52,604 nucleotides of DNA from Bacteroidales bacterium. GTDB lineage: Bacteria > Bacteroidota > Bacteroidia > Bacteroidales > P3. A program made the translations under genes and the position numbers. The notes under the pieces were generated by a model that worked only from the letters and a program-made list of their open reading frames with translations, had not been told where the DNA came from and did no database searches. Of the stretch, positions 1 through 52,604 are shown one piece after another. Every line of letters begins with the position of its first letter. Positions within the stretch are counted from its first letter, which is position 1. Location of the stretch: the NCBI GenBank assembly GCA_017451385.1, contig JAFSPS010000036.1, forward strand, positions 1 to 52,604, in the 5' to 3' direction.

Positions 1-90
1 AGACCCACAGGCCGGACATTTTTTTTGTGCATATCATTCCTTTTAAATTTCTGCAAAGTAAGGAAAAATATGGCAACCAGACACGTCTCG

Positions 91-213
91 GCCTGCAAAA
101 TGACTATTAGAGCTTTTTCACAAGCCAACTTTTGCTATTCCTTTTTGAATCGCTCAAACCGCTTGCCCTGCTTGGGTTATTGACGTGTCACAGCCTGCAA
201 AATGACTATTAGA
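91..213 (+). repeat. 21-bp direct repeat, two copies (91-111 and 193-213)
   Basis: An identical 21-bp word (GCCTGCAAAATGACTATTAG plus A) occurs at 91-111 and 193-213, 102 bp apart. Both copies are preceded by a loosely similar ACGT(C/G)TC stretch. The second copy abuts the start of the AAA_4-like pseudogene. It may be the scar of a small duplication or of a mobile element; no transposase or terminal inverted repeats are visible. Seen directly; meaning unknown. Confidence 0.6.
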
Positions 214-590
214 CCCCATTTTCTCGTAATCCCAAGATTGCCCAATACCTCAAAGCATACAAGTATGTTAATGAGTTTGGCGAAGGCATTGACCGTATCT
301 GCAATGAACTTGAAACAAAAGGTTGTACTATCGCATCATTCCATGTCGATGCATTCATTCTGAAAGCGACATTGATGGCAGAATGAACAACCGAAATGGA
401 GTTTGACCGTCCAAGTACTGCCCAAGATAATGGCACGGTAAATGTCCAGGTAAATAATATTAAACTTACTGATAGACAACGTGAAATATACGAGGCAATA
501 AAACGTGGCAAGGTAAATGCACAAAATCTTTATGTGGTCTTAGGTCTAAGTCTTAGAACTACGAAACGAGAACATACTTATCAAATATAG
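213..590 (+). pseudogene. Remnant of AAA_4/RecG-like putative DNA-binding regulator
   Basis: The frame beginning after the stop at 210-212 reads RNPKIAQYLKAYKYVNEFGE then GIDRICNELE and SFHVDAFILKATLMAE. This is the C-terminal part of the large Bacteroidota family of AAA_4 (Schlafen AlbA_2/RecG-like) transcriptional regulators. The reading frame is broken by TGA after LMAE (about 384-386) and continues in the same frame to 590 with a linker and the start of a winged helix (LTDRQREIYEAIKRGKVN). A frameshift near 560 would extend it (TYLSNIAEIGC) to a stop at 677-679. The N-terminal ATP-binding half is missing. This is a non-functional fragment; family call by recognition, decay directly visible. 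Confidence 0.7.
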
Positions 591-803
591 CAGAAATTGG
601 ATGTGATGCCGTTAGAGTGGTAAAATTTACTCACTGTGGATATAAAATATCAAAAACATACAATGTTTCAAGAAATTAGGCTCTTCTTGGAGCCATTTCC
701 GACTCTCTCATTTTCATGGTGTAAACGAGGTTGGGGGAGTGCTATGAATATGGATAAGTAAAAAAATGTTCAAATTGATATTGAAGGCTAATAGAAAATA
801 AAT

Positions 804-1082
804 ATGTCAAATAGATGTTTATATGTGGCCTCTTTTGGTGATTTTGTAAATCAGGATGCGATGGCTGTTTTGGGTACTCTCCACAATAACTATCATGGTG
901 ATACCTTAACGACGACAGATGAGGCATGGATGGGCGAGATACGGCTACTGCAACAGGTGCTGATGCCGTGGAAGGATGAATCGGGACAGATCATCTTCGA
1001 GTATGACATTCCGAGATTGGGAAAGCGTATTGATGTCGTTTTGCTATTGCGGGGTATGATATTCGAAGTTATTTTAGCTTGA
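804..1082 (+). pseudogene. Truncated N-terminus of a DUF2075-type helicase/nuclease
   Basis: The 92-residue frame contains IIFEYDIPRLGKRIDVVLLL, the conserved beginning of DUF2075 (UvrD/PD-(D/E)XK-like) proteins in Bacteroidota, preceded by the typical LTTTDEAWMGEI and VLMPWKDE. Full-length members run to about 600-700 residues and normally continue with an EFK motif; here the frame changes to FEVILA and stops. No later part of the protein follows, so the gene is a deletion remnant. Together with the preceding pseudogene it shows that this end of the window is a decaying accessory patch. A short expressed peptide cannot be excluded. Confidence 0.65.
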
Positions 1083-1178
1083 CATCATATACTTCTGGCG
1101 ACATCATCGGATGTATGTTTAACATCATGGGTGGGAGTGGATTTTGAAAAAATATGTTAATAATTGAAAAATAAGCAG

Positions 1179-1186
1179 TATCTTTG
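1179..1186 (+). promoter_or_regulatory. Bacteroidota -7 element (TATCTTTG) for the GNAT gene
   Basis: TATCTTTG matches the Bacteroidota -7 consensus TAnnTTTG. No good -33 TTTG lies at the usual 19-21 nt. Transcription from here would begin near 1192, which rules out the upstream TTG start at 1164 and favours ATG 1245 or 1266 for the following gene. Confidence 0.5.
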
Positions 1187-1265
1187 CAAAGGTTATAGGC
1201 TATGGGAAACGATGTGCTGGTGGATGGTGAGAGGTGTAAGGAACATGAAATCAAATATATGCTAT

Positions 1266-2390
1266 ATGAATGAGAATATTGTAATCAAGGAGGTGCAAGG
1301 CCGTAGCGCGTTGCGCAAATTCATTGCTTTTCCGAACAAGCTTTTTAAGGATGTGCCCACATACATACCTCCTTTGAATAGTGATGAGGTGAAGTTGTTG
1401 ACTCCCAAGAATCCGTCGTGGGAGCATTGTGATTGTGCGCTCTATCTTGCCTATCGTGGTGGTGAGATTGTAGGACGTGTGGCGGCAATCATAAATAGGA
1501 CGGTCAATGAGCACTGGAATAAGAAGTCTGTCCGTTTTGGCTGGTGCGACTTCATAGAGGATTACGAAGTCTTTGAGGCGCTTATCAATACTGTGGCCGA
1601 TTATGGTCGCAAGCATGGCATGGAGGAGATAGAGGGACCGTTTGGCTTTACTGATATGGACAAGGAGTGCTGGGTTACAGATAATTTCGATGCTCGTCAG
1701 AATATCTCAACGCTCTATAATCCCGAATACTATGTACGTTTTGTAGAACGTATGGGCATGGAGGTGAAATGTCGCTGGCAGCAGTATAAGATTCCGGCTA
1801 ACCAGCCTGTGCCCGACAAGGTGGCGCGTATCAATGGCATTGTGGCGCAGAAGTTCGGAGTGCGTCTGCTGCACTTCAAGAGTCGCAAAGAGATATATCC
1901 ATACGCTCGCAAGTTCTTCCTGACAATCAATGAGTCGTTCAAGGACCTCTACGATTTCGTCCCGATGACTGACAAGGAGATAGACGTATATATAAAAGAA
2001 TATTTTCCTTTCGTCAATCTTGATTATGCTAATTTTGTGGTTGACAAGGATGACAACCTTGTGGCTTTTGGTCTCGCCATCCCCGACCTTAGCGCGGCAT
2101 ACAAAAAGGCCAACGGACATCTCTTCCCCTTTGGTTGGTATCATATCTTGAAGGCATTGCGACAGTTCGACACTATCGACTTGCTTCTCAATGGCGTTCA
2201 TCCCGATTGGCAGAAACGTGGTGTGCATAGCATATACTATGCCGAGATGAATCGCAACGCTATCCGCGATGGTGTCACGACATCGTATAGTAATCCGCAA
2301 ATCATTGGTAATGAGGCGGTGAAGATATGGGAGACGCAGTTTCAGGCTGACCCCTTGATGCAACGTGCCGTGTGGGGAATGAAGATATGA
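1266..2390 (+). CDS. GNAT-fold N-acetyltransferase-like protein
   Basis: A 374-residue protein of the long GNAT-related family common in Bacteroidota. Diagnostic stretches are the N-terminal FIAFPNKLFKDVPTYIPPL, then LAYRGGEIVGRVAAIINRTV followed by RFGWCDFIEDYEV, and EGPFGFTDMDKECW. The C-terminal part (LLLNGVHPDWQKRGVHSIYY) resembles an acetyl-CoA binding segment. Substrate is unknown. ATG 1266 is chosen because homologues begin close to the IVIKEV segment and because transcription probably starts near 1192; ATG 1245, preceded by AAGGA, is a good alternative. It is monocistronic and ends in a strong hairpin. Family call fairly sure, biochemical role not known. Confidence 0.75.
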   Translation: MNENIVIKEVQGRSALRKFIAFPNKLFKDVPTYIPPLNSDEVKLLTPKNPSWEHCDCALYLAYRGGEIVGRVAAIINRTVNEHWNKKSVRFGWCDFIEDYEVFEALINTVADYGRKHGMEEIEGPFGFTDMDKECWVTDNFDARQNISTLYNPEYYVRFVERMGMEVKCRWQQYKIPANQPVPDKVARINGIVAQKFGVRLLHFKSRKEIYPYARKFFLTINESFKDLYDFVPMTDKEIDVYIKEYFPFVNLDYANFVVDKDDNLVAFGLAIPDLSAAYKKANGHLFPFGWYHILKALRQFDTIDLLLNGVHPDWQKRGVHSIYYAEMNRNAIRDGVTTSYSNPQIIGNEAVKIWETQFQADPLMQRAVWGMKI

Positions 2391-2413
2391 GAAACAACTG
2401 AATCTATGATACT

Positions 2414-2456
2414 TACAATGCGAGGGGTAAGCCTATGGCTTGCCCCTCGCATTGTA
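2414..2456 (+). terminator. 20-bp stem hairpin after the GNAT gene
   Basis: Two arms of 20 nt (2414-2433 and 2437-2456) pair over their full length with one G-U pair and a 3-nt loop (TAT). It starts 23 bp after the stop codon. No T-tract follows, so it may act as an RNA-stabilising 3' hairpin or a non-canonical terminator. Confidence 0.6.
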
Positions 2457-2799
2457 TGAGTGTTAAAGGGAGCCTTTATAATTCAAGAGGAACATAGTTT
2501 GTTATCCGATTAAACGATTGTTTGTGCGGTAATGCGTGATTTGTTCCCTGTCTTGCCATCAAAATAGGCAGTCTGTTTCAATTCTTTCAATATTTTGAAG
2601 GTCGAAAAAAACACAATGTAAAAGAAGTCTTAAAAATGATAAAGACAGCCCTCGTTAAAAAGATAGTTACACTTGCTCTCTTGGACAGAATGGGGAGTAG
2701 TGTGGTGCAGGATGATATCAATATAACGATTTTTATTGATAGTAGCGACAAGATTTCGGGCGACTTTTATAGGGTTTGGCGATAATTAGGATTACACTG
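2457..2799. other. Intergenic stretch, no convincing gene
   Basis: 343 bp between the GNAT hairpin and the SDR stop. The only frame of note is ATG 2636 to TAA 2785 (+, 49 codons, beginning MIKTALVKKIVTLALLDRMG). It has no recognisable family and no clear promoter, and may be a gene remnant. Nothing else seen. Confidence 0.4.
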
Positions 2800-3600
2800 T
2801 TAGCTTTTATAGTAGTCGCGCAGAATGCCTACAAACCAGTTGCCAGGGATGATGTGTTTGAGGACTACGGAGGCCCATTGTTCGAGGTTGGCTACCACAT
2901 AGCGGAAACGCGGGCGTTTACATTCTACTATCTTTAGCAGGCGATGCGCCATTTTAGCAGGTTTCAACCCACTGTTTTCTTCTTTCTCAATCAGAGAGAG
3001 GCTGTGTTTGAATACAGGGCCGTAGTCGGGGTCATTGAGTGTGGCTTGGCTGTTGCGACGCGAGGCTGTGAAGCCTGTGGCGAAATCGCCTGGTTCGACG
3101 AGGCATACATCTATCCCGAAGCGTCGTACTTCGGCGGCGAGGGCTTCGGAAAAGCCTTCTATGGCGAATTTTGATGCCGAATAGAAACCTTGGTAAGGCA
3201 GCCCCATGACGCCGCCGATGGAGCTAACATTGATGATGCGTCCGTGGCGTGCACTTCTCATGTATGGCAGAACGGCCTGACAGAGGTTGACGCAACCCAT
3301 GAAGTTGGTCCCCATCTGTAGGTCTATCTCATCGGCTGTGGCCAGTTCGAGGGCTCCGCCTATACCCATGCCGGCATTGTTGATAAGCACATCGATGCGC
3401 CCTTCCTGTTCAGCTATTGCCGCTACCTGCTGATGGATGGCGGCGACATCTCGCACATCGAGGGCAATGCCTATCACGCCATTGCCTGCCATGCCTCGGC
3501 GGCTGATGCCGTAAACGGTGTGTCCATTGCTTGATAGTAGTTCGGCGGTTTCTTTGCCAAATCCGGACGATGCCCCACTGATGATGATTACTTTGCCCAT
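2800..3600 (-). CDS. SDR-family NAD(P)-dependent oxidoreductase
   Basis: A classical short-chain dehydrogenase/reductase of 266 residues. The Rossmann cofactor motif GASSGFG is at residues 9-15, the NNAG motif at 74-77, the catalytic Ser in NVSS (about residue 127), and the YxxxK pair at Y140 and K144 (YSASK). The length is normal for the family and the C-terminus is the long variant of dihydroxyacetone-reductase/YqjQ-like members. Substrate cannot be deduced. It is transcribed alone on the minus strand, with a possible -7 element (CAAAGTTA on the plus strand, 3647-3654) just upstream of ATG 3600. Confidence 0.9.
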   Translation of the reverse strand: MGKVIIISGASSGFGKETAELLSSNGHTVYGISRRGMAGNGVIGIALDVRDVAAIHQQVAAIAEQEGRIDVLINNAGMGIGGALELATADEIDLQMGTNFMGCVNLCQAVLPYMRSARHGRIINVSSIGGVMGLPYQGFYSASKFAIEGFSEALAAEVRRFGIDVCLVEPGDFATGFTASRRNSQATLNDPDYGPVFKHSLSLIEKEENSGLKPAKMAHRLLKIVECKRPRFRYVVANLEQWASVVLKHIIPGNWFVGILRDYYKS

Positions 3601-3646
3601 TAGGTTAATTATGTATATTGATTTGTGGCTCTATGGTTTTTCATTG

Positions 3647-3654
3647 CAAAGTTA
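3647..3654 (-). promoter_or_regulatory. Possible -7 element (TAACTTTG) for the SDR gene
   Basis: Read on the minus strand this is TAACTTTG, fitting TAnnTTTG, 47 bp upstream of the SDR start. No clear -33 motif at 19-21 nt. The rest of 3655-3891 is AT-rich, with no gene that I can see. Confidence 0.4.
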
Positions 3655-3891
3655 GCAAAAAAAGAGTAATAGCTGAGATTATTATGTATTATTCCTCTTT
3701 TTTCGTTTTTTTATGCTGAGGAGTGATTGACTTATGGAGTGATAATGGGTGGTTGCTAAAATGCAGAAAAAATATTTGCCGAATGGCATAAAATAGGTTC
3801 AATAATACTATTTTTGCATGTAAAATAAAAAGTATTTAGACCTATATATCAATAGTTTACAGTCCTTTTAACATTTGTTTTAACTTTTTCA

Positions 3892-3922
3892 TTTGCTTGT
3901 AAATTAAATTAGTGTACTTTTG
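3892..3922 (+). promoter_or_regulatory. Consensus Bacteroidota promoter (TTTG-N19-TACTTTTG)
   Basis: TTTG at 3892-3895 and TACTTTTG at 3915-3922 are separated by exactly 19 nt, a full match to the Bacteroidota housekeeping promoter. It drives the small lipoprotein gene, leaving a 5' UTR of about 50 nt. Confidence 0.8.
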
Positions 3923-3981
3923 CACTTGATTTCTAACAAGAAATATAAACTTTTAAATTATAACCTTTAAAAATTACAAAG

Positions 3982-4176
3982 ATGAAAAAGATTATGTTCT
4001 GCATGGCTGTTGCCGGTATGTTCGCTTTCGCCGCTTGCAACAACAATAAGCCTGCTGAGGAGAACGCTGAGTGCACCGAGCCTACCACCGAAGAGGTTGC
4101 AGCTCCCGTTGAGGAAGAAGTTGTGGCTGACACCACCGCTGCTGCTGAGGTCGCTCCCGTTGAGAACGCTCAGTAA
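3982..4176 (+). CDS. Small acidic lipoprotein
   Basis: A 64-residue precursor with a short basic start (MKK), a hydrophobic segment and a lipobox ending in FAAC (Cys19). The mature part is about 46 residues, rich in Glu, Ala, Val, Thr and Pro, with Glu/Val/Ala-rich near-repeats (TEEVAAPVEEEVVADTT) and no fold that I recognise. It should be lipid-anchored in the envelope. It is monocistronic, with a consensus promoter and a strong bidirectional terminator, which suggests high expression. Codon use is highly biased (GCT, GAG, GTT). Similar short Ala/Glu-rich lipoproteins are common in Bacteroidales; function unknown. Confidence 0.8.
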   Translation: MKKIMFCMAVAGMFAFAACNNNKPAEENAECTEPTTEEVAAPVEEEVVADTTAAAEVAPVENAQ

Positions 4177-4202
4177 TTCTTTTATAAAGAATTAAAAAAA
4201 AG

Positions 4203-4230
4203 ACCTTGCCTGTAGGCGAGGTTTTTTTTT
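4203..4230. terminator. Bidirectional Rho-independent terminator
   Basis: An 8-bp stem (4203-4210 with 4215-4222, one G-U) with loop TGTA is followed by a run of T to 4230 and preceded by a run of A. It can terminate the lipoprotein transcript on the plus strand and the acyltransferase transcript on the minus strand. Confidence 0.85.
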
Positions 4231-4235
4231 ATGTG

Positions 4236-5339
4236 TTATTCTTTGTTGAAATGTTGAGCAAGCCATCGGCGAATAGGTTTATCATAGTAGCGTGTGGCGA
4301 GTGCCGCCATGATGATGGCAATGAGACCTAAGACGGTAGGCGTGAGCCATGTGCTGTTGCCGAAGGGGCTGCTGCCAGCCATGAGCCACCCGATGTATAG
4401 GTAAATGAGTGGATAGTGTATGGCGTAGAGTGGATAGGAGATGTCGCCGAGTGAGGTGGCAAGGTTGTCCATACGGTTGTCTTTGGCGCGTGCTGCGGTC
4501 CAGATTATAAGAGGGAAAGCCAGAGCTGTGCAGCAGAGTTCGTAGTATGGATTAAAGGCATGTAGTGAAGGCATGGAGAGCAACGCTACGACAATGATTG
4601 CAGATAGAGGGAAGATGAGTGCAGAGGATAGCGTGGCAGGGCGATGTTTGCTGAAACGGCGTGCGAGGAGCAGTCCCATGGGGTAGTCGAAGCCGACGCG
4701 TAGCAGCCCGCCAAGCATATTGAGCGGCGAAGAGGACCAGCCTACGCCTAAGGTGCCATCGTCTCCCATGACGGTATAGGCCAGTAGCATTATGCCGTCG
4801 GCAACCAGCCAGAGGCGCAACCAGCGTGTGGCGAGGCGGCGTAGCAGGAGGGCATAGATGACATTGAAAAGGTATTCGTAGAAAAGTGACCAGTGGGGGC
4901 CGTTGAGTGAGAACATCTCGGTGTTGCCCCGCAGGTCGGTGGCAGCGGGCGAGGGGAGTAGCAGTAGGGCGAGGAGTGTGCCGAGAGCTATAATATGCGG
5001 AGGCATGGTTGTGCCGTCCCATCGTTGTGCTCCTTGAGAAAGAAATACGATGAGGCCTATTATTACGCCGAGTATTACCATGGGGTGCAGGCGTATGAGG
5101 CGACGGCGGGCAAAGGAGGCGAAAGACATTGAGTGCCAGCGGCTATCGTAGGCGTGTCCCATGACGAAGCCCGAGAGGATAAGGAAGAAATCGACAGCCA
5201 GAAATCCGTGAAACATCATCTGCTCCGAGCTGCCGGCGGCAAAGGCGACACCCTCGAAGAGATGGTAAACGAGTACTGATAAAGCAGCCACACCACGTAG
5301 CCCGTCAAGGAGGACATAGTGTGGTGTGGCGTTTTCCAT
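4236..5339 (-). CDS. Acyltransferase 3 (OafA/YrhL-like) membrane protein
   Basis: A 367-residue polytopic membrane protein. The N-terminus LLDGLRGVAALSVLVYHLFE carries the family signature: the LDGLRG motif and the conserved catalytic His in VYH. A second signature, FFLILSGFVMGHAYDSR with the following basic FARRRLIRLHP, is typical of acyltransferase 3. About ten hydrophobic segments follow, and the protein ends with YYDKPIRRWL, the usual cytoplasmic C-terminal motif. Such enzymes O-acylate sugars of polysaccharides, peptidoglycan or lipids; the target here is unknown. It lies 66 bp downstream of trpS on the same strand and may be co-transcribed with it. Confidence 0.9.
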   Translation of the reverse strand: MENATPHYVLLDGLRGVAALSVLVYHLFEGVAFAAGSSEQMMFHGFLAVDFFLILSGFVMGHAYDSRWHSMSFASFARRRLIRLHPMVILGVIIGLIVFLSQGAQRWDGTTMPPHIIALGTLLALLLLPSPAATDLRGNTEMFSLNGPHWSLFYEYLFNVIYALLLRRLATRWLRLWLVADGIMLLAYTVMGDDGTLGVGWSSSPLNMLGGLLRVGFDYPMGLLLARRFSKHRPATLSSALIFPLSAIIVVALLSMPSLHAFNPYYELCCTALAFPLIIWTAARAKDNRMDNLATSLGDISYPLYAIHYPLIYLYIGWLMAGSSPFGNSTWLTPTVLGLIAIIMAALATRYYDKPIRRWLAQHFNKE

Positions 5340-5405
5340 GGTCTTATGTTTTTATCGTGTCATCAGCGGCATGTTTGCAATGGTGCGATGCCCGTTTGCA
5401 TGCTT

Positions 5406-6404
5406 TTAGTTGCGATAGCCTATCACGTGACGCACCTCGTTGAGAGTCTTGCGTGCGTTTTCACGTGCTTTCTCTTTGCCGTGGTCCATGATTGAGCGCA
5501 GATAGTCTTCATTGCCCGATATTTCGGCTATGCGTTGGCGGAAAGGTTCGGTGAAAGCCACCATGTCTTCTGCCAGCTGTTTCTTGAGGTCGCCATAGCG
5601 TATCTGGCAACGGTTGTAGAGGTCGTCGAAATACTCTACCGTATCGGGTGAAGAAACAACCTTGAGCAGTGTGAAGAGGTTTTCTATCTCCATGGGTTTC
5701 TGTTGGTTCATCTCCGTTGGGCCACTGTCGGTCTTGGCGCGCATAATTTTTTTGCGTATTGCTTCAGGGCTGTCGTTGAGGAAGATAGCGTTGCCCTCGC
5801 CTTCGGATTTGCCCATTTTGCCAGTGCCGTTGAGGCCGGGAATCTTCACCAGCTCGCCGCCGAAGTTGAATGCTTGCGGCAGTGGGAACACCTCGCTCTT
5901 ATACATGTTGTTGAAGCGTTGAGCGAAGGTGCGTGTCATCTCCAGATGTTGCTCTTGGTCTTTGCCTACGGGCACTTTGGTGGCTTTGTGTATAAGGATG
6001 TCGGCGGCCATGAGGGTGGGGTAGGTGAGGAGTCCGGCGTTGACGTTGTTGGGGTTTTGGCGCACTTTGTCCTTGAAGGAGGTGACGCGTTCCAGCTCGC
6101 CGAGGTAGGCGTTCATGTTGAGGAAGAGGTAGAGCTCTATGGTCTCTGGCAGGTCGCTCTGCAGATAGATGGTTGCTTTGTTGGGGTCGAGTCCGGCAGC
6201 GAGGTATTCGACGAGTATCTGTCGTGCATTGCCGTAGAGGTTGTCGGGGGTGGGGTGTGTGGTGAGCGAGTGATAGTCTGCTACGAAGAAGTAGCAGTCA
6301 TGCTCATCCTGCATCTTGACGAAATTGCGCAAAGCACCAAAATAGTTGCCCAAATGCAGATTGCCTGTGGGGCGGATGCCACTACACACTATTTCTCTTT
6401 TCAT
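5406..6404 (-). CDS. trpS: Tryptophan-tRNA ligase
   Basis: Class I aminoacyl-tRNA synthetase that charges tRNA-Trp. It has the HIGH-type motif in GIRPTGNLHLGNYFGAL near the N-terminus and the KMSKS-type motif as KMGKSEGEGNAIFL, along with the adenylate-pocket SDLPE region and the GKDQEQH motif. Length is 332 residues, normal for bacterial TrpRS. The frame is open further upstream, but ATG 6404 is chosen because MKREIVCSGIRPTG aligns with the family start; a -7 element lies at 6476-6483 (TACATTTG on the minus strand). Essential cytoplasmic enzyme. Confidence 0.95.
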   Translation of the reverse strand: MKREIVCSGIRPTGNLHLGNYFGALRNFVKMQDEHDCYFFVADYHSLTTHPTPDNLYGNARQILVEYLAAGLDPNKATIYLQSDLPETIELYLFLNMNAYLGELERVTSFKDKVRQNPNNVNAGLLTYPTLMAADILIHKATKVPVGKDQEQHLEMTRTFAQRFNNMYKSEVFPLPQAFNFGGELVKIPGLNGTGKMGKSEGEGNAIFLNDSPEAIRKKIMRAKTDSGPTEMNQQKPMEIENLFTLLKVVSSPDTVEYFDDLYNRCQIRYGDLKKQLAEDMVAFTEPFRQRIAEISGNEDYLRSIMDHGKEKARENARKTLNEVRHVIGYRN

Positions 6405-6522
6405 ATTTATATCTTTTTGATTATTATATATTCCATCGTTGGCCAAAGCATATCAGCCATATCAAAACCGAGTGCAAATGTACATTTTTTTTGCAAATAT
6501 TTCGTACACAGAGAGCGAGCAC

Positions 6523-7164
6523 TTATTGCAGTTGCTCTATGCGCGTAGAGGTACGCTTCAGGTATGACGCACTTTCTGGCCCGAGGTTGAAAAGGAGGTC
6601 GAGGGACGAAAGGTTGTGCTGGAATGGGAATTTAGTATAGAATACCTGACAATAATTGTCGAACCATTCTGCTGGTAGTGTGCTTTTTGGCGTGAGGCTG
6701 TAGCGGTAGTCGTCAGCATCGGCGGTTGGGGGGACGAAATCTGTCGAGCGGGTTATAGCGGACTCAATCTTCATGCTGTGCATAATGTAGTCAAGGAGTG
6801 CGCTGTTGAGGTCTATTAGTCGCTCATAGCGTGCGTAGAGCAGTTGTTGCAGTTTGTCGCGGTAGTAGAGAAAATAGGGAGCTGCGCTGTAGGCCGATTC
6901 AATGGCACGCCAGTGACGCACATTCCATGCCTCGGCATAGGAGACGCCTATGTCTGCCGTCATAGTATGGTTGCCGTTAGTACGCACTGCGGGCACCGTC
7001 AAGTCGAGCAGGCCGCCAGCGGTGAGCAACGTGCAGCGGTTGCGATAGGTCTGCTTGGGATAGGTCTCGCATACCTCGATGGAAACGTTTTGAGCCTGTG
7101 CCACCAGAGCCATATAGGCTACGGGGGGCATATAGGCTGTGGCGAGGAGAATGTTTTTGGGCAT
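6523..7164 (-). CDS. WbqC-like family protein
   Basis: 213 residues of the WbqC family. The start (LLATAYMPPVAYMALVAQAQ) and YPKQTYRNRCTLLTAGGLLD, LTVPAV, and WRAIESAYSAAPYFLYYRDKL are characteristic. Members are found in polysaccharide gene clusters and have been proposed to help nucleotide-sugar or lipopolysaccharide biosynthesis, but the reaction is not established. The gene begins one base after the stop of the 135-residue gene upstream, so the two form an operon and are probably translationally coupled. Confidence 0.85.
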   Translation of the reverse strand: MPKNILLATAYMPPVAYMALVAQAQNVSIEVCETYPKQTYRNRCTLLTAGGLLDLTVPAVRTNGNHTMTADIGVSYAEAWNVRHWRAIESAYSAAPYFLYYRDKLQQLLYARYERLIDLNSALLDYIMHSMKIESAITRSTDFVPPTADADDYRYSLTPKSTLPAEWFDNYCQVFYTKFPFQHNLSSLDLLFNLGPESASYLKRTSTRIEQLQ

Positions 7165-7165
7165 T

Positions 7166-7573
7166 TTATTTACCGATAATCACCGAGAGCAGTTCGTCGT
7201 CCTCGAAAAAGAAATCTATGTTGCCTTCGGCAAAGGTGACGCGGCGTTCGCCCCAGTCCTCGTCATCCACATCCTGTTCATAGTATTGATGGTCCACCAT
7301 GAGACGAACAATCTCTTGCTCATTCATGTCGAAAATCTGCTTGCCGAAGAGGGTGTAGTCGTCACCGCTGATGTCGATACATGATAGTACGGGGTCTTCG
7401 CCTTCGCAGAAGAGTGTCAGCCCGTCATAGTGGAGCACTGTGGTAGGCTCATCGGCAGCATTCTCGATACTCTCCACTTCGTCGGCTTTGCCAAGCAGCG
7501 AGACAATCTTTTCGATAGGCATGTCAAACAGCAATTCGCCGATGCCTTTGCGTGGTTGTATGTCTTTTGTCAT
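7166..7573 (-). CDS. Conserved-looking hypothetical protein
   Basis: A 135-residue acidic protein with no recognised domain, signal peptide or membrane segment. It begins MTKDIQPRKGIGELLFDMPI and contains FDMNEQEIVRLMVDHQYYEQ, then an acidic, aromatic C-terminus (FFFEDDELLSVIIGK). The composition suggests a small cytosolic alpha/beta protein; immunity-like proteins look similar, but no toxin is nearby. It is the first gene of an operon with the WbqC-like gene (1-bp gap). A -7 element lies at 7627-7634. Confidence 0.7.
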   Translation of the reverse strand: MTKDIQPRKGIGELLFDMPIEKIVSLLGKADEVESIENAADEPTTVLHYDGLTLFCEGEDPVLSCIDISGDDYTLFGKQIFDMNEQEIVRLMVDHQYYEQDVDDEDWGERRVTFAEGNIDFFFEDDELLSVIIGK

Positions 7574-7626
7574 AATCTCATAGTATTATTTGGTTGGTAT
7601 ATGGCAGAACAAATTATTCTACGATG

Positions 7627-7634
7627 CAAATATA
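7627..7634 (-). promoter_or_regulatory. -7 element (TATATTTG) for the hypothetical-WbqC operon
   Basis: On the minus strand this reads TATATTTG, matching TAnnTTTG; 19 nt further upstream lies TTTA instead of TTTG. It is 54 bp upstream of ATG 7573. Confidence 0.5.
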
Positions 7635-7694
7635 CACTTTTTATGATAAAAAGTAAATTCCTGCGTGCGGAACAAGAAAAAATAATAGGTTCTA

Positions 7695-7718
7695 TTTTTG
7701 TATTTACAGATACAAAAA
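7695..7718. promoter_or_regulatory. 9-bp inverted repeat overlapping a -7 element; possible operator
   Basis: TTTTTGTAT (7695-7703) and ATACAAAAA (7710-7718) are perfect inverted arms around a 6-nt spacer. The left arm overlaps TATTTTTG (7693-7700), a plus-strand -7 element in front of the XRE-like remnant. The position is what one expects of an autoregulatory repressor site. Seen directly; role inferred. Confidence 0.4.
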
Positions 7719-7786
7719 GTTATACATATTCGTATAATTTATGGATATACAGGGTGTTATAAAAATATGGATTTTCAGTCAAGTAA

Positions 7787-8074
7787 GTTAGTGTGGGCAT
7801 GGGATATTCACCAGATACCTTGCCTAACATTATTTACAACACTCGCAACCCACAGTACGAGACACTTCGGAAGATTGCAGATTATCTTGGGTGTCATATT
7901 TCGGAGTTCTTTTATGATGAGCCTATCACCCATCATGGTGAGGTGGTTAAAACAGAAGATTCGTTAGAAATAGCAAACGGCCAGCCACATCTGCGGATAC
8001 GTTCCGTGATGCGGATGCAGGGGGTTACTTCCGTGGCTCTCGGTATTCTGTTTTCTTGGCTCCTTGTCGTATGA
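7787..8074 (+). pseudogene. Remnant of a tandem XRE-type HTH regulator
   Basis: The frame opened by a stop at 7784-7786 reads YETLRKIADYLGCHISEFFY, the C-terminal half of a Cro/C1 (XRE) domain; the N-terminal helices and a proper start codon are missing (GTG 7793 or ATG 7799 would be the first). A linker follows, then LRIRSVMRMQGVTSVAL, which matches the first helix and turn of a second XRE module, after which the frame degenerates to GILFSWLLVV and stops. Thus parts of two XRE modules survive. A genuine short protein is less likely. Confidence 0.6.
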
Positions 8075-8078
8075 GTCC

Positions 8079-9233
8079 TCACATATTGAGGATTTTCACC
8101 TCCACACGCCTGTTGTTGGCACGTCCTTGCTCGGTGGTGTTCACGTCGATAGGCTCATAGGCACCGCGTCCCTTTGATTTCAACCGCCTGCCGTCGATGC
8201 CTTTCATCACCAGATATTCCACTACGGCGTTGGCACGTTGCTCGGAGAGGCGTTGGTTATAGGCGTTGCTACCCTGATTATCCGTATGGCCTACCACCAT
8301 TATCTTCATGTGCGGGTGAGCTTCAAGGAGCGCTATGAGCTTCTGCAGCTCGTTGAATGACTTTTGGAGCAACGTGCTTTTGTCGAAATCAAAAAAGATG
8401 TTGCGCAGCACGATGGTGCTACCCGTAGTGAGCTTGGCAGGGTCGAACAGGGGGTCGTCGGCCGCAGGGGCTGTCTTAGGTTTATCTGGCGGGCAGTTGA
8501 TGAGGACCAGCTCCACATCATCAATAAAATAGTATGCCCCTGTTAGTTGGGGTTTCAACGAGTCGGGCACGGTGATGCCCGATTTGGTTGCCGTCGCAAA
8601 ATTGCCTATCGTCAGGAAGCGTTCACCACCCTTGGCGGTGAAGGTGCCGCTGATGCGCGTCCAGCGACGCCAGTCGGTGAGCGGTGTGTCTATGGAGTTC
8701 TGCACCTGCGGGATGAAGGTGGTGGAAATCACCTGCCTCATGCCAGCACCTATCTCGCGTTCCTCGCGGTGAGTGAGCATGCAGCGGGCAGTATCTTCTG
8801 CACGGTAGGCGGTGAGCAGACCACCCATGGTGGCAACGGCGCAGGTAGAATACTCGGAAAGGCTGACATAGAAGGTCAGGCGGTAGGTGCACCCAGCTGC
8901 AAGAGGTTGGCGCAGCTCGGTCTGCAGGTATTCGCGATATTCGGTCTTGTTGCAGTAGATGCCGCAATAGCCGTTGCCGCTATGTGGCTGTTGGTAGCCC
9001 ATCTTGTTGCGTGGCACACTGCAGGTGGGCGTCCCACAGCGGTTGAAATAGTCGGCGCTGCCACCTGTGGGCTGGTACCATCCCTCGACGATAGTGAGTT
9101 GACCTGTGGCCTCGATGCGACGCGGACAACTCAGATAGTCCTCAAAGGAAGGGTTATAGACAAGGTTGTCCTGCTGCGCCAGCAGCAGAGGCGTCAGCAA
9201 CATGAGGAGGGTTATGAGGAGTGTGTGTCTCAT
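8079..9233 (-). CDS. OmpA-family outer membrane/peptidoglycan-associated protein
   Basis: A 384-residue precursor with a Sec signal peptide (hydrophobic residues 5-18, cut near LLLAQQ). The middle, about 25-240, begins NLVYNPSFEDY and looks like a galactose-binding-like beta-sandwich seen in gliding-motility/OmpA fusions. From about 270 an OmpA C-terminal domain follows: NIFFDFDKSTL, IMVVGHTDNQGSNAYNQRLS, and a final NRRVEVKI, including the residues that hold diaminopimelate of peptidoglycan. It should anchor the envelope to the cell wall. Its ATG overlaps the stop of the glycosyltransferase gene (ATGA), so it is the last gene of a purN-glycosyltransferase-OmpA operon. Confidence 0.9.
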   Translation of the reverse strand: MRHTLLITLLMLLTPLLLAQQDNLVYNPSFEDYLSCPRRIEATGQLTIVEGWYQPTGGSADYFNRCGTPTCSVPRNKMGYQQPHSGNGYCGIYCNKTEYREYLQTELRQPLAAGCTYRLTFYVSLSEYSTCAVATMGGLLTAYRAEDTARCMLTHREEREIGAGMRQVISTTFIPQVQNSIDTPLTDWRRWTRISGTFTAKGGERFLTIGNFATATKSGITVPDSLKPQLTGAYYFIDDVELVLINCPPDKPKTAPAADDPLFDPAKLTTGSTIVLRNIFFDFDKSTLLQKSFNELQKLIALLEAHPHMKIMVVGHTDNQGSNAYNQRLSEQRANAVVEYLVMKGIDGRRLKSKGRGAYEPIDVNTTEQGRANNRRVEVKILNM

Positions 9234-10357
9234 CGGTTAAGTGTTTTTTCGATGCTTTGCCACAGGAGTGACGCCGACCGGTCCCATCCGAAGAGTTGGC
9301 GACGACGGCGACCCCGCTCTATGAGGTCGTCGCGCAACGCCTTGTCGGTGGCCAAACGCAACATGGCGGAGGCTATCTGCTGCTCGTCGTGTGGCTCAAC
9401 GAGCAAGGCGGCATCGCCAGCCACCTCCGGCATTGAGGTTACGGTGGAGGTTATCACTGCTGTCTCGGCATTGAAGGCTTCTATTATAGGGATGCCGAAT
9501 CCTTCGAAAAATGAGGGATATACTAATGCTATCGCCGATGCCATAACCCTTGACAGCTGCTCGGGAGCGATATGGCCTATCAGATGCACATCGGCGCTAT
9601 GACGCATTGCGGCATAGGCATCAGCAGGCTCGCCTGACCAGTACTGGCGCGACCCTACCACAACGAGTTGCACATCGTCCTGCATTTTATCCTTATATAT
9701 GTCAAAGGCACGCAGGAGTCCCTGCAGATTCTTGCGACGATGGATAGTGCTGACAAAGAGGAAGAACGCCCTCCCCTCGGTGTACTGCTGACGCACTTGC
9801 TGCTGCTCGCCTGCCGTCAGCGGATGATAGCCCTCGTGGGCACCGTTGTACACCACGTCTATCTTGTCGGCATCAATACTATATGTGTTGGCAATGTCCG
9901 TGCGCGAAAACTGCGACACCGTGGCAATCCGCGTGGCTCGTTGCGCATAGCGAGGGAAAAAGTAGTCATAATAGCGTTGATGCGAAGGGCGTAGGTTGCC
10001 ACGGCTATGCACAAAATTAAGGTCGTGAATCACGTTGAGCGTAGGCACGCCGGCATGCAACGGCATAAAGCCATCCGTAGAGAGGTAGAGGTCTATGCCA
10101 TAGTGGCGTATGGCCCATAGTGTGCTGTATTCAAAATAGATATGCCACAGCAGGGGGTGGCGCGCTGGCGGACAGAGCACAACGGGATGGACATTGTCTG
10201 CAAATAGAAACCGCGCGGAGGGCTTACGGTCGAAGAAGAAGAAGAAGTCATGCTCCGGATGCCGTATCACAATGCGACGCATAGTCTCGGCGGTGAACCA
10301 TCCTATGCCGTCCATCTTGCTCTCTATGAGCAGTCGGGTATTGACAGCTATACGCAT
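9230..10357 (-). CDS. Glycosyltransferase family 4 (GT-B fold)
   Basis: 375 residues. The N-terminal Rossmann half starts MRIAVNTRLLIESKMDGIGW with the glycine-turn region GIGWFTAETM, and the C-terminal half has the GT4 donor-site signature (YPSFFEGFGIPIIEAFNAET) with both conserved glutamates, then SMPEVAGDAALLVEP. It probably transfers a sugar from an NDP- or GDP-sugar onto an envelope glycan or lipid; donor and acceptor are unknown. It starts 23 bp after purN and overlaps the OmpA gene by 4 bp, so it lies in the middle of an operon. Confidence 0.88.
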   Translation of the reverse strand: MRIAVNTRLLIESKMDGIGWFTAETMRRIVIRHPEHDFFFFFDRKPSARFLFADNVHPVVLCPPARHPLLWHIYFEYSTLWAIRHYGIDLYLSTDGFMPLHAGVPTLNVIHDLNFVHSRGNLRPSHQRYYDYFFPRYAQRATRIATVSQFSRTDIANTYSIDADKIDVVYNGAHEGYHPLTAGEQQQVRQQYTEGRAFFLFVSTIHRRKNLQGLLRAFDIYKDKMQDDVQLVVVGSRQYWSGEPADAYAAMRHSADVHLIGHIAPEQLSRVMASAIALVYPSFFEGFGIPIIEAFNAETAVITSTVTSMPEVAGDAALLVEPHDEQQIASAMLRLATDKALRDDLIERGRRRRQLFGWDRSASLLWQSIEKTLNR

Positions 10358-10380
10358 CGCCGTGGTCTTTTTTCGCTCTA

Positions 10381-10962
10381 TTAGTGCTGATTCTCCCTTA
10401 TGTAGGACTCTATGACCTTGGGGAAATGTTCCTGCTCCAACAGATGTATTTTGGCAGCAAGGCTATCCGGCGTGTCCTGCGGCGTAACGGTGCATCGTGC
10501 CTGAAACAGCGTGGTGCCGCGGTCGTAGTGCTGGTCCACCACATGGATGGTTATGCCGCTCTCGCTCTCATGATTGGCAATAACAGCCTTGTGCACATGC
10601 TCTCCATACATGCCTTTGCCGCCATATTTAGGCAGCAAGGCGGGATGGATATTGATAATGCGACTGGGGAAAGCCTGCAACAAGTTGTCCGGCACAAGGA
10701 GCAGGAAGCCGGCAAGAATAACATAATCAGCCTCTTTCTCTCGCAGATAAGTGAGAACGGCATCACCTTCGAAATCGCGTTTGTTAAAATAGTGTGACTC
10801 TATGCCGAGTTGTGCGGCGCGCTGTGCTATATAGGCTTCGCGACGGTTGTATATGATGCAGGCCACCTCTATGTTTTCGTTTGAGGCAAAATATTCGCAT
10901 ATCTGCTGAGCATTCGTGCCATTGCCGGACCCCAAGATGGCAAGACGTATTTTCTTTTGCAT
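10381..10962 (-). CDS. purN: Phosphoribosylglycinamide formyltransferase
   Basis: 193-residue GAR transformylase, which transfers a formyl group from 10-formyl-THF to GAR in purine synthesis. The phosphate-binding N-terminus ILGSGNGTNAQ is present, and the catalytic triad can be read as N104 and H106 (NIHPALLPKYGG) and D147 (HYDRG). Length and motif spacing are normal for PurN. Cytoplasmic. It is the first gene of a minus-strand group with a glycosyltransferase and an OmpA-like protein. Confidence 0.93.
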   Translation of the reverse strand: MQKKIRLAILGSGNGTNAQQICEYFASNENIEVACIIYNRREAYIAQRAAQLGIESHYFNKRDFEGDAVLTYLREKEADYVILAGFLLLVPDNLLQAFPSRIINIHPALLPKYGGKGMYGEHVHKAVIANHESESGITIHVVDQHYDRGTTLFQARCTVTPQDTPDSLAAKIHLLEQEHFPKVIESYIRENQH

Positions 10963-11183
10963 GGTACAGTAGTTTTTTTAACATTCGAAGTACATTTTAT
11001 TAAACGCATATCACATGATTTAATTGTATTTTAAGAAAAATTAATAAAAATTAAACTGTGGTTATCTCCCTATCCAGCAATATTTTAGACTTTTTAACAC
11101 AGGTCGGTTGAATGGAAAATTGTTTATGTTTGTTTTTTTTTTTCGTTTCTTTGCACTTTCGTTTAACCAATAAATCGATAAAA

Positions 11184-11438
11184 ATGTCAGAAATTGCACA
11201 AAAAGTAACTGAGATTATCGTTGATAAACTCGGTGTTGATGCCGCTCAGGTCAAGAGAGAGGCCAGTTTCACTAACGATCTTGGTGCCGATTCGTTGGAT
11301 ACCGTCGAGTTGATTATGGAGCTTGAGAAAGAGTTTGATATTCAAATTCCTGAAGAGCTCACCGAGAAAATCACTACTGTTGGTGATGCTATCGATTTCA
11401 TCGAGAATCCCGATGCATTCAAAGCTGCGCATCAGTAA
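11184..11438 (+). CDS. acpP: Acyl carrier protein
   Basis: An 84-residue acidic four-helix ACP. The phosphopantetheine attachment site is Ser37 in [19 protein letters not shown] 11184 is chosen because [18 protein letters not shown] is the standard ACP start; the upstream frame extension is low-complexity promoter DNA. An imperfect -7 element (TTTCTTTG, 11146-11153) precedes it. It carries growing acyl chains in type II fatty-acid synthesis. fabF follows after 25 bp and rnc after that, a gene order conserved in many bacteria. Confidence 0.96.
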
Positions 11439-11463
11439 TTGACCATTACCCCTTTCAGTATCT

Positions 11464-12711
11464 ATGGAACTGAAAAGAGTTGTCGTAACAGGGCTTGGCG
11501 CCCTTACGCCCATTGGCAACACCGTTGCTGCCTTTTGGCAGGGATTGTCAACTGGCGTAAGCGGCGCAAGCCTTATTACTCGTTTCGACCCCGAACCCTA
11601 CAAGTGCAAGATTGCCTGCGAGGTGAAGGGTTTTGAGACATCCGATTTTTTTGACCGCAAAGAGGGGCGCACTCTCGACCTCTTTACGCAATATGGCTTG
11701 GTTGCTGCCGACGAAGCAATCGCCGATGCCGGCTGGACAGACGACAATATTGACCGTTCACGAGTCGGCGTCATTTGGGGCTCTGGCATGGGCGGCGTAC
11801 GCTCATTCCAAGACGAGGCCATGGAGTTCCAACGTGGCGGCTGTGTCCCTCGTTTCAGTCCCTTTCTCATCCCGCGCACCATCACCGACATCTGCGCCGG
11901 ATATATCTCCATACGCCATGGCCTGCAAGGTCCCAACTATGCCACCACGGCAGCCTGCGCCACTTCGGGCGTGGCTATTGCCGATGCGTTCAACACTATC
12001 CGTCTCGGCAAGGCTGACGCCATCATTGCTGGTGGTTCCGAAGCAGCCGTGATAGAGATGGGCATAGGTGGCTTTGGGGTGATGCGCGCTCTCTCCACGC
12101 GCAATGACGACCCGCAGACGGCGTCGCGTCCGTTCGATAGGGACCGCGACGGCTTCGTGCTGGGCGAAGGAGCTGCAGCATTGGTGCTCGAGGAATATGA
12201 ACATGCCAAGGCTCGTGGAGCCAAGATTTATGCAGAACTGACGGGCTATGGCCTCACCGCCGACGCCCACCATATCACTGCGCCACATCCCGACGGCAGA
12301 GGCGCCGCCATGGCTATGCGGCTTGCCGTCGAAGAGTCGGAGATGAGCCTTAACGATGTGGACCATATCAACACACATGGCACTTCGACACCTATGGGCG
12401 ACATCGCTGAATCTACCGGCATCGCCAACCTCTTTGGACCGCACGCCAAAGATATTGCCATCAACTCGACTAAATCGATGACCGGACACATGCTGGGAGC
12501 CGCTGGTGCCGCAGAAGCCGTGGCAACGGTACTGGCATTGTACAATGGTCTCGTGCCTCCCACTATCAACCATTTCACCGACGACCCCGCTCTGCCCGAA
12601 CTCGACTACTCGTTCGGCAAAGAGGCCAAACAGCGCAACATTCATTTCGCTCTAAGCAACGCCTTCGGGTTCGGCGGACACAATGTCACTCTTGCTTTCC
12701 GCAAGATGTAG
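11464..12711 (+). CDS. fabF: Beta-ketoacyl-ACP synthase II
   Basis: 415-residue condensing enzyme that elongates acyl-ACP with malonyl-ACP. The catalytic triad is C165 (TAACATSG), H305 (NTHGTSTPMGD) and H342 (KSMTGHMLGAAGA). The start MELKRVVVTGLGALTPIGN is canonical, and the C-terminal NAFGFGGHNVTLAF loop with the gatekeeper Phe is intact. Second gene of acpP-fabF-rnc, 17 bp before rnc. Confidence 0.96.
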   Translation: MELKRVVVTGLGALTPIGNTVAAFWQGLSTGVSGASLITRFDPEPYKCKIACEVKGFETSDFFDRKEGRTLDLFTQYGLVAADEAIADAGWTDDNIDRSRVGVIWGSGMGGVRSFQDEAMEFQRGGCVPRFSPFLIPRTITDICAGYISIRHGLQGPNYATTAACATSGVAIADAFNTIRLGKADAIIAGGSEAAVIEMGIGGFGVMRALSTRNDDPQTASRPFDRDRDGFVLGEGAAALVLEEYEHAKARGAKIYAELTGYGLTADAHHITAPHPDGRGAAMAMRLAVEESEMSLNDVDHINTHGTSTPMGDIAESTGIANLFGPHAKDIAINSTKSMTGHMLGAAGAAEAVATVLALYNGLVPPTINHFTDDPALPELDYSFGKEAKQRNIHFALSNAFGFGGHNVTLAFRKM

Positions 12712-12728
12712 TTTCATACAGGGTGTTT

Positions 12729-13454
12729 ATGTGGTGGTGGCATAAGAAAGAGGACAAGGCTTTTTATCATTTTTTCCGAAACATACTGGGCTACACACCG
12801 CACAACAAGCGTGTATATGATGTGGCCTTCATCCATAAGTCGTGCTCCGAAAACGGCGACAGCGGGCATCGTGTCAACAACGAACGTCTCGAATATCTCG
12901 GCGATGCCGTGCTGGGAGCTATCGTGGCGGAATACCTATACAAAAAATACCCGACGGCCGATGAAGGCTTCCTCACCGAGACACGCTCCAAAATCGTCTC
13001 GCGTGCCAATCTCGGCCGTATCGCTCATCGCATAGGATTGCACGACCTGATACACTATCGCGACGATGTGCAGGGAGTTTTCAAGTCTATGGAAGGCGAT
13101 GCCTTCGAAGCACTCATTGGCGCCATATACCTCGAAAAAGGGTACCGCTTCACTCGCCACACCGTAATCGACCGCATCATCCTGCCTTATGTCAACATTG
13201 ACGAGCTGACGCAGACCGTGGTCAATCACAAAGGACGCCTTCTCAACTGGGGGCAGAAACGGCACCGCAAGGTAACATTCCGCGTGATAAACATCATACC
13301 CATAGAAGGCGGCAGCCGCCGCCAATATGAGGTGTGCGCCATGGTTGGTGACCAGCAGACAGCCACAGCTATTGATTACACCATCAAAGCCGCCGAACAA
13401 CGCGCTGCTGAGAAAACGCTACAACTAATCAAGGATGGTGAACTGAAATCCTAA
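12729..13454 (+). CDS. rnc: Ribonuclease III
   Basis: 241-residue double-strand-specific RNase. The nuclease domain has the signature NERLEYLGDAVLGAIVAEYL and the second metal-binding segment MEGDAFEALIGAIYLEKG; a dsRNA-binding domain follows (about 165-238, NHKGRLLNWGQKRHRKVTF then AAEQRAAEKTLQLI). ATG 12729 is preferred; GTG 12723 two codons upstream is possible. It processes rRNA and, by analogy with other type II CRISPR loci, could also process the crRNA:tracrRNA duplex from the locus at 18-24.7 kb, although type II-C arrays with internal promoters can work without it. Confidence 0.95.
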   Translation: MWWWHKKEDKAFYHFFRNILGYTPHNKRVYDVAFIHKSCSENGDSGHRVNNERLEYLGDAVLGAIVAEYLYKKYPTADEGFLTETRSKIVSRANLGRIAHRIGLHDLIHYRDDVQGVFKSMEGDAFEALIGAIYLEKGYRFTRHTVIDRIILPYVNIDELTQTVVNHKGRLLNWGQKRHRKVTFRVINIIPIEGGSRRQYEVCAMVGDQQTATAIDYTIKAAEQRAAEKTLQLIKDGELKS

Positions 13455-13486
13455 CAACACATCTATCGCCATTCGACCCATATATT

Positions 13487-14101
13487 TCACCCGCCGAAGG
13501 GCACGCGATTGAGGATAGAACGACCAAGGGTTATCTCGTCAGTATATTCGAGATTGTCGCCTATGGCCACGCCACGGGCAAGAGTGGTAATCTTTACGCC
13601 AAGAGGTGCCAGCTGCTTATGAAGGTAGAAGTTGGTGGTGTCACCCTCCATAGTGGTTGGCAGAGCGAGGATTACCTCGTCAACAGGGTCAGGTTGTCCG
13701 TTGCGCACACGCTCTATGAGCGCATCAATGGTGAGGTCATGGATGCCCACACCATCTATAGGCGAAATCACCCCTCCCAGCACATGATAGAGTCCGCGAT
13801 ATTGCTGCGTGTTCTCTATAGCCATAACCTCCTGCACGTTCTCCACAACGCATATCACGCCACGCTGTCGCTTGCTGCTGGCGCAGATAGTGCAGGTATC
13901 GCTATCGCTTAGGTTGTGGCATATATGGCAGTGATGCACATCGCTCTTGAGCCGCAACACAGCATCGGCAAAATCACGCACATCGCTGTCGCTCATGTTC
14001 ATCAGGTGCATGGCATAGCGCAACGCCGAACGCTTGCCAACACCCGGCAGGTGCGACAGCTGCTCCACGGCACGTTGCATAGCTATCGAGGGAAGGTCCA
14101 T
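13487..14101 (-). CDS. recR: Recombination mediator protein RecR
   Basis: 204 residues. It has the helix-hairpin-helix segment near the N-terminus (LSHLPGVGKRSALRYAMHLM), a four-Cys zinc finger (CHICHNLSDSDTCTIC), then a Toprim domain (CVVENVQEVMAIENT, YHVLGGVISPIDGVG) and the Walker-B-like C-terminal region LARGVAIGDNLEYTDEITL. RecR acts with RecO (and RecF) to load RecA on gapped DNA. It is convergent with rnc, separated by only 32 bp, and divergent from the gene at 14226. Confidence 0.95.
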   Translation of the reverse strand: MDLPSIAMQRAVEQLSHLPGVGKRSALRYAMHLMNMSDSDVRDFADAVLRLKSDVHHCHICHNLSDSDTCTICASSKRQRGVICVVENVQEVMAIENTQQYRGLYHVLGGVISPIDGVGIHDLTIDALIERVRNGQPDPVDEVILALPTTMEGDTTNFYLHKQLAPLGVKITTLARGVAIGDNLEYTDEITLGRSILNRVPFGG

Positions 14102-14168
14102 GTTCGTTTATTTATCATCGGTTTCTCGGCAGGCAAAGGTACAAAAAAAGTAGCAGTATATAAAAATA

Positions 14169-14200
14169 TTGGCAAATGATTGCTAAAAATTGTACTTTTG
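14169..14200 (+). promoter_or_regulatory. Bacteroidota promoter (TTG-N21-TACTTTTG)
   Basis: TTG at 14169-14171 and TACTTTTG at 14193-14200 are 21 nt apart. Transcription would start near 14206, which places the start of the next gene at ATG 14226 rather than at the earlier in-frame codon 14190. Confidence 0.65.
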
Positions 14201-14225
14201 CAAGTTTCTTAATCGTCACTTTTCT

Positions 14226-14837
14226 ATGAAACTTCATTGTTCTAAACTGTCTGTAGTGCTGCTTTTGCTTGCAGTATCCTATGTTGTTAATGCACAGAGT
14301 GACAGTGTGGCGCGCTCACAGGTTGCCGTCCCTGCCTTCGACTCTTCGGCTATAGCCGTCCCCGAAGACGGCGTGGAAGACTATTATGCGCCAGAGGGTA
14401 TGCAGAAGGGCAAACGCAACCCCATCTACTATTTCGGTCACGACTTCTGCACCGTATTTATCGAGATGTCTATCCTTGCGGGGCGTGGCACTTCAGCCAT
14501 AGGTGTCACGGGAGCCTATGTGCCTGAGGTGTGGGGAGGCTATCTTACATGGCAGCATGGCGGGAGTTGCGAATGGTTCGCCGGCGGTGCCGAATATCGA
14601 CTTTCGTCGCCCTGGACCAGTACGGACTGGCATCTTTACGGCGGTTTGGCGATAGGCGAAGGCTTCGGCGGCGAGGTCGGCGTGCGCGTCGCTGCCAACT
14701 CTTTTGTCAACCACAGCAAGTTGGCGTTCCTCGGCGGCTCGGCAGGCGTGCGCGCCACCAACGAGGGGGTCTATTTTGTGGGAGGCCTGAGCATAGGCCT
14801 CTCAGCTGTGGCACTGCTGGCATGGACGTTGTTCTGA
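14226..14837 (+). CDS. Exported protein of unknown function, probably envelope-associated
   Basis: 203-residue precursor with a clear Sec signal peptide (SVVLLLLAVSYVVNAQ). A polar, flexible stretch (30-60) is followed by a Gly/aromatic-rich region with alternating hydrophobic residues (YYFGHDFCTVFIEMSILAGR, WGGYLTWQHGGSCEWFAGGA, GGLAIGEGFGGEVGVRVAAN) that looks like a small beta-barrel or membrane-embedded protein ending in a hydrophobic Phe (LLAWTLF), as outer-membrane proteins do. No family is recognised. It has its own promoter and lies 56 bp upstream of the (p)ppGpp enzyme gene on the same strand. Confidence 0.7.
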   Translation: MKLHCSKLSVVLLLLAVSYVVNAQSDSVARSQVAVPAFDSSAIAVPEDGVEDYYAPEGMQKGKRNPIYYFGHDFCTVFIEMSILAGRGTSAIGVTGAYVPEVWGGYLTWQHGGSCEWFAGGAEYRLSSPWTSTDWHLYGGLAIGEGFGGEVGVRVAANSFVNHSKLAFLGGSAGVRATNEGVYFVGGLSIGLSAVALLAWTLF

Positions 14838-14893
14838 TAACGCCGGCACCCGCAACAAAACACATCTTTCTACAACAAACAAAACTATCAACT

Positions 14894-17134
14894 ATGTATC
14901 AGATTGACGAAGAACGCGAAGAACGTGAGATACAAGCTAAATACGACGAACTGATAGCTGCCTGCAACGACCTGCGGCAACTGTCGGACAAAGACCAAGA
15001 AGACATCTTCAGAGCCTATACTCTTGCCAAAAAGGCACATAGCGGCACCCGCCGCAAGTCGGGCGAACCCTATATCTTCCATCCGTTGGCGGTGGCTCTC
15101 ATCGCCGTCAAAGAGGTGGGGCTCGGCCCCATCGCCGTAGAATGTGCACTGCTGCACGACGTGGTGGAAGACACCGAGATAACCCTTGACGAACTGCGCG
15201 AGCTCTTCAACGACCGCGTGGCACGCATCGTGGATGGCGTCACCAAGATAGAGGACGTGATAGTCAAACAGGCCGACGTGTCAAAGCAGGCGGAGAACTA
15301 CCGCAAGATTCTCCTCTCCATGTGCGACGATGTCTATGTCATCTTCCTCAAACTCTGCGACCGTCTGCACAATATGCGTACCCTCGACTCGATGAAGGAC
15401 ACCAAGAAATTGGCCATCTCGTCAGAGACCCAGTACTTCTATATCCCTCTAGCTCACCGACTGGGACTCTACAACATCAAGACCGAGCTCGAAGAGCTCG
15501 TCATGAAATATACCAACCCCATCCGCTATGGCGAGATTGCCGCCAAGATAGCCAATACCGGCGTCACCGAGCAGCAGCTACGCATCTGCTTCACCACGCC
15601 CATCCGCGAGCTCCTTGATGCCAACGGCTACCAGTATCGCATAAAGACCCGCGTCAAGTCGGTCTATTCCTGTTGGAAAAAGATGGAGAACAAAGGGGTA
15701 GCATTTGATGAGATATACGACCTCTACGCCATGCGCATCATCCTCGATGTGCCAGCCGAACACGAGAAGGAAGAGTGCTTTAAGGTCTATTCACTCATTT
15801 CAAGACAGTTCCGCCCTCGCCCCGACCGTTTTCGCGACTGGATTACAACGCCCAAGAACAACGGCTACGAGTCGCTCCATACCACCGTCATGAGCCCTAT
15901 AGGCCGTTGGGTAGAGGTTCAGATACGCACCGAGCGCATGGACAAGATTGCCGAAAAAGGCATGGCGGCGCACTTCCTCTACAAAGAGCAGCACCCCGAA
16001 GAGGACATAGAGCATAACCCCGTGGAGGAATGGCTTATGCAGATACGCAGCAGCCTTGAAAACCGCGAAAAGAGCGCCCTCGACGTGGTGGAGGAATTCA
16101 AGCAAACGCTCTACACCCACGAGATTTACATCTTCACCCCCAAGGGGGAGACCATCACTCTCCCTGCCCACAGCACGGTACTCGACTTCGCCTTCGCCAT
16201 CCACACCGAGCTGGGACTGCACTGCATCGGAGCCAAAGTCAACGCACGCGTCGTGCCTATAGGCTATGTGCTGCATAGCGGCGACCAAGTGGAGGTCCTC
16301 AAAAGCAAACGTGCCGAACCCACCGAGGAGTGGATTGAACAGGCCAATACGCCTCATGCCAAAGAATGTCTGCGCGACTGGCTTCGCGACAAACGCAAGA
16401 ACTACCGCGACGAAGGCATGCAACGCTTCGCAGAACTCTGCAACAAGCTGAAAGTGCCCAACACGCAGAACAACTTTGCGCGCCTACGCCACTACGTCAA
16501 GCTGACAAACGACATCGACCTATACTACAAACTCGCCACCGGACAGGTAAGCGAGAAAGAGATGTCCCTCTGTTTCGGAAAGGAGCAAGGCACACCACGC
16601 CTGCTCTTCCTCGACCAGTACAAAGACCTCTTCGACAGCCGCAAGAAGAAAGTCGATGCCCCTATCCATGAGACCTACAACTCCGCCAACGCTCGCGCCT
16701 TCCTACTGGAGAAGGACTTCGAGCGCTTCGAGACCGAACCCGCCCCTTGCTGCAATCCCGTGCAGGGCGACCAAGTGGTGGGTATCGTCAGCGATGGCAA
16801 AATCGTGGTACACCGCACCAACTGCAAGGTGGCTATGAACGAGATGGCAAGCCACGAGAACCACATAGTGCGAGCCAAATGGCGCGAAGGCGAGCAGGTG
16901 TCCTTCCTCACCGGCATCTCTATCACCATGATAGACCGCAAAGGCCTGCTTCAGGAGATTTCTCGCCTCATCTCTGAGGACATGGACCTCTATATCCGTG
17001 CCGTGACCATTGAGGCCTCTGAAGGCGTCGGTCGTGGCGTCATCATGGTATATGTCAACGACCTCGAAGTCCTCAACAACCTTATCGAAAAACTCAAATC
17101 CATCGACGGCATCGGCGAGGTAAGGAGAATATGA
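14894..17134 (+). CDS. Bifunctional (p)ppGpp synthetase/hydrolase (Rel/SpoT family)
   Basis: 746 residues, full-length RelA/SpoT homologue. The HD hydrolase domain retains H63 and the H88-D89 pair (CALLHDVVEDTE), so hydrolase activity is expected. The synthetase domain has IYDLYAMRIIL, RFRDWITTPKNNGYESLHTT and the EVQIRT glutamate, so synthetase should be active too. TGS (IYIFTPKGETITLPAHSTVL) and a C-terminal ACT domain (about 670-746) follow. ATG 14894 is the family-like start; the frame opens earlier only because of overlapping GC-rich sequence. It sets the stringent response. mazG, whose product can degrade (p)ppGpp in some bacteria, follows 73 bp later. Confidence 0.95.
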   Translation: MYQIDEEREEREIQAKYDELIAACNDLRQLSDKDQEDIFRAYTLAKKAHSGTRRKSGEPYIFHPLAVALIAVKEVGLGPIAVECALLHDVVEDTEITLDELRELFNDRVARIVDGVTKIEDVIVKQADVSKQAENYRKILLSMCDDVYVIFLKLCDRLHNMRTLDSMKDTKKLAISSETQYFYIPLAHRLGLYNIKTELEELVMKYTNPIRYGEIAAKIANTGVTEQQLRICFTTPIRELLDANGYQYRIKTRVKSVYSCWKKMENKGVAFDEIYDLYAMRIILDVPAEHEKEECFKVYSLISRQFRPRPDRFRDWITTPKNNGYESLHTTVMSPIGRWVEVQIRTERMDKIAEKGMAAHFLYKEQHPEEDIEHNPVEEWLMQIRSSLENREKSALDVVEEFKQTLYTHEIYIFTPKGETITLPAHSTVLDFAFAIHTELGLHCIGAKVNARVVPIGYVLHSGDQVEVLKSKRAEPTEEWIEQANTPHAKECLRDWLRDKRKNYRDEGMQRFAELCNKLKVPNTQNNFARLRHYVKLTNDIDLYYKLATGQVSEKEMSLCFGKEQGTPRLLFLDQYKDLFDSRKKKVDAPIHETYNSANARAFLLEKDFERFETEPAPCCNPVQGDQVVGIVSDGKIVVHRTNCKVAMNEMASHENHIVRAKWREGEQVSFLTGISITMIDRKGLLQEISRLISEDMDLYIRAVTIEASEGVGRGVIMVYVNDLEVLNNLIEKLKSIDGIGEVRRI

Positions 17135-17207
17135 GTCGCCGCACTTTATGCCCCTGCCTACGCCATACGCATGACAGGGCACCACTCACACAGAGAAAGG
17201 AGTAAAC

Positions 17208-17873
17208 GTGGAACAACGAGACAAACAACAACAGTCACTGCAACGGCTTAGCGACATCCTCGACCGCCTACGCCAAGAGTGCCCGTGGGACCGCCAACAG
17301 ACACTCGCCAGCCTCCGCTACCTCAGCATCGAGGAGGTCTATGAGCTCAGCGAAGCCATCATAGCCACTACAGAACATCCTGACGACAGCCGCTGCTATG
17401 CCGACCTCAAGAAAGAACTCGGCGACATCCTTCTGCACATTTATTTCTATTCCAAGATAGCTGCCGATGGCGGCCACTTCACACTTGCCGACGTGGCAGA
17501 TGCCGTGAGCGACAAGCTCATTAGCCGCCACCCCCATATCTTCTCTGGCGGCGAGCAGCTGCCTTGGGAGAAAGTCAAGATGCGTGAAGGACGCCATTCG
17601 GTCCTCGAGGGTGTGCCAGCCTCTCTGCCACCCCTCGTCAAGGCGGTACGCATGCAGGAGAAGGCCGAAGGCATAGGCTACGGCGAGCCCGACGGCATAG
17701 ACCGCGGCCTAATAGACGACGATGCCATCTTCGCCAGCGAACAGGCCTTCGGTGATGCGCTGCTGCGCCTGCTCCATCAAGCTCACCGCCACGGCATCAA
17801 CGCCGACGACGCCCTCTGCGCCGCCAACCACCGCTATCAGCACCGCGTAGAACAATGGGAACAACAGAAATAA
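17208..17873 (+). CDS. mazG: Nucleoside triphosphate pyrophosphohydrolase MazG
   Basis: 221 residues. The all-alpha NTP-PPase core has LRQECPWDRQQTLASLRYLS, then EEVYELSEAI and LKKELGDILLHIYFYSKIA, giving the metal-binding E-E-x-x-E and E-x-x-D pattern; VKMREGRHSVLEGVPASLPP and the C-terminal LLRLLHQAHRHGINADDALC complete the usual two-domain MazG. It hydrolyses abnormal or excess NTPs to NMP and PPi. The start is GTG 17208, with a Shine-Dalgarno-like AAAGGAG six bases before it, unusual for this genome. It is the last gene before the CRISPR array. Confidence 0.92.
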   Translation: MEQRDKQQQSLQRLSDILDRLRQECPWDRQQTLASLRYLSIEEVYELSEAIIATTEHPDDSRCYADLKKELGDILLHIYFYSKIAADGGHFTLADVADAVSDKLISRHPHIFSGGEQLPWEKVKMREGRHSVLEGVPASLPPLVKAVRMQEKAEGIGYGEPDGIDRGLIDDDAIFASEQAFGDALLRLLHQAHRHGINADDALCAANHRYQHRVEQWEQQK

Positions 17874-17973
17874 CCCTACGCCACTCATGACAAGAGAGTT
17901 ATCACAACGACTCCCCCTGACACCCACATCCAACGCAGAGTGGTTACGCTTTGTCCTCCTCCTCACCGATTAC

Positions 17974-18409
17974 GTTGTGATTTGCTTGAAAATTAGTATC
18001 TTTGTATGATTGATAAACAACTTATAATCGTGCGTTAGCGGCCGTTATGAGTTGTGATTTGCTTGAAAATTAGTACCTTTGTATGATTGATAAACAACCC
18101 TACAACGTGCAGCAGCGCCTTTCACTCTGTTGTGATTTGCTTGAAAATTAGTACCTTTGTATGATTGATAAACAACAAACATTTTGTCCGTCTCTACCTG
18201 GTATAGTTGTGATTTGCTTGAAAATTAGTACCTTTGTATGATTGATAAACAACATCACCAGAAGCATTATTATTAAGAACCTTGTTGTGATTTGCTTGAA
18301 AATTAGTACCTTTGTATGATTGATAAACAACAGAGGAGCAGAAATAGCGCGTACACGAGTTGTTGTGATTTGCTTGAAAATTAGTACCTTTGTATGATTG
18401 ATAAACAAC
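17974..18409 (+). CRISPR. Type II-C CRISPR array: six 48-bp repeats, five spacers
   Basis: Repeats at 17974-18021, 18051-18098, 18129-18176, 18206-18253, 18284-18331 and 18362-18409. Spacers are 29, 30, 29, 30 and 30 nt. Repeats start GTTGTGATTTGCTTGAAAA and end with GATTGATAAACAAC, so the ends are short inverted repeats (GTTGT/ACAAC). Five are identical; the first has T for C at position 26. Positions 2-19 are fully complementary to the tracrRNA at 24581-24598, so crRNAs are read from the plus strand. Each repeat holds GTTG (1-4), 19 nt, then TA(T/C)CTTTG (24-31), a Bacteroidota promoter pointing into the next spacer. The length and the start resemble the 47-bp repeats of Bacteroides fragilis type loci. 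Confidence 0.98.
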
Positions 18410-18639
18410 TTATCTATTCTATCAATCACAAAAACAAAGAATTGCAAAGGAAAGCAGAAAGAAAAAAATCATGCAAAAAGAAAAGGGAATTCATGCCATA
18501 GGCTGAGTTTCCTTTTTCTGTTTATAGATGGTTTATCCTCAGGGCAACCGCATCAAAAATTATAATCGAGTAGTTTTTTCACGAGATTGTCTGGGGCAAT
18601 GGCGGTTTCAAGCAAAACATTGCCAAAACCTATTTGGGA
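18410..18639. other. Flank between array and cas2, with hairpins
   Basis: AT-rich, A-rich plus strand just after the last repeat (probable leader or integration-side flank). Around 18477-18520 an imperfect A/T-rich stem with GCC-ATA-GGC at its core is followed by T-rich DNA on both strands; it could end crRNA transcripts on the plus strand and cas transcripts on the minus strand. At 18597-18626 GGCAATG and CATTGCC pair around a loop that contains TTTCAAGCAAA, an 11-nt match to the tracrRNA anti-repeat. An open plus-strand frame from 18528 overlaps cas2 and is not believed to be a gene. Confidence 0.45.
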
Positions 18640-19913
<1,274 letters not shown>

Positions 19914-19916
19914 ATA

Positions 19917-22900
19917 TTAATCGCCACTAACAATATTGCCTAATCTATCGACTTTTATTGGGATACAGACCTCTTTAATCATTTCACCAGTGGTTGCACG
20001 TTCCATTTTATTTGAGGTAGTATATTCTTTTTTGTTTTCTATTGGACTGGCCACCCTATGAGATACACACATGAATTGAGATCCCGTAAAAGACACAACC
20101 TTATAAATTCTATTCCTATCCAATTTGTCTATTGATACAACTTCATTCTCAACAGGTACATACACCAAATCGTTTGGCGAAAGCACATATAATAGTTTTG
20201 CATCCGCCGGCATCAATGACAAGTCATCTTGACTTAATCTCTCAACGATATGGTCTTTCCATGATGTCAGATACTGCTTCTGAAGGTCAATCACTATGTT
20301 CAACGGTATTGTTGCATATCCACGCAGGCCTTTATCAGTACTGTAGATAGCATAAAATAGATTAGTACCCTTTGCTGCCTCAACGAATTTTGTCGCCTTC
20401 TGCCCAGATTGTCCGATACTGAATTTGTTGGCTTGCTCATAAACACGGACACGTTTTATTGGCTGATGGTCTCGACCTCCATTAAGCGAACGAATATTGG
20501 CGTTCATACGTTCAAGACCATCTGCTGAAAATGCTTCTTCAGGGTTATTGCGTTCGCTGGCAAGGTGTGCACGCAAAATCGAACGGATTCCACTGTCTGT
20601 GATACTATCTATTGCTTTTTCAGCCGCAGGAACGGTTGTACAACCAGCCATAACAGAAAGCAGCCCCTTACGTGTGGCGAAATAGCGGCTTTTAGTTTCT
20701 TTCGTATAATAATATACTTCGATTCTCCCATCTGCCGCCTCGCTCCAAATATCTTTATTTTTTGAAAGGAACTCAATAATCCGTTTATCGGTATATCTTA
20801 ATCCTTTCTTTTCTTTTATTTTATCCTTAAGTTCACGATTCACAATCCTATCAGGGTCTTTCAGGGCTTCCATTATTTGAACCTTCTTTTTCAACTGAAG
20901 GTTTACTTCACCAAAGACAGTTTCCTTATGCAGTGCCTTACGTATTGCCCAACTGTCTCCTCGCTCTTGTTTACGTCGTTTCTTAGTTCTCGGATCGTAT
21001 GCATAGTAGTTCGATGTTTTATTGATTACACGTAGGTTTTGCTTGAAGCTTACTATGATGTTTTGTAAAGTACTGTAAACATCCGCAGGGAAGGTGTCCC
21101 ACGGGAGTTTGAAGGTGGTAAACCTTTCATGGATTACACCCTTTTTTTTGTTGGTATATTTCTCCTTATTACGCAGTTTGTTTTGAAGGTCATATCTGGT
21201 ATTATGGTCTGCTGCTTCATTGTTGATAAGGTTCACATGATCGCGTGTGCAGCAGGCGATGACAATGGCATCCATGGCATGGTGACGATGGTCAAGTCGT
21301 TTCTTGTTAAAGCCTTTCCTTATTTCTAATGGAACAGCAGGAATAAAGTGGCCTTCCTTTGTCTTTGCTGTAAAAGAGGAAGAATGTGTTATGTCGTTCA
21401 TTCTTTCAAAACGGGGTAGTAGGATGCGATTCCACACATCGTTTACTCCCCAATCCTGTTTCAACCGATCGGTAATTTTGCCGTTACAAGCGATAACATT
21501 TTTCGATGTTGTAGCGTTTTCATTATTGCCATTTTCATCCTCGGTACGAACGATGTTCGACAATAGGTGCATCATCAATCGGCTTATATAGCGTGAATCG
21601 TTCAACTGTCTGTTGATGAAATTTTCAGGGATCTCATCCAACATCAGATAATTGTATTTGGTATTTGAGCAAGTTTTGTTACTGTTGCCACCAAACAATT
21701 CACGTACAATCTTTTCATATTCGATAACGGACAAAATCTCCGCTTCACCACTAGAACTTAATTTAACTTTTTCTCCATGATGATTCACAATAAATTGATG
21801 TCCAAGCTGACGGTCTTTCAGACTATTTACTTCGGTCTCACAAATAACCTTATTGGCAAACGAATCATCAAACCAAATACTTCGAGGAATAATGTGTTCT
21901 ATCTGATAGGCATCGGTGAAAAGTAGAGATAGCGGGATAGGTTTGCCTGTGTATGGGGATATGTATTTCTGATCCAGCCACAGCTTATAACGTATCACCT
22001 CGGCATGAGATGGCACTTTTGTTGCTGTGAAATGATCTCTTATAGACTCTATTTCTTTGCGTTCTATGTCGTCCTTGAAGATAATGTTTTCAGGTTGGTT
22101 GAAAACGCCATCTTCGTATATTTTAAGTATCTCATATTGTGACGGCGAATATGGACGGACATTTGCAATCTGCATGTCTGGATTTTTCATTTCACAGAGT
22201 AGCAAACGTATGCGCTGGTTGTCAGCCTCAGCTTTAGTAGCACTTGCCGTCATGCGTTCGCGTTCTTCTTTCGTCTTCTTCAATTCGCGTCCCAGTTCGA
22301 TGTGTATTTCGTCTATTCTTCCTGTTTGATTCCAGATGTCGCGCACTACACGGAGTGCTTCGGTTACTATTTGTTCTACGATAGGATTATTTAGTGAATG
22401 CTGACGGAATTGACTCAAATACCGGTCTATGTCTTCTGGCCTTGTCCACTTCTGAGCATCTATGGCCTCGGAATGACGGTCATAGACAAGATAGCAGGCC
22501 TCCCATGTATTTAGGCCTTTGCATAGACTAATATCATTAATAAAGGCAAATTTCTCACGTACAGTTGATGATATTGTGTCATCCGCTTCACCACTGATAA
22601 TATGATCAATTCTACTTCGTGTTTCCCTATCTATTGCGTCCGCACTCCAGTACTGCCCCCTACGCATCAATGGAAGGAGGCGTTTTATAGCTTTTTCTGA
22701 GTATGCTCCATAGTCTTTCTCGCCACATACCGTCAGTTTCCGAAAAGCCTGCGAAAAAGCCTGCTTTTGGACATCCGTCCATGCATCCTGTTTGCCTGCG
22801 AATTTTTTCAATGCTTTTTCATATTGAATAGTGTCGTCAATGGAATAGAGAATGTGCCAAAGGGTGAATTCGTTGTTGTCTTTGTATAAGAAACTCAAAT

Positions 22901-24425
22901 CTATGCCAGCCTTGCGTAGTCCACCTAATAGCACAGCACGAGTTTCTCCCATAGGATACTCTTTGTCCGGCACATAATTCCATCGGTATTCAGACTGTTT
23001 CTTCTTGTCTATTCGGAAGTGTTTGAGCAATTGTTCTTGTTTGATACTCTTCAACTTAGATAGAGAATCATACAAATCAGTATAAGCATCATCCGAAGGC
23101 AATAAATGCTTGGTAACATCTTCGTTCAGATGAAGAATACGAAGATTTGAAATAAACTGCCAGATACGAAATTCCTGAAATGACGGATGAGATTTTGCAA
23201 TACACTTTATCGGCCATTCTCCATGACTTTCAAAAGGGCAGTTTGCTATTAGCGTTTTTTTGCTTTTAAGTGGTCTTTGATAGAAGAGAATGTCATCGAC
23301 AAATAATTCTACAAATGTGCGCTTAGCTATTATATTCCTATGCGTCTCATTGTTTGGATAAAGTGTTTCAACACATTTGTGATACAAATCACAATCAAGC
23401 AATTCGGGAATATACTCACTTTGTTTCTTTAGAATCAGTTTCAATTCGTCGTAGTAATAATGCCTGTCTATGGTTCTGACAGTTTCGCCAATAATCTTCT
23501 GATTTGGGTTTTGTAGCAGTAAGTTGAAAATATACTCTCCAACAGTAAATCCCGAATGATCTATCTGATGTTGTGTCTTTGTTTTGTAGAGTCCCCAATC
23601 GGATTCCTTCGGAGAACTTAATGATGGTTGTTGGTTAACACGTTTCCCCTCTTTATCCAATTTGAATGAAGCAATAAAGGCTCTTGTTTTCCCTTCCCAA
23701 TCGGGTTTGCTTTGGAAAACACGGCGATAAACCCAACCATTATCAAGTGTAATGTTATACCATGACCATCCCTTTTTGTCTTTTTCTTCTGTTTCATCTA
23801 TTTTGATTATCTGCAATTCGTGATATTCTTTCTCAATACCTTTATCAGGCGAGTTATTTTCGTCCTCATCCATTTTCCCACGTAGCTGGTTGTACCCTCT
23901 TTTTTGATTGAATTGCATAAGAACCCACGCCAACTCTTCTTTTTTGATTGGATCCGTTAGAGCTTTCTTCCTCAAATAGTATATGGTCCAATCATACGGA
24001 ATATTCTGCGAAATACCTGCTTTGCGAAATGCAGCAACCATTTCGTCGAAAGAAGACTTGAAAAGGAACTCTGGTTTACCATCTTTTCCTTCACGCCATG
24101 CGATTTTGGGTTCTATATCTGATTGGAGTTTGCCATATCTATCTAAATAAACAGAATAGTGTTCAGGCAAGAAGTCCATTGAATTTAGAACTCGAAGTAG
24201 TCGTTCTCTACGGAGAAGGAAACGCTGTCTGAGACGTCTTGCCCCGCGTGCCTGAGTGCGTTCGGCAGTGAATGATATAGAATTCCCTTTTTCAAAGTCC
24301 CCCATCTGTCCTGCATCCATTGGGATTATGCGTGAACCAGCAGAATCTATATGTTTTGATTCGCTGTCAATCACAGCCCATCCGATGCTATTTGTCCCAA
24401 GGTCGAGTCCGAGTATTTTTTTCAT
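19917..24425 (-). CDS. cas9: CRISPR-associated endonuclease Cas9, type II-C, 1502 residues
   Basis: RNA-guided DNA nuclease. RuvC-I contains D8 (MKKILGLDLGTNSIGWAVID); the Arg-rich bridge helix is GARRLRQRFLLRRERLLRVL; RuvC-II contains E710 (IDEIHIELGRELKK); HNH contains H844 (YQIEHIIPRSIWFDDSFANK) with the following N and K; RuvC-III contains H1049 and D1052 (RLDHRHHAMDAIVIACC). All catalytic residues are intact. It is longer than the common 1000-1150-residue II-C enzymes but similar to other large Bacteroidota Cas9s. ATG 24425 is preferred to the open frame from 24446 because that upstream start lies in the -7 element. It heads cas9-cas1-cas2; the locus is more AT-rich than its neighbours, suggesting acquisition by transfer. 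PAM cannot be inferred. Confidence 0.98.
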   Translation of the reverse strand: MKKILGLDLGTNSIGWAVIDSESKHIDSAGSRIIPMDAGQMGDFEKGNSISFTAERTQARGARRLRQRFLLRRERLLRVLNSMDFLPEHYSVYLDRYGKLQSDIEPKIAWREGKDGKPEFLFKSSFDEMVAAFRKAGISQNIPYDWTIYYLRKKALTDPIKKEELAWVLMQFNQKRGYNQLRGKMDEDENNSPDKGIEKEYHELQIIKIDETEEKDKKGWSWYNITLDNGWVYRRVFQSKPDWEGKTRAFIASFKLDKEGKRVNQQPSLSSPKESDWGLYKTKTQHQIDHSGFTVGEYIFNLLLQNPNQKIIGETVRTIDRHYYYDELKLILKKQSEYIPELLDCDLYHKCVETLYPNNETHRNIIAKRTFVELFVDDILFYQRPLKSKKTLIANCPFESHGEWPIKCIAKSHPSFQEFRIWQFISNLRILHLNEDVTKHLLPSDDAYTDLYDSLSKLKSIKQEQLLKHFRIDKKKQSEYRWNYVPDKEYPMGETRAVLLGGLRKAGIDLSFLYKDNNEFTLWHILYSIDDTIQYEKALKKFAGKQDAWTDVQKQAFSQAFRKLTVCGEKDYGAYSEKAIKRLLPLMRRGQYWSADAIDRETRSRIDHIISGEADDTISSTVREKFAFINDISLCKGLNTWEACYLVYDRHSEAIDAQKWTRPEDIDRYLSQFRQHSLNNPIVEQIVTEALRVVRDIWNQTGRIDEIHIELGRELKKTKEERERMTASATKAEADNQRIRLLLCEMKNPDMQIANVRPYSPSQYEILKIYEDGVFNQPENIIFKDDIERKEIESIRDHFTATKVPSHAEVIRYKLWLDQKYISPYTGKPIPLSLLFTDAYQIEHIIPRSIWFDDSFANKVICETEVNSLKDRQLGHQFIVNHHGEKVKLSSSGEAEILSVIEYEKIVRELFGGNSNKTCSNTKYNYLMLDEIPENFINRQLNDSRYISRLMMHLLSNIVRTEDENGNNENATTSKNVIACNGKITDRLKQDWGVNDVWNRILLPRFERMNDITHSSSFTAKTKEGHFIPAVPLEIRKGFNKKRLDHRHHAMDAIVIACCTRDHVNLINNEAADHNTRYDLQNKLRNKEKYTNKKKGVIHERFTTFKLPWDTFPADVYSTLQNIIVSFKQNLRVINKTSNYYAYDPRTKKRRKQERGDSWAIRKALHKETVFGEVNLQLKKKVQIMEALKDPDRIVNRELKDKIKEKKGLRYTDKRIIEFLSKNKDIWSEAADGRIEVYYYTKETKSRYFATRKGLLSVMAGCTTVPAAEKAIDSITDSGIRSILRAHLASERNNPEEAFSADGLERMNANIRSLNGGRDHQPIKRVRVYEQANKFSIGQSGQKATKFVEAAKGTNLFYAIYSTDKGLRGYATIPLNIVIDLQKQYLTSWKDHIVERLSQDDLSLMPADAKLLYVLSPNDLVYVPVENEVVSIDKLDRNRIYKVVSFTGSQFMCVSHRVASPIENKKEYTTSNKMERATTGEMIKEVCIPIKVDRLGNIVSGD

Positions 24426-24443
24426 AGTAAGTTGTTTTTGTGG

Positions 24444-24451
24444 CAAATATA
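24444..24451 (-). promoter_or_regulatory. -7 element (TATATTTG) of the cas9 operon
   Basis: Minus-strand TATATTTG, 19 bp upstream of ATG 24425, matches TAnnTTTG; no good -33 is seen. Transcription would begin around 24438, giving a very short leader. Confidence 0.55.
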
Positions 24452-24543
24452 TTTATATAGTGTGATTATGTGCTTTTACGAAACTGCAAAATTAACACGG
24501 GCATATTTCAAATCATGATACATGTAAATTTTTTTTGAAACTT

Positions 24544-24574
24544 TTTGCAAATATAATAAAATATCGTATTTTTG
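24544..24574 (+). promoter_or_regulatory. Consensus promoter of the tracrRNA (TTTG-N19-TATTTTTG)
   Basis: TTTG 24544-24547 and TATTTTTG 24567-24574, separated by exactly 19 nt. The transcript should start around 24580, right at the anti-repeat. It is divergent from the cas9 promoter. Confidence 0.85.
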
Positions 24575-24579
24575 CAAAA

Positions 24580-24680
24580 CTTTTCAAGCAAATCACAATA
24601 AGGATTATTCCGTTGTGAAAACATTAGGTTCATCGTCCTTTACGGTGAAGAATCCATCGTTCTTAACGGTGGATTTTTTT
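24580..24680 (+). ncRNA. tracrRNA of the type II-C system
   Basis: TTTTCAAGCAAATCACAA (24581-24598) is the exact complement of repeat positions 2-19, with a further G-U pair possible. Downstream, AATAA-GGA-TTATT can form a small nexus-like hairpin. Two related hairpins follow: 24629-24636 with 24642-24649 (8 bp, one G-U), and 24651-24660 with 24666-24675 (10 bp, one G-U), the second followed by a T-run to 24680, so it is a Rho-independent terminator. Total length is about 100 nt. It guides crRNA maturation and Cas9 loading. Orientation is opposite to cas9 and toward lepA. Complementarity and signals are seen directly; the role follows from the type II family. Confidence 0.93.
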
Positions 24681-24764
24681 ATATCTATGCTTTAGCGTAG
24701 CCACCGTATAAAACACTTTTAGCACGTCATTTTATGCGCTACGCATATATTTCGGGATTTTATG

Positions 24765-24772
24765 TAAATTTG
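24765..24772 (+). promoter_or_regulatory. -7 element (TAAATTTG) of lepA
   Basis: TAAATTTG matches TAnnTTTG 20 bp before ATG 24792. Between the tracrRNA terminator and this box, GCGTAGC and GCTACGC can pair (about 24694 and 24737), of unknown meaning. Confidence 0.5.
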
Positions 24773-24791
24773 CATATTCGTTATATTGTAT

Positions 24792-26567
24792 ATGAAGAAT
24801 ATTCGCAACTTTTGTATCATTGCTCATATCGACCATGGAAAGAGCACGTTAGCAGACCGTCTGCTGGAATACACTAATACCGTATCGCAGCGCGAAATGC
24901 AGGCGCAAGTGCTTGACGACATGGAGCTTGAGAAGGAACGTGGCATCACCATAAAGAGTCATGCCATCCAGATGAACTACAAGGACTATGTGCTCAACCT
25001 CATTGACACTCCCGGCCATGTGGACTTCAGCTATGAGGTGTCGCGCTCTATAGCTGCATGCGAGGGCGCCCTGCTGGTGGTGGATGCAACGCAAGGCATT
25101 CAGGCACAGACTATCTCCAACCTCTATCTGGCATTGGAGAACGACCTCGAGATTATCCCTGTGATGAACAAGATAGACCTTGACAGCGCAATGGTTGAGG
25201 AGGTGGCTGACGAGATTATAGACCTTCTCGGCTGCGAGCGCGACGACATTCTGGCTGTCAGCGCAAAGACAGGTGTAGGGGTGCCCGATGTGCTTGAGGC
25301 TATCGTGAACCGCATACCTGCCCCTAAGGGCGACGAGAACGCACCGCTGCAGGCATTGGTGTTCGACAGCGTGTTCAACCCCTTCCGCGGCATCATATCC
25401 TATTTCCGCATCGTCAACGGCACACTAAAAACAGGCGACTGGGTGAAGTTCGTGAGCACCGAGAAGGACTACCACGCCGACGAGATTGGCGTGCTACGTC
25501 TCAACATGGAGCCATGCAAAGAGCTGAAAGCCGGCAATGTGGGTTATATCATCAGCGGCATCAAGACATCGAGCGAGGTACGTGTGGGCGACACCATCAC
25601 GCATGTGGAACGCCCGTGCGAAAACGCCATAGAGGGCTTTGAGTCGGTGAAACCCATGGTGTTTGCTGGCGTATATCCCGTTGATACCGATGACTATGAG
25701 GAGCTACGCGCCTCTATAGAGAAGCTACAGCTCAACGACGCTTCGCTCACCTTCGAGCCAGAGAGTTCGCTCGCTCTTGGATTCGGCTTCCGCTGTGGCT
25801 TCCTCGGACTGCTCCACATGGAGATAATACAGGAGCGCCTGACGCGCGAGTTCAACATGGACGTTATCACCACGGTGCCCAATGTGCAATACAAGGTGAA
25901 ACTGACTAACGGCAGCGAGATAGATGTTTACAACCCCTCGGGTATGCCCGAGCCTAACAACATTGCCGAGGTTTATGAGCCCTATATCCATGCACAGATT
26001 ATCACCAAAGCCGATTATATAGGGCCTGTCATAAAACTATGTATGGACAAACGCGGCATTCTGAAAAACCAGAACTACCTGACTACCGACCGAATAGAGA
26101 TAACCTTCGACTTGCCACTGGGCGAGGTGGTGTTCGACTTTTACGACAAGCTGAAAAGCATCTCCAAAGGCTATGCCTCGTTCGACTACTACTTGAACGG
26201 CTACAAGCCTTCAAAGCTCGTGAAGCTGGAGATACTGCTCAATGGAGACCCCGTAGATGCACTCTCCACACTGACTTTTGTCGATAACGCCTACGGCATA
26301 GGGCGCCGCATGTGTGAGAAACTGAAGGACTTGATACCGCGTCAGCAGTTCGACGTGGCCATACAGGCTGCCATAGGCAGCAAGATTATCGCACGCGAGA
26401 CGGTGCGACAGGTGCGCAAAGACGTTACAGCCAAATGCTATGGCGGTGACATCACGCGTAAGCGCAAATTGCTGGAGAAGCAGAAAGAAGGCAAGAAACG
26501 TATGCGTCAAGTGGGCAACGTGGAGGTGCCTCAGAGCGCCTTCCTCGCCGTACTGAAACTCGACTAA
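24792..26567 (+). CDS. lepA: Elongation factor 4 (back-translocating GTPase)
   Basis: 591 residues. GTPase motifs: [18 protein letters not shown] (G1), ERGITIKSH (G2), DTPGHVDF (G3), NKIDL (G4) and SAKTG (G5). Domain II and the EF-G-like domains follow, with the LepA-specific C-terminal domain ([37 protein letters not shown]), ending in [10 protein letters not shown]-type sequence ([11 protein letters not shown]). Length is normal. ATG 24792 rather than TTG 24786. It acts on stalled ribosomes. It follows the tracrRNA terminator with its own -7 element and ends at a strong hairpin. Confidence 0.97.
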
Positions 26568-26587
26568 ACGCCTCATAACATGACAGT

Positions 26588-26629
26588 AGCGAGAGCGAGT
26601 CCAACAGCGGACCCGCTCTCGTTATTTTG
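26588..26629 (+). terminator. Terminator of lepA
   Basis: AGCGAGAGCG (26588-26597) pairs with CGCTCTCGTT (26614-26623; one G-U), with a further inner GTCC/GGAC stem, followed by TATTTTG. Confidence 0.75.
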
Positions 26630-26640
26630 CTATCGAGGGT

Positions 26641-26930
26641 GGGGAATATCAAAATAACAGATGGTTATCAATCCTAAAACGCTTGATGTTCAGATAACTT
26701 CTCCAAATTAGATATATGCAACTTCTACGAGGTTGAGAAGTTTGAAAATCAAATAGTTTCTATTGATATGTAACTCCTACGGAGTTATTTATAGGAGTCC
26801 CTTTTAGAAACTCATAGAGGTGAGATTTCATCAAAATGATGATGAGAATGCCGAGGGGCGAAAAGAAAACAGAGTGTGACTTCACTGCTCGCATCCTCAG
26901 ATGAGTCAGACCGCTATCTCGGGCGGCATG
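26641..26930. repeat. Intergenic with small palindromic elements
   Basis: No gene is visible in these 290 bp. Two related small inverted repeats occur: AACTTCT (26720-26726) with AGAAGTT (26736-26742), and TAACTCC (26771-26777) with GGAGTTA (26781-26787), the latter followed by another GGAGT. AACTCC-TAC-GGAGTT-type palindromes recur between genes in Bacteroidales and may be REP-like elements. Confidence 0.4.
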
Positions 26931-27995
26931 CTAAAATGCCATCTGCACCTGTGTGGCCCATAGGTGGGAGGTGGGAGCGGAGGGGCTGGCGGTATGCACA
27001 TATTGCGTAGCTATGCGGCAGTTGCGGTAAATCCAGTATTGCAGTCCTATCGTGTAGTTAGTGGTCTGTGTTGCTTGTGGCACCATCTTCTGTTGCTCTT
27101 TGTCGAGCGTGCTGTTGCGGTTGAGGTAGTCAATGTCGAGAACCACATCAAGTTTCGGTAGTGTGCGAATCCACAGTTCGGCATACCCGCCACACATAGG
27201 TGTGTTGCCGTCAACGCCGCCCATCCATTCGCCGCGGAAAGTGATGCGTTCATAGTGGGCCTTCACGCCGGCGCTCCAGCGGTTGCGCCGATATTCTTCG
27301 CCTGAGGTGATGCCGCTGAACGGACTGTCGTTGCGTGCTGTGCCACGTCCTATGATACATGAGGCTGTCAGCTGCACCTCTTTGATGGGTATGATATTGA
27401 GCATGGCTACAAGGTCTTTGCTGCGGTTGTTGTCGCGCTGGTTCACGCCGGCGCCGTTGAACAGACCTACGCTGTAGCTCATTAGTGCGTGCCCGTCGCT
27501 GCCGTGAAGCACCTCGCCAGAGAGCATGATGCCTTGGTCGCGTCCTGCCATAAGGCCGTAGAGCGGGTCGCTCACAACGCCCGCCATATAGCATACGCTG
27601 CTATTGGTATTGAGGGCTCCTATGAGTGTCGGCGGCATGACATTCTCTATGGTGTATGGGGTCTTGAACTGTCCCATGCGTACTTTGAGCCATGGCGCAA
27701 AGGTGTATTGTGCATAGTACTCCTGCAACAGCAGATACAGATGTTGCGGGCTTGCCATGTCGGCCATCAGGCGGAATGACAGCCTCTCGGTGAGCGAAGC
27801 ATCGGCAATCAGCACCACATGCTTGAAATTAAAATCGTTGGTCTCTTTGCCAGCATTGTTGGTATAGTCGTAGTTGGCTTGTACGAAGCCGTGGAGAGAG
27901 AGTTTCTGTACATCGCCTATTGAGAGAAAGGATGTCTGAGAGTAGGCTATTGTGTTCAGTACTGTTAGCAGAGTAAAGAGTAATATCTTTTTCAT
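26931..27995 (-). CDS. OprO/OprP-like porin (Porin_O_P family)
   Basis: 354-residue precursor with a Sec signal peptide (MKKILLFTLLTVLNTIAYSQ). The mature protein starts with a segment before LHGFVQANYDYTN and has the alternating amphipathic strands of a porin; LKVRMGQFKTPYTIENVMPP and DQGIMLSGEVL are typical of the phosphate-selective porin O/P family, and it ends in a Phe (VQMAF), the outer-membrane insertion signal. Substrate is uncertain (anions or phosphate by family). It lies 96 bp downstream of the symporter gene on the same strand, so outer- and inner-membrane uptake of one compound is possible. Confidence 0.82.
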   Translation of the reverse strand: MKKILLFTLLTVLNTIAYSQTSFLSIGDVQKLSLHGFVQANYDYTNNAGKETNDFNFKHVVLIADASLTERLSFRLMADMASPQHLYLLLQEYYAQYTFAPWLKVRMGQFKTPYTIENVMPPTLIGALNTNSSVCYMAGVVSDPLYGLMAGRDQGIMLSGEVLHGSDGHALMSYSVGLFNGAGVNQRDNNRSKDLVAMLNIIPIKEVQLTASCIIGRGTARNDSPFSGITSGEEYRRNRWSAGVKAHYERITFRGEWMGGVDGNTPMCGGYAELWIRTLPKLDVVLDIDYLNRNSTLDKEQQKMVPQATQTTNYTIGLQYWIYRNCRIATQYVHTASPSAPTSHLWATQVQMAF

Positions 27996-28091
27996 TCTTA
28001 TAGGATAGGGTACGGCCTATTGATGGTTAATGTTTTATATTTCGCTATTCGTTGATAATGGTTCGCTGCCTAAGGCACTATCTTCATACCG

Positions 28092-28946
28092 CTAATTGAC
28101 GCTCTTCTTCCTCACGATGGCAACGTATGGCAGTAGCACGAGATTCATCACCAGCGAATAGACCACTGCCGGCACGGCTATCTCCTGACTGTTGAAGATG
28201 AATGGACTGGTAGCCACGGCTATAGCCTGTGCCGCATTCTGCATGCCTACTTCGATGACCACGGTGCGCCGCTCTATCCCTCGCAGACCTCCTATGCGCG
28301 ACAGCAGCGAGGCGCATGCTATGGCAGACAGGATTAGTGCTATCACGCACAATCCAACACTGCCAATATTGCCGAAGATGATGCGATAGTTTTGAATGAA
28401 GAACACTGTTATCAGCAGCAGCAAGGCGGGGAAGGCTGTCTTGGACAGTACGCGGTCTATGGCTGCCGCAGCCGTAGGCCACGCATAATGCACCACAATG
28501 CCTATGGCGACAGGAAGAAGCATGAGCAAGAGGTTCTGCTTTAAGAGGTTGCCCACAGGTAGCGTGATGCCTACGGCATCGCCCACCCATGCCGTCACCC
28601 AGCTCATTACCAGCGGTATGGTGATGAGGGTGACGAGGCTGCTTACCGCGGTAAGGGTAACGGAGAGTGCCACATCGCCGCCAGCCAGCTTAGAAAAGAT
28701 ATTTGACGAGCTGCCTCCGGGGCTACAGGCTATGAGTACCAGTCCGATGAAGAACGCTGGCGGAAAGTGGAACAGCCAACCCAGTCCTATCGCTATGAGA
28801 GGCAGCAGCACCAGTTGTCCTGTCAGGGCTATGAGCATTGCCTTAGGGCGTTTCACTACGCGACCAAAGTCTTCCATGCGCAGCGTAAGGCCCAAATCGA
28901 ACATCAGAATGGTGAGTATAGGTACAACGATATATATGGTATTCAT
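28092..28946 (-). CDS. Bile acid:sodium symporter (BASS/SBF) family transporter
   Basis: 284-residue inner-membrane protein with about nine or ten membrane segments. The start has a LTLRMEDFGRVVKRPKAMLI motif, followed by LIACSPGGSSSNIFSKLAGG with the conserved sodium-site region of the first crossover, and a second crossover EVGMQNAAQAIAVATSPFIF. These are the signatures of the SBF/BASS family; bacterial members take up bile acids, pantothenate precursors or other organic anions with Na+. The substrate is not readable from sequence. It is followed on the same strand by an OprP-like porin. Confidence 0.88.
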   Translation of the reverse strand: MNTIYIVVPILTILMFDLGLTLRMEDFGRVVKRPKAMLIALTGQLVLLPLIAIGLGWLFHFPPAFFIGLVLIACSPGGSSSNIFSKLAGGDVALSVTLTAVSSLVTLITIPLVMSWVTAWVGDAVGITLPVGNLLKQNLLLMLLPVAIGIVVHYAWPTAAAAIDRVLSKTAFPALLLLITVFFIQNYRIIFGNIGSVGLCVIALILSAIACASLLSRIGGLRGIERRTVVIEVGMQNAAQAIAVATSPFIFNSQEIAVPAVVYSLVMNLVLLPYVAIVRKKSVN

Positions 28947-29062
28947 TTGTTAGATAAAATCGGGTTGTTAACTATCAATGGTGTTCAGAAACAGCTTTCA
29001 AACAACGATAAAATGTTATTTGAATGCCGTTCAAATATGTCTATCGGCATTGGCCCTTGATG

Positions 29063-30091
29063 TCAGTCGAAGAGGTTTTTCATCTCGTCGCCCGTCCGTT
29101 TAATCAAGTCAGTAAGTTTATATCTTGATGCAGGGGTTATCTTCAGCTCATCGTCCGCGCACTCCGTCTCGTAGTGCACCCTGCGTCCGGCAAGGATGGC
29201 ATCGACAAAGGCGTTGAACTCTGCCATAGTGCGATGCAGATAGCCCGACACTTCGTGACCATGTTTCTTATAGCGGAATGTCCAATAGACATAGTTGTTT
29301 TCTTCAAATATGCTTGTCAGGCATTCGCCGCCGCCATAGTGGTTGCGGAAGAGCGAGATGCAGCGATAGGGCACCACCTTGTCTATCTCGCCATAGAAGA
29401 AAGCCGTCGGGGCAGGCTCTACGGCGTACTCCAGTGGGCCGCAGTGGTTGAAGATGGCACCGGCATAAGCCACTACGGCGGCGGGGCGGAAGCCTTCCGG
29501 CAGTTCGGCTGCGGTGGCAAGTCCATTGCAGCGGGCAAAGTCGAGTTGCAACACTGAGATGGCTCCTGCGCTGCTGCCGGCAAGGATGATGGCGGCGGTG
29601 TCTATATCCAAACTCGCTGCATTGTTCACAAGGTAGGCTACTGCTGCGGCACAGTCGGCAGCGGCATAGTTGAACGCGCTATCCAGTATGTCGAGCATCT
29701 GTGAGCGTGGCACCTCGTTGAAATCAATGCCGGCGAAAAACTTGCGGTAGTCCATAGCTGCTACGGCATAGCCGTCTTGCAAGAGCGCGTTGGCATCAAT
29801 CCGTGTCAGTTTGTCGTTGCGGTGTCCGTTGATGAAGGCTCCGCCATAGAGATATACCACTGTGGGATGTCCTTTGCGCCATGTCTTGGGATGATAGAAA
29901 TTGAGATAGAGGCTGTCTGCACCCCTCACTACATACAGATGCGTGCTGCTGTCGGCAAATTCTATATGTGGTATGCGGTGTATGGTGCTGTCTATTTGTG
30001 CCGATACCTTATAGGTGCTACAGGTCATGAAAGCCAATGCTATGCAACAGGCTGCTGTTGCTTTAAGTATCATTTGTATATCTCTTTTCAT
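29063..30091 (-). CDS. Exported alpha/beta-hydrolase (esterase-like)
   Basis: 342-residue precursor. The N-terminus has a hydrophobic segment ending FMTCSTYKVSA, so either a lipobox-type or a Sec cleavage is possible. The catalytic core has the oxyanion motif VVYLYGGAFINGHRN (an HGG variant), the nucleophile elbow GSSAGA, the Asp in GEIDKVVPY and the His in KKHGHEVSGYLH. This resembles the hormone-sensitive-lipase/alpha-beta hydrolase 3 group; Bacteroidota members often deacetylate or de-esterify glycans. Substrate unknown. It has its own -7 element at 30118-30125. Confidence 0.82.
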   Translation of the reverse strand: MKRDIQMILKATAACCIALAFMTCSTYKVSAQIDSTIHRIPHIEFADSSTHLYVVRGADSLYLNFYHPKTWRKGHPTVVYLYGGAFINGHRNDKLTRIDANALLQDGYAVAAMDYRKFFAGIDFNEVPRSQMLDILDSAFNYAAADCAAAVAYLVNNAASLDIDTAAIILAGSSAGAISVLQLDFARCNGLATAAELPEGFRPAAVVAYAGAIFNHCGPLEYAVEPAPTAFFYGEIDKVVPYRCISLFRNHYGGGECLTSIFEENNYVYWTFRYKKHGHEVSGYLHRTMAEFNAFVDAILAGRRVHYETECADDELKITPASRYKLTDLIKRTGDEMKNLFD

Positions 30092-30117
30092 GGTTCTATG
30101 TTTGGTGAAAGAAAATG

Positions 30118-30125
30118 CAAAAATA
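30118..30125 (-). promoter_or_regulatory. -7 element (TATTTTTG) of the esterase gene
   Basis: Minus-strand TATTTTTG, 27 bp upstream of ATG 30091; no convincing -33. Confidence 0.5.
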
Positions 30126-30226
30126 CATTTTTTCGCCGAAACATCTAAGGGATATACGCTACACGATATTCATATATTCTTGTTTTTATATATTTATCCT
30201 CCTATGTGGAGCGTTTCGGGACATAC

Positions 30227-30263
30227 AACAAAAAGGGCATCACGTTTGCGATGCCCTTTTGTT
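30227..30263 (-). terminator. Terminator of the peptide transporter gene
   Basis: AACAAAAAGGGCATC (30227-30241) pairs with GATGCCCTTTTGTT (30250-30263) around an 8-nt loop. On the minus strand it ends in a T-rich stretch 26 bp after the transporter stop. It can work in both directions. Confidence 0.85.
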
Positions 30264-30288
30264 AGTAGTATTGTTATTGTCTATTGTC

Positions 30289-31860
30289 TTATTGTTTGTC
30301 GGCAGTAATGCGCTCGAGCCATTTGAGCATGCCGAACATCACAAATCCTGCTATCAAGCAAACAATGAGGAAGAAAGCCCATGTCATCCACAGGTTGGGC
30401 AGTTTGTTGAACAAGATGGGTCCAATCATGATGAGGAGATTGCCGATGGCTGTAGCGGTGAGCCACAGACCCTGGCAGATACCTTGGATATGCTTAGGGG
30501 CAATCTTAGATACAAAGCTCAGGCCAAGAGGACTGATGAACAGCTCGGCGACAGTCAGGAAGAAATAGGTAACGATGAGGACCCATGCGTCGGCCTTCAT
30601 GCTTTTGATGGTGGCAGCATCCTGCTCCATAAAGGCTGTGCCTGAAGGATAGTTCATGTACATGCTGAAAATCATAAGGAAGAGGTAGGCGCATCCGGCA
30701 AAGAACATGCCGAGGACAATCTTCTTGGGCGTGGAGAATTTGCGTCCCCACGCTGTGCCGAAGAGCCACATAATTACGGGTGTCAGCAGAATGACAAGTG
30801 CGGGGTTGAGGAACTGCCATACTTCGGGGGCCACACTTTCGGAATTGACGAAGTTGCGGGCGAAGAGGGAGAGTGACTGACCATTCTGGTGGAACGACAT
30901 CCAGAAGAACACGCAGATGCCGAGCACTGCATAGAGGCCTGCCATGCGCTGTTTGATGTCTTTGGCCATAGCAGCTTTCTCTTCTGCCGTATATTCCACA
31001 GTGACTTTCTCTGCCTTCTTGGCAGGTGCGGGGAATTGTTTTTTGAAGGCGAGGAAGATGATGAGAGAGATGAGCATAGCTGCCACTGAGGCTATGAAGC
31101 TGTAGTGTACGCCGGTGTTGAATACTTGAAGATAGCTCTCGCAGGCTGCCATCATATTGCTGGGGTCAAAATTCTGGTTGCTGGCCTCCATCCATGTGGT
31201 GAGGTTTGCCATCTGCGTAGCATCCATGCCGTTGGCGTTGTTGATATACTGATGGCAGAGTGCAGGGAGGTCCGAGTTATAGGTCATGCCATTGCGCCCC
31301 AGCCACCACTGACGCAGGAAAGGAGCGACAAAAGGAGCGAGAACACCACCGATGTTGATGAAGACATAGAAAATCTGGAAGCCGGGGTCGCGTTTGCTCT
31401 GTGCGTCGGCAAGAGCCTTAGGCCCTTTCTTTGCAGCTTCTGCCTCGAGGTTGTCATACATCTGACCTACGATGGCTTGCAGATTGCCCTTGAAAAGTCC
31501 GTTGCCGGCAGCGATGACGAAGAGGGCGATGCAGGTGATGACCAGTACCAGTGTCTTGCTTTCAACATTTACCGTCATGGGGATTGACAGGACGATGTAG
31601 CCTGCTGCCATGGTGACAAGACCAGCCATGATGGTGCCTTTGTAGTTCTGCAGCTTGTCGGCGATAATACCGCCAGGAAGAGCCATCACATAGATGGAGA
31701 AATAAAAGATTGCGTAGATGATGGCTGCCGTCTCATCAGGAATGCCGAATTTAGAGCATAGGAAGAGGAGCAGTACCGCATTCATGATGTAGTAGCCGAA
31801 ACGTTCGCCCATGTTGCTAAGGGCGGCGGCTAACAATCCTTTGGGATGTCCTTTAAACAT
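30289..31860 (-). CDS. POT/PTR2-family proton-coupled oligopeptide transporter
   Basis: 523-residue major-facilitator protein. The N-terminus has the proton-coupling motif GERFGYYIMNAVLLLFL (ExxERFxYY) followed by FYFSIYVMALPGGIIADKLQ; the PTR2 signature GNGLFKGNLQAIVGQMYD is also present, with FINIGGVLAPFVAPFLRQWW. It has a cytoplasmic basic/acidic loop in the middle (KKQFPAPAKKAEKVTVEYTA) and a C-terminal half of six helices. It should import di- and tripeptides with protons. Monocistronic, ending at a strong terminator; -7 element at 31958-31965 (TAAATTTG on the minus strand). Confidence 0.93.
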   Translation of the reverse strand: MFKGHPKGLLAAALSNMGERFGYYIMNAVLLLFLCSKFGIPDETAAIIYAIFYFSIYVMALPGGIIADKLQNYKGTIMAGLVTMAAGYIVLSIPMTVNVESKTLVLVITCIALFVIAAGNGLFKGNLQAIVGQMYDNLEAEAAKKGPKALADAQSKRDPGFQIFYVFINIGGVLAPFVAPFLRQWWLGRNGMTYNSDLPALCHQYINNANGMDATQMANLTTWMEASNQNFDPSNMMAACESYLQVFNTGVHYSFIASVAAMLISLIIFLAFKKQFPAPAKKAEKVTVEYTAEEKAAMAKDIKQRMAGLYAVLGICVFFWMSFHQNGQSLSLFARNFVNSESVAPEVWQFLNPALVILLTPVIMWLFGTAWGRKFSTPKKIVLGMFFAGCAYLFLMIFSMYMNYPSGTAFMEQDAATIKSMKADAWVLIVTYFFLTVAELFISPLGLSFVSKIAPKHIQGICQGLWLTATAIGNLLIMIGPILFNKLPNLWMTWAFFLIVCLIAGFVMFGMLKWLERITADKQ

Positions 31861-31957
31861 ACGATTAGTGTTTTTTTGGTTATACTTTATTGAATTATTG
31901 TTTTTTATCTCTTCTTCGTCGCAGGGTTTGAAAAATCAATAGACTAAAACCAACGTG

Positions 31958-31965
31958 CAAATTTA
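31958..31965 (-). promoter_or_regulatory. -7 element (TAAATTTG) of the peptide transporter
   Basis: Minus-strand TAAATTTG, 98 bp upstream of ATG 31860. It leaves a 5' UTR of about 90 nt with T-rich plus-strand DNA and no structure that I recognise. Confidence 0.45.
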
Positions 31966-32008
31966 CATAATTTAATTGAATTTATCACTATCATACGATA
32001 AGAAAATG

Positions 32009-32016
32009 TATTTTTG
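32009..32016 (+). promoter_or_regulatory. -7 element (TATTTTTG) of tsaC
   Basis: TATTTTTG fits TAnnTTTG. It lies after the earliest in-frame start candidates of the gene and so supports ATG 32048. Confidence 0.5.
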
Positions 32017-32047
32017 CATTGGTAATGTTTCATATCGTGAGCGCATA

Positions 32048-32620
32048 ATGACATCTATAGAAACAATAGTATCAGAGGCTGTTGCCACGCTGCGTGCCGG
32101 TGGCACAATCCTTTACCCTACGGACACTATCTGGGGCATTGGTTGCAACGCTGCCGATGCCGCTGCGGTGGATAGTATCTATGCCGTCAAGCAGCGTGAC
32201 CACAGCAAGAGCATGCTTATCCTCGCTCGCGAGGAGTGGGCTGTTACGAACAATGACGATGTGAATGTCCTGCTCCGTTCCGACCGGCCTACGACAGTTA
32301 TCGTTCCTTGCGCCATGCTGACTGCCATGCCCTCCATAGCAGGCAACCTGTCGGCATCCGATGGCACCATCGGTGTGCGTGTCCCTCGCCATGCTTTCTG
32401 TCAAGAGATAATGAGCCGTTTAGGTTATCCGCTTGTCAGCACCTCGGCAAATTTCTCTGGCTGTCCCTCGCCGACTTCGTATGAAGAAATTGATGCAACA
32501 CTCATGGAAAGAGTGGATTACGTTGTGCCGAATGTTGCAGATTTCTCTAATCAGTCGTCGGTTGCCAGCAGGATAGTGAAGATTGACATGGAGGGCAGAA
32601 TAACGGTCATTCGTGATTAA
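32048..32620 (+). CDS. tsaC: Threonylcarbamoyl-AMP synthase (TsaC/YrdC/Sua5)
   Basis: 190 residues, YrdC-domain only, like TsaC rather than the longer Sua5. Motifs: LRAGGTILYPTDTIWGIGCN, VKQRDHSKSMLIL (the KxR and SKxxxxL signatures), GTIGVRVPRH and VSTSANFSG. It makes threonylcarbamoyl-AMP from Thr, bicarbonate and ATP for the t6A37 modification of ANN-decoding tRNAs. ATG 32048 is chosen from family alignment and the position of the -7 box. The next gene follows after 51 bp on the same strand. Confidence 0.93.
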   Translation: MTSIETIVSEAVATLRAGGTILYPTDTIWGIGCNAADAAAVDSIYAVKQRDHSKSMLILAREEWAVTNNDDVNVLLRSDRPTTVIVPCAMLTAMPSIAGNLSASDGTIGVRVPRHAFCQEIMSRLGYPLVSTSANFSGCPSPTSYEEIDATLMERVDYVVPNVADFSNQSSVASRIVKIDMEGRITVIRD

Positions 32621-32671
32621 CTACCTCAAAGTAAGATATATCAACACATAAAAGACAATAGTTCACGCAAT

Positions 32672-33793
32672 ATGAAGTTCAAACAGACAATTCTGTATTT
32701 TTTAGCCATTCTATGCAGCAGTATCGTTGTGCAGGCACAGACGGCAGAACAAAATGAGGCGTCGTTGCGCCGTGATATTGGCGAGATGCTGCTCGTAGGA
32801 TTTCGAGGGCAGGATGCCAAGAGTTGTGGACATATTGAGCGTGATATCAAGGAGTACCATATAGGTGGCGTAATACTGTTTGAATATGATGTTGCCAGTA
32901 GAACACGTAACCGCAATGTGGCGTCTCCCAGTCAGTTAAAACGTCTATGCAACCAGTTGCAGCAGATGGCAGGAGGCTCGTTGATTATCAGCATCGACCA
33001 AGAAGGCGGCAAAGTGTGCCGTATGCGTGCCAAAGATGGCTTCCACCGCACGCCATCACCGATGTACTGCGCACAGAGCGGTTACGATACTGTGCGGCAC
33101 TATGCGCGTCTCACCGCGCAGATGCTGCGTCAGGCAGGCGTCAATATGGACTTTGCCCCTGTGGCGGATGTCAATGTCAATCCATCGTGCCCGGTGATTG
33201 GTGCTATGGAGCGTAGTTTCTCCGCCGACACAGCCGTGGTCGCCCAATGTTGCGACATCTGGCTACAAGAGCTTGGCGGCATGAAGGTCGCTGGCTGTAT
33301 GAAACATTTCCCCGGTCATGGGTCGGCGAGTGGCGATACGCATCAGGGCCTTGTCGATGTATCTGGCTCTTGGCAGGAGTACGAGTTGGCTCCCTATCGT
33401 AGCCTCATTGCGTCGGGTAGCGTGCCGATGGTTATGGTGGCCCATGTTGTGAATAGCAAGATAGATAGCAAGTGGCCTGCATCCCTGTCATACAAAACTG
33501 TTACGGGTCTGCTGCGCAACAGGTTAGGTTTTGATGGCGTGGTGGTGACCGACGACTTGGAGATGGGGGCAATCATCAAGCAGTATGATTACGAGACCGT
33601 AATCTATCAGGCCATCATGGCTGGCAACGATATGCTGTGTCTCAGCAACAACGGGTCGGGCCGATACAATGCCGACATCGTGCCTCAGACGGTGGATATC
33701 ATTATGCGATTGGTTAAGGCTGGACGACTGACGGCAGAGCAGATACATGCGTCCGCTGAGCGCATACGCCGTTTGAAGAAGAGCATCATGTAG
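32672..33793 (+). CDS. Exported GH3 beta-N-acetylhexosaminidase (NagZ-like)
   Basis: 373-residue precursor with a Sec signal peptide (ILYFLAILCSSIVVQAQ). A single TIM-barrel GH3 domain: SIDQEGGKVCRM, then KHFPGHGSASGDTHQGL (K211 to L227) with the Asp-x-His dyad D222/H224 that acts as general acid/base in NagZ enzymes, and VVVTDDLEMGAI with nucleophile D294. It lacks the second GH3 domain. By family it removes N-acetylglucosamine or similar residues, probably from peptidoglycan fragments in the periplasm. Assignment to a precise substrate is not possible. Confidence 0.88.
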   Translation: MKFKQTILYFLAILCSSIVVQAQTAEQNEASLRRDIGEMLLVGFRGQDAKSCGHIERDIKEYHIGGVILFEYDVASRTRNRNVASPSQLKRLCNQLQQMAGGSLIISIDQEGGKVCRMRAKDGFHRTPSPMYCAQSGYDTVRHYARLTAQMLRQAGVNMDFAPVADVNVNPSCPVIGAMERSFSADTAVVAQCCDIWLQELGGMKVAGCMKHFPGHGSASGDTHQGLVDVSGSWQEYELAPYRSLIASGSVPMVMVAHVVNSKIDSKWPASLSYKTVTGLLRNRLGFDGVVVTDDLEMGAIIKQYDYETVIYQAIMAGNDMLCLSNNGSGRYNADIVPQTVDIIMRLVKAGRLTAEQIHASAERIRRLKKSIM

Positions 33794-34026
33794 TGTGATG
33801 CGGGGCTGTGCTTAATGTGCCGCAACAATCTTAGGTCGAGTCAGGGATTTTTTAATTTCTTTTTTTATATGAGTCCTTACTTGATTGCTCGGCGAATAAT
33901 GAATTATAACGAATTATTTTGTGGGTAAGCTGCTTTAGGGTGGGGTATCTCTGTTAATTACGGTTAATTAATTTGGCGGGCTGCTTTTGTGGGTATTAAC
34001 GCCTCGTCAGTTTCCTCATCGCCTTC

Positions 34027-34872
34027 TCAGGCCTTGCCCTGCACTATGCGCGAATGGGGTGGCACATCGTGAGTGAGCCAGATGTTGCCGCCTATGATTG
34101 AGTCGTGGCCTATACGCACACGTCCGAGGATTGAGGTGTTGCTGTATATGGTCACATTGTCCTCCACTATGGGGTGGCGTGGTTCGTTTATGGGGTTGCC
34201 TTGTGCGTCGTAGTGGAAGTTGCGTGCGCCGAGAGTCACGCCCTGGTAGAGCATGACGTTGTTGCCAATCACCGTTGTTTCGCCTATCACTACGCCTGTG
34301 CCGTGGTCTATGGCGAAGTGTTCACCAATCTTGGCGGCAGGGTGTATGTCGATGCCGGTGGTTGAATGGGCCAGCTCGGTAATGATGCGTGGCAGCAGGG
34401 GGATGCCGAGTTGCAGCATCTCGTGGGCGGTGCGGTAGTGCACCATGGCTTGCACTACGGGATAGCAGAATACGGCTTCGGTATGGCTGCTGGCGGCGGG
34501 GTCGTTCTGCGTCACGGCGGCGACATCTGTGAGCAGCAGGCGTTTTATCTCTGGCAGCCGCTGCATGAAGCTCAGCGACATCTGCTCGGCCTGCTGGTGA
34601 GCGTCGTCGCAGCTGCTGTTATTTGTTGAGGCCAGTCCGTGGCATGTCTGTGTGAGTAGCAGCTCGTAGGTGCGGCTTACGTCAACGAAAATGCCGCTGC
34701 CGAAAAACTGTGGGAAGATGGCTCCCTTTATGTGTTGGATAAGTTGTTGCAGGCTCTCTACACTGGGCAGTTCGTAGCGGCCAGTGAGGTGCATCTGCTC
34801 TTCGAGCGGCATGGGCTCGCTGAGGGCTCGTGCAGTGGTGGCTATTATCTCCAATTCGTTGTCGGTTGACAT
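34027..34872 (-). CDS. cysE: Serine O-acetyltransferase
   Basis: 281 residues. An alpha-helical N-terminal domain (1-155) is followed by a left-handed beta-helix of hexapeptide repeats: GIDIHPAAKIGEHFAIDHGT with the catalytic His, VVIGETTVIGNNVMLYQGVT, LGARNFHYDAQGNP, and HPIVEDNVTIYSNTSILGRV. It makes O-acetylserine from serine and acetyl-CoA for cysteine synthesis. The C-terminus is short (HSRIVQGKA) and lacks the usual cysteine-feedback tail, so regulation may differ. -7 element at 34896-34903. Confidence 0.92.
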   Translation of the reverse strand: MSTDNELEIIATTARALSEPMPLEEQMHLTGRYELPSVESLQQLIQHIKGAIFPQFFGSGIFVDVSRTYELLLTQTCHGLASTNNSSCDDAHQQAEQMSLSFMQRLPEIKRLLLTDVAAVTQNDPAASSHTEAVFCYPVVQAMVHYRTAHEMLQLGIPLLPRIITELAHSTTGIDIHPAAKIGEHFAIDHGTGVVIGETTVIGNNVMLYQGVTLGARNFHYDAQGNPINEPRHPIVEDNVTIYSNTSILGRVRIGHDSIIGGNIWLTHDVPPHSRIVQGKA

Positions 34873-34895
34873 GGCGTGATTGTTTTTTCGTTTTG

Positions 34896-34903
34896 CAAAA
34901 ATA
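34896..34903 (-). promoter_or_regulatory. -7 element (TATTTTTG) of cysE
   Basis: Minus-strand TATTTTTG, 24 bp upstream of ATG 34872. No clear -33 at 19-21 nt. Confidence 0.5.
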
Positions 34904-35035
34904 CAAATTTTATGAAAAATGACGGGGTGATGCTTTTTGCACTGTGTGATGCAGAGCAGGCCAATCCTCTCTATAAGTAGTGCGGAATAATGATGATTTA
35001 CAATATAGCAGGCGAAAAATCGTTATTTCTTGAAG

Positions 35036-38000
35036 ATGAAAAGCACGCAAGATGCCGTAATAGGCATATACCATAGATGCCGACACGCGAAGACTTCTTT
35101 GTTCTTCCCTCGCCAAAGGAGGGAGGAAGGAGAGGTGTGCAAGGGCTTTGCGCTCCTTGTTGTCCTCGTGTGTTTCATGCTGTTTGCCACTGTCTTGCGT
35201 GCGCAGAGCGACACCTCGTGGCGTCCCAATATAGGCGGTGGCTATCGCCCTTCGTCCATCACCACGGTGGTGGAATATGACGCCGACCGAGATGAGTATG
35301 TGAAGATAGACAAGGTTGGTGACAACGAGGTGAGTCGCCAGTATATGACTTCCAAGGAGTATCAGGAATGGCAGATGGGGCAGACGATGCGCAAGTATTG
35401 GAATGAGAAGCTTGGTGCCACAAACAGCTACGAGAGCGAAGAGAGCGAGGGATTACTGAGCAAAATACCTGGCTTCAGCGAGATAAGCCGCAAGATTGAG
35501 GCCCTGCTGGGACGGCCGGAGATTAGCATCAACCCCTCGGGTAGTGCCGAGCTGACATTTCAGGTGGTGAACAACTACAGGAATGACCCTGCATTAGACG
35601 TCACGCGCAGGAGCGTCACCAACTTCGATTTCGACGAGAATATCCAGATTGCCCTCAACGCCAAGATTGGCGACCTGATAAACTTCGACCTCAACTGGAA
35701 CACGCAGGCCACCTTCGATTTCGAGAACAAAATAAAACTACGCTACGAGGGCAAAGAGGACGACATACTGCAACTTATTGAGGCTGCCGATGTCTCTTTT
35801 CCGCTGGGCACAACGCTGATACAAGGTAGCCAGCAGCTGTTCGGTTTCCACACCAAGTTGAAATTCGGCAAGCTGACTATAGATGCCGTTGTCAGCCAGA
35901 AAGAGACAAGTACCGAAAATATGCAGGTCAAAGGAGGTGCCAGTGCGCAGGAGTTCGAGATTAGGGCCGACGAGTATGAGGAAAACCGCCATTATTTCAT
36001 CGCGCAGTATTTCTATGACCACTACAACGATGCAATGAAGACCTTGCCCGTCGTTGCCTCCAATGTTAAGATTCTCCGTCTTGAAGTGTGGCGCACCAAT
36101 GTGGGTGCCGCCGTCACCAACAACCGCAACCTCCTTGCGCTCACCGACCTCGGCGAACGCTATCCGACCAACCGCAACCTCGTGGGGCAGGGGAGTGAGG
36201 CCCCGCGCAACGCCAGCAACAACCTGCTGAATGGATGGATAGATGTCAATGCCATACGCAGTGTCAACAATATCACGAGCTATATGCAGAGCCGCGGCAT
36301 GGTGAGTGGCAGCGACTACGAGAAGATTGAGAGTGCTCGCCTGCTGGCAAGCAACGAGTACACCTACAACAGCCAGCTGGGATTCATCTCCCTTACGCAG
36401 CCGCTGAGCAACGACCAAGTGCTGGCCGTGGCGTTCCAGTATCAGATAATAGGCGACACCACGATATATCAGGTCGGCGAGCTGACAACCGACGGCATCA
36501 ACGACCCCAACACCCTTGTGGTGAAGCTCATCAAGAGTACTTCGACCAACACGCATGGCCCGCTGTGGCGGCTGATGATGAAGAATGTCTATTTCTTGAA
36601 GAGTACGCAGATAAGCCGTGAGAATTTCCGTCTCAATGTGCTCTATGAGAGTAGCGATGGCGGCATGGGCATAGGCTTCTTCACCGAAGGCCCGCGCGAG
36701 GGTGTGCCGCTTATTGAAGTCTTCGGTCTGGACCGCATGGATGCCTCGCAGAACTACTATTATGCCGATGGCGTGTTCGACTGGTTCGATAGTGCCGCTT
36801 TCAAAGGGGGCATCATCCAGTCGTCCACCGGTCGCATCTTTTTCCCTTATGTAGAGCCTTTCGGCAAAGACCTGCGTGCCCTGCTGAACGACGATGCTTT
36901 TGCCAACAAGTATTGCTTCGACTCTCTCTACACCCTTACGCAGAGCCTTGCACGGCAGTATGCTGACAAAAACAAGTTCTATCTTGAAGGCTATTTCAGC
37001 AGCACCGTGAGTGGCGAGATTTCTCTGGGCTACAGCGTCACGCGAGGCAGCGTGCGCGTCACGGCGGGCGGCATGCCGCTTGTTGAGAATGTGGACTACA
37101 CCGTGGACTACACTATGGGTACTGTCCGCATCATCAACGAGAGCCTGCTCAGCAGCGGCACGCCTATCAGCGTCAGCTCGGAGAACAACTCGTTCAGTAT
37201 GATGTCTAAGCGTATGCTGGGACTGCACCTCAACTACGAGGTGGAGAAGAACTGGAACATCGGTGCTACGGTGATGAACCTCTACGAGAAGCCGCTGACC
37301 ATGAAGAATAACTTTGGCGACGAGCCTACGAGCAACACTATATGGGGTGTGGATATGAGTTTCAATCGTGAGGTTCCGTTCATCACCAAGGCAATAGATT
37401 TCCTGCCAGGCATCGACACCAAAGCGCCCTCCACGCTGAGCCTCACCGCGGAGTTTGCCCACCTCATCCCCGGCTTGGCAAACACGGGCAGCGACGATGG
37501 CACCTCGACCTATGTGGATGATTTTGAGGGAGCGGAGAGCGGCATAGACCTCAAGGGCGTAACCTATTGGCACATCTCCAGCACGCCGCAGGACTACCGT
37601 TCGCCTATGCCTCTATTCCGTGAGACGGCGCCGGGCACAGGCCTTGCCTATGGCTTCAACCGTGCTCGCATGGCGTGGTATAGGGTTGACGACATCTTCT
37701 TCAGCAGCAACTCGCCATCCAATATCAATGCCGACGACCGCTCGCGTCCTTATGCACGCCGCATCGCCGAGCAGGAGGTGTTCCCCAACAAGGACCTCGC
37801 CGCAGGGCAGCCTACCAACATCTACGAGATGAATGTGGCCTTCTATCCCGCCGAGCGTGGCCCCTACAACTATGATGTGGCAGCAGGCCCTTACAGTGCC
37901 GGAGTGGCAGCCAATGGCATGCTCAACGACCCGCAGAGCCGCTGGGGCGGTATCATGCGCAAGTTGGATTATACCGACTTCGAGACGCAGAACATAGAGA

Positions 38001-41000
38001 CCATTGAGTTCTGGCTCATGGACCCCTTCATCGAAGACCCTGAACATACGGGCGGCAAGCTATACATCAATCTTGGCGATATCAGTGAGGATATCTTGCG
38101 CGACGGCCGTAAGGGTTTTGAGAACGGCCTGCCAGCCGACGGTAGCAATGAGGGCGTGGACACAACCATCTGGGGGCGTGTCCCCAAGACGCAGCCCATC
38201 GTCAATGCTTTCGACAATGATGCCTCTGCCCGCAAGTATCAGGATGTGGGCTACGACGGCCTCTCCAGCACTCACGAAATGAGCGACGAGCAGTCTTTCT
38301 TCGCCGACTATCTCAGCCAGATAGCACTCCTCCACGGCACTTCGAGCGACGCTTACATTATGGCGGCAGCAGACCCCAGCAGCGACGATTTCCGCTTCTT
38401 CCGTAGCAGCTACTACGACAACAACGATGTCAAAATCAACGACCGCTACAAGTACTACAACAACCCCGAGGGCAACTCCCCCGTTGACGATGACAACACG
38501 GAGAATTACAGCACTGCCGCCACCACGTTGCCCAACGTGGAGGACATCAACCGCGACAACACCCTAAGCGAGGCAGAGAACTACTACCAGTATGTCATCG
38601 ACTTGCGCCCCGAGATGATGCAGATTGGCAAAAACCATATTGTTGACATTCACGAGGCGCAGAACGTGCAGCTGTCCAATGGCACCACCACCTCGTGCAA
38701 GTGGTATCAGTTCCGCATCCCCATCCGCGAGCCGGATGAAAAGGTGGGCGACATCAACGGATACCAGTCCATACGCTTCATGCGTCTCTTCATGAATGGT
38801 TTTGAGAAGCCTATCATCCTCCGCTTCGCCACGTTGGAGCTGGTCTATTCCACATGGCGCAAATATAGCGAGAGCCTGTTGCAACCGGGTGACTATGTGT
38901 CAGGCACTACCGACAATACCGAGTTCTCCATCTCTACCGTCAATATTGAAGAAAACGGCAGCCGGTCGCCGGTGCCTTACGTCCTGCCGCCGGGCATCCA
39001 GCGAGAGGAATGGTACAGCAGCGGGTCGAGCTACACGCAGCTCAACGAGCAGGCGCTCTCGCTCGACATCACCAATCTGACGCAAGGCGACTCGCGTGCC
39101 ATCTATCGCAGCAGCAGCTACGACTTGCGCTACTACGGCAAACTCAAAATGTTTGTCCATGCCGAGAAGAAGTTTGCCAACTCCAACCTCAACGACGGCG
39201 ACCTGACGCTTTTCGTGCGCCTCGGCAGCGACTACACCAACAACTATTATGAGTATGAGCTGCCGTTGCAACTCACGCCGTGGTACACCAGCGTGGACTA
39301 TAGCAGCGACATCTGGCCGGCAGCCAACAACGTGGAGATAGACCTTGAGAAACTTGTTGACATCAAGACCAATCGCAACAGGGCCATACGCCATGGCTCT
39401 ACCGAGTACAGCAGCACCTTGGCATACAGCGAGATGGTGGATGGTAGGAAATACACCGTGGTAGGCAACCCCAACCTCGGCAAGGTGAAGGTGATAATGA
39501 TTGGCGTCCGCAATCCGCGCAAGGCCGCCATAGGCGATGGCAACGACATGCTGCCCAAGTCGGCAACGGTGTGGCTTAACGAGTTGCGCTTGGCAGACTT
39601 CAACAATCGTGGCGGATGGGCTGCTATGGCGTTGGCACGCGCCAACCTTGCCGATGTGGGCAACCTCTCACTCTATGGCTCTTACACGTCGGCAGGCTTC
39701 GGCAATCTGGAGGACAAACTGACAGGGCTCGAACTTGTCAACACGTTCAATTTCCAGACAACACTCGACTTTGAGCTGGGGCGCTTCCTGCCCGACGAGT
39801 GGGGCGTGCGCATACCATTCTATATTGACCACATGCGCCAGATAGGCAGCCCCGAATACAATCCGCTCGACCCTGATGTCAAGCTCAGCACCGACCTCGA
39901 CACTTACGCCAACAAGGCTGACCGCGACAGCATTCGCGATGCGGCACGCGAGCAGCGTAGTGCCACCAACATCACCCTGGCCAACGTCAGGAAGGAGCGC
40001 ATAGGCAAACGGGCGCTGAATCCGCATTTCTACGACATTGAGAACTTCTCGTTCTCCTATGCCTACAGCGGCGAGCACAACAGCGACGACGAGACGCAGT
40101 ACTACGACAAGAAGCAGCATCGCGGCGGCTTCAGCTATAGCTATAGTCCCAAGCAGCCCAAGCAGCTGCGACCTTTCGAACGCGTCAAGGCTTTCCAAGG
40201 CAGGTACGGGCGTATCATTAAGGAGTTCAACCTCTTCTACCAGCCTAAGAATGTCAGCTTCTCCACCGAACTGTTCCGCAACTACGAGGAGACCCTCTTG
40301 CGCAACAAGAGCAAGGGCTTGGTCATCCTCAAACCTACCTATTTCAAGCAGATGACGTGGCAGCGCACCTATGGTCTGCAGTATGACATCTCGCGTGCGC
40401 TGCGGTTGCAGTATTCTGCCAATGCCAATGCTCGCATCGATGAACCCGTGGGGGCTATAACGCGTCAGACGCGCGACACCATCTGGCAGGGCATGGCGCA
40501 TGGCGGCACTATGCAGAATTTCTCGCAGACGCTCAACATCAACTGGGATGTGCCTATCAATAAGATTCCAATATTCGACTTCTTGCGTCTGCCGCTCGTC
40601 TATCGCACAACCTACACTTTCCAAGGGGCTTCGCAGGCCACGCTCTCGCTGGGCAACACGCTCAATGTCAGCAGCACCATGCAGGTCAATGCTACGGCCA
40701 ACATGAATACGCTCTACAATAAATGGCCTCTCCTCAAAAAGGCTCAGAACTACAACTTCGAGCAGGCTATTGAAAAGATAAAGGGCGGCGACAACAAGAA
40801 TACGGGCCGCAAGGGGCAGGGACGCCGTACCACTACAGGCAAGGACAGCACGCAGCGTAGCGTCAATGCCGACTCGCTGCAGCATGCCCTCTGGGCCGAA
40901 CGCTTGCGGGCGGCAGGCTATTTCGCACTACGCTTTGTCAGTGGAATAAAGAACATCTCGCTGCAATACAGCGTCACTACCGGCAACCGTCTGCCGGGCT

Positions 41001-42295
41001 TCATGGGCTCTGCCACTATCCTCGGCATGGACCCCACGAAGAGCTGGAACCCCGGCATAGGCTATGTCATGGGCGTGAAACGCGATGTGGCACCGCTCTT
41101 GGCACAGCGTGGTCTCCTCTCTGCCGACACCCTCTTCAACTCGCCCCACGAGGACACGTGGAGCCGTACTCTCTCCCTGCAAGCCACCCTCGAGCCTCTG
41201 CGCGATATGAGGATAGAGGTCAACGCTACGCAGAACTACAGCAGCCGCGAACAGTACTACTATAAGTTTATGAACGAGTCCGGCAAGGTCGAAGGTCCTA
41301 TGTCATACATCATGACGGGCAACTACACCTCTACCATCTGGAGTCTCGCCACGGCCTTCACTGATGCCGACAAGGTGTTCGCCACTTTCTTGAACAACCG
41401 TGATGCTGTGTCGTCACGTCTGGCATCACTCAATGGCTCGCCCTATGCGCAGCGGATGGTGCTCGACACCATGAACGGGCACTACTATCATGCCGGATAT
41501 AGCGGCAACAGTCAGAATGTGTTGCTGACCTCTTTCCTCGCCGGCTATCTTGGCAAGGATGTTTCCAAGGTCGATTTCTCGCCCTTCATGGCAATGCCGC
41601 TGCCCAACTGGTCGGTCAACTACACTGGTCTCAACCGCATCAAATGGCTTAAAAAATGGTTTAACAATATCTCATTGTCACACAAATATAGCTCCACCTA
41701 CACCATAGGCAACTACTATACTGATGCCGCCATAGCAGGCATTGACGGCTATACCTACGGCAAGGAGAGCGTTGTGAGCAGCACGGGCGATTATATTGCT
41801 CCTGTCAGCATGGATGCTGTGCAGATTGCCGAACAGTTCAACCCTCTGGTACGCGTGGCTGTCTCTATGGTCAACAATCTGCAAATAAACTTCTCCTTGC
41901 AGCGCAACCGCACGCTGGCTCTGAGCTTTGCCAACAACCAGCTCACCGAGACCTCCCGTAGCGGCATCACCTTCGGTGGTGGTTACCGTTTCAAGGATGT
42001 GGAAATCAACATCAAGGCTGGCGGCAAGACGCTCAAGTTCAAGAGCGATGTCGTCTTGCAGCTCAACGTGACGCACAACAGCAACAAAACCAATATCCGC
42101 AAAATCAACCAAAACCTCAGTCAGATTTCTTCCGGTAGCTCTGTATGGATGGCCGAGTTCTCGGGCGAGTATGCTCTGAGCAGTACGCTGACGCTGCGTC
42201 TCTTCTTCCAAACTAACATCAACACGCCCTACATTTCCAACTCCTATCCCAACTCTACCACAAAGGGTGGCCTTACCATCCGTTTCAGTTTCTAA
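35036..42295 (+). CDS. sprA: SprA/Sov: type IX secretion system outer-membrane translocon
   Basis: A giant protein of 2419 residues from ATG 35036. The membrane-insertion signal GFALLVVLVCFMLFATVLRA starts only about 36 residues in. GTG 35135, preceded by the purine-rich AGGAAGGAGAG, is an alternative start that would place the signal peptide at the N-terminus. The body shows SprA signatures: FDLNWNTQATFDFENKIKLR, FGKLTIDAVVSQKET, DDFEGAESGIDLKGVTYWHI and repeated aromatic beta-strand segments to the end, which closes with LTIRFSF. SprA/Sov forms the 36-strand pore through which CTD-bearing proteins leave the cell. Its length matches the family (about 2400-2500). No other T9SS gene is in the window. 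Flanked by cysE (divergent) and a TPR gene. Confidence 0.93.
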   Translation: MKSTQDAVIGIYHRCRHAKTSLFFPRQRREEGEVCKGFALLVVLVCFMLFATVLRAQSDTSWRPNIGGGYRPSSITTVVEYDADRDEYVKIDKVGDNEVSRQYMTSKEYQEWQMGQTMRKYWNEKLGATNSYESEESEGLLSKIPGFSEISRKIEALLGRPEISINPSGSAELTFQVVNNYRNDPALDVTRRSVTNFDFDENIQIALNAKIGDLINFDLNWNTQATFDFENKIKLRYEGKEDDILQLIEAADVSFPLGTTLIQGSQQLFGFHTKLKFGKLTIDAVVSQKETSTENMQVKGGASAQEFEIRADEYEENRHYFIAQYFYDHYNDAMKTLPVVASNVKILRLEVWRTNVGAAVTNNRNLLALTDLGERYPTNRNLVGQGSEAPRNASNNLLNGWIDVNAIRSVNNITSYMQSRGMVSGSDYEKIESARLLASNEYTYNSQLGFISLTQPLSNDQVLAVAFQYQIIGDTTIYQVGELTTDGINDPNTLVVKLIKSTSTNTHGPLWRLMMKNVYFLKSTQISRENFRLNVLYESSDGGMGIGFFTEGPREGVPLIEVFGLDRMDASQNYYYADGVFDWFDSAAFKGGIIQSSTGRIFFPYVEPFGKDLRALLNDDAFANKYCFDSLYTLTQSLARQYADKNKFYLEGYFSSTVSGEISLGYSVTRGSVRVTAGGMPLVENVDYTVDYTMGTVRIINESLLSSGTPISVSSENNSFSMMSKRMLGLHLNYEVEKNWNIGATVMNLYEKPLTMKNNFGDEPTSNTIWGVDMSFNREVPFITKAIDFLPGIDTKAPSTLSLTAEFAHLIPGLANTGSDDGTSTYVDDFEGAESGIDLKGVTYWHISSTPQDYRSPMPLFRETAPGTGLAYGFNRARMAWYRVDDIFFSSNSPSNINADDRSRPYARRIAEQEVFPNKDLAAGQPTNIYEMNVAFYPAERGPYNYDVAAGPYSAGVAANGMLNDPQSRWGGIMRKLDYTDFETQNIETIEFWLMDPFIEDPEHTGGKLYINLGDISEDILRDGRKGFENGLPADGSNEGVDTTIWGRVPKTQPIVNAFDNDASARKYQDVGYDGLSSTHEMSDEQSFFADYLSQIALLHGTSSDAYIMAAADPSSDDFRFFRSSYYDNNDVKINDRYKYYNNPEGNSPVDDDNTENYSTAATTLPNVEDINRDNTLSEAENYYQYVIDLRPEMMQIGKNHIVDIHEAQNVQLSNGTTTSCKWYQFRIPIREPDEKVGDINGYQSIRFMRLFMNGFEKPIILRFATLELVYSTWRKYSESLLQPGDYVSGTTDNTEFSISTVNIEENGSRSPVPYVLPPGIQREEWYSSGSSYTQLNEQALSLDITNLTQGDSRAIYRSSSYDLRYYGKLKMFVHAEKKFANSNLNDGDLTLFVRLGSDYTNNYYEYELPLQLTPWYTSVDYSSDIWPAANNVEIDLEKLVDIKTNRNRAIRHGSTEYSSTLAYSEMVDGRKYTVVGNPNLGKVKVIMIGVRNPRKAAIGDGNDMLPKSATVWLNELRLADFNNRGGWAAMALARANLADVGNLSLYGSYTSAGFGNLEDKLTGLELVNTFNFQTTLDFELGRFLPDEWGVRIPFYIDHMRQIGSPEYNPLDPDVKLSTDLDTYANKADRDSIRDAAREQRSATNITLANVRKERIGKRALNPHFYDIENFSFSYAYSGEHNSDDETQYYDKKQHRGGFSYSYSPKQPKQLRPFERVKAFQGRYGRIIKEFNLFYQPKNVSFSTELFRNYEETLLRNKSKGLVILKPTYFKQMTWQRTYGLQYDISRALRLQYSANANARIDEPVGAITRQTRDTIWQGMAHGGTMQNFSQTLNINWDVPINKIPIFDFLRLPLVYRTTYTFQGASQATLSLGNTLNVSSTMQVNATANMNTLYNKWPLLKKAQNYNFEQAIEKIKGGDNKNTGRKGQGRRTTTGKDSTQRSVNADSLQHALWAERLRAAGYFALRFVSGIKNISLQYSVTTGNRLPGFMGSATILGMDPTKSWNPGIGYVMGVKRDVAPLLAQRGLLSADTLFNSPHEDTWSRTLSLQATLEPLRDMRIEVNATQNYSSREQYYYKFMNESGKVEGPMSYIMTGNYTSTIWSLATAFTDADKVFATFLNNRDAVSSRLASLNGSPYAQRMVLDTMNGHYYHAGYSGNSQNVLLTSFLAGYLGKDVSKVDFSPFMAMPLPNWSVNYTGLNRIKWLKKWFNNISLSHKYSSTYTIGNYYTDAAIAGIDGYTYGKESVVSSTGDYIAPVSMDAVQIAEQFNPLVRVAVSMVNNLQINFSLQRNRTLALSFANNQLTETSRSGITFGGGYRFKDVEINIKAGGKTLKFKSDVVLQLNVTHNSNKTNIRKINQNLSQISSGSSVWMAEFSGEYALSSTLTLRLFFQTNINTPYISNSYPNSTTKGGLTIRFSF

Positions 42296-42416
42296 ACCAT
42301 AATATGTCATAACAAACATAAAGATATTATAGTAGCAAGTGTGGCAGTTTGCCAAGCGAACACAAATAATAGTTAATAGTCCTACGGTTTACAACCCATA
42401 ATATAATACTTACACC

Positions 42417-43787
42417 ATGTCCGACCGTTTCAAGAAATACGAAGATGACGAAGTGCGCGAGACCGTTCTGGCTTACGAGGCGGTGCGTGCCAGCGGTGGC
42501 AGCCGCTATTTTGATATCGACGAGATGGAGATAGTGATTGACTACTACCTCGACCAGAATGATATAGAGCATCTTGACGAGGCGGTACGCTATGCCGAAC
42601 AACTCTTTCCCGATGCCAGCAGCATACGCCTGCGCCGTGTCCATCTGCTCTGTGCCAAAGGCTTGTACGAGAGGGCGTTGCCTATACTCAAAGCTCTGCA
42701 ACGCGAAGAACCCGACAACGGCGATGTGCATTATGCTTTTGGCGTCATTTATGGCGCCATGTCGCAGCCGCAACAGGCTATACGCCACTACCTGCTGGCT
42801 GCCAAGGACAAATACGCCCTCGATGTCATCTATGGCAATATCGGCGACGAGTATCGCAACCTCCTTAATGATGCCGAGGCTATCAAGTACTATAAAAAAG
42901 CGTTGGCTATCAACTATAAGGAAGAACGCTCTATCCGCAATCTCTGTTTTACCTACGACCAGTTCAACCGTCTGGAGGAGGGCGAGGCTTTTTTCTCCGC
43001 CTTTGTCAAGAATCATCCCTACAGCTGCTCTGGATGGTATGCTCTGGCGCTCATGTACACGTTCTTGATGCTCTACGAGAAGGCCATAGATGCGGCAGAG
43101 TTTGCGCTGGCTGTAGATAAGACTTTCTTTGATGCCTATGTGTGCATTAGCAACTGCTATGCCGAGATGCACGAACCCGGCAAGGCTGCCACAGCAATGT
43201 TGGATGCACTGCCCTACACCGATTCTCCCGAAGATGTCTATTACACTATTGGCACCATCTACCTCGACAACAATAATATATCTGCGGCTATCATCTATTT
43301 CCAAAAGGCTCTGGACGAGGACCCCTACTACAGCGATGCTCTCCGTGGCATGGCAAGTTGTTGCTCTCGCATGGGCGACACTCATACCGCTATCCAGTAT
43401 ATGGAACGTGCAATAACCATCATGCCCAATATACCGCAGTATCATTTCGATGCTGCCCACTACTACGACCAGGACGGCAACTTCGAGGATGCCGAGGCTC
43501 ATTTCCAGAAGGTCATCGACCTCGACAACACCGAGGACCTCTATTGGACCGACTATGCCATCTTCCTATTCTATCATCAGAAGTATTCGGAGGCGATAGA
43601 CCTGCTCCAGAGTGGCTACGACAGCGCGCTCTCGCCCGACAAGTTCGACATCGTCCTTGCGGCATGCTATTTCAGAAAAGGCGACCTGCAGTCGTTCCGC
43701 AACATCGTTATGCGTCATAAGGATGTTACGGACAAATGGGTGGCTTATCTCGTCGAGCTGTGTCCCGAGTCGGCAGATGCTATTTGA
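42417..43787 (+). CDS. Tetratricopeptide-repeat protein
   Basis: 456 residues, soluble, no signal peptide. About ten TPR-like helix pairs run through most of it; clear units are DVHYAFGVIYGAMSQPQQAI, VIYGNIGDEYRNLLNDAEAI, DVYYTIGTIYLDNNNISAAI and PQYHFDAAHYYDQDGNFEDA. The first 50 residues (MSDRFKKYEDDEVRETVLAY) are charged and helical. TPR proteins act as protein-binding scaffolds; partner unknown. It lies 121 bp after sprA and 35 bp before dedA on the same strand. Confidence 0.9.
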   Translation: MSDRFKKYEDDEVRETVLAYEAVRASGGSRYFDIDEMEIVIDYYLDQNDIEHLDEAVRYAEQLFPDASSIRLRRVHLLCAKGLYERALPILKALQREEPDNGDVHYAFGVIYGAMSQPQQAIRHYLLAAKDKYALDVIYGNIGDEYRNLLNDAEAIKYYKKALAINYKEERSIRNLCFTYDQFNRLEEGEAFFSAFVKNHPYSCSGWYALALMYTFLMLYEKAIDAAEFALAVDKTFFDAYVCISNCYAEMHEPGKAATAMLDALPYTDSPEDVYYTIGTIYLDNNNISAAIIYFQKALDEDPYYSDALRGMASCCSRMGDTHTAIQYMERAITIMPNIPQYHFDAAHYYDQDGNFEDAEAHFQKVIDLDNTEDLYWTDYAIFLFYHQKYSEAIDLLQSGYDSALSPDKFDIVLAACYFRKGDLQSFRNIVMRHKDVTDKWVAYLVELCPESADAI

Positions 43788-43822
43788 TTTTTACGTTTTT
43801 ATCTATATAACTTCTATCACAC

Positions 43823-44587
43823 ATGAAAAAACATATCTTATTCTTTTTCGTCCTTTGCTTCTCTTTCTCTTTGGCAGCGTCGCCTGCCGACAGCTCCTTG
43901 TCGCAGTCTGTGGGCATCGCCGAGGCGGTGCATGGCGACAATGATAGCACGTCGGGCTTCGTTGCCGACTTGCTCCACTGGTATGATGCCAATATGAACT
44001 ATACCGCCGTCGGCGTGCTTATGACGGTGGAGAGCTCTTTCATCCCCTTCCCGTCGGAGGTGGTCATCCCGCCTGCTGTCTATGTGGCGTGCAATCCTGA
44101 GAGCGAGGGCGGCATGAAGGTATGGGTCATCATCCTCATCGGCACTCTGGGTGCCATGCTGGGAGCGTTCATCAACTATTTCCTCTCGCGCTGGCTTGGC
44201 AGGCCTATCATCTATGCTTTTGTAGAGAGCAAGCTGGGCCATGCCCTGATGCTCAGCGGTGAGAAGATGGAGCGCGCTGAGGAGTATTTCAACAAGCATG
44301 GCAACATCTCTACGCTTGTCGGTCGTCTCATCCCCGTAGTGCGCCAGCTCATCTCTATCCCTGCCGGCCTGTCAAAGATGAATGTCGGCAGTTTTGCCCT
44401 CTACACTTTCGTGGGTGCAGCCATCTGGAATTGCATCCTCGCCCTGCTGGGCTATCTCGCTTATCAGGCTGCCGACCCGTCAGTGATAGAGCGCTACAGC
44501 CACGTTCTCTCTATCATTATCCTGGCTCTTGTCGCCGTGGTGTGCCTATTTTTCATAGTGCGTTTTATCATAAAGAAACGCAAATAA
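43823..44587 (+). CDS. DedA-family membrane protein (VTT domain)
   Basis: 254 residues. A signal-like hydrophobic N-terminus (HILFFFVLCFSFSLAASPAD) precedes the DedA core: the motif ESSFIPFPSEVVIPPAVYVA (E and PFPSE), GTLGAMLGAFINYFLSRWLG, and RLIPVVRQLISIPAGLSKM, the conserved Arg-containing re-entrant region, then two membrane segments and a basic tail (IIKKRK). DedA proteins are implicated in lipid carrier (undecaprenyl-phosphate) or phospholipid flipping and membrane homeostasis. Starts 35 bp after the TPR gene. Confidence 0.9.
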   Translation: MKKHILFFFVLCFSFSLAASPADSSLSQSVGIAEAVHGDNDSTSGFVADLLHWYDANMNYTAVGVLMTVESSFIPFPSEVVIPPAVYVACNPESEGGMKVWVIILIGTLGAMLGAFINYFLSRWLGRPIIYAFVESKLGHALMLSGEKMERAEEYFNKHGNISTLVGRLIPVVRQLISIPAGLSKMNVGSFALYTFVGAAIWNCILALLGYLAYQAADPSVIERYSHVLSIIILALVAVVCLFFIVRFIIKKRK

Positions 44588-44629
44588 TTACGACTGATAA
44601 GTCATACTTTTTTAGCTACGCCAAAGTCT

Positions 44630-44761
44630 ATGGATTTCGAAAGCATGATGCGACGCAAGGACCGCCCGCTGCCGCCACGCGGCTGCAGCTGGGCTTTTTA
44701 TATCTTCCTTCTCGTCATGCTGCTGCTCCTTGTCGCCGCCTATTTAGTCTATCGGAAATAA
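44630..44761 (+). CDS. Small single-span membrane protein (43 residues)
   Basis: ATG 44630 to TAA 44761. The product starts MDFESMMRRKDRPLPPRGCS and then has a continuous hydrophobic helix (WAFYIFLLVMLLLLVAAYLV) followed by YRK. A polar, basic N-terminus and one membrane helix with a short basic tail give a typical small inner-membrane protein. It lies 42 bp after dedA and 50 bp before the PCMD lipoprotein gene, on the same strand, in an otherwise empty gap. No family recognised; codon use is like that of its neighbours. Confidence 0.55.
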   Translation: MDFESMMRRKDRPLPPRGCSWAFYIFLLVMLLLLVAAYLVYRK

Positions 44762-44811
44762 CCCCAATAGAGAAACCGCTTTATTGATAATAAGGAAAAC
44801 AGTCCCCGATT

Positions 44812-45984
44812 ATGAAACAAATAAATAGTTTTTCTTCTGTTTTGCGCCTTGCTCTTTGCGCCGTTGCCATAGTGTTTCTCTCCACTTCATGCATCAAGGA
44901 GGAGGCCCCCAATGCCGAGGCGGACATCATCGAGTGTTGGATTGATGGCGATGTGTTGCGCCGTCCTGCACAGATTGACAACGACTCTATCACGCTGTAT
45001 GTCAAGGAGGGCGTCAATGTGACATGGTTAGCCCCGCTCTTCCGCATCACCGATGGTGCCACCATGTTGCCTCCCAGCGGCATAGCACGCAATTTTTCCA
45101 CTCCGCAATACTACTTCGTCACTTCTGAGGATGGTGCATGGTCCAAATGCTATGCCGTCAATGTTGTGGTGCCGCAATCTGTCGATGAGGAGTCAGACAC
45201 CGTAATGCTCTTTACTTTCGAGAATGTCAAGAGCAAGAGTAGTCTCTTCGCCAACTATCCCGTTTTCTATGATGTCAATATCCCCCTGCTGGGTTCCTTT
45301 GACTGGGCTTCGGGCAACGCCGGCTTCTCTTTGTCGGGAATGGCATCGGCAGAAAGCGATTATCCAACCCACAGCTCCGCCGAGGGCTACGAGGGGGCCT
45401 GCGTTGAGCTCGTCACCTGTAGCGCCGGCTCTTTCGGTGCTATGGCGGGCAAGCCTATCGCTGCCGGCAACATCTTCCTCGGCACTTTCGATGTCGCCAA
45501 GGCCATGTCCGACCCGCTTGCTTCCACACTCTTCGGTATGCCTATCGCTGCGGTGCCAGCACGCCTCGAGGGATGGCTCAACTACAAGGCTGGCGCGACT
45601 TTCTATGTGGCAGACGAGGCGCAGGGCAGCGGCATGAGGGCTGTCGAGGGCAGGAAAGACCTCTGCTCCATTTACGCCGTTTTCTTCGAGACCACCGACG
45701 ATATGCTCTACCTCACGGGCGACAATCCATGCTCGCCAAGCAACCCCAACATACTGAGTGTCGCTCAGCTGCCTGACAACCTCTGTGGCGACAGCGACGG
45801 ATGGTTGCATTTCTCAGTGCCCTTTGTCCTTCGCGAGGGCAAGACTGTCGATGCCGCCAAGCTGCGCAGCGGTAGCTACAGCTTGGCGTTGGTATGCTCT
45901 TCCAGTGCCGATGGTGCGGCGTTCGCTGGTGCCATAGGTAGCACCCTTCGTGTGGATAATCTTAAAGTCGTGTTTGAATATTAG
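44812..45984 (+). CDS. PCMD-domain lipoprotein (putative carbohydrate metabolism)
   Basis: 390-residue precursor with a lipobox (IVFLSTSC, Cys27) after a hydrophobic segment. The N-terminal part (30-125) resembles an immunoglobulin-like/surface-glycan domain (SITLYVKEGVNVTWLAPLFR). The C-terminal PCMD domain includes FDWASGNAGFSLSGMASAES, YPTHSSAEGYEGACVELVT, PIAAGNIFLGTFDVAK and DLCSIYAVFFETTDDMLYL, and ends with the ...LRVDNLKVVFEY motif. Such lipoproteins are found in Bacteroidota only and are associated with carbohydrate binding; no enzyme activity is established. Its partner at 46078 is on the same strand. Confidence 0.82.
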   Translation: MKQINSFSSVLRLALCAVAIVFLSTSCIKEEAPNAEADIIECWIDGDVLRRPAQIDNDSITLYVKEGVNVTWLAPLFRITDGATMLPPSGIARNFSTPQYYFVTSEDGAWSKCYAVNVVVPQSVDEESDTVMLFTFENVKSKSSLFANYPVFYDVNIPLLGSFDWASGNAGFSLSGMASAESDYPTHSSAEGYEGACVELVTCSAGSFGAMAGKPIAAGNIFLGTFDVAKAMSDPLASTLFGMPIAAVPARLEGWLNYKAGATFYVADEAQGSGMRAVEGRKDLCSIYAVFFETTDDMLYLTGDNPCSPSNPNILSVAQLPDNLCGDSDGWLHFSVPFVLREGKTVDAAKLRSGSYSLALVCSSSADGAAFAGAIGSTLRVDNLKVVFEY

Positions 45985-46077
45985 TGCGCCTGTGGCGGCC
46001 TGTGGCGCTATGGCTATTATCAGCACATGCCGTTCGCTCAGTGCTCAAATATACACCTAACCCATTAAGAATTAGAA

Positions 46078-46821
46078 ATGAAAAGGCTATTCATCCTTCT
46101 ACTCCTTTCATCGTGTGTCGTTTGTGCTTTTGCGCAGACCTACAGTCAGCGTCGCTGGCATTTTTCTGTCAAGCTTGGCGACAATATAGGTGCTGCCACA
46201 CCGCTCTCTATCCCCGTAGAGATTCGTGAAATCAAAGAGTTCACCCCGCATTTCAGTCCTTCTGCCGAGGTGGCGGCGGCCCTGCGACTTGGCACCTCGT
46301 GGAGCCTCAACATGGGGGTGCGTGTGGAGCGGATGAGCATGACGACATGTGCGCGTGTCAAGACCTACAGCACCGAGATAGTCCGTGATGACAGTCATTT
46401 GTCTGGCGTGTGGACAGGTGATGTCGAGACGCGCTTCTCCGCTGCGGCACTGACGGTGCCTGTCTCCGTAGGATTGTCGCTCGGCAGTGTCACCACGCTC
46501 CGAGCCGGCTTCTATGGCAGCTTCTTGATGCACCGCGAGTTTGGTGGCAATGTCTATGAGGGCTATCTGCGTCAGGGCGACCCGACGGGTCCCAAGATTG
46601 TCTTCGAAGGCGATGACAGCGCTTCCTACGAGTTCAACGACGACTTGCGTCAGTGGCAGTGGGGAGCCATGCTGGCAGCCGACTTCACCATCTGCCACCA
46701 TATCCTTCTCTCCGCACAGCTTTCCTACGGATTTATGAATATCTTCAGGAGCGACTTCAAGACGGTCTCTTTCGCCATGCACCCCATCTTTGGCAACCTC
46801 TCCGTCGGCTACACGTTCTAA
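46078..46821 (+). CDS. Outer-membrane beta-barrel protein (PorT-like)
   Basis: 247-residue precursor with a Sec signal peptide (LFILLLLSSCVVCAFAQ). The mature protein has alternating strands with a Gly/aromatic girdle (RRWHFSVKLGDNIGAATPLS, VAAALRLGTSWSLNMGVRVE, QWQWGAMLAADFTICHHILL) and ends with NLSVGYTF, a terminal Phe outer-membrane signature. Size suits an 8-10-strand barrel of the PorT/OMP_b-brl_2 kind. It lies 93 bp after the PCMD lipoprotein gene, an arrangement repeated in Bacteroidales, suggesting a functional pair. Confidence 0.8.
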   Translation: MKRLFILLLLSSCVVCAFAQTYSQRRWHFSVKLGDNIGAATPLSIPVEIREIKEFTPHFSPSAEVAAALRLGTSWSLNMGVRVERMSMTTCARVKTYSTEIVRDDSHLSGVWTGDVETRFSAAALTVPVSVGLSLGSVTTLRAGFYGSFLMHREFGGNVYEGYLRQGDPTGPKIVFEGDDSASYEFNDDLRQWQWGAMLAADFTICHHILLSAQLSYGFMNIFRSDFKTVSFAMHPIFGNLSVGYTF

Positions 46822-46911
46822 TATTTCTCCCCGTCCATCCCGAAATTAATAGTAATTCCCCGAAATTTCCCGATTGTCCCCCTAAAGCAGCCCCCACAAA
46901 AAAAACGTAAT

Positions 46912-49422
46912 TCATTGAGATAAACCCTCCACCACCGTATCATAAAGCCCTATGCGGCTTCGGTCGGAATGGTCGAGACCAGTATAAGTAAGGCTGCTAT
47001 CCTCGTAGCGTTTGAACTTATAGACGGCGTCATTCATCAGCTCGCCGTTGAACACGCCGAGGCTCACCAGCAGGTCAAAGTCCTTCACCGTCAGTCCTGT
47101 GACTTTCAAGAACAACTCTGGCTCCAGTTGTCGTATCACATCCTTCAGGCAGTACTCGCGGTAGTCGCTCAGGTACATGAAGGCAGGTATGTGTGTGGCG
47201 AATTTCAGCAGTTTCTCCTGTATCTGTTTGCGTAGGCTCTTCATCTCTTTCTCCTCCTCGCTTATCTCGTGTTTGGCTTTCTTGTCGTCGTCGGCACGTG
47301 TCTTTGCCTGCTTCACCTTCTCGCTTTTGTTGATGATGGTCTCTATGTCCTTGTTCAGCGTGCGGAAGCCCTCTATGCTCATCAGTGCTGTCATTGCCGC
47401 CTCGTTGCCCATGAGGCGTTGTAGCGTGCTGTTGTCCACGTTCACCAGTACTGCGCTCTCCCAGCGGCGTGCCAGCAGTGTGGCTGTGGTGCCGCTGAGG
47501 GCCATGTCCATCACCTCGGCAGCGTTGATGCGCCTCATCGTCGCTCCGTCATACGCCAAGATGGGCAGAAACTGGATGAACTCCTCCACCTTGCGCTCGG
47601 GGTTGCCCTCCTGCACGTTCAGCTGGCAGCTGTACTCCTGCACCAGCCGCAGCGCGCGGTTGGGGGCGAAGTCAAACAGGTAGCAGCAGGGCTTCAGCAC
47701 TACCTCGTCTCCTGCGTCGTCGCGGGTGGTCCACGGGCTCTGCACACGGAAGGCCGTCTGGAAGTAGGTCTCCGGACTCGTTGTGTTGCGGAGCATCAGT
47801 ATTCCCGACCATGGCCGCACCGTCACGCCTGTCGAGAGTTTGCCGCACGAGAGGGTTATCGTCTGCGTCTCCTGCGGATTGTCCATAGCGTTCAGCACTG
47901 GCTCCAGTGCTGAAGCTCCTATGCCTGCCTCGCTGCCGGCAGCCACTATGACTCTGTATTTGCTGTAAAAACTATTATGCCGCTGTCCCAGCAACTGCGC
48001 CATAGCACGGCATGCTGCCACCGAGGGCAGAAACCAGTAGGTATGTTGTAGGAACCTCTGCAGACGCACATCGCTGAACGGCATCGGCGGCCGCTCTGCC
48101 CCTTGTTTTAATGTCGTGACTATCTGCTCGCTGTAGCCACCGCGTATCAGGTCCAGCCAGCGTTGCACGTACTCCTCGTGCACGAAGCAGTCGTCCTCGG
48201 CACGGAAAAACTCGTTCAGGTCGAACTCGTCAAACTCCCCTTGGTCTGCCACCTCGCTGATGCTCTTCGGCATCTGGTAGGTCATCATCACCATTTGTGG
48301 CAGGGCGTTGTAGGGGTTGCCTTCGCCACGCCATGCAGACTTTGCTTTCTGCTCGTCGGCGTAGGTCCAGTTGAATATCTGTTCTTCTATAAACTCGCCG
48401 TTGGCTATGGCGCGGAACGGTGTGCCGGAGAGGTAGAGGTAGGCGCGTGTGGTGAGCGGCATCAGCCCCTCGTCAAAGAGCTCGCGACTCTTCATCTCGC
48501 CATCGTCGTTGGCGTCCTCGCCCATCAGCTCCGTCACCTCTGCGGCACGCTCCAGCAGCAGTGCGTCTTTCTTGTCGTAGAAGTCCTTGGCGCGCTTGCC
48601 CCATGCTCCGTAGTGGTATTCGTCTATCACTATGCAGTCCCACCGCACCGTGGGCAGCCACTCGTTGGTAGCCTTGATGCCGCCCATCTCGTTGCGGCCC
48701 AGCACGTCTTGGAACGAGGCAAAGCAGACAAACGGCCTCTCTTCATCCACTTTGTTGAACTCCCTCGGTTGTCCTCCAGCCTCCTGCTTCTCGCAGAACT
48801 GCCACCCCTCGAAATCGACATGTGTCAGCAGGTCGTCGCGCCATGCGTTGCGCACTGCCGGCTTGAAGGTCAGCACCAGCAGACGGCGCCATCCCATGCG
48901 CCGCGCCAGCTGATAGGTGGTGAAAGTCTTGCCGAAGCGCATCTTGGCGTTCCAGAGGAAGTGGGGGGTCAGCCCTCGGTTGCCTTTGTCGGCGGCAAAG
49001 GCGTTCAGATAGTCCGCCGTCTTGCTCACTGCCTCTGCCTGCTCGTAGCGCATGGCAAAGGTAGCCGTTCGCTGCAGTATGATGTCTGCTCCCATCTGTG
49101 CCGAACGGACGGCATGCTCCACATCGTCCAGCGTGCAACGGAACCACTCCCCTTCGGGATTGCGATAACCCGCTTTTCGCAATAGGCGGTGCACATCCTT
49201 GTCGGTAAATGTCGTTCCGTCCTGCCGCATGGCAGCCCATTGCCCTACTATCTTATATGCCACGCCGGCGGTCCTGTGCTGCTCCTTGATGCGTTCTTGC
49301 ACGTCGCATGTCGTATAGCCCACCTTTATCCAGCCCTTGTGTTCTTTCAGCGTGGGGTGGATATATGCGTAAATCCGTGGATGCTCCTCCACACGGCCTT
49401 TCAGCAGTTCTTCTCCGTTCAT
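46912..49422 (-). CDS. GIY-YIG (T5orf172)-DEAD helicase fusion, restriction subunit
   Basis: 836 residues. N-terminal domain (about 15-105) resembles T5orf172/GIY-YIG nucleases: RIYAYIHPTLKEHKGWIKVG, then TTCDVQERIKEQ, with the GEWF segment at 91-94. A superfamily 2 helicase follows: Walker A NAKMRFGKT (158-166), DEYH box (267-270, VIDEYHYGAWG), YLSGTPFRA (motif III), and motif V/VI region SCGKLSTGVTVRPW, FQTAFRVQSPW. The last 150 residues contain a charged, coiled-coil-like stretch (KAKHEISEEEKEMKSLRKQI). It probably translocates and cuts DNA in a restriction system; its start is 3 bp after the methylase stop, so the three genes are one operon. Confidence good for the domains, moderate for the exact system type. 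Confidence 0.83.
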   Translation of the reverse strand: MNGEELLKGRVEEHPRIYAYIHPTLKEHKGWIKVGYTTCDVQERIKEQHRTAGVAYKIVGQWAAMRQDGTTFTDKDVHRLLRKAGYRNPEGEWFRCTLDDVEHAVRSAQMGADIILQRTATFAMRYEQAEAVSKTADYLNAFAADKGNRGLTPHFLWNAKMRFGKTFTTYQLARRMGWRRLLVLTFKPAVRNAWRDDLLTHVDFEGWQFCEKQEAGGQPREFNKVDEERPFVCFASFQDVLGRNEMGGIKATNEWLPTVRWDCIVIDEYHYGAWGKRAKDFYDKKDALLLERAAEVTELMGEDANDDGEMKSRELFDEGLMPLTTRAYLYLSGTPFRAIANGEFIEEQIFNWTYADEQKAKSAWRGEGNPYNALPQMVMMTYQMPKSISEVADQGEFDEFDLNEFFRAEDDCFVHEEYVQRWLDLIRGGYSEQIVTTLKQGAERPPMPFSDVRLQRFLQHTYWFLPSVAACRAMAQLLGQRHNSFYSKYRVIVAAGSEAGIGASALEPVLNAMDNPQETQTITLSCGKLSTGVTVRPWSGILMLRNTTSPETYFQTAFRVQSPWTTRDDAGDEVVLKPCCYLFDFAPNRALRLVQEYSCQLNVQEGNPERKVEEFIQFLPILAYDGATMRRINAAEVMDMALSGTTATLLARRWESAVLVNVDNSTLQRLMGNEAAMTALMSIEGFRTLNKDIETIINKSEKVKQAKTRADDDKKAKHEISEEEKEMKSLRKQIQEKLLKFATHIPAFMYLSDYREYCLKDVIRQLEPELFLKVTGLTVKDFDLLVSLGVFNGELMNDAVYKFKRYEDSSLTYTGLDHSDRSRIGLYDTVVEGLSQ

Positions 49423-49425
49423 GTG

Positions 49426-50931
49426 CTAATCCTCCATAGGTCTTATCATCGACTCGATAAACCGTATCTCCTCCTCCGTCAGCCCGTATTTGGCATACAA
49501 CTCCTCGTCAGTCCACGGCTTACTGAAGTCTTGTAAGGGAACGAACTGAAATTTTTCTCTTGAAATATTAATAGATGTTAGGGATTGGAGCAGCAAGAAT
49601 CTAAATAATTTTGTTTTAACGTATGAATACATCCCTTGGGCATCTTCCTTTCTTTTGAATGAGTTCAATACAAGGTATGTTTCAGTACAGACCTCTTGAG
49701 GTTTTAAGACCCGTAATGACGAAATAACTTGGTAGTTTCCTTCTGATGAGGGCTTATTTCCTCCAGACATCGCCTTTGTGATAATCACTTTATATTTATT
49801 TAGAATGTCTTCACTATCAATTACTTTCGTCTTTTCGATAAAAGATAAACCCTTTAGAGAAAGTAAAACAACATCGTTTTTTGTTTTTTGGGGATGCCCT
49901 GTCTCACTGCTTATCAATGAAAAACAGTTTCTGCTACAAACAACTTTGTCTAAAGTCTTTGGAGAATTGTTGAGTACTTTCCGAATAATGCCGATGGCAG
50001 TATTATCTCGAACAAATGTGGAGTATTCATTTAGTGATCTTTTTTCAGAAGAAATGCATATGTTGTCGTTCATATTCAATATTTCACATGCGCCGTTATA
50101 GTTTTTATCCCATAAAAAATACGAAACGCCACCTGCAATTGTGACACCAGGAAAACAATCTGCACTGTTAGGAAAATCAACAATGGTCTTTATTCGTTTG
50201 TCATTCAACATTTCTTCCCTAAAACCATCAAGCCCTTTTCCGCCTGCATACCATCTTGCAGGTATAATCATTATTAGATAGCGAGGTGTTAGTTTTTTTG
50301 CTTGCTCTACAAAACGGTGATATAAAGGCATTGCACTTGATCCTGTCCCACCTCCGTCACTCATTTGATATGGTGGGTTGCCGATGATTACGTCAAAGTC
50401 CATCTTGAATATATTTTTTGGTTTCTCCGTATGAATAAACTGATAGGCGTAGCTCTCTCGCCCTTCGCCGCGCTCGTACTGCTCCTGCGACGCTCCGCAA
50501 TAGATGCACCTGCCGTCACGCCATGTGTGGCGCATGGCTCGGAAGCGTATATTGCCCTCCGGCGTATCAAAGCGCACTACGCTGTGCTCGCCCGACGCAT
50601 CCTTGCAGCAATAGACCGTGCGACGGGCAAGCAGCGACGTCAGCTCCGTGATGGCTATGCCATACACCTGATTGTGCATGATGTGCGCTATGCGCTCTTC
50701 GCGGTCCGGTATCTTTTCGGCAAGGCCTATATCCAAACGTTTCACTATCTCGCGCAGGAAGACGCCCGACTTGCAGAAGGGGTCGAGAAAGCGCGCCGCA
50801 GGGTTGCTGAACAGCTCCTGTGGCACCAGGTCGAGCATCCGGTTGGCTACGGCGGGCGGCGTGAACACCTCGTCGTTGCTCAGGTTGGCTATGCAGTTCA
50901 GCACATCGGGATTGTAGCTATTCTTCTCCAT
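49426..50931 (-). CDS. Eco57I-like N6-adenine DNA methyltransferase
   Basis: 501 residues. SAM-site motif I is FLDPFCKSGVFLREIVKRLD (D50), preceded by NDEVFTPPAVANRMLDLV, which is typical of type I/IIG methylases. The catalytic motif IV is NPPY (N185-Y188, DVIIGNPPYQM). Residues about 110-155 carry a Cys-rich insertion (CIYCG). The region from about residue 165 to 470 (49550-50440) is much more AT-rich than the rest of the operon and is probably the target recognition part. It overlaps the upstream subunit gene by 14 bp (50918-50931) and is 3 bp before the helicase gene. It methylates adenine to protect host DNA. Confidence 0.88.
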   Translation of the reverse strand: MEKNSYNPDVLNCIANLSNDEVFTPPAVANRMLDLVPQELFSNPAARFLDPFCKSGVFLREIVKRLDIGLAEKIPDREERIAHIMHNQVYGIAITELTSLLARRTVYCCKDASGEHSVVRFDTPEGNIRFRAMRHTWRDGRCIYCGASQEQYERGEGRESYAYQFIHTEKPKNIFKMDFDVIIGNPPYQMSDGGGTGSSAMPLYHRFVEQAKKLTPRYLIMIIPARWYAGGKGLDGFREEMLNDKRIKTIVDFPNSADCFPGVTIAGGVSYFLWDKNYNGACEILNMNDNICISSEKRSLNEYSTFVRDNTAIGIIRKVLNNSPKTLDKVVCSRNCFSLISSETGHPQKTKNDVVLLSLKGLSFIEKTKVIDSEDILNKYKVIITKAMSGGNKPSSEGNYQVISSLRVLKPQEVCTETYLVLNSFKRKEDAQGMYSYVKTKLFRFLLLQSLTSINISREKFQFVPLQDFSKPWTDEELYAKYGLTEEEIRFIESMIRPMED

Positions 50932-51559
50932 AGGCCTGCGCGTTGAGGTTGAGGAAATAGACGGGCTGGTAGGTGGCCACGGGTTGGTCAGAGAAGAAAG
51001 AGCGGTCCACCATGTATTTGAAGTCGTAGTCGCGACGGTTCACCATGCCGTTGCCTATCATCGACCATTCGCTCACCTCTATCCACTGCTCGGGGGCGTC
51101 CACGCGGTGGTAGGTCAGGGCATTGCCGTGGATGATATTCTTGCTCAGCAGGTAGGTGGCGCTCGTCACGCATCCCGCCCTGTGGCTCTTGCCATAGAGC
51201 GCCACATACTGCTCCACAAAGATGCCGAGCAACCGCGCGCGGCAGGCGGCGACATTGTCGGCAAGCAACTCAATGCCGTAGATGCTGGAAAGGGCAAGGA
51301 TGGCAGCCTGTTCATATTGCAGCTGCGTGTAGGCTTTGCCGCGTGCGCGTTGCCCGCATACGGCAAGCTTGCGTCGCAGTATCTCGCTCAGGAAATTGCC
51401 GTCGCCGCAGGCAGGCTCCAGAAAACGCGAGTCCATCCGCTCGGTCTCCGGCTTCACGAGGTCCAGCATGGCGCGTACCTCGCGCAGATTGGTGAACACT
51501 TCGCCATGCTCCGTCACTCGCTGGCGCGACTTCACCTGTCGCTCTCTCTCTTCGCTCAT
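50918..51559 (-). CDS. Restriction-modification methylase-like subunit (motif I, no NPPY)
   Basis: 213 residues from ATG 51559; an in-frame TTG ten codons upstream is less likely. It has a HGEVFTNLREVRAMLDLV segment and SAM motif I (RFLEPACGDGNFLSEILRR, E48), then SIYGIELLADNVAACRARLL (the motif II/III region). It lacks an NPPY catalytic motif: after the core it ends (VDRSFFSDQPVATYQPVYFL). It therefore looks like a SAM-binding partner or a split/regulatory subunit of the following methylase. It is the first gene of the operon and overlaps the next by 14 bp. Confidence 0.78.
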   Translation of the reverse strand: MSEERERQVKSRQRVTEHGEVFTNLREVRAMLDLVKPETERMDSRFLEPACGDGNFLSEILRRKLAVCGQRARGKAYTQLQYEQAAILALSSIYGIELLADNVAACRARLLGIFVEQYVALYGKSHRAGCVTSATYLLSKNIIHGNALTYHRVDAPEQWIEVSEWSMIGNGMVNRRDYDFKYMVDRSFFSDQPVATYQPVYFLNLNAQAYGEE

Positions 51560-51648
51560 AGGTGTTGATAGCGTTTCGTTTTTCAGCAAGGGCTATCAAT
51601 CACCGTCGGCAGTAGTTGATGTATGGTATATCGAAACGAGTGGGCAAC

Positions 51649-51912
51649 AAAAAAGGTGCGAACCTCTCTTTCGCGTTCACGGGAAGCCTGAGAAGAAACC
51701 CGTACCACACCACAGAGATTATCACACCAGAATGTTCATACACTCTAATGTGGTGTGGTTTCTTGTTTCTTGCCAAGGCATTACGCCGTGAACATCTTGT
51801 TATCTGACCGACAAAGAATCAGTTTCTCAGGCTTTTTCTTTGAACGCGAATAATAGCAGATGCTTATGTCAAAAAATCTTTTATGGGGGCACATGAACTC
51901 TCGTGCCCTTCG
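51649..51912 (-). ncRNA. Candidate independent structured RNA, about 264 nt
   Basis: A perfect promoter (51918-51948) on the minus strand should start a transcript near 51912. The 5' end can form GGGCAC/GTGCCC (plus strand 51903-51908 with 51887-51892). A long closing stem joins 51841-51850 plus 51824-51834 with 51670-51679 plus 51684-51694 (10 and 11 bp, both perfect, with an internal loop). Inside lie a 10-bp perfect hairpin stem (51704-51713 with 51750-51759) and a GGC/GCC hairpin near 51777-51787. After the closing stem a short stem with TCGC loop is followed by six T (minus strand, 51665-51649): a Rho-independent terminator. It therefore ends about 90 nt before the R-M operon start. The size and single closing stem would suit a 6S-like RNA, but I cannot verify this. 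Confidence 0.6.
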
Positions 51913-51917
51913 ACCTG

Positions 51918-51948
51918 CAAAAGTAATATTTTTTTGCAATATGGCAAA
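51918..51948 (-). promoter_or_regulatory. Consensus promoter (TTTG-N19-TACTTTTG), minus strand
   Basis: Plus-strand CAAAAGTA (51918-51925) and CAAA (51945-51948) are exactly 19 nt apart; read on the minus strand they form TTTG-N19-TACTTTTG. It points at the structured-RNA region. Confidence 0.8.
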
Positions 51949-52224
51949 ACCGGACCTCTCTTCTCAGCTATTATCATTGATTGTATGGCAAACAATCTCT
52001 CGTTGCTGAATGTGTAGGGTGGCGGCTATGTTGATATGCTGGCGCTGGGTTGCCTACGTAAAGAAAAATGCCGCTGTTTTCTACCTCCATTTCTCCTTTT
52101 TTGCACCCTCCGTCGAGTCAGAAAAGGCATGCTAATCATGCTTAAAGGACTTTTTTCTTCAAAAAAATTATTGTTGATTTACAGTGCTTTGGTTTGTTTT
52201 TGCTGGGATGGGACAAAAAAAGTT
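51949..52224. other. Intergenic, nothing recognised
   Basis: A T-rich gap between the divergent promoters of the structured RNA and the tRNA operon. Short open frames are present but none has a family or a supported start. Confidence 0.4.
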
Positions 52225-52254
52225 TTTGCAGTTAAACGAAAAAACGTATCTTTG
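52225..52254 (+). promoter_or_regulatory. Promoter of the tRNA operon (TTTG-N18-TATCTTTG)
   Basis: TTTG at 52225-52228 and TATCTTTG at 52247-52254 are 18 nt apart, one short of ideal. They lie 45 bp before the first tRNA. Confidence 0.65.
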
Positions 52255-52299
52255 CAACCTCAAAACGAGAAAGAGTTATTTGAAATCTCGACACAAAAA

Positions 52300-52372
52300 G
52301 CCGATGTAACTCAGTTGGTAGAGTAGCTGATTTGTAATCAGCCTGTCGGGGGTTCGAGTCCCTTCATCGGCT
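52300..52372 (+). tRNA. tRNA-Thr (TGT)
   Basis: Acceptor GCCGATG (52300-52306) pairs with CATCGGC (52365-52371). The anticodon stem GCTGA/TCAGC holds the loop TTTGTAA with anticodon TGT, and the T loop is GGTTCGAGTCC-like. The CCA end is not encoded. Confidence 0.97.
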
Positions 52373-52410
52373 CGTTCTTTGGCAAAACCGACGAGTTTGG
52401 CTTAAGTAAC

Positions 52411-52492
52411 GGGGGAGTCGCATAGCGGCAATTGCAACAGACTGTAAATCTGTCCTCTTCGGAGTTCATTGGTTCGAGTCCAATCTCCCCCA
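52411..52492 (+). tRNA. tRNA-Tyr (GTA)
   Basis: Acceptor GGGGGAG pairs with CTCCCCC (52485-52491). Anticodon loop CTGTAAA gives GTA. The long variable arm (CCTCTTCGGAGTT region) is typical of class II tRNA-Tyr. No CCA encoded. Confidence 0.97.
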
Positions 52493-52509
52493 CAAAAACC
52501 TACAGAGAA

Positions 52510-52582
52510 GCGGAAGTAGCTCATTTGGTAGAGCGATAGCCTTCCAAGCTATAGGTGGCGGGTTCGAGCCCCGTCTTCCGCT
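52510..52582 (+). tRNA. tRNA-Gly (TCC)
   Basis: Acceptor GCGGAAG pairs with CTTCCGC (52575-52581). Anticodon stem ATAGC/GCTAT holds loop CTTCCAA with anticodon TCC. The Thr-Tyr-Gly cluster is a common Bacteroidales operon that usually continues to another tRNA-Thr and tuf beyond the window end. Confidence 0.97.
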
Positions 52583-52604
52583 CTAAATCTGCGGAGAGGG
52601 GCAG

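Follow-up and report, generated by a model that had tools for sequence, protein, structure and literature searches.

The stretch of DNA analysed here (52,604 nt, from a Bacteroidales bacterium; hereafter the window) carries a type II-C CRISPR-Cas locus, in which contiguous cas2 (18640..18972; Pfam PF09827), cas1 (18978..19913; PF01867) and cas9 (19917..24446; PF18541, PF13395, and PF16593) genes occupy positions 18640-24446, all on the minus strand, with genes for MazG and LepA flanking the block. The Cas9 protein would count 1509 aa from the listed TTG, its exact start being unsure. Searches of the genome, which is 94% complete, revealed neither Cas4 (the control being positive in 8 of 14) nor Csn2, the latter result carrying little weight alone, as its control was equally silent. 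The presence of cas9, cas1, and cas2 without csn2 or cas4, along with an array convergent with the cas genes and a tracrRNA with an anti-repeat, is what is expected of subtype II-C. The array (17974-18409), in which six repeats of 48 nt alternate with five spacers of 29-30 nt, faces the cas genes, since its crRNA strand is the plus strand and the cas genes are on the minus strand. The repeats are found at 17974..18021 (repeat 1, leader-distal), 18051..18098, 18129..18176, 18206..18253, 18284..18331, and 18362..18409 (repeat 6, leader-proximal), and the sequence between the array and cas2 (18410..18639) is the presumed leader, judging from its position and by analogy with Riemerella, in which spacer insertion takes place on the cas2 side of the array (PMC6008519, in the part available to us).

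A first-pass annotation of this sequence proposed that every repeat contains a Bacteroidota promoter pointing into the next spacer, and the motif on which this proposal was built is indeed present in six of the six repeats: TA(C/T)CTTTG at repeat positions 24-31, exactly 19 nt after the GTTG at positions 1-4 (17974-17977 in repeat 1). The box reads TATCTTTG in repeat 1 (17997-18004) and TACCTTTG in repeats 2 to 6 (18074-18081, 18152-18159, 18229-18236, 18307-18314, and 18385-18392, all on the plus strand), the third, free letter being T in the first repeat and C in the other five, and each copy matches TAnnTTTG, the -7 consensus of the Bacteroidota housekeeping sigma factor, sigma-ABfr (PMC7366714, in the part available to us). 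The two promoters offered for comparison are likewise exact matches to TTTG-N19-TAnnTTTG on the plus strand, one in front of a small lipoprotein gene (3892-3922) and one in front of the tracrRNA (24544-24574, with TTTG at 24544-24547 and TATTTTTG at 24567-24574). The window contains 48 occurrences of TAnnTTTG against 25.1 expected, six of them being the repeats, and the box in the repeats exceeds chance. Genome-wide, TTTG-N19/20-TAnnTTTG is found 139 times, versus 15 for a reversed control pattern, and this promoter type is in general use in this genome. No sigma-70 signal recurred in a scan of the repeats (two matches vs. 2.5 expected), and the repeat ends in GATAAACAAC, with no sigma-70 -10 box of the Campylobacter/Neisseria type (gnTAnaaT) at its 3' end. 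A direct reading also confirmed that repeat positions 2-19 pair with the anti-repeat of the tracrRNA (24581-24598, plus strand), the pairing ending at position 19.

A separate observation concerns the tracrRNA promoter itself, which overlaps head to head with a minus-strand TTTG-N19-TAnnTTTG (24548-24578) directed toward cas9. The opposite promoters share one 35 bp stretch (24544-24578), so that binding at one would exclude the other. This head-to-head offset is seen in one of 70 tracrRNA promoters, the window's own, and a reverse box of any kind in six of the 70.

The occurrence of the box beyond the window was assessed in Cas9 loci found through PF18541, in 63 of 395 genomes of the phylum, 45 of 120 genomes of the genus (32 of 99 in a previous draw), and 148 of 393 genomes of the order, 47 further hits being taken from among the best-scoring ones of the last search. 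These 155 regions (63 + 45 + 47) and the window make up 156 loci (the window and L066-L220). No array was present in 24 of them, and the consensus of L161 was truncated, leaving 131 oriented arrays, one per locus; second arrays with an identical repeat were merged, two tandem repeats not of the CRISPR type (L117, L206) were dropped, and two arrays (L130, L150) were oriented by hand. Repeats were considered distinct when less than 85% identical, and chance levels were derived from 1000 dinucleotide shuffles. Two size classes emerged, a long class of 44-49 nt (102 arrays, 63 distinct repeats) and a 36-nt class (29 arrays, 14 distinct). A named second set comprised 80 loci, 28 of them without an array; one of the loci of the window's genus (L148) and L267 are identical in sequence. 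The Cas1 tree (126 rows) is a quick one, with SH-aLRT support only (marked * below). As a control, 30 loci around other Cas2 genes of the order were examined, and they provided 23 arrays, one repeat occurring twice, with repeats of 30-38 nt, shorter than those tested, while a scan for II-C loci of other phyla returned Bacteroidota records and one Firmicutes record without an array.

Of the 63 distinct repeats of the long class, 30 have an exact TAnnTTTG on the crRNA strand, versus a shuffle mean of 2.06 (largest 9). No copy lies on the opposite strand of this part of the repeat, and only one of 63 is found there when the whole repeat is considered. This signal comes mainly from the window's order, where, among loci chosen only from the best-scoring Cas9 hits and with a single clade (clade X, see below) set apart, 26 of 33 distinct repeats and 37 of 44 arrays carry the exact box (1.16 on average in shuffles, 5 at most; the opposite strand of this part has none). 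In other orders and classes, exact boxes are few and hardly above chance (4 of 19 distinct long repeats vs. a mean of 0.73, largest 4), and the shorter TAnnTTT is found in 9 of 19 (4.31, largest 10). In the named set, the exact box occurs in 28 of 51 long-repeat arrays, and in 23 of 41 among repeats absent from the first set; Bacteroides faecis MAJ27 and Phocaeicola coprophilus, both culturable gut commensals, are among the box-bearing members. None of the 23 control arrays beside other Cas2 genes, presumably of type I or III judging from their repeats, has it on either strand. In the exact-box repeats, the box lies at positions 23-28 in 29 of 30 distinct cases and at position 31 in one, and the information per column drops from 2.00 to 0.20 bits immediately after its final G, the six fixed columns being full by selection. 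The free letters vary but are mostly TC (21 of 30), and shared ancestry thus explains part of the sameness.

Among the 36-nt repeats, 2 of 14 distinct sequences carry the exact box (0.29 expected, largest 4). In one distant family of this class (L113, L114, L115), TAATTTTG, TAGTTTTG, and TAGATTTG stand at position 21, the repeats differing at two free box letters and one further base, and at none of the fixed letters. As a side observation, the last six bases of 20 of the 29 36-nt repeats are GATATT, TAGATT, or TACATT (e.g., L095-L107), near the site of the Campylobacter 3'-end -10 box, yet their hosts are Bacteroidota.

The box is not universal even in the window's own genus. On the Cas1 tree, the window groups with two other box-bearing loci (L144 and L145; 100*), while clade X, comprising 34 rows (98*), contains no exact box, with counts of 0 of 11 distinct repeats and 0 of 35 arrays, one of the latter (L147) having no Cas1 found and being assigned by its repeat alone. 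Of the 41 arrays of the genus, six are box-bearing (the window, L141, L144, L145, L148, and L168), 34 belong to clade X (one by repeat alone), and one more (L143) also lacks the box; in many clade X repeats GAACATTG or a similar sequence takes its place. Such an absence, here in 35 of 35 clade X arrays, had been named beforehand as an outcome counting against the proposal, and the claim of conservation is therefore limited to a lineage: it stands for the crRNA strand in the window's order, and it does not extend to clade X.

Presumably, clade X makes its crRNAs some other way, and this bears on the possibility that an external promoter at the leader-distal end drives the whole array in the window as well, with the repeat boxes weak or silent. 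Considering complete 250-nt upstream stretches only, TAnnTTTG on the crRNA strand precedes 20 of 28 clade X arrays versus 7 of 28 box-bearing arrays (p = 0.0011), making external promoters plausible in this genus. With loci having an upstream tracrRNA removed, the counts, made by hand, are 9 of 13 versus 7 of 28 (p = 0.014). The link between box loss and an upstream promoter is a hint only, as the counts are not independent and largely reflect one evolutionary event, and a comparison of independent pairs on the Cas1 tree (six pairs, median p of 1) had no power. For the window, however, an external promoter appears improbable, as no plus-strand TAnnTTTG is found in the 250 nt upstream of its array, the crRNA strand upstream of box-bearing arrays is not enriched over the reverse strand (7 vs. 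8 of 28, the reverse-strand count for clade X being 5 of 28), nor is that of the remaining long-repeat arrays (4 vs. 3 of 23), and such a promoter would be most distant from the newest spacers if insertion takes place next to cas2. Fifteen clade X loci (L129, L131, L132, L133, L134, L136, L137, L139, L142, L149, L154, L156, L157, L165, and L170; 14 identified by script and L129 by eye) have a tracrRNA gene in front of the array and on its strand, in most cases no more than about 600 nt away (1374 nt in L139), an arrangement seen in none of the 41 long-repeat loci with the exact box. In the roughly ten loci inspected by eye, a GC hairpin with a T-run is present between the tracrRNA and the array, and it is doubtful that the tracrRNA promoter drives these arrays, since this terminator-like hairpin stands between.

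The notion that the repeat box resembles the tracrRNA promoters of its own loci was upheld on the larger sample. An anti-repeat was present in 96 loci, and in 70 of these the tracrRNA is closely preceded by an exact TAnnTTTG, with 22 more matching at five of the six letters. The two groups share a T at -3 (49 of 70 tracrRNA promoters, 25 of 30 repeats) and a G at -1 (42 of 70 and 22 of 30), and they differ in the base after the box, which is C in 52 of 70 tracrRNA promoters versus 7 of 30 repeats. With a matrix built from the 70 tracrRNA promoters, the window's own included, the window's repeats rank 13th-16th of 105,142 positions, and 33-37% of the tracrRNA promoters score below them. A host-type promoter sequence on the crRNA strand, scoring within the range of tracrRNA promoters, is found in each of the six repeats. 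The 10th percentile of tracrRNA promoters is reached by 66% of the 41 exact-box repeats and by none on the other strand, by 4% of the other long repeats, and by no clade X repeat.

It may be argued that the box is held by some other need, such as recognition of the repeat by Cas1-Cas2 or the end of the repeat:tracrRNA duplex, and is only promoter-like, the array being transcribed from outside. The TA may in many loci be part of the duplex with the tracrRNA, which may extend to the TTTG in 14 of 65 loci, by a mismatch-tolerant method that overestimates, so that pairing could conserve part of the box in such loci; in addition, CTTTG without the TA recurs in repeats outside the order (e.g., TTTCTTTG), and the predominance of TC at the free letters would also agree with this possibility. 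Against it, the box slides between positions 23 and 28 relative to the fixed start of the repeat, which is hardly compatible with a fixed integrase ruler or duplex; the TnG context is common to tracrRNA promoters; clade X lacks the box though its Cas1 proteins lie near those of box-bearing loci on the tree; and in the window the pairing stops at position 19. We consider this explanation unlikely, and a promoter within the repeat the better account of the box.

The role of the GTTG is a different matter. The first-pass annotation envisaged a fixed 19-nt spacing, and this did not hold up across loci, the distance varying from 18 to 23 nt, with one case of 26. GTTG opens nearly all repeats compared (a few have GCTG), with or without the box, so that this half of the motif, being the usual start of these repeats, is expected anyway. 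The -33 element proper is TTTG, found 19-20 nt before the -7 box in tracrRNA promoters, and GTTG at this distance is weakly enriched in the genome, with 41 matches to GTTG-N19/20-TAnnTTTG (35 without the array) versus 9 for the control, CTTG giving 24 versus 10. Thus, the GTTG of the repeat is at best a weak -33, and the signal is carried by the -7 box. Whether it contributes at all is nearly an even call, leaning slightly toward some contribution. That the -7 box and TnG work alone, GTTG merely being the usual repeat start near -33 by chance, would be compatible with the repeat promoter as such, and would agree with the presence of GTTG in box-less repeats, with the variable spacing, with an enrichment (35 vs. 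9) far below that of TTTG (139 vs. 15), and with several truncated first repeats that lose the GTTG and keep the box (e.g., L066, L145, L204). On the other hand, 32 of 41 exact-box repeats have a gap of 18 (16) or 19 nt (16), near the TTG-to-TA distance of 19 (20 cases) or 20 nt (18 cases) in 38 of the 70 tracrRNA promoters.

Decay of the leader-distal repeat was also considered as a source of information. This repeat is often replaced over its 5' part, with the 3' part intact (e.g., L066, L145, L204, L205, L216), in arrays with and without the box. The expectation that the pairing half would be lost and the box kept in box-bearing arrays only was rejected, as loss of the 5' part and retention of the 3' part are seen in every group, with 5'/3' substitution rates of 0.294/0.109 for exact-box repeats, 0.243/0.025 for other long repeats, 0.250/0.079 for clade X, and 0.120/0.019 for 36-nt repeats, some of these rates being inflated by one-base register errors in L141, L142, L144, and L160.

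Taken together, these data suggest, with a probability that we put at roughly 0.78, that each repeat is a promoter of the housekeeping sigma factor and that every spacer is thereby transcribed as a pre-crRNA of its own. This Bacteroidota sigma factor would recognize the -7 box at positions 24-31 and the TnG before it, with GTTG as at best a weak -33 contact, and RNA polymerase would start about 5-7 nt past the box, within the last 11 nt or so of the repeat. Judging from the position of the box, the predicted start region is repeat positions 36-38 (18009..18011, plus strand, in repeat 1, with an equal offset in each of the others). The transcript would then run through the spacer (29-30 nt) and enter the following repeat, the first 19 nt of which would pair with the tracrRNA, leading to processing on Cas9, so that each unit would begin with the last 11 nt or so of one repeat, continue through the spacer, and end at the processing site of the following repeat. 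Should spacers be inserted at the cas2 end, as happens in Riemerella, the resident repeat would transcribe each new one at once, whatever the length of the array. The promoter of repeat 6 would read into the leader, with no spacer to transcribe, and toward cas2 as antisense.

A broader, and rather doubtful, scenario is that Bacteroidota II-C repeats represent two promoter designs, one of 36 nt with a box-like end, and another of 46-49 nt, the added length being roughly a helical turn, with a sigma-ABfr promoter in its interior, each acquisition also duplicating a host-type promoter, and that clade X lost the repeat promoter in favor of external ones, the tracrRNA gene in some cases having been relocated ahead of the array, in a natural switch from many promoters to one.

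Should the repeat promoters operate as predicted, the repeat of a large Cas9 class in gut bacteria would be under a third constraint, sigma binding, in addition to integration and tracrRNA pairing, and the supply of crRNAs need not depend on the position in the array. Reports of no promoter for such arrays may then stem from searching for another motif, and the box would give array orientation a sequence signal in Bacteroidales. The occurrence of box-bearing and box-less arrays in one genus presents a ready comparison for the benefit of a repeat promoter.

The repeats of Campylobacter and Neisseria are 36 nt long. The type II-C systems of these genera have sigma-70 promoters in their repeats (PMC4607530, PMC12080349, in the parts available to us) and are like the locus described here in the gene order cas9-cas1-cas2, in the array convergent with the cas genes, and in a promoter per repeat directed toward the next spacer; they are unlike it in that the element is a sigma-70 -10 box, located mostly at the 3' end of the repeat. 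Within the Bacteroidota, a repeat promoter has already been proposed for the II-C system of Flavobacterium columnare, on the basis of a TTG that precedes each spacer by 33 bp (PMC8092290), with transcription toward the leader supported by eight reads; this proposal, in the available part of the report, concerns TTG alone in 36-nt repeats, with no -7 box named. The II-C system of Flavobacterium psychrophilum (Fp2Cas9) has 46-bp repeats, for each of which a promoter element is reported, judged, in the available part of that report (PMC10309648), by the TTG motif only, following F. columnare, while TAnnTTTG is named for the promoter of the Cas9 gene. CRISPR1 of Riemerella anatipestifer is similar in its 47-bp repeats and 30-bp spacers (PMC5006608, PMC6008519), yet the available part of one account reports no potential promoters in the repeats and names a neural-network tool for the leaders (PMC5006608). 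The accessible portion of a survey of Bacteroides fragilis notes that the leader studied there lacks an obvious promoter, and identifies no definite leader for II-C (PMC5704556). No report of a TAnnTTTG -7 box in a CRISPR repeat was found in the literature searched, subscription journals and preprints being outside its coverage. The novelty implied by the original proposal thus holds in part: promoters in II-C repeats are already known, those proposed for the two Flavobacterium species resting on TTG alone, and the -7 box TAnnTTTG in repeats is the new part, within the literature searched. What distinguishes this type of locus from those of Campylobacter and Neisseria is the combination of mostly 46-49-nt repeats, a Bacteroidota -7 box in their interior, and a predicted start that leaves about 10 nt of the repeat downstream.
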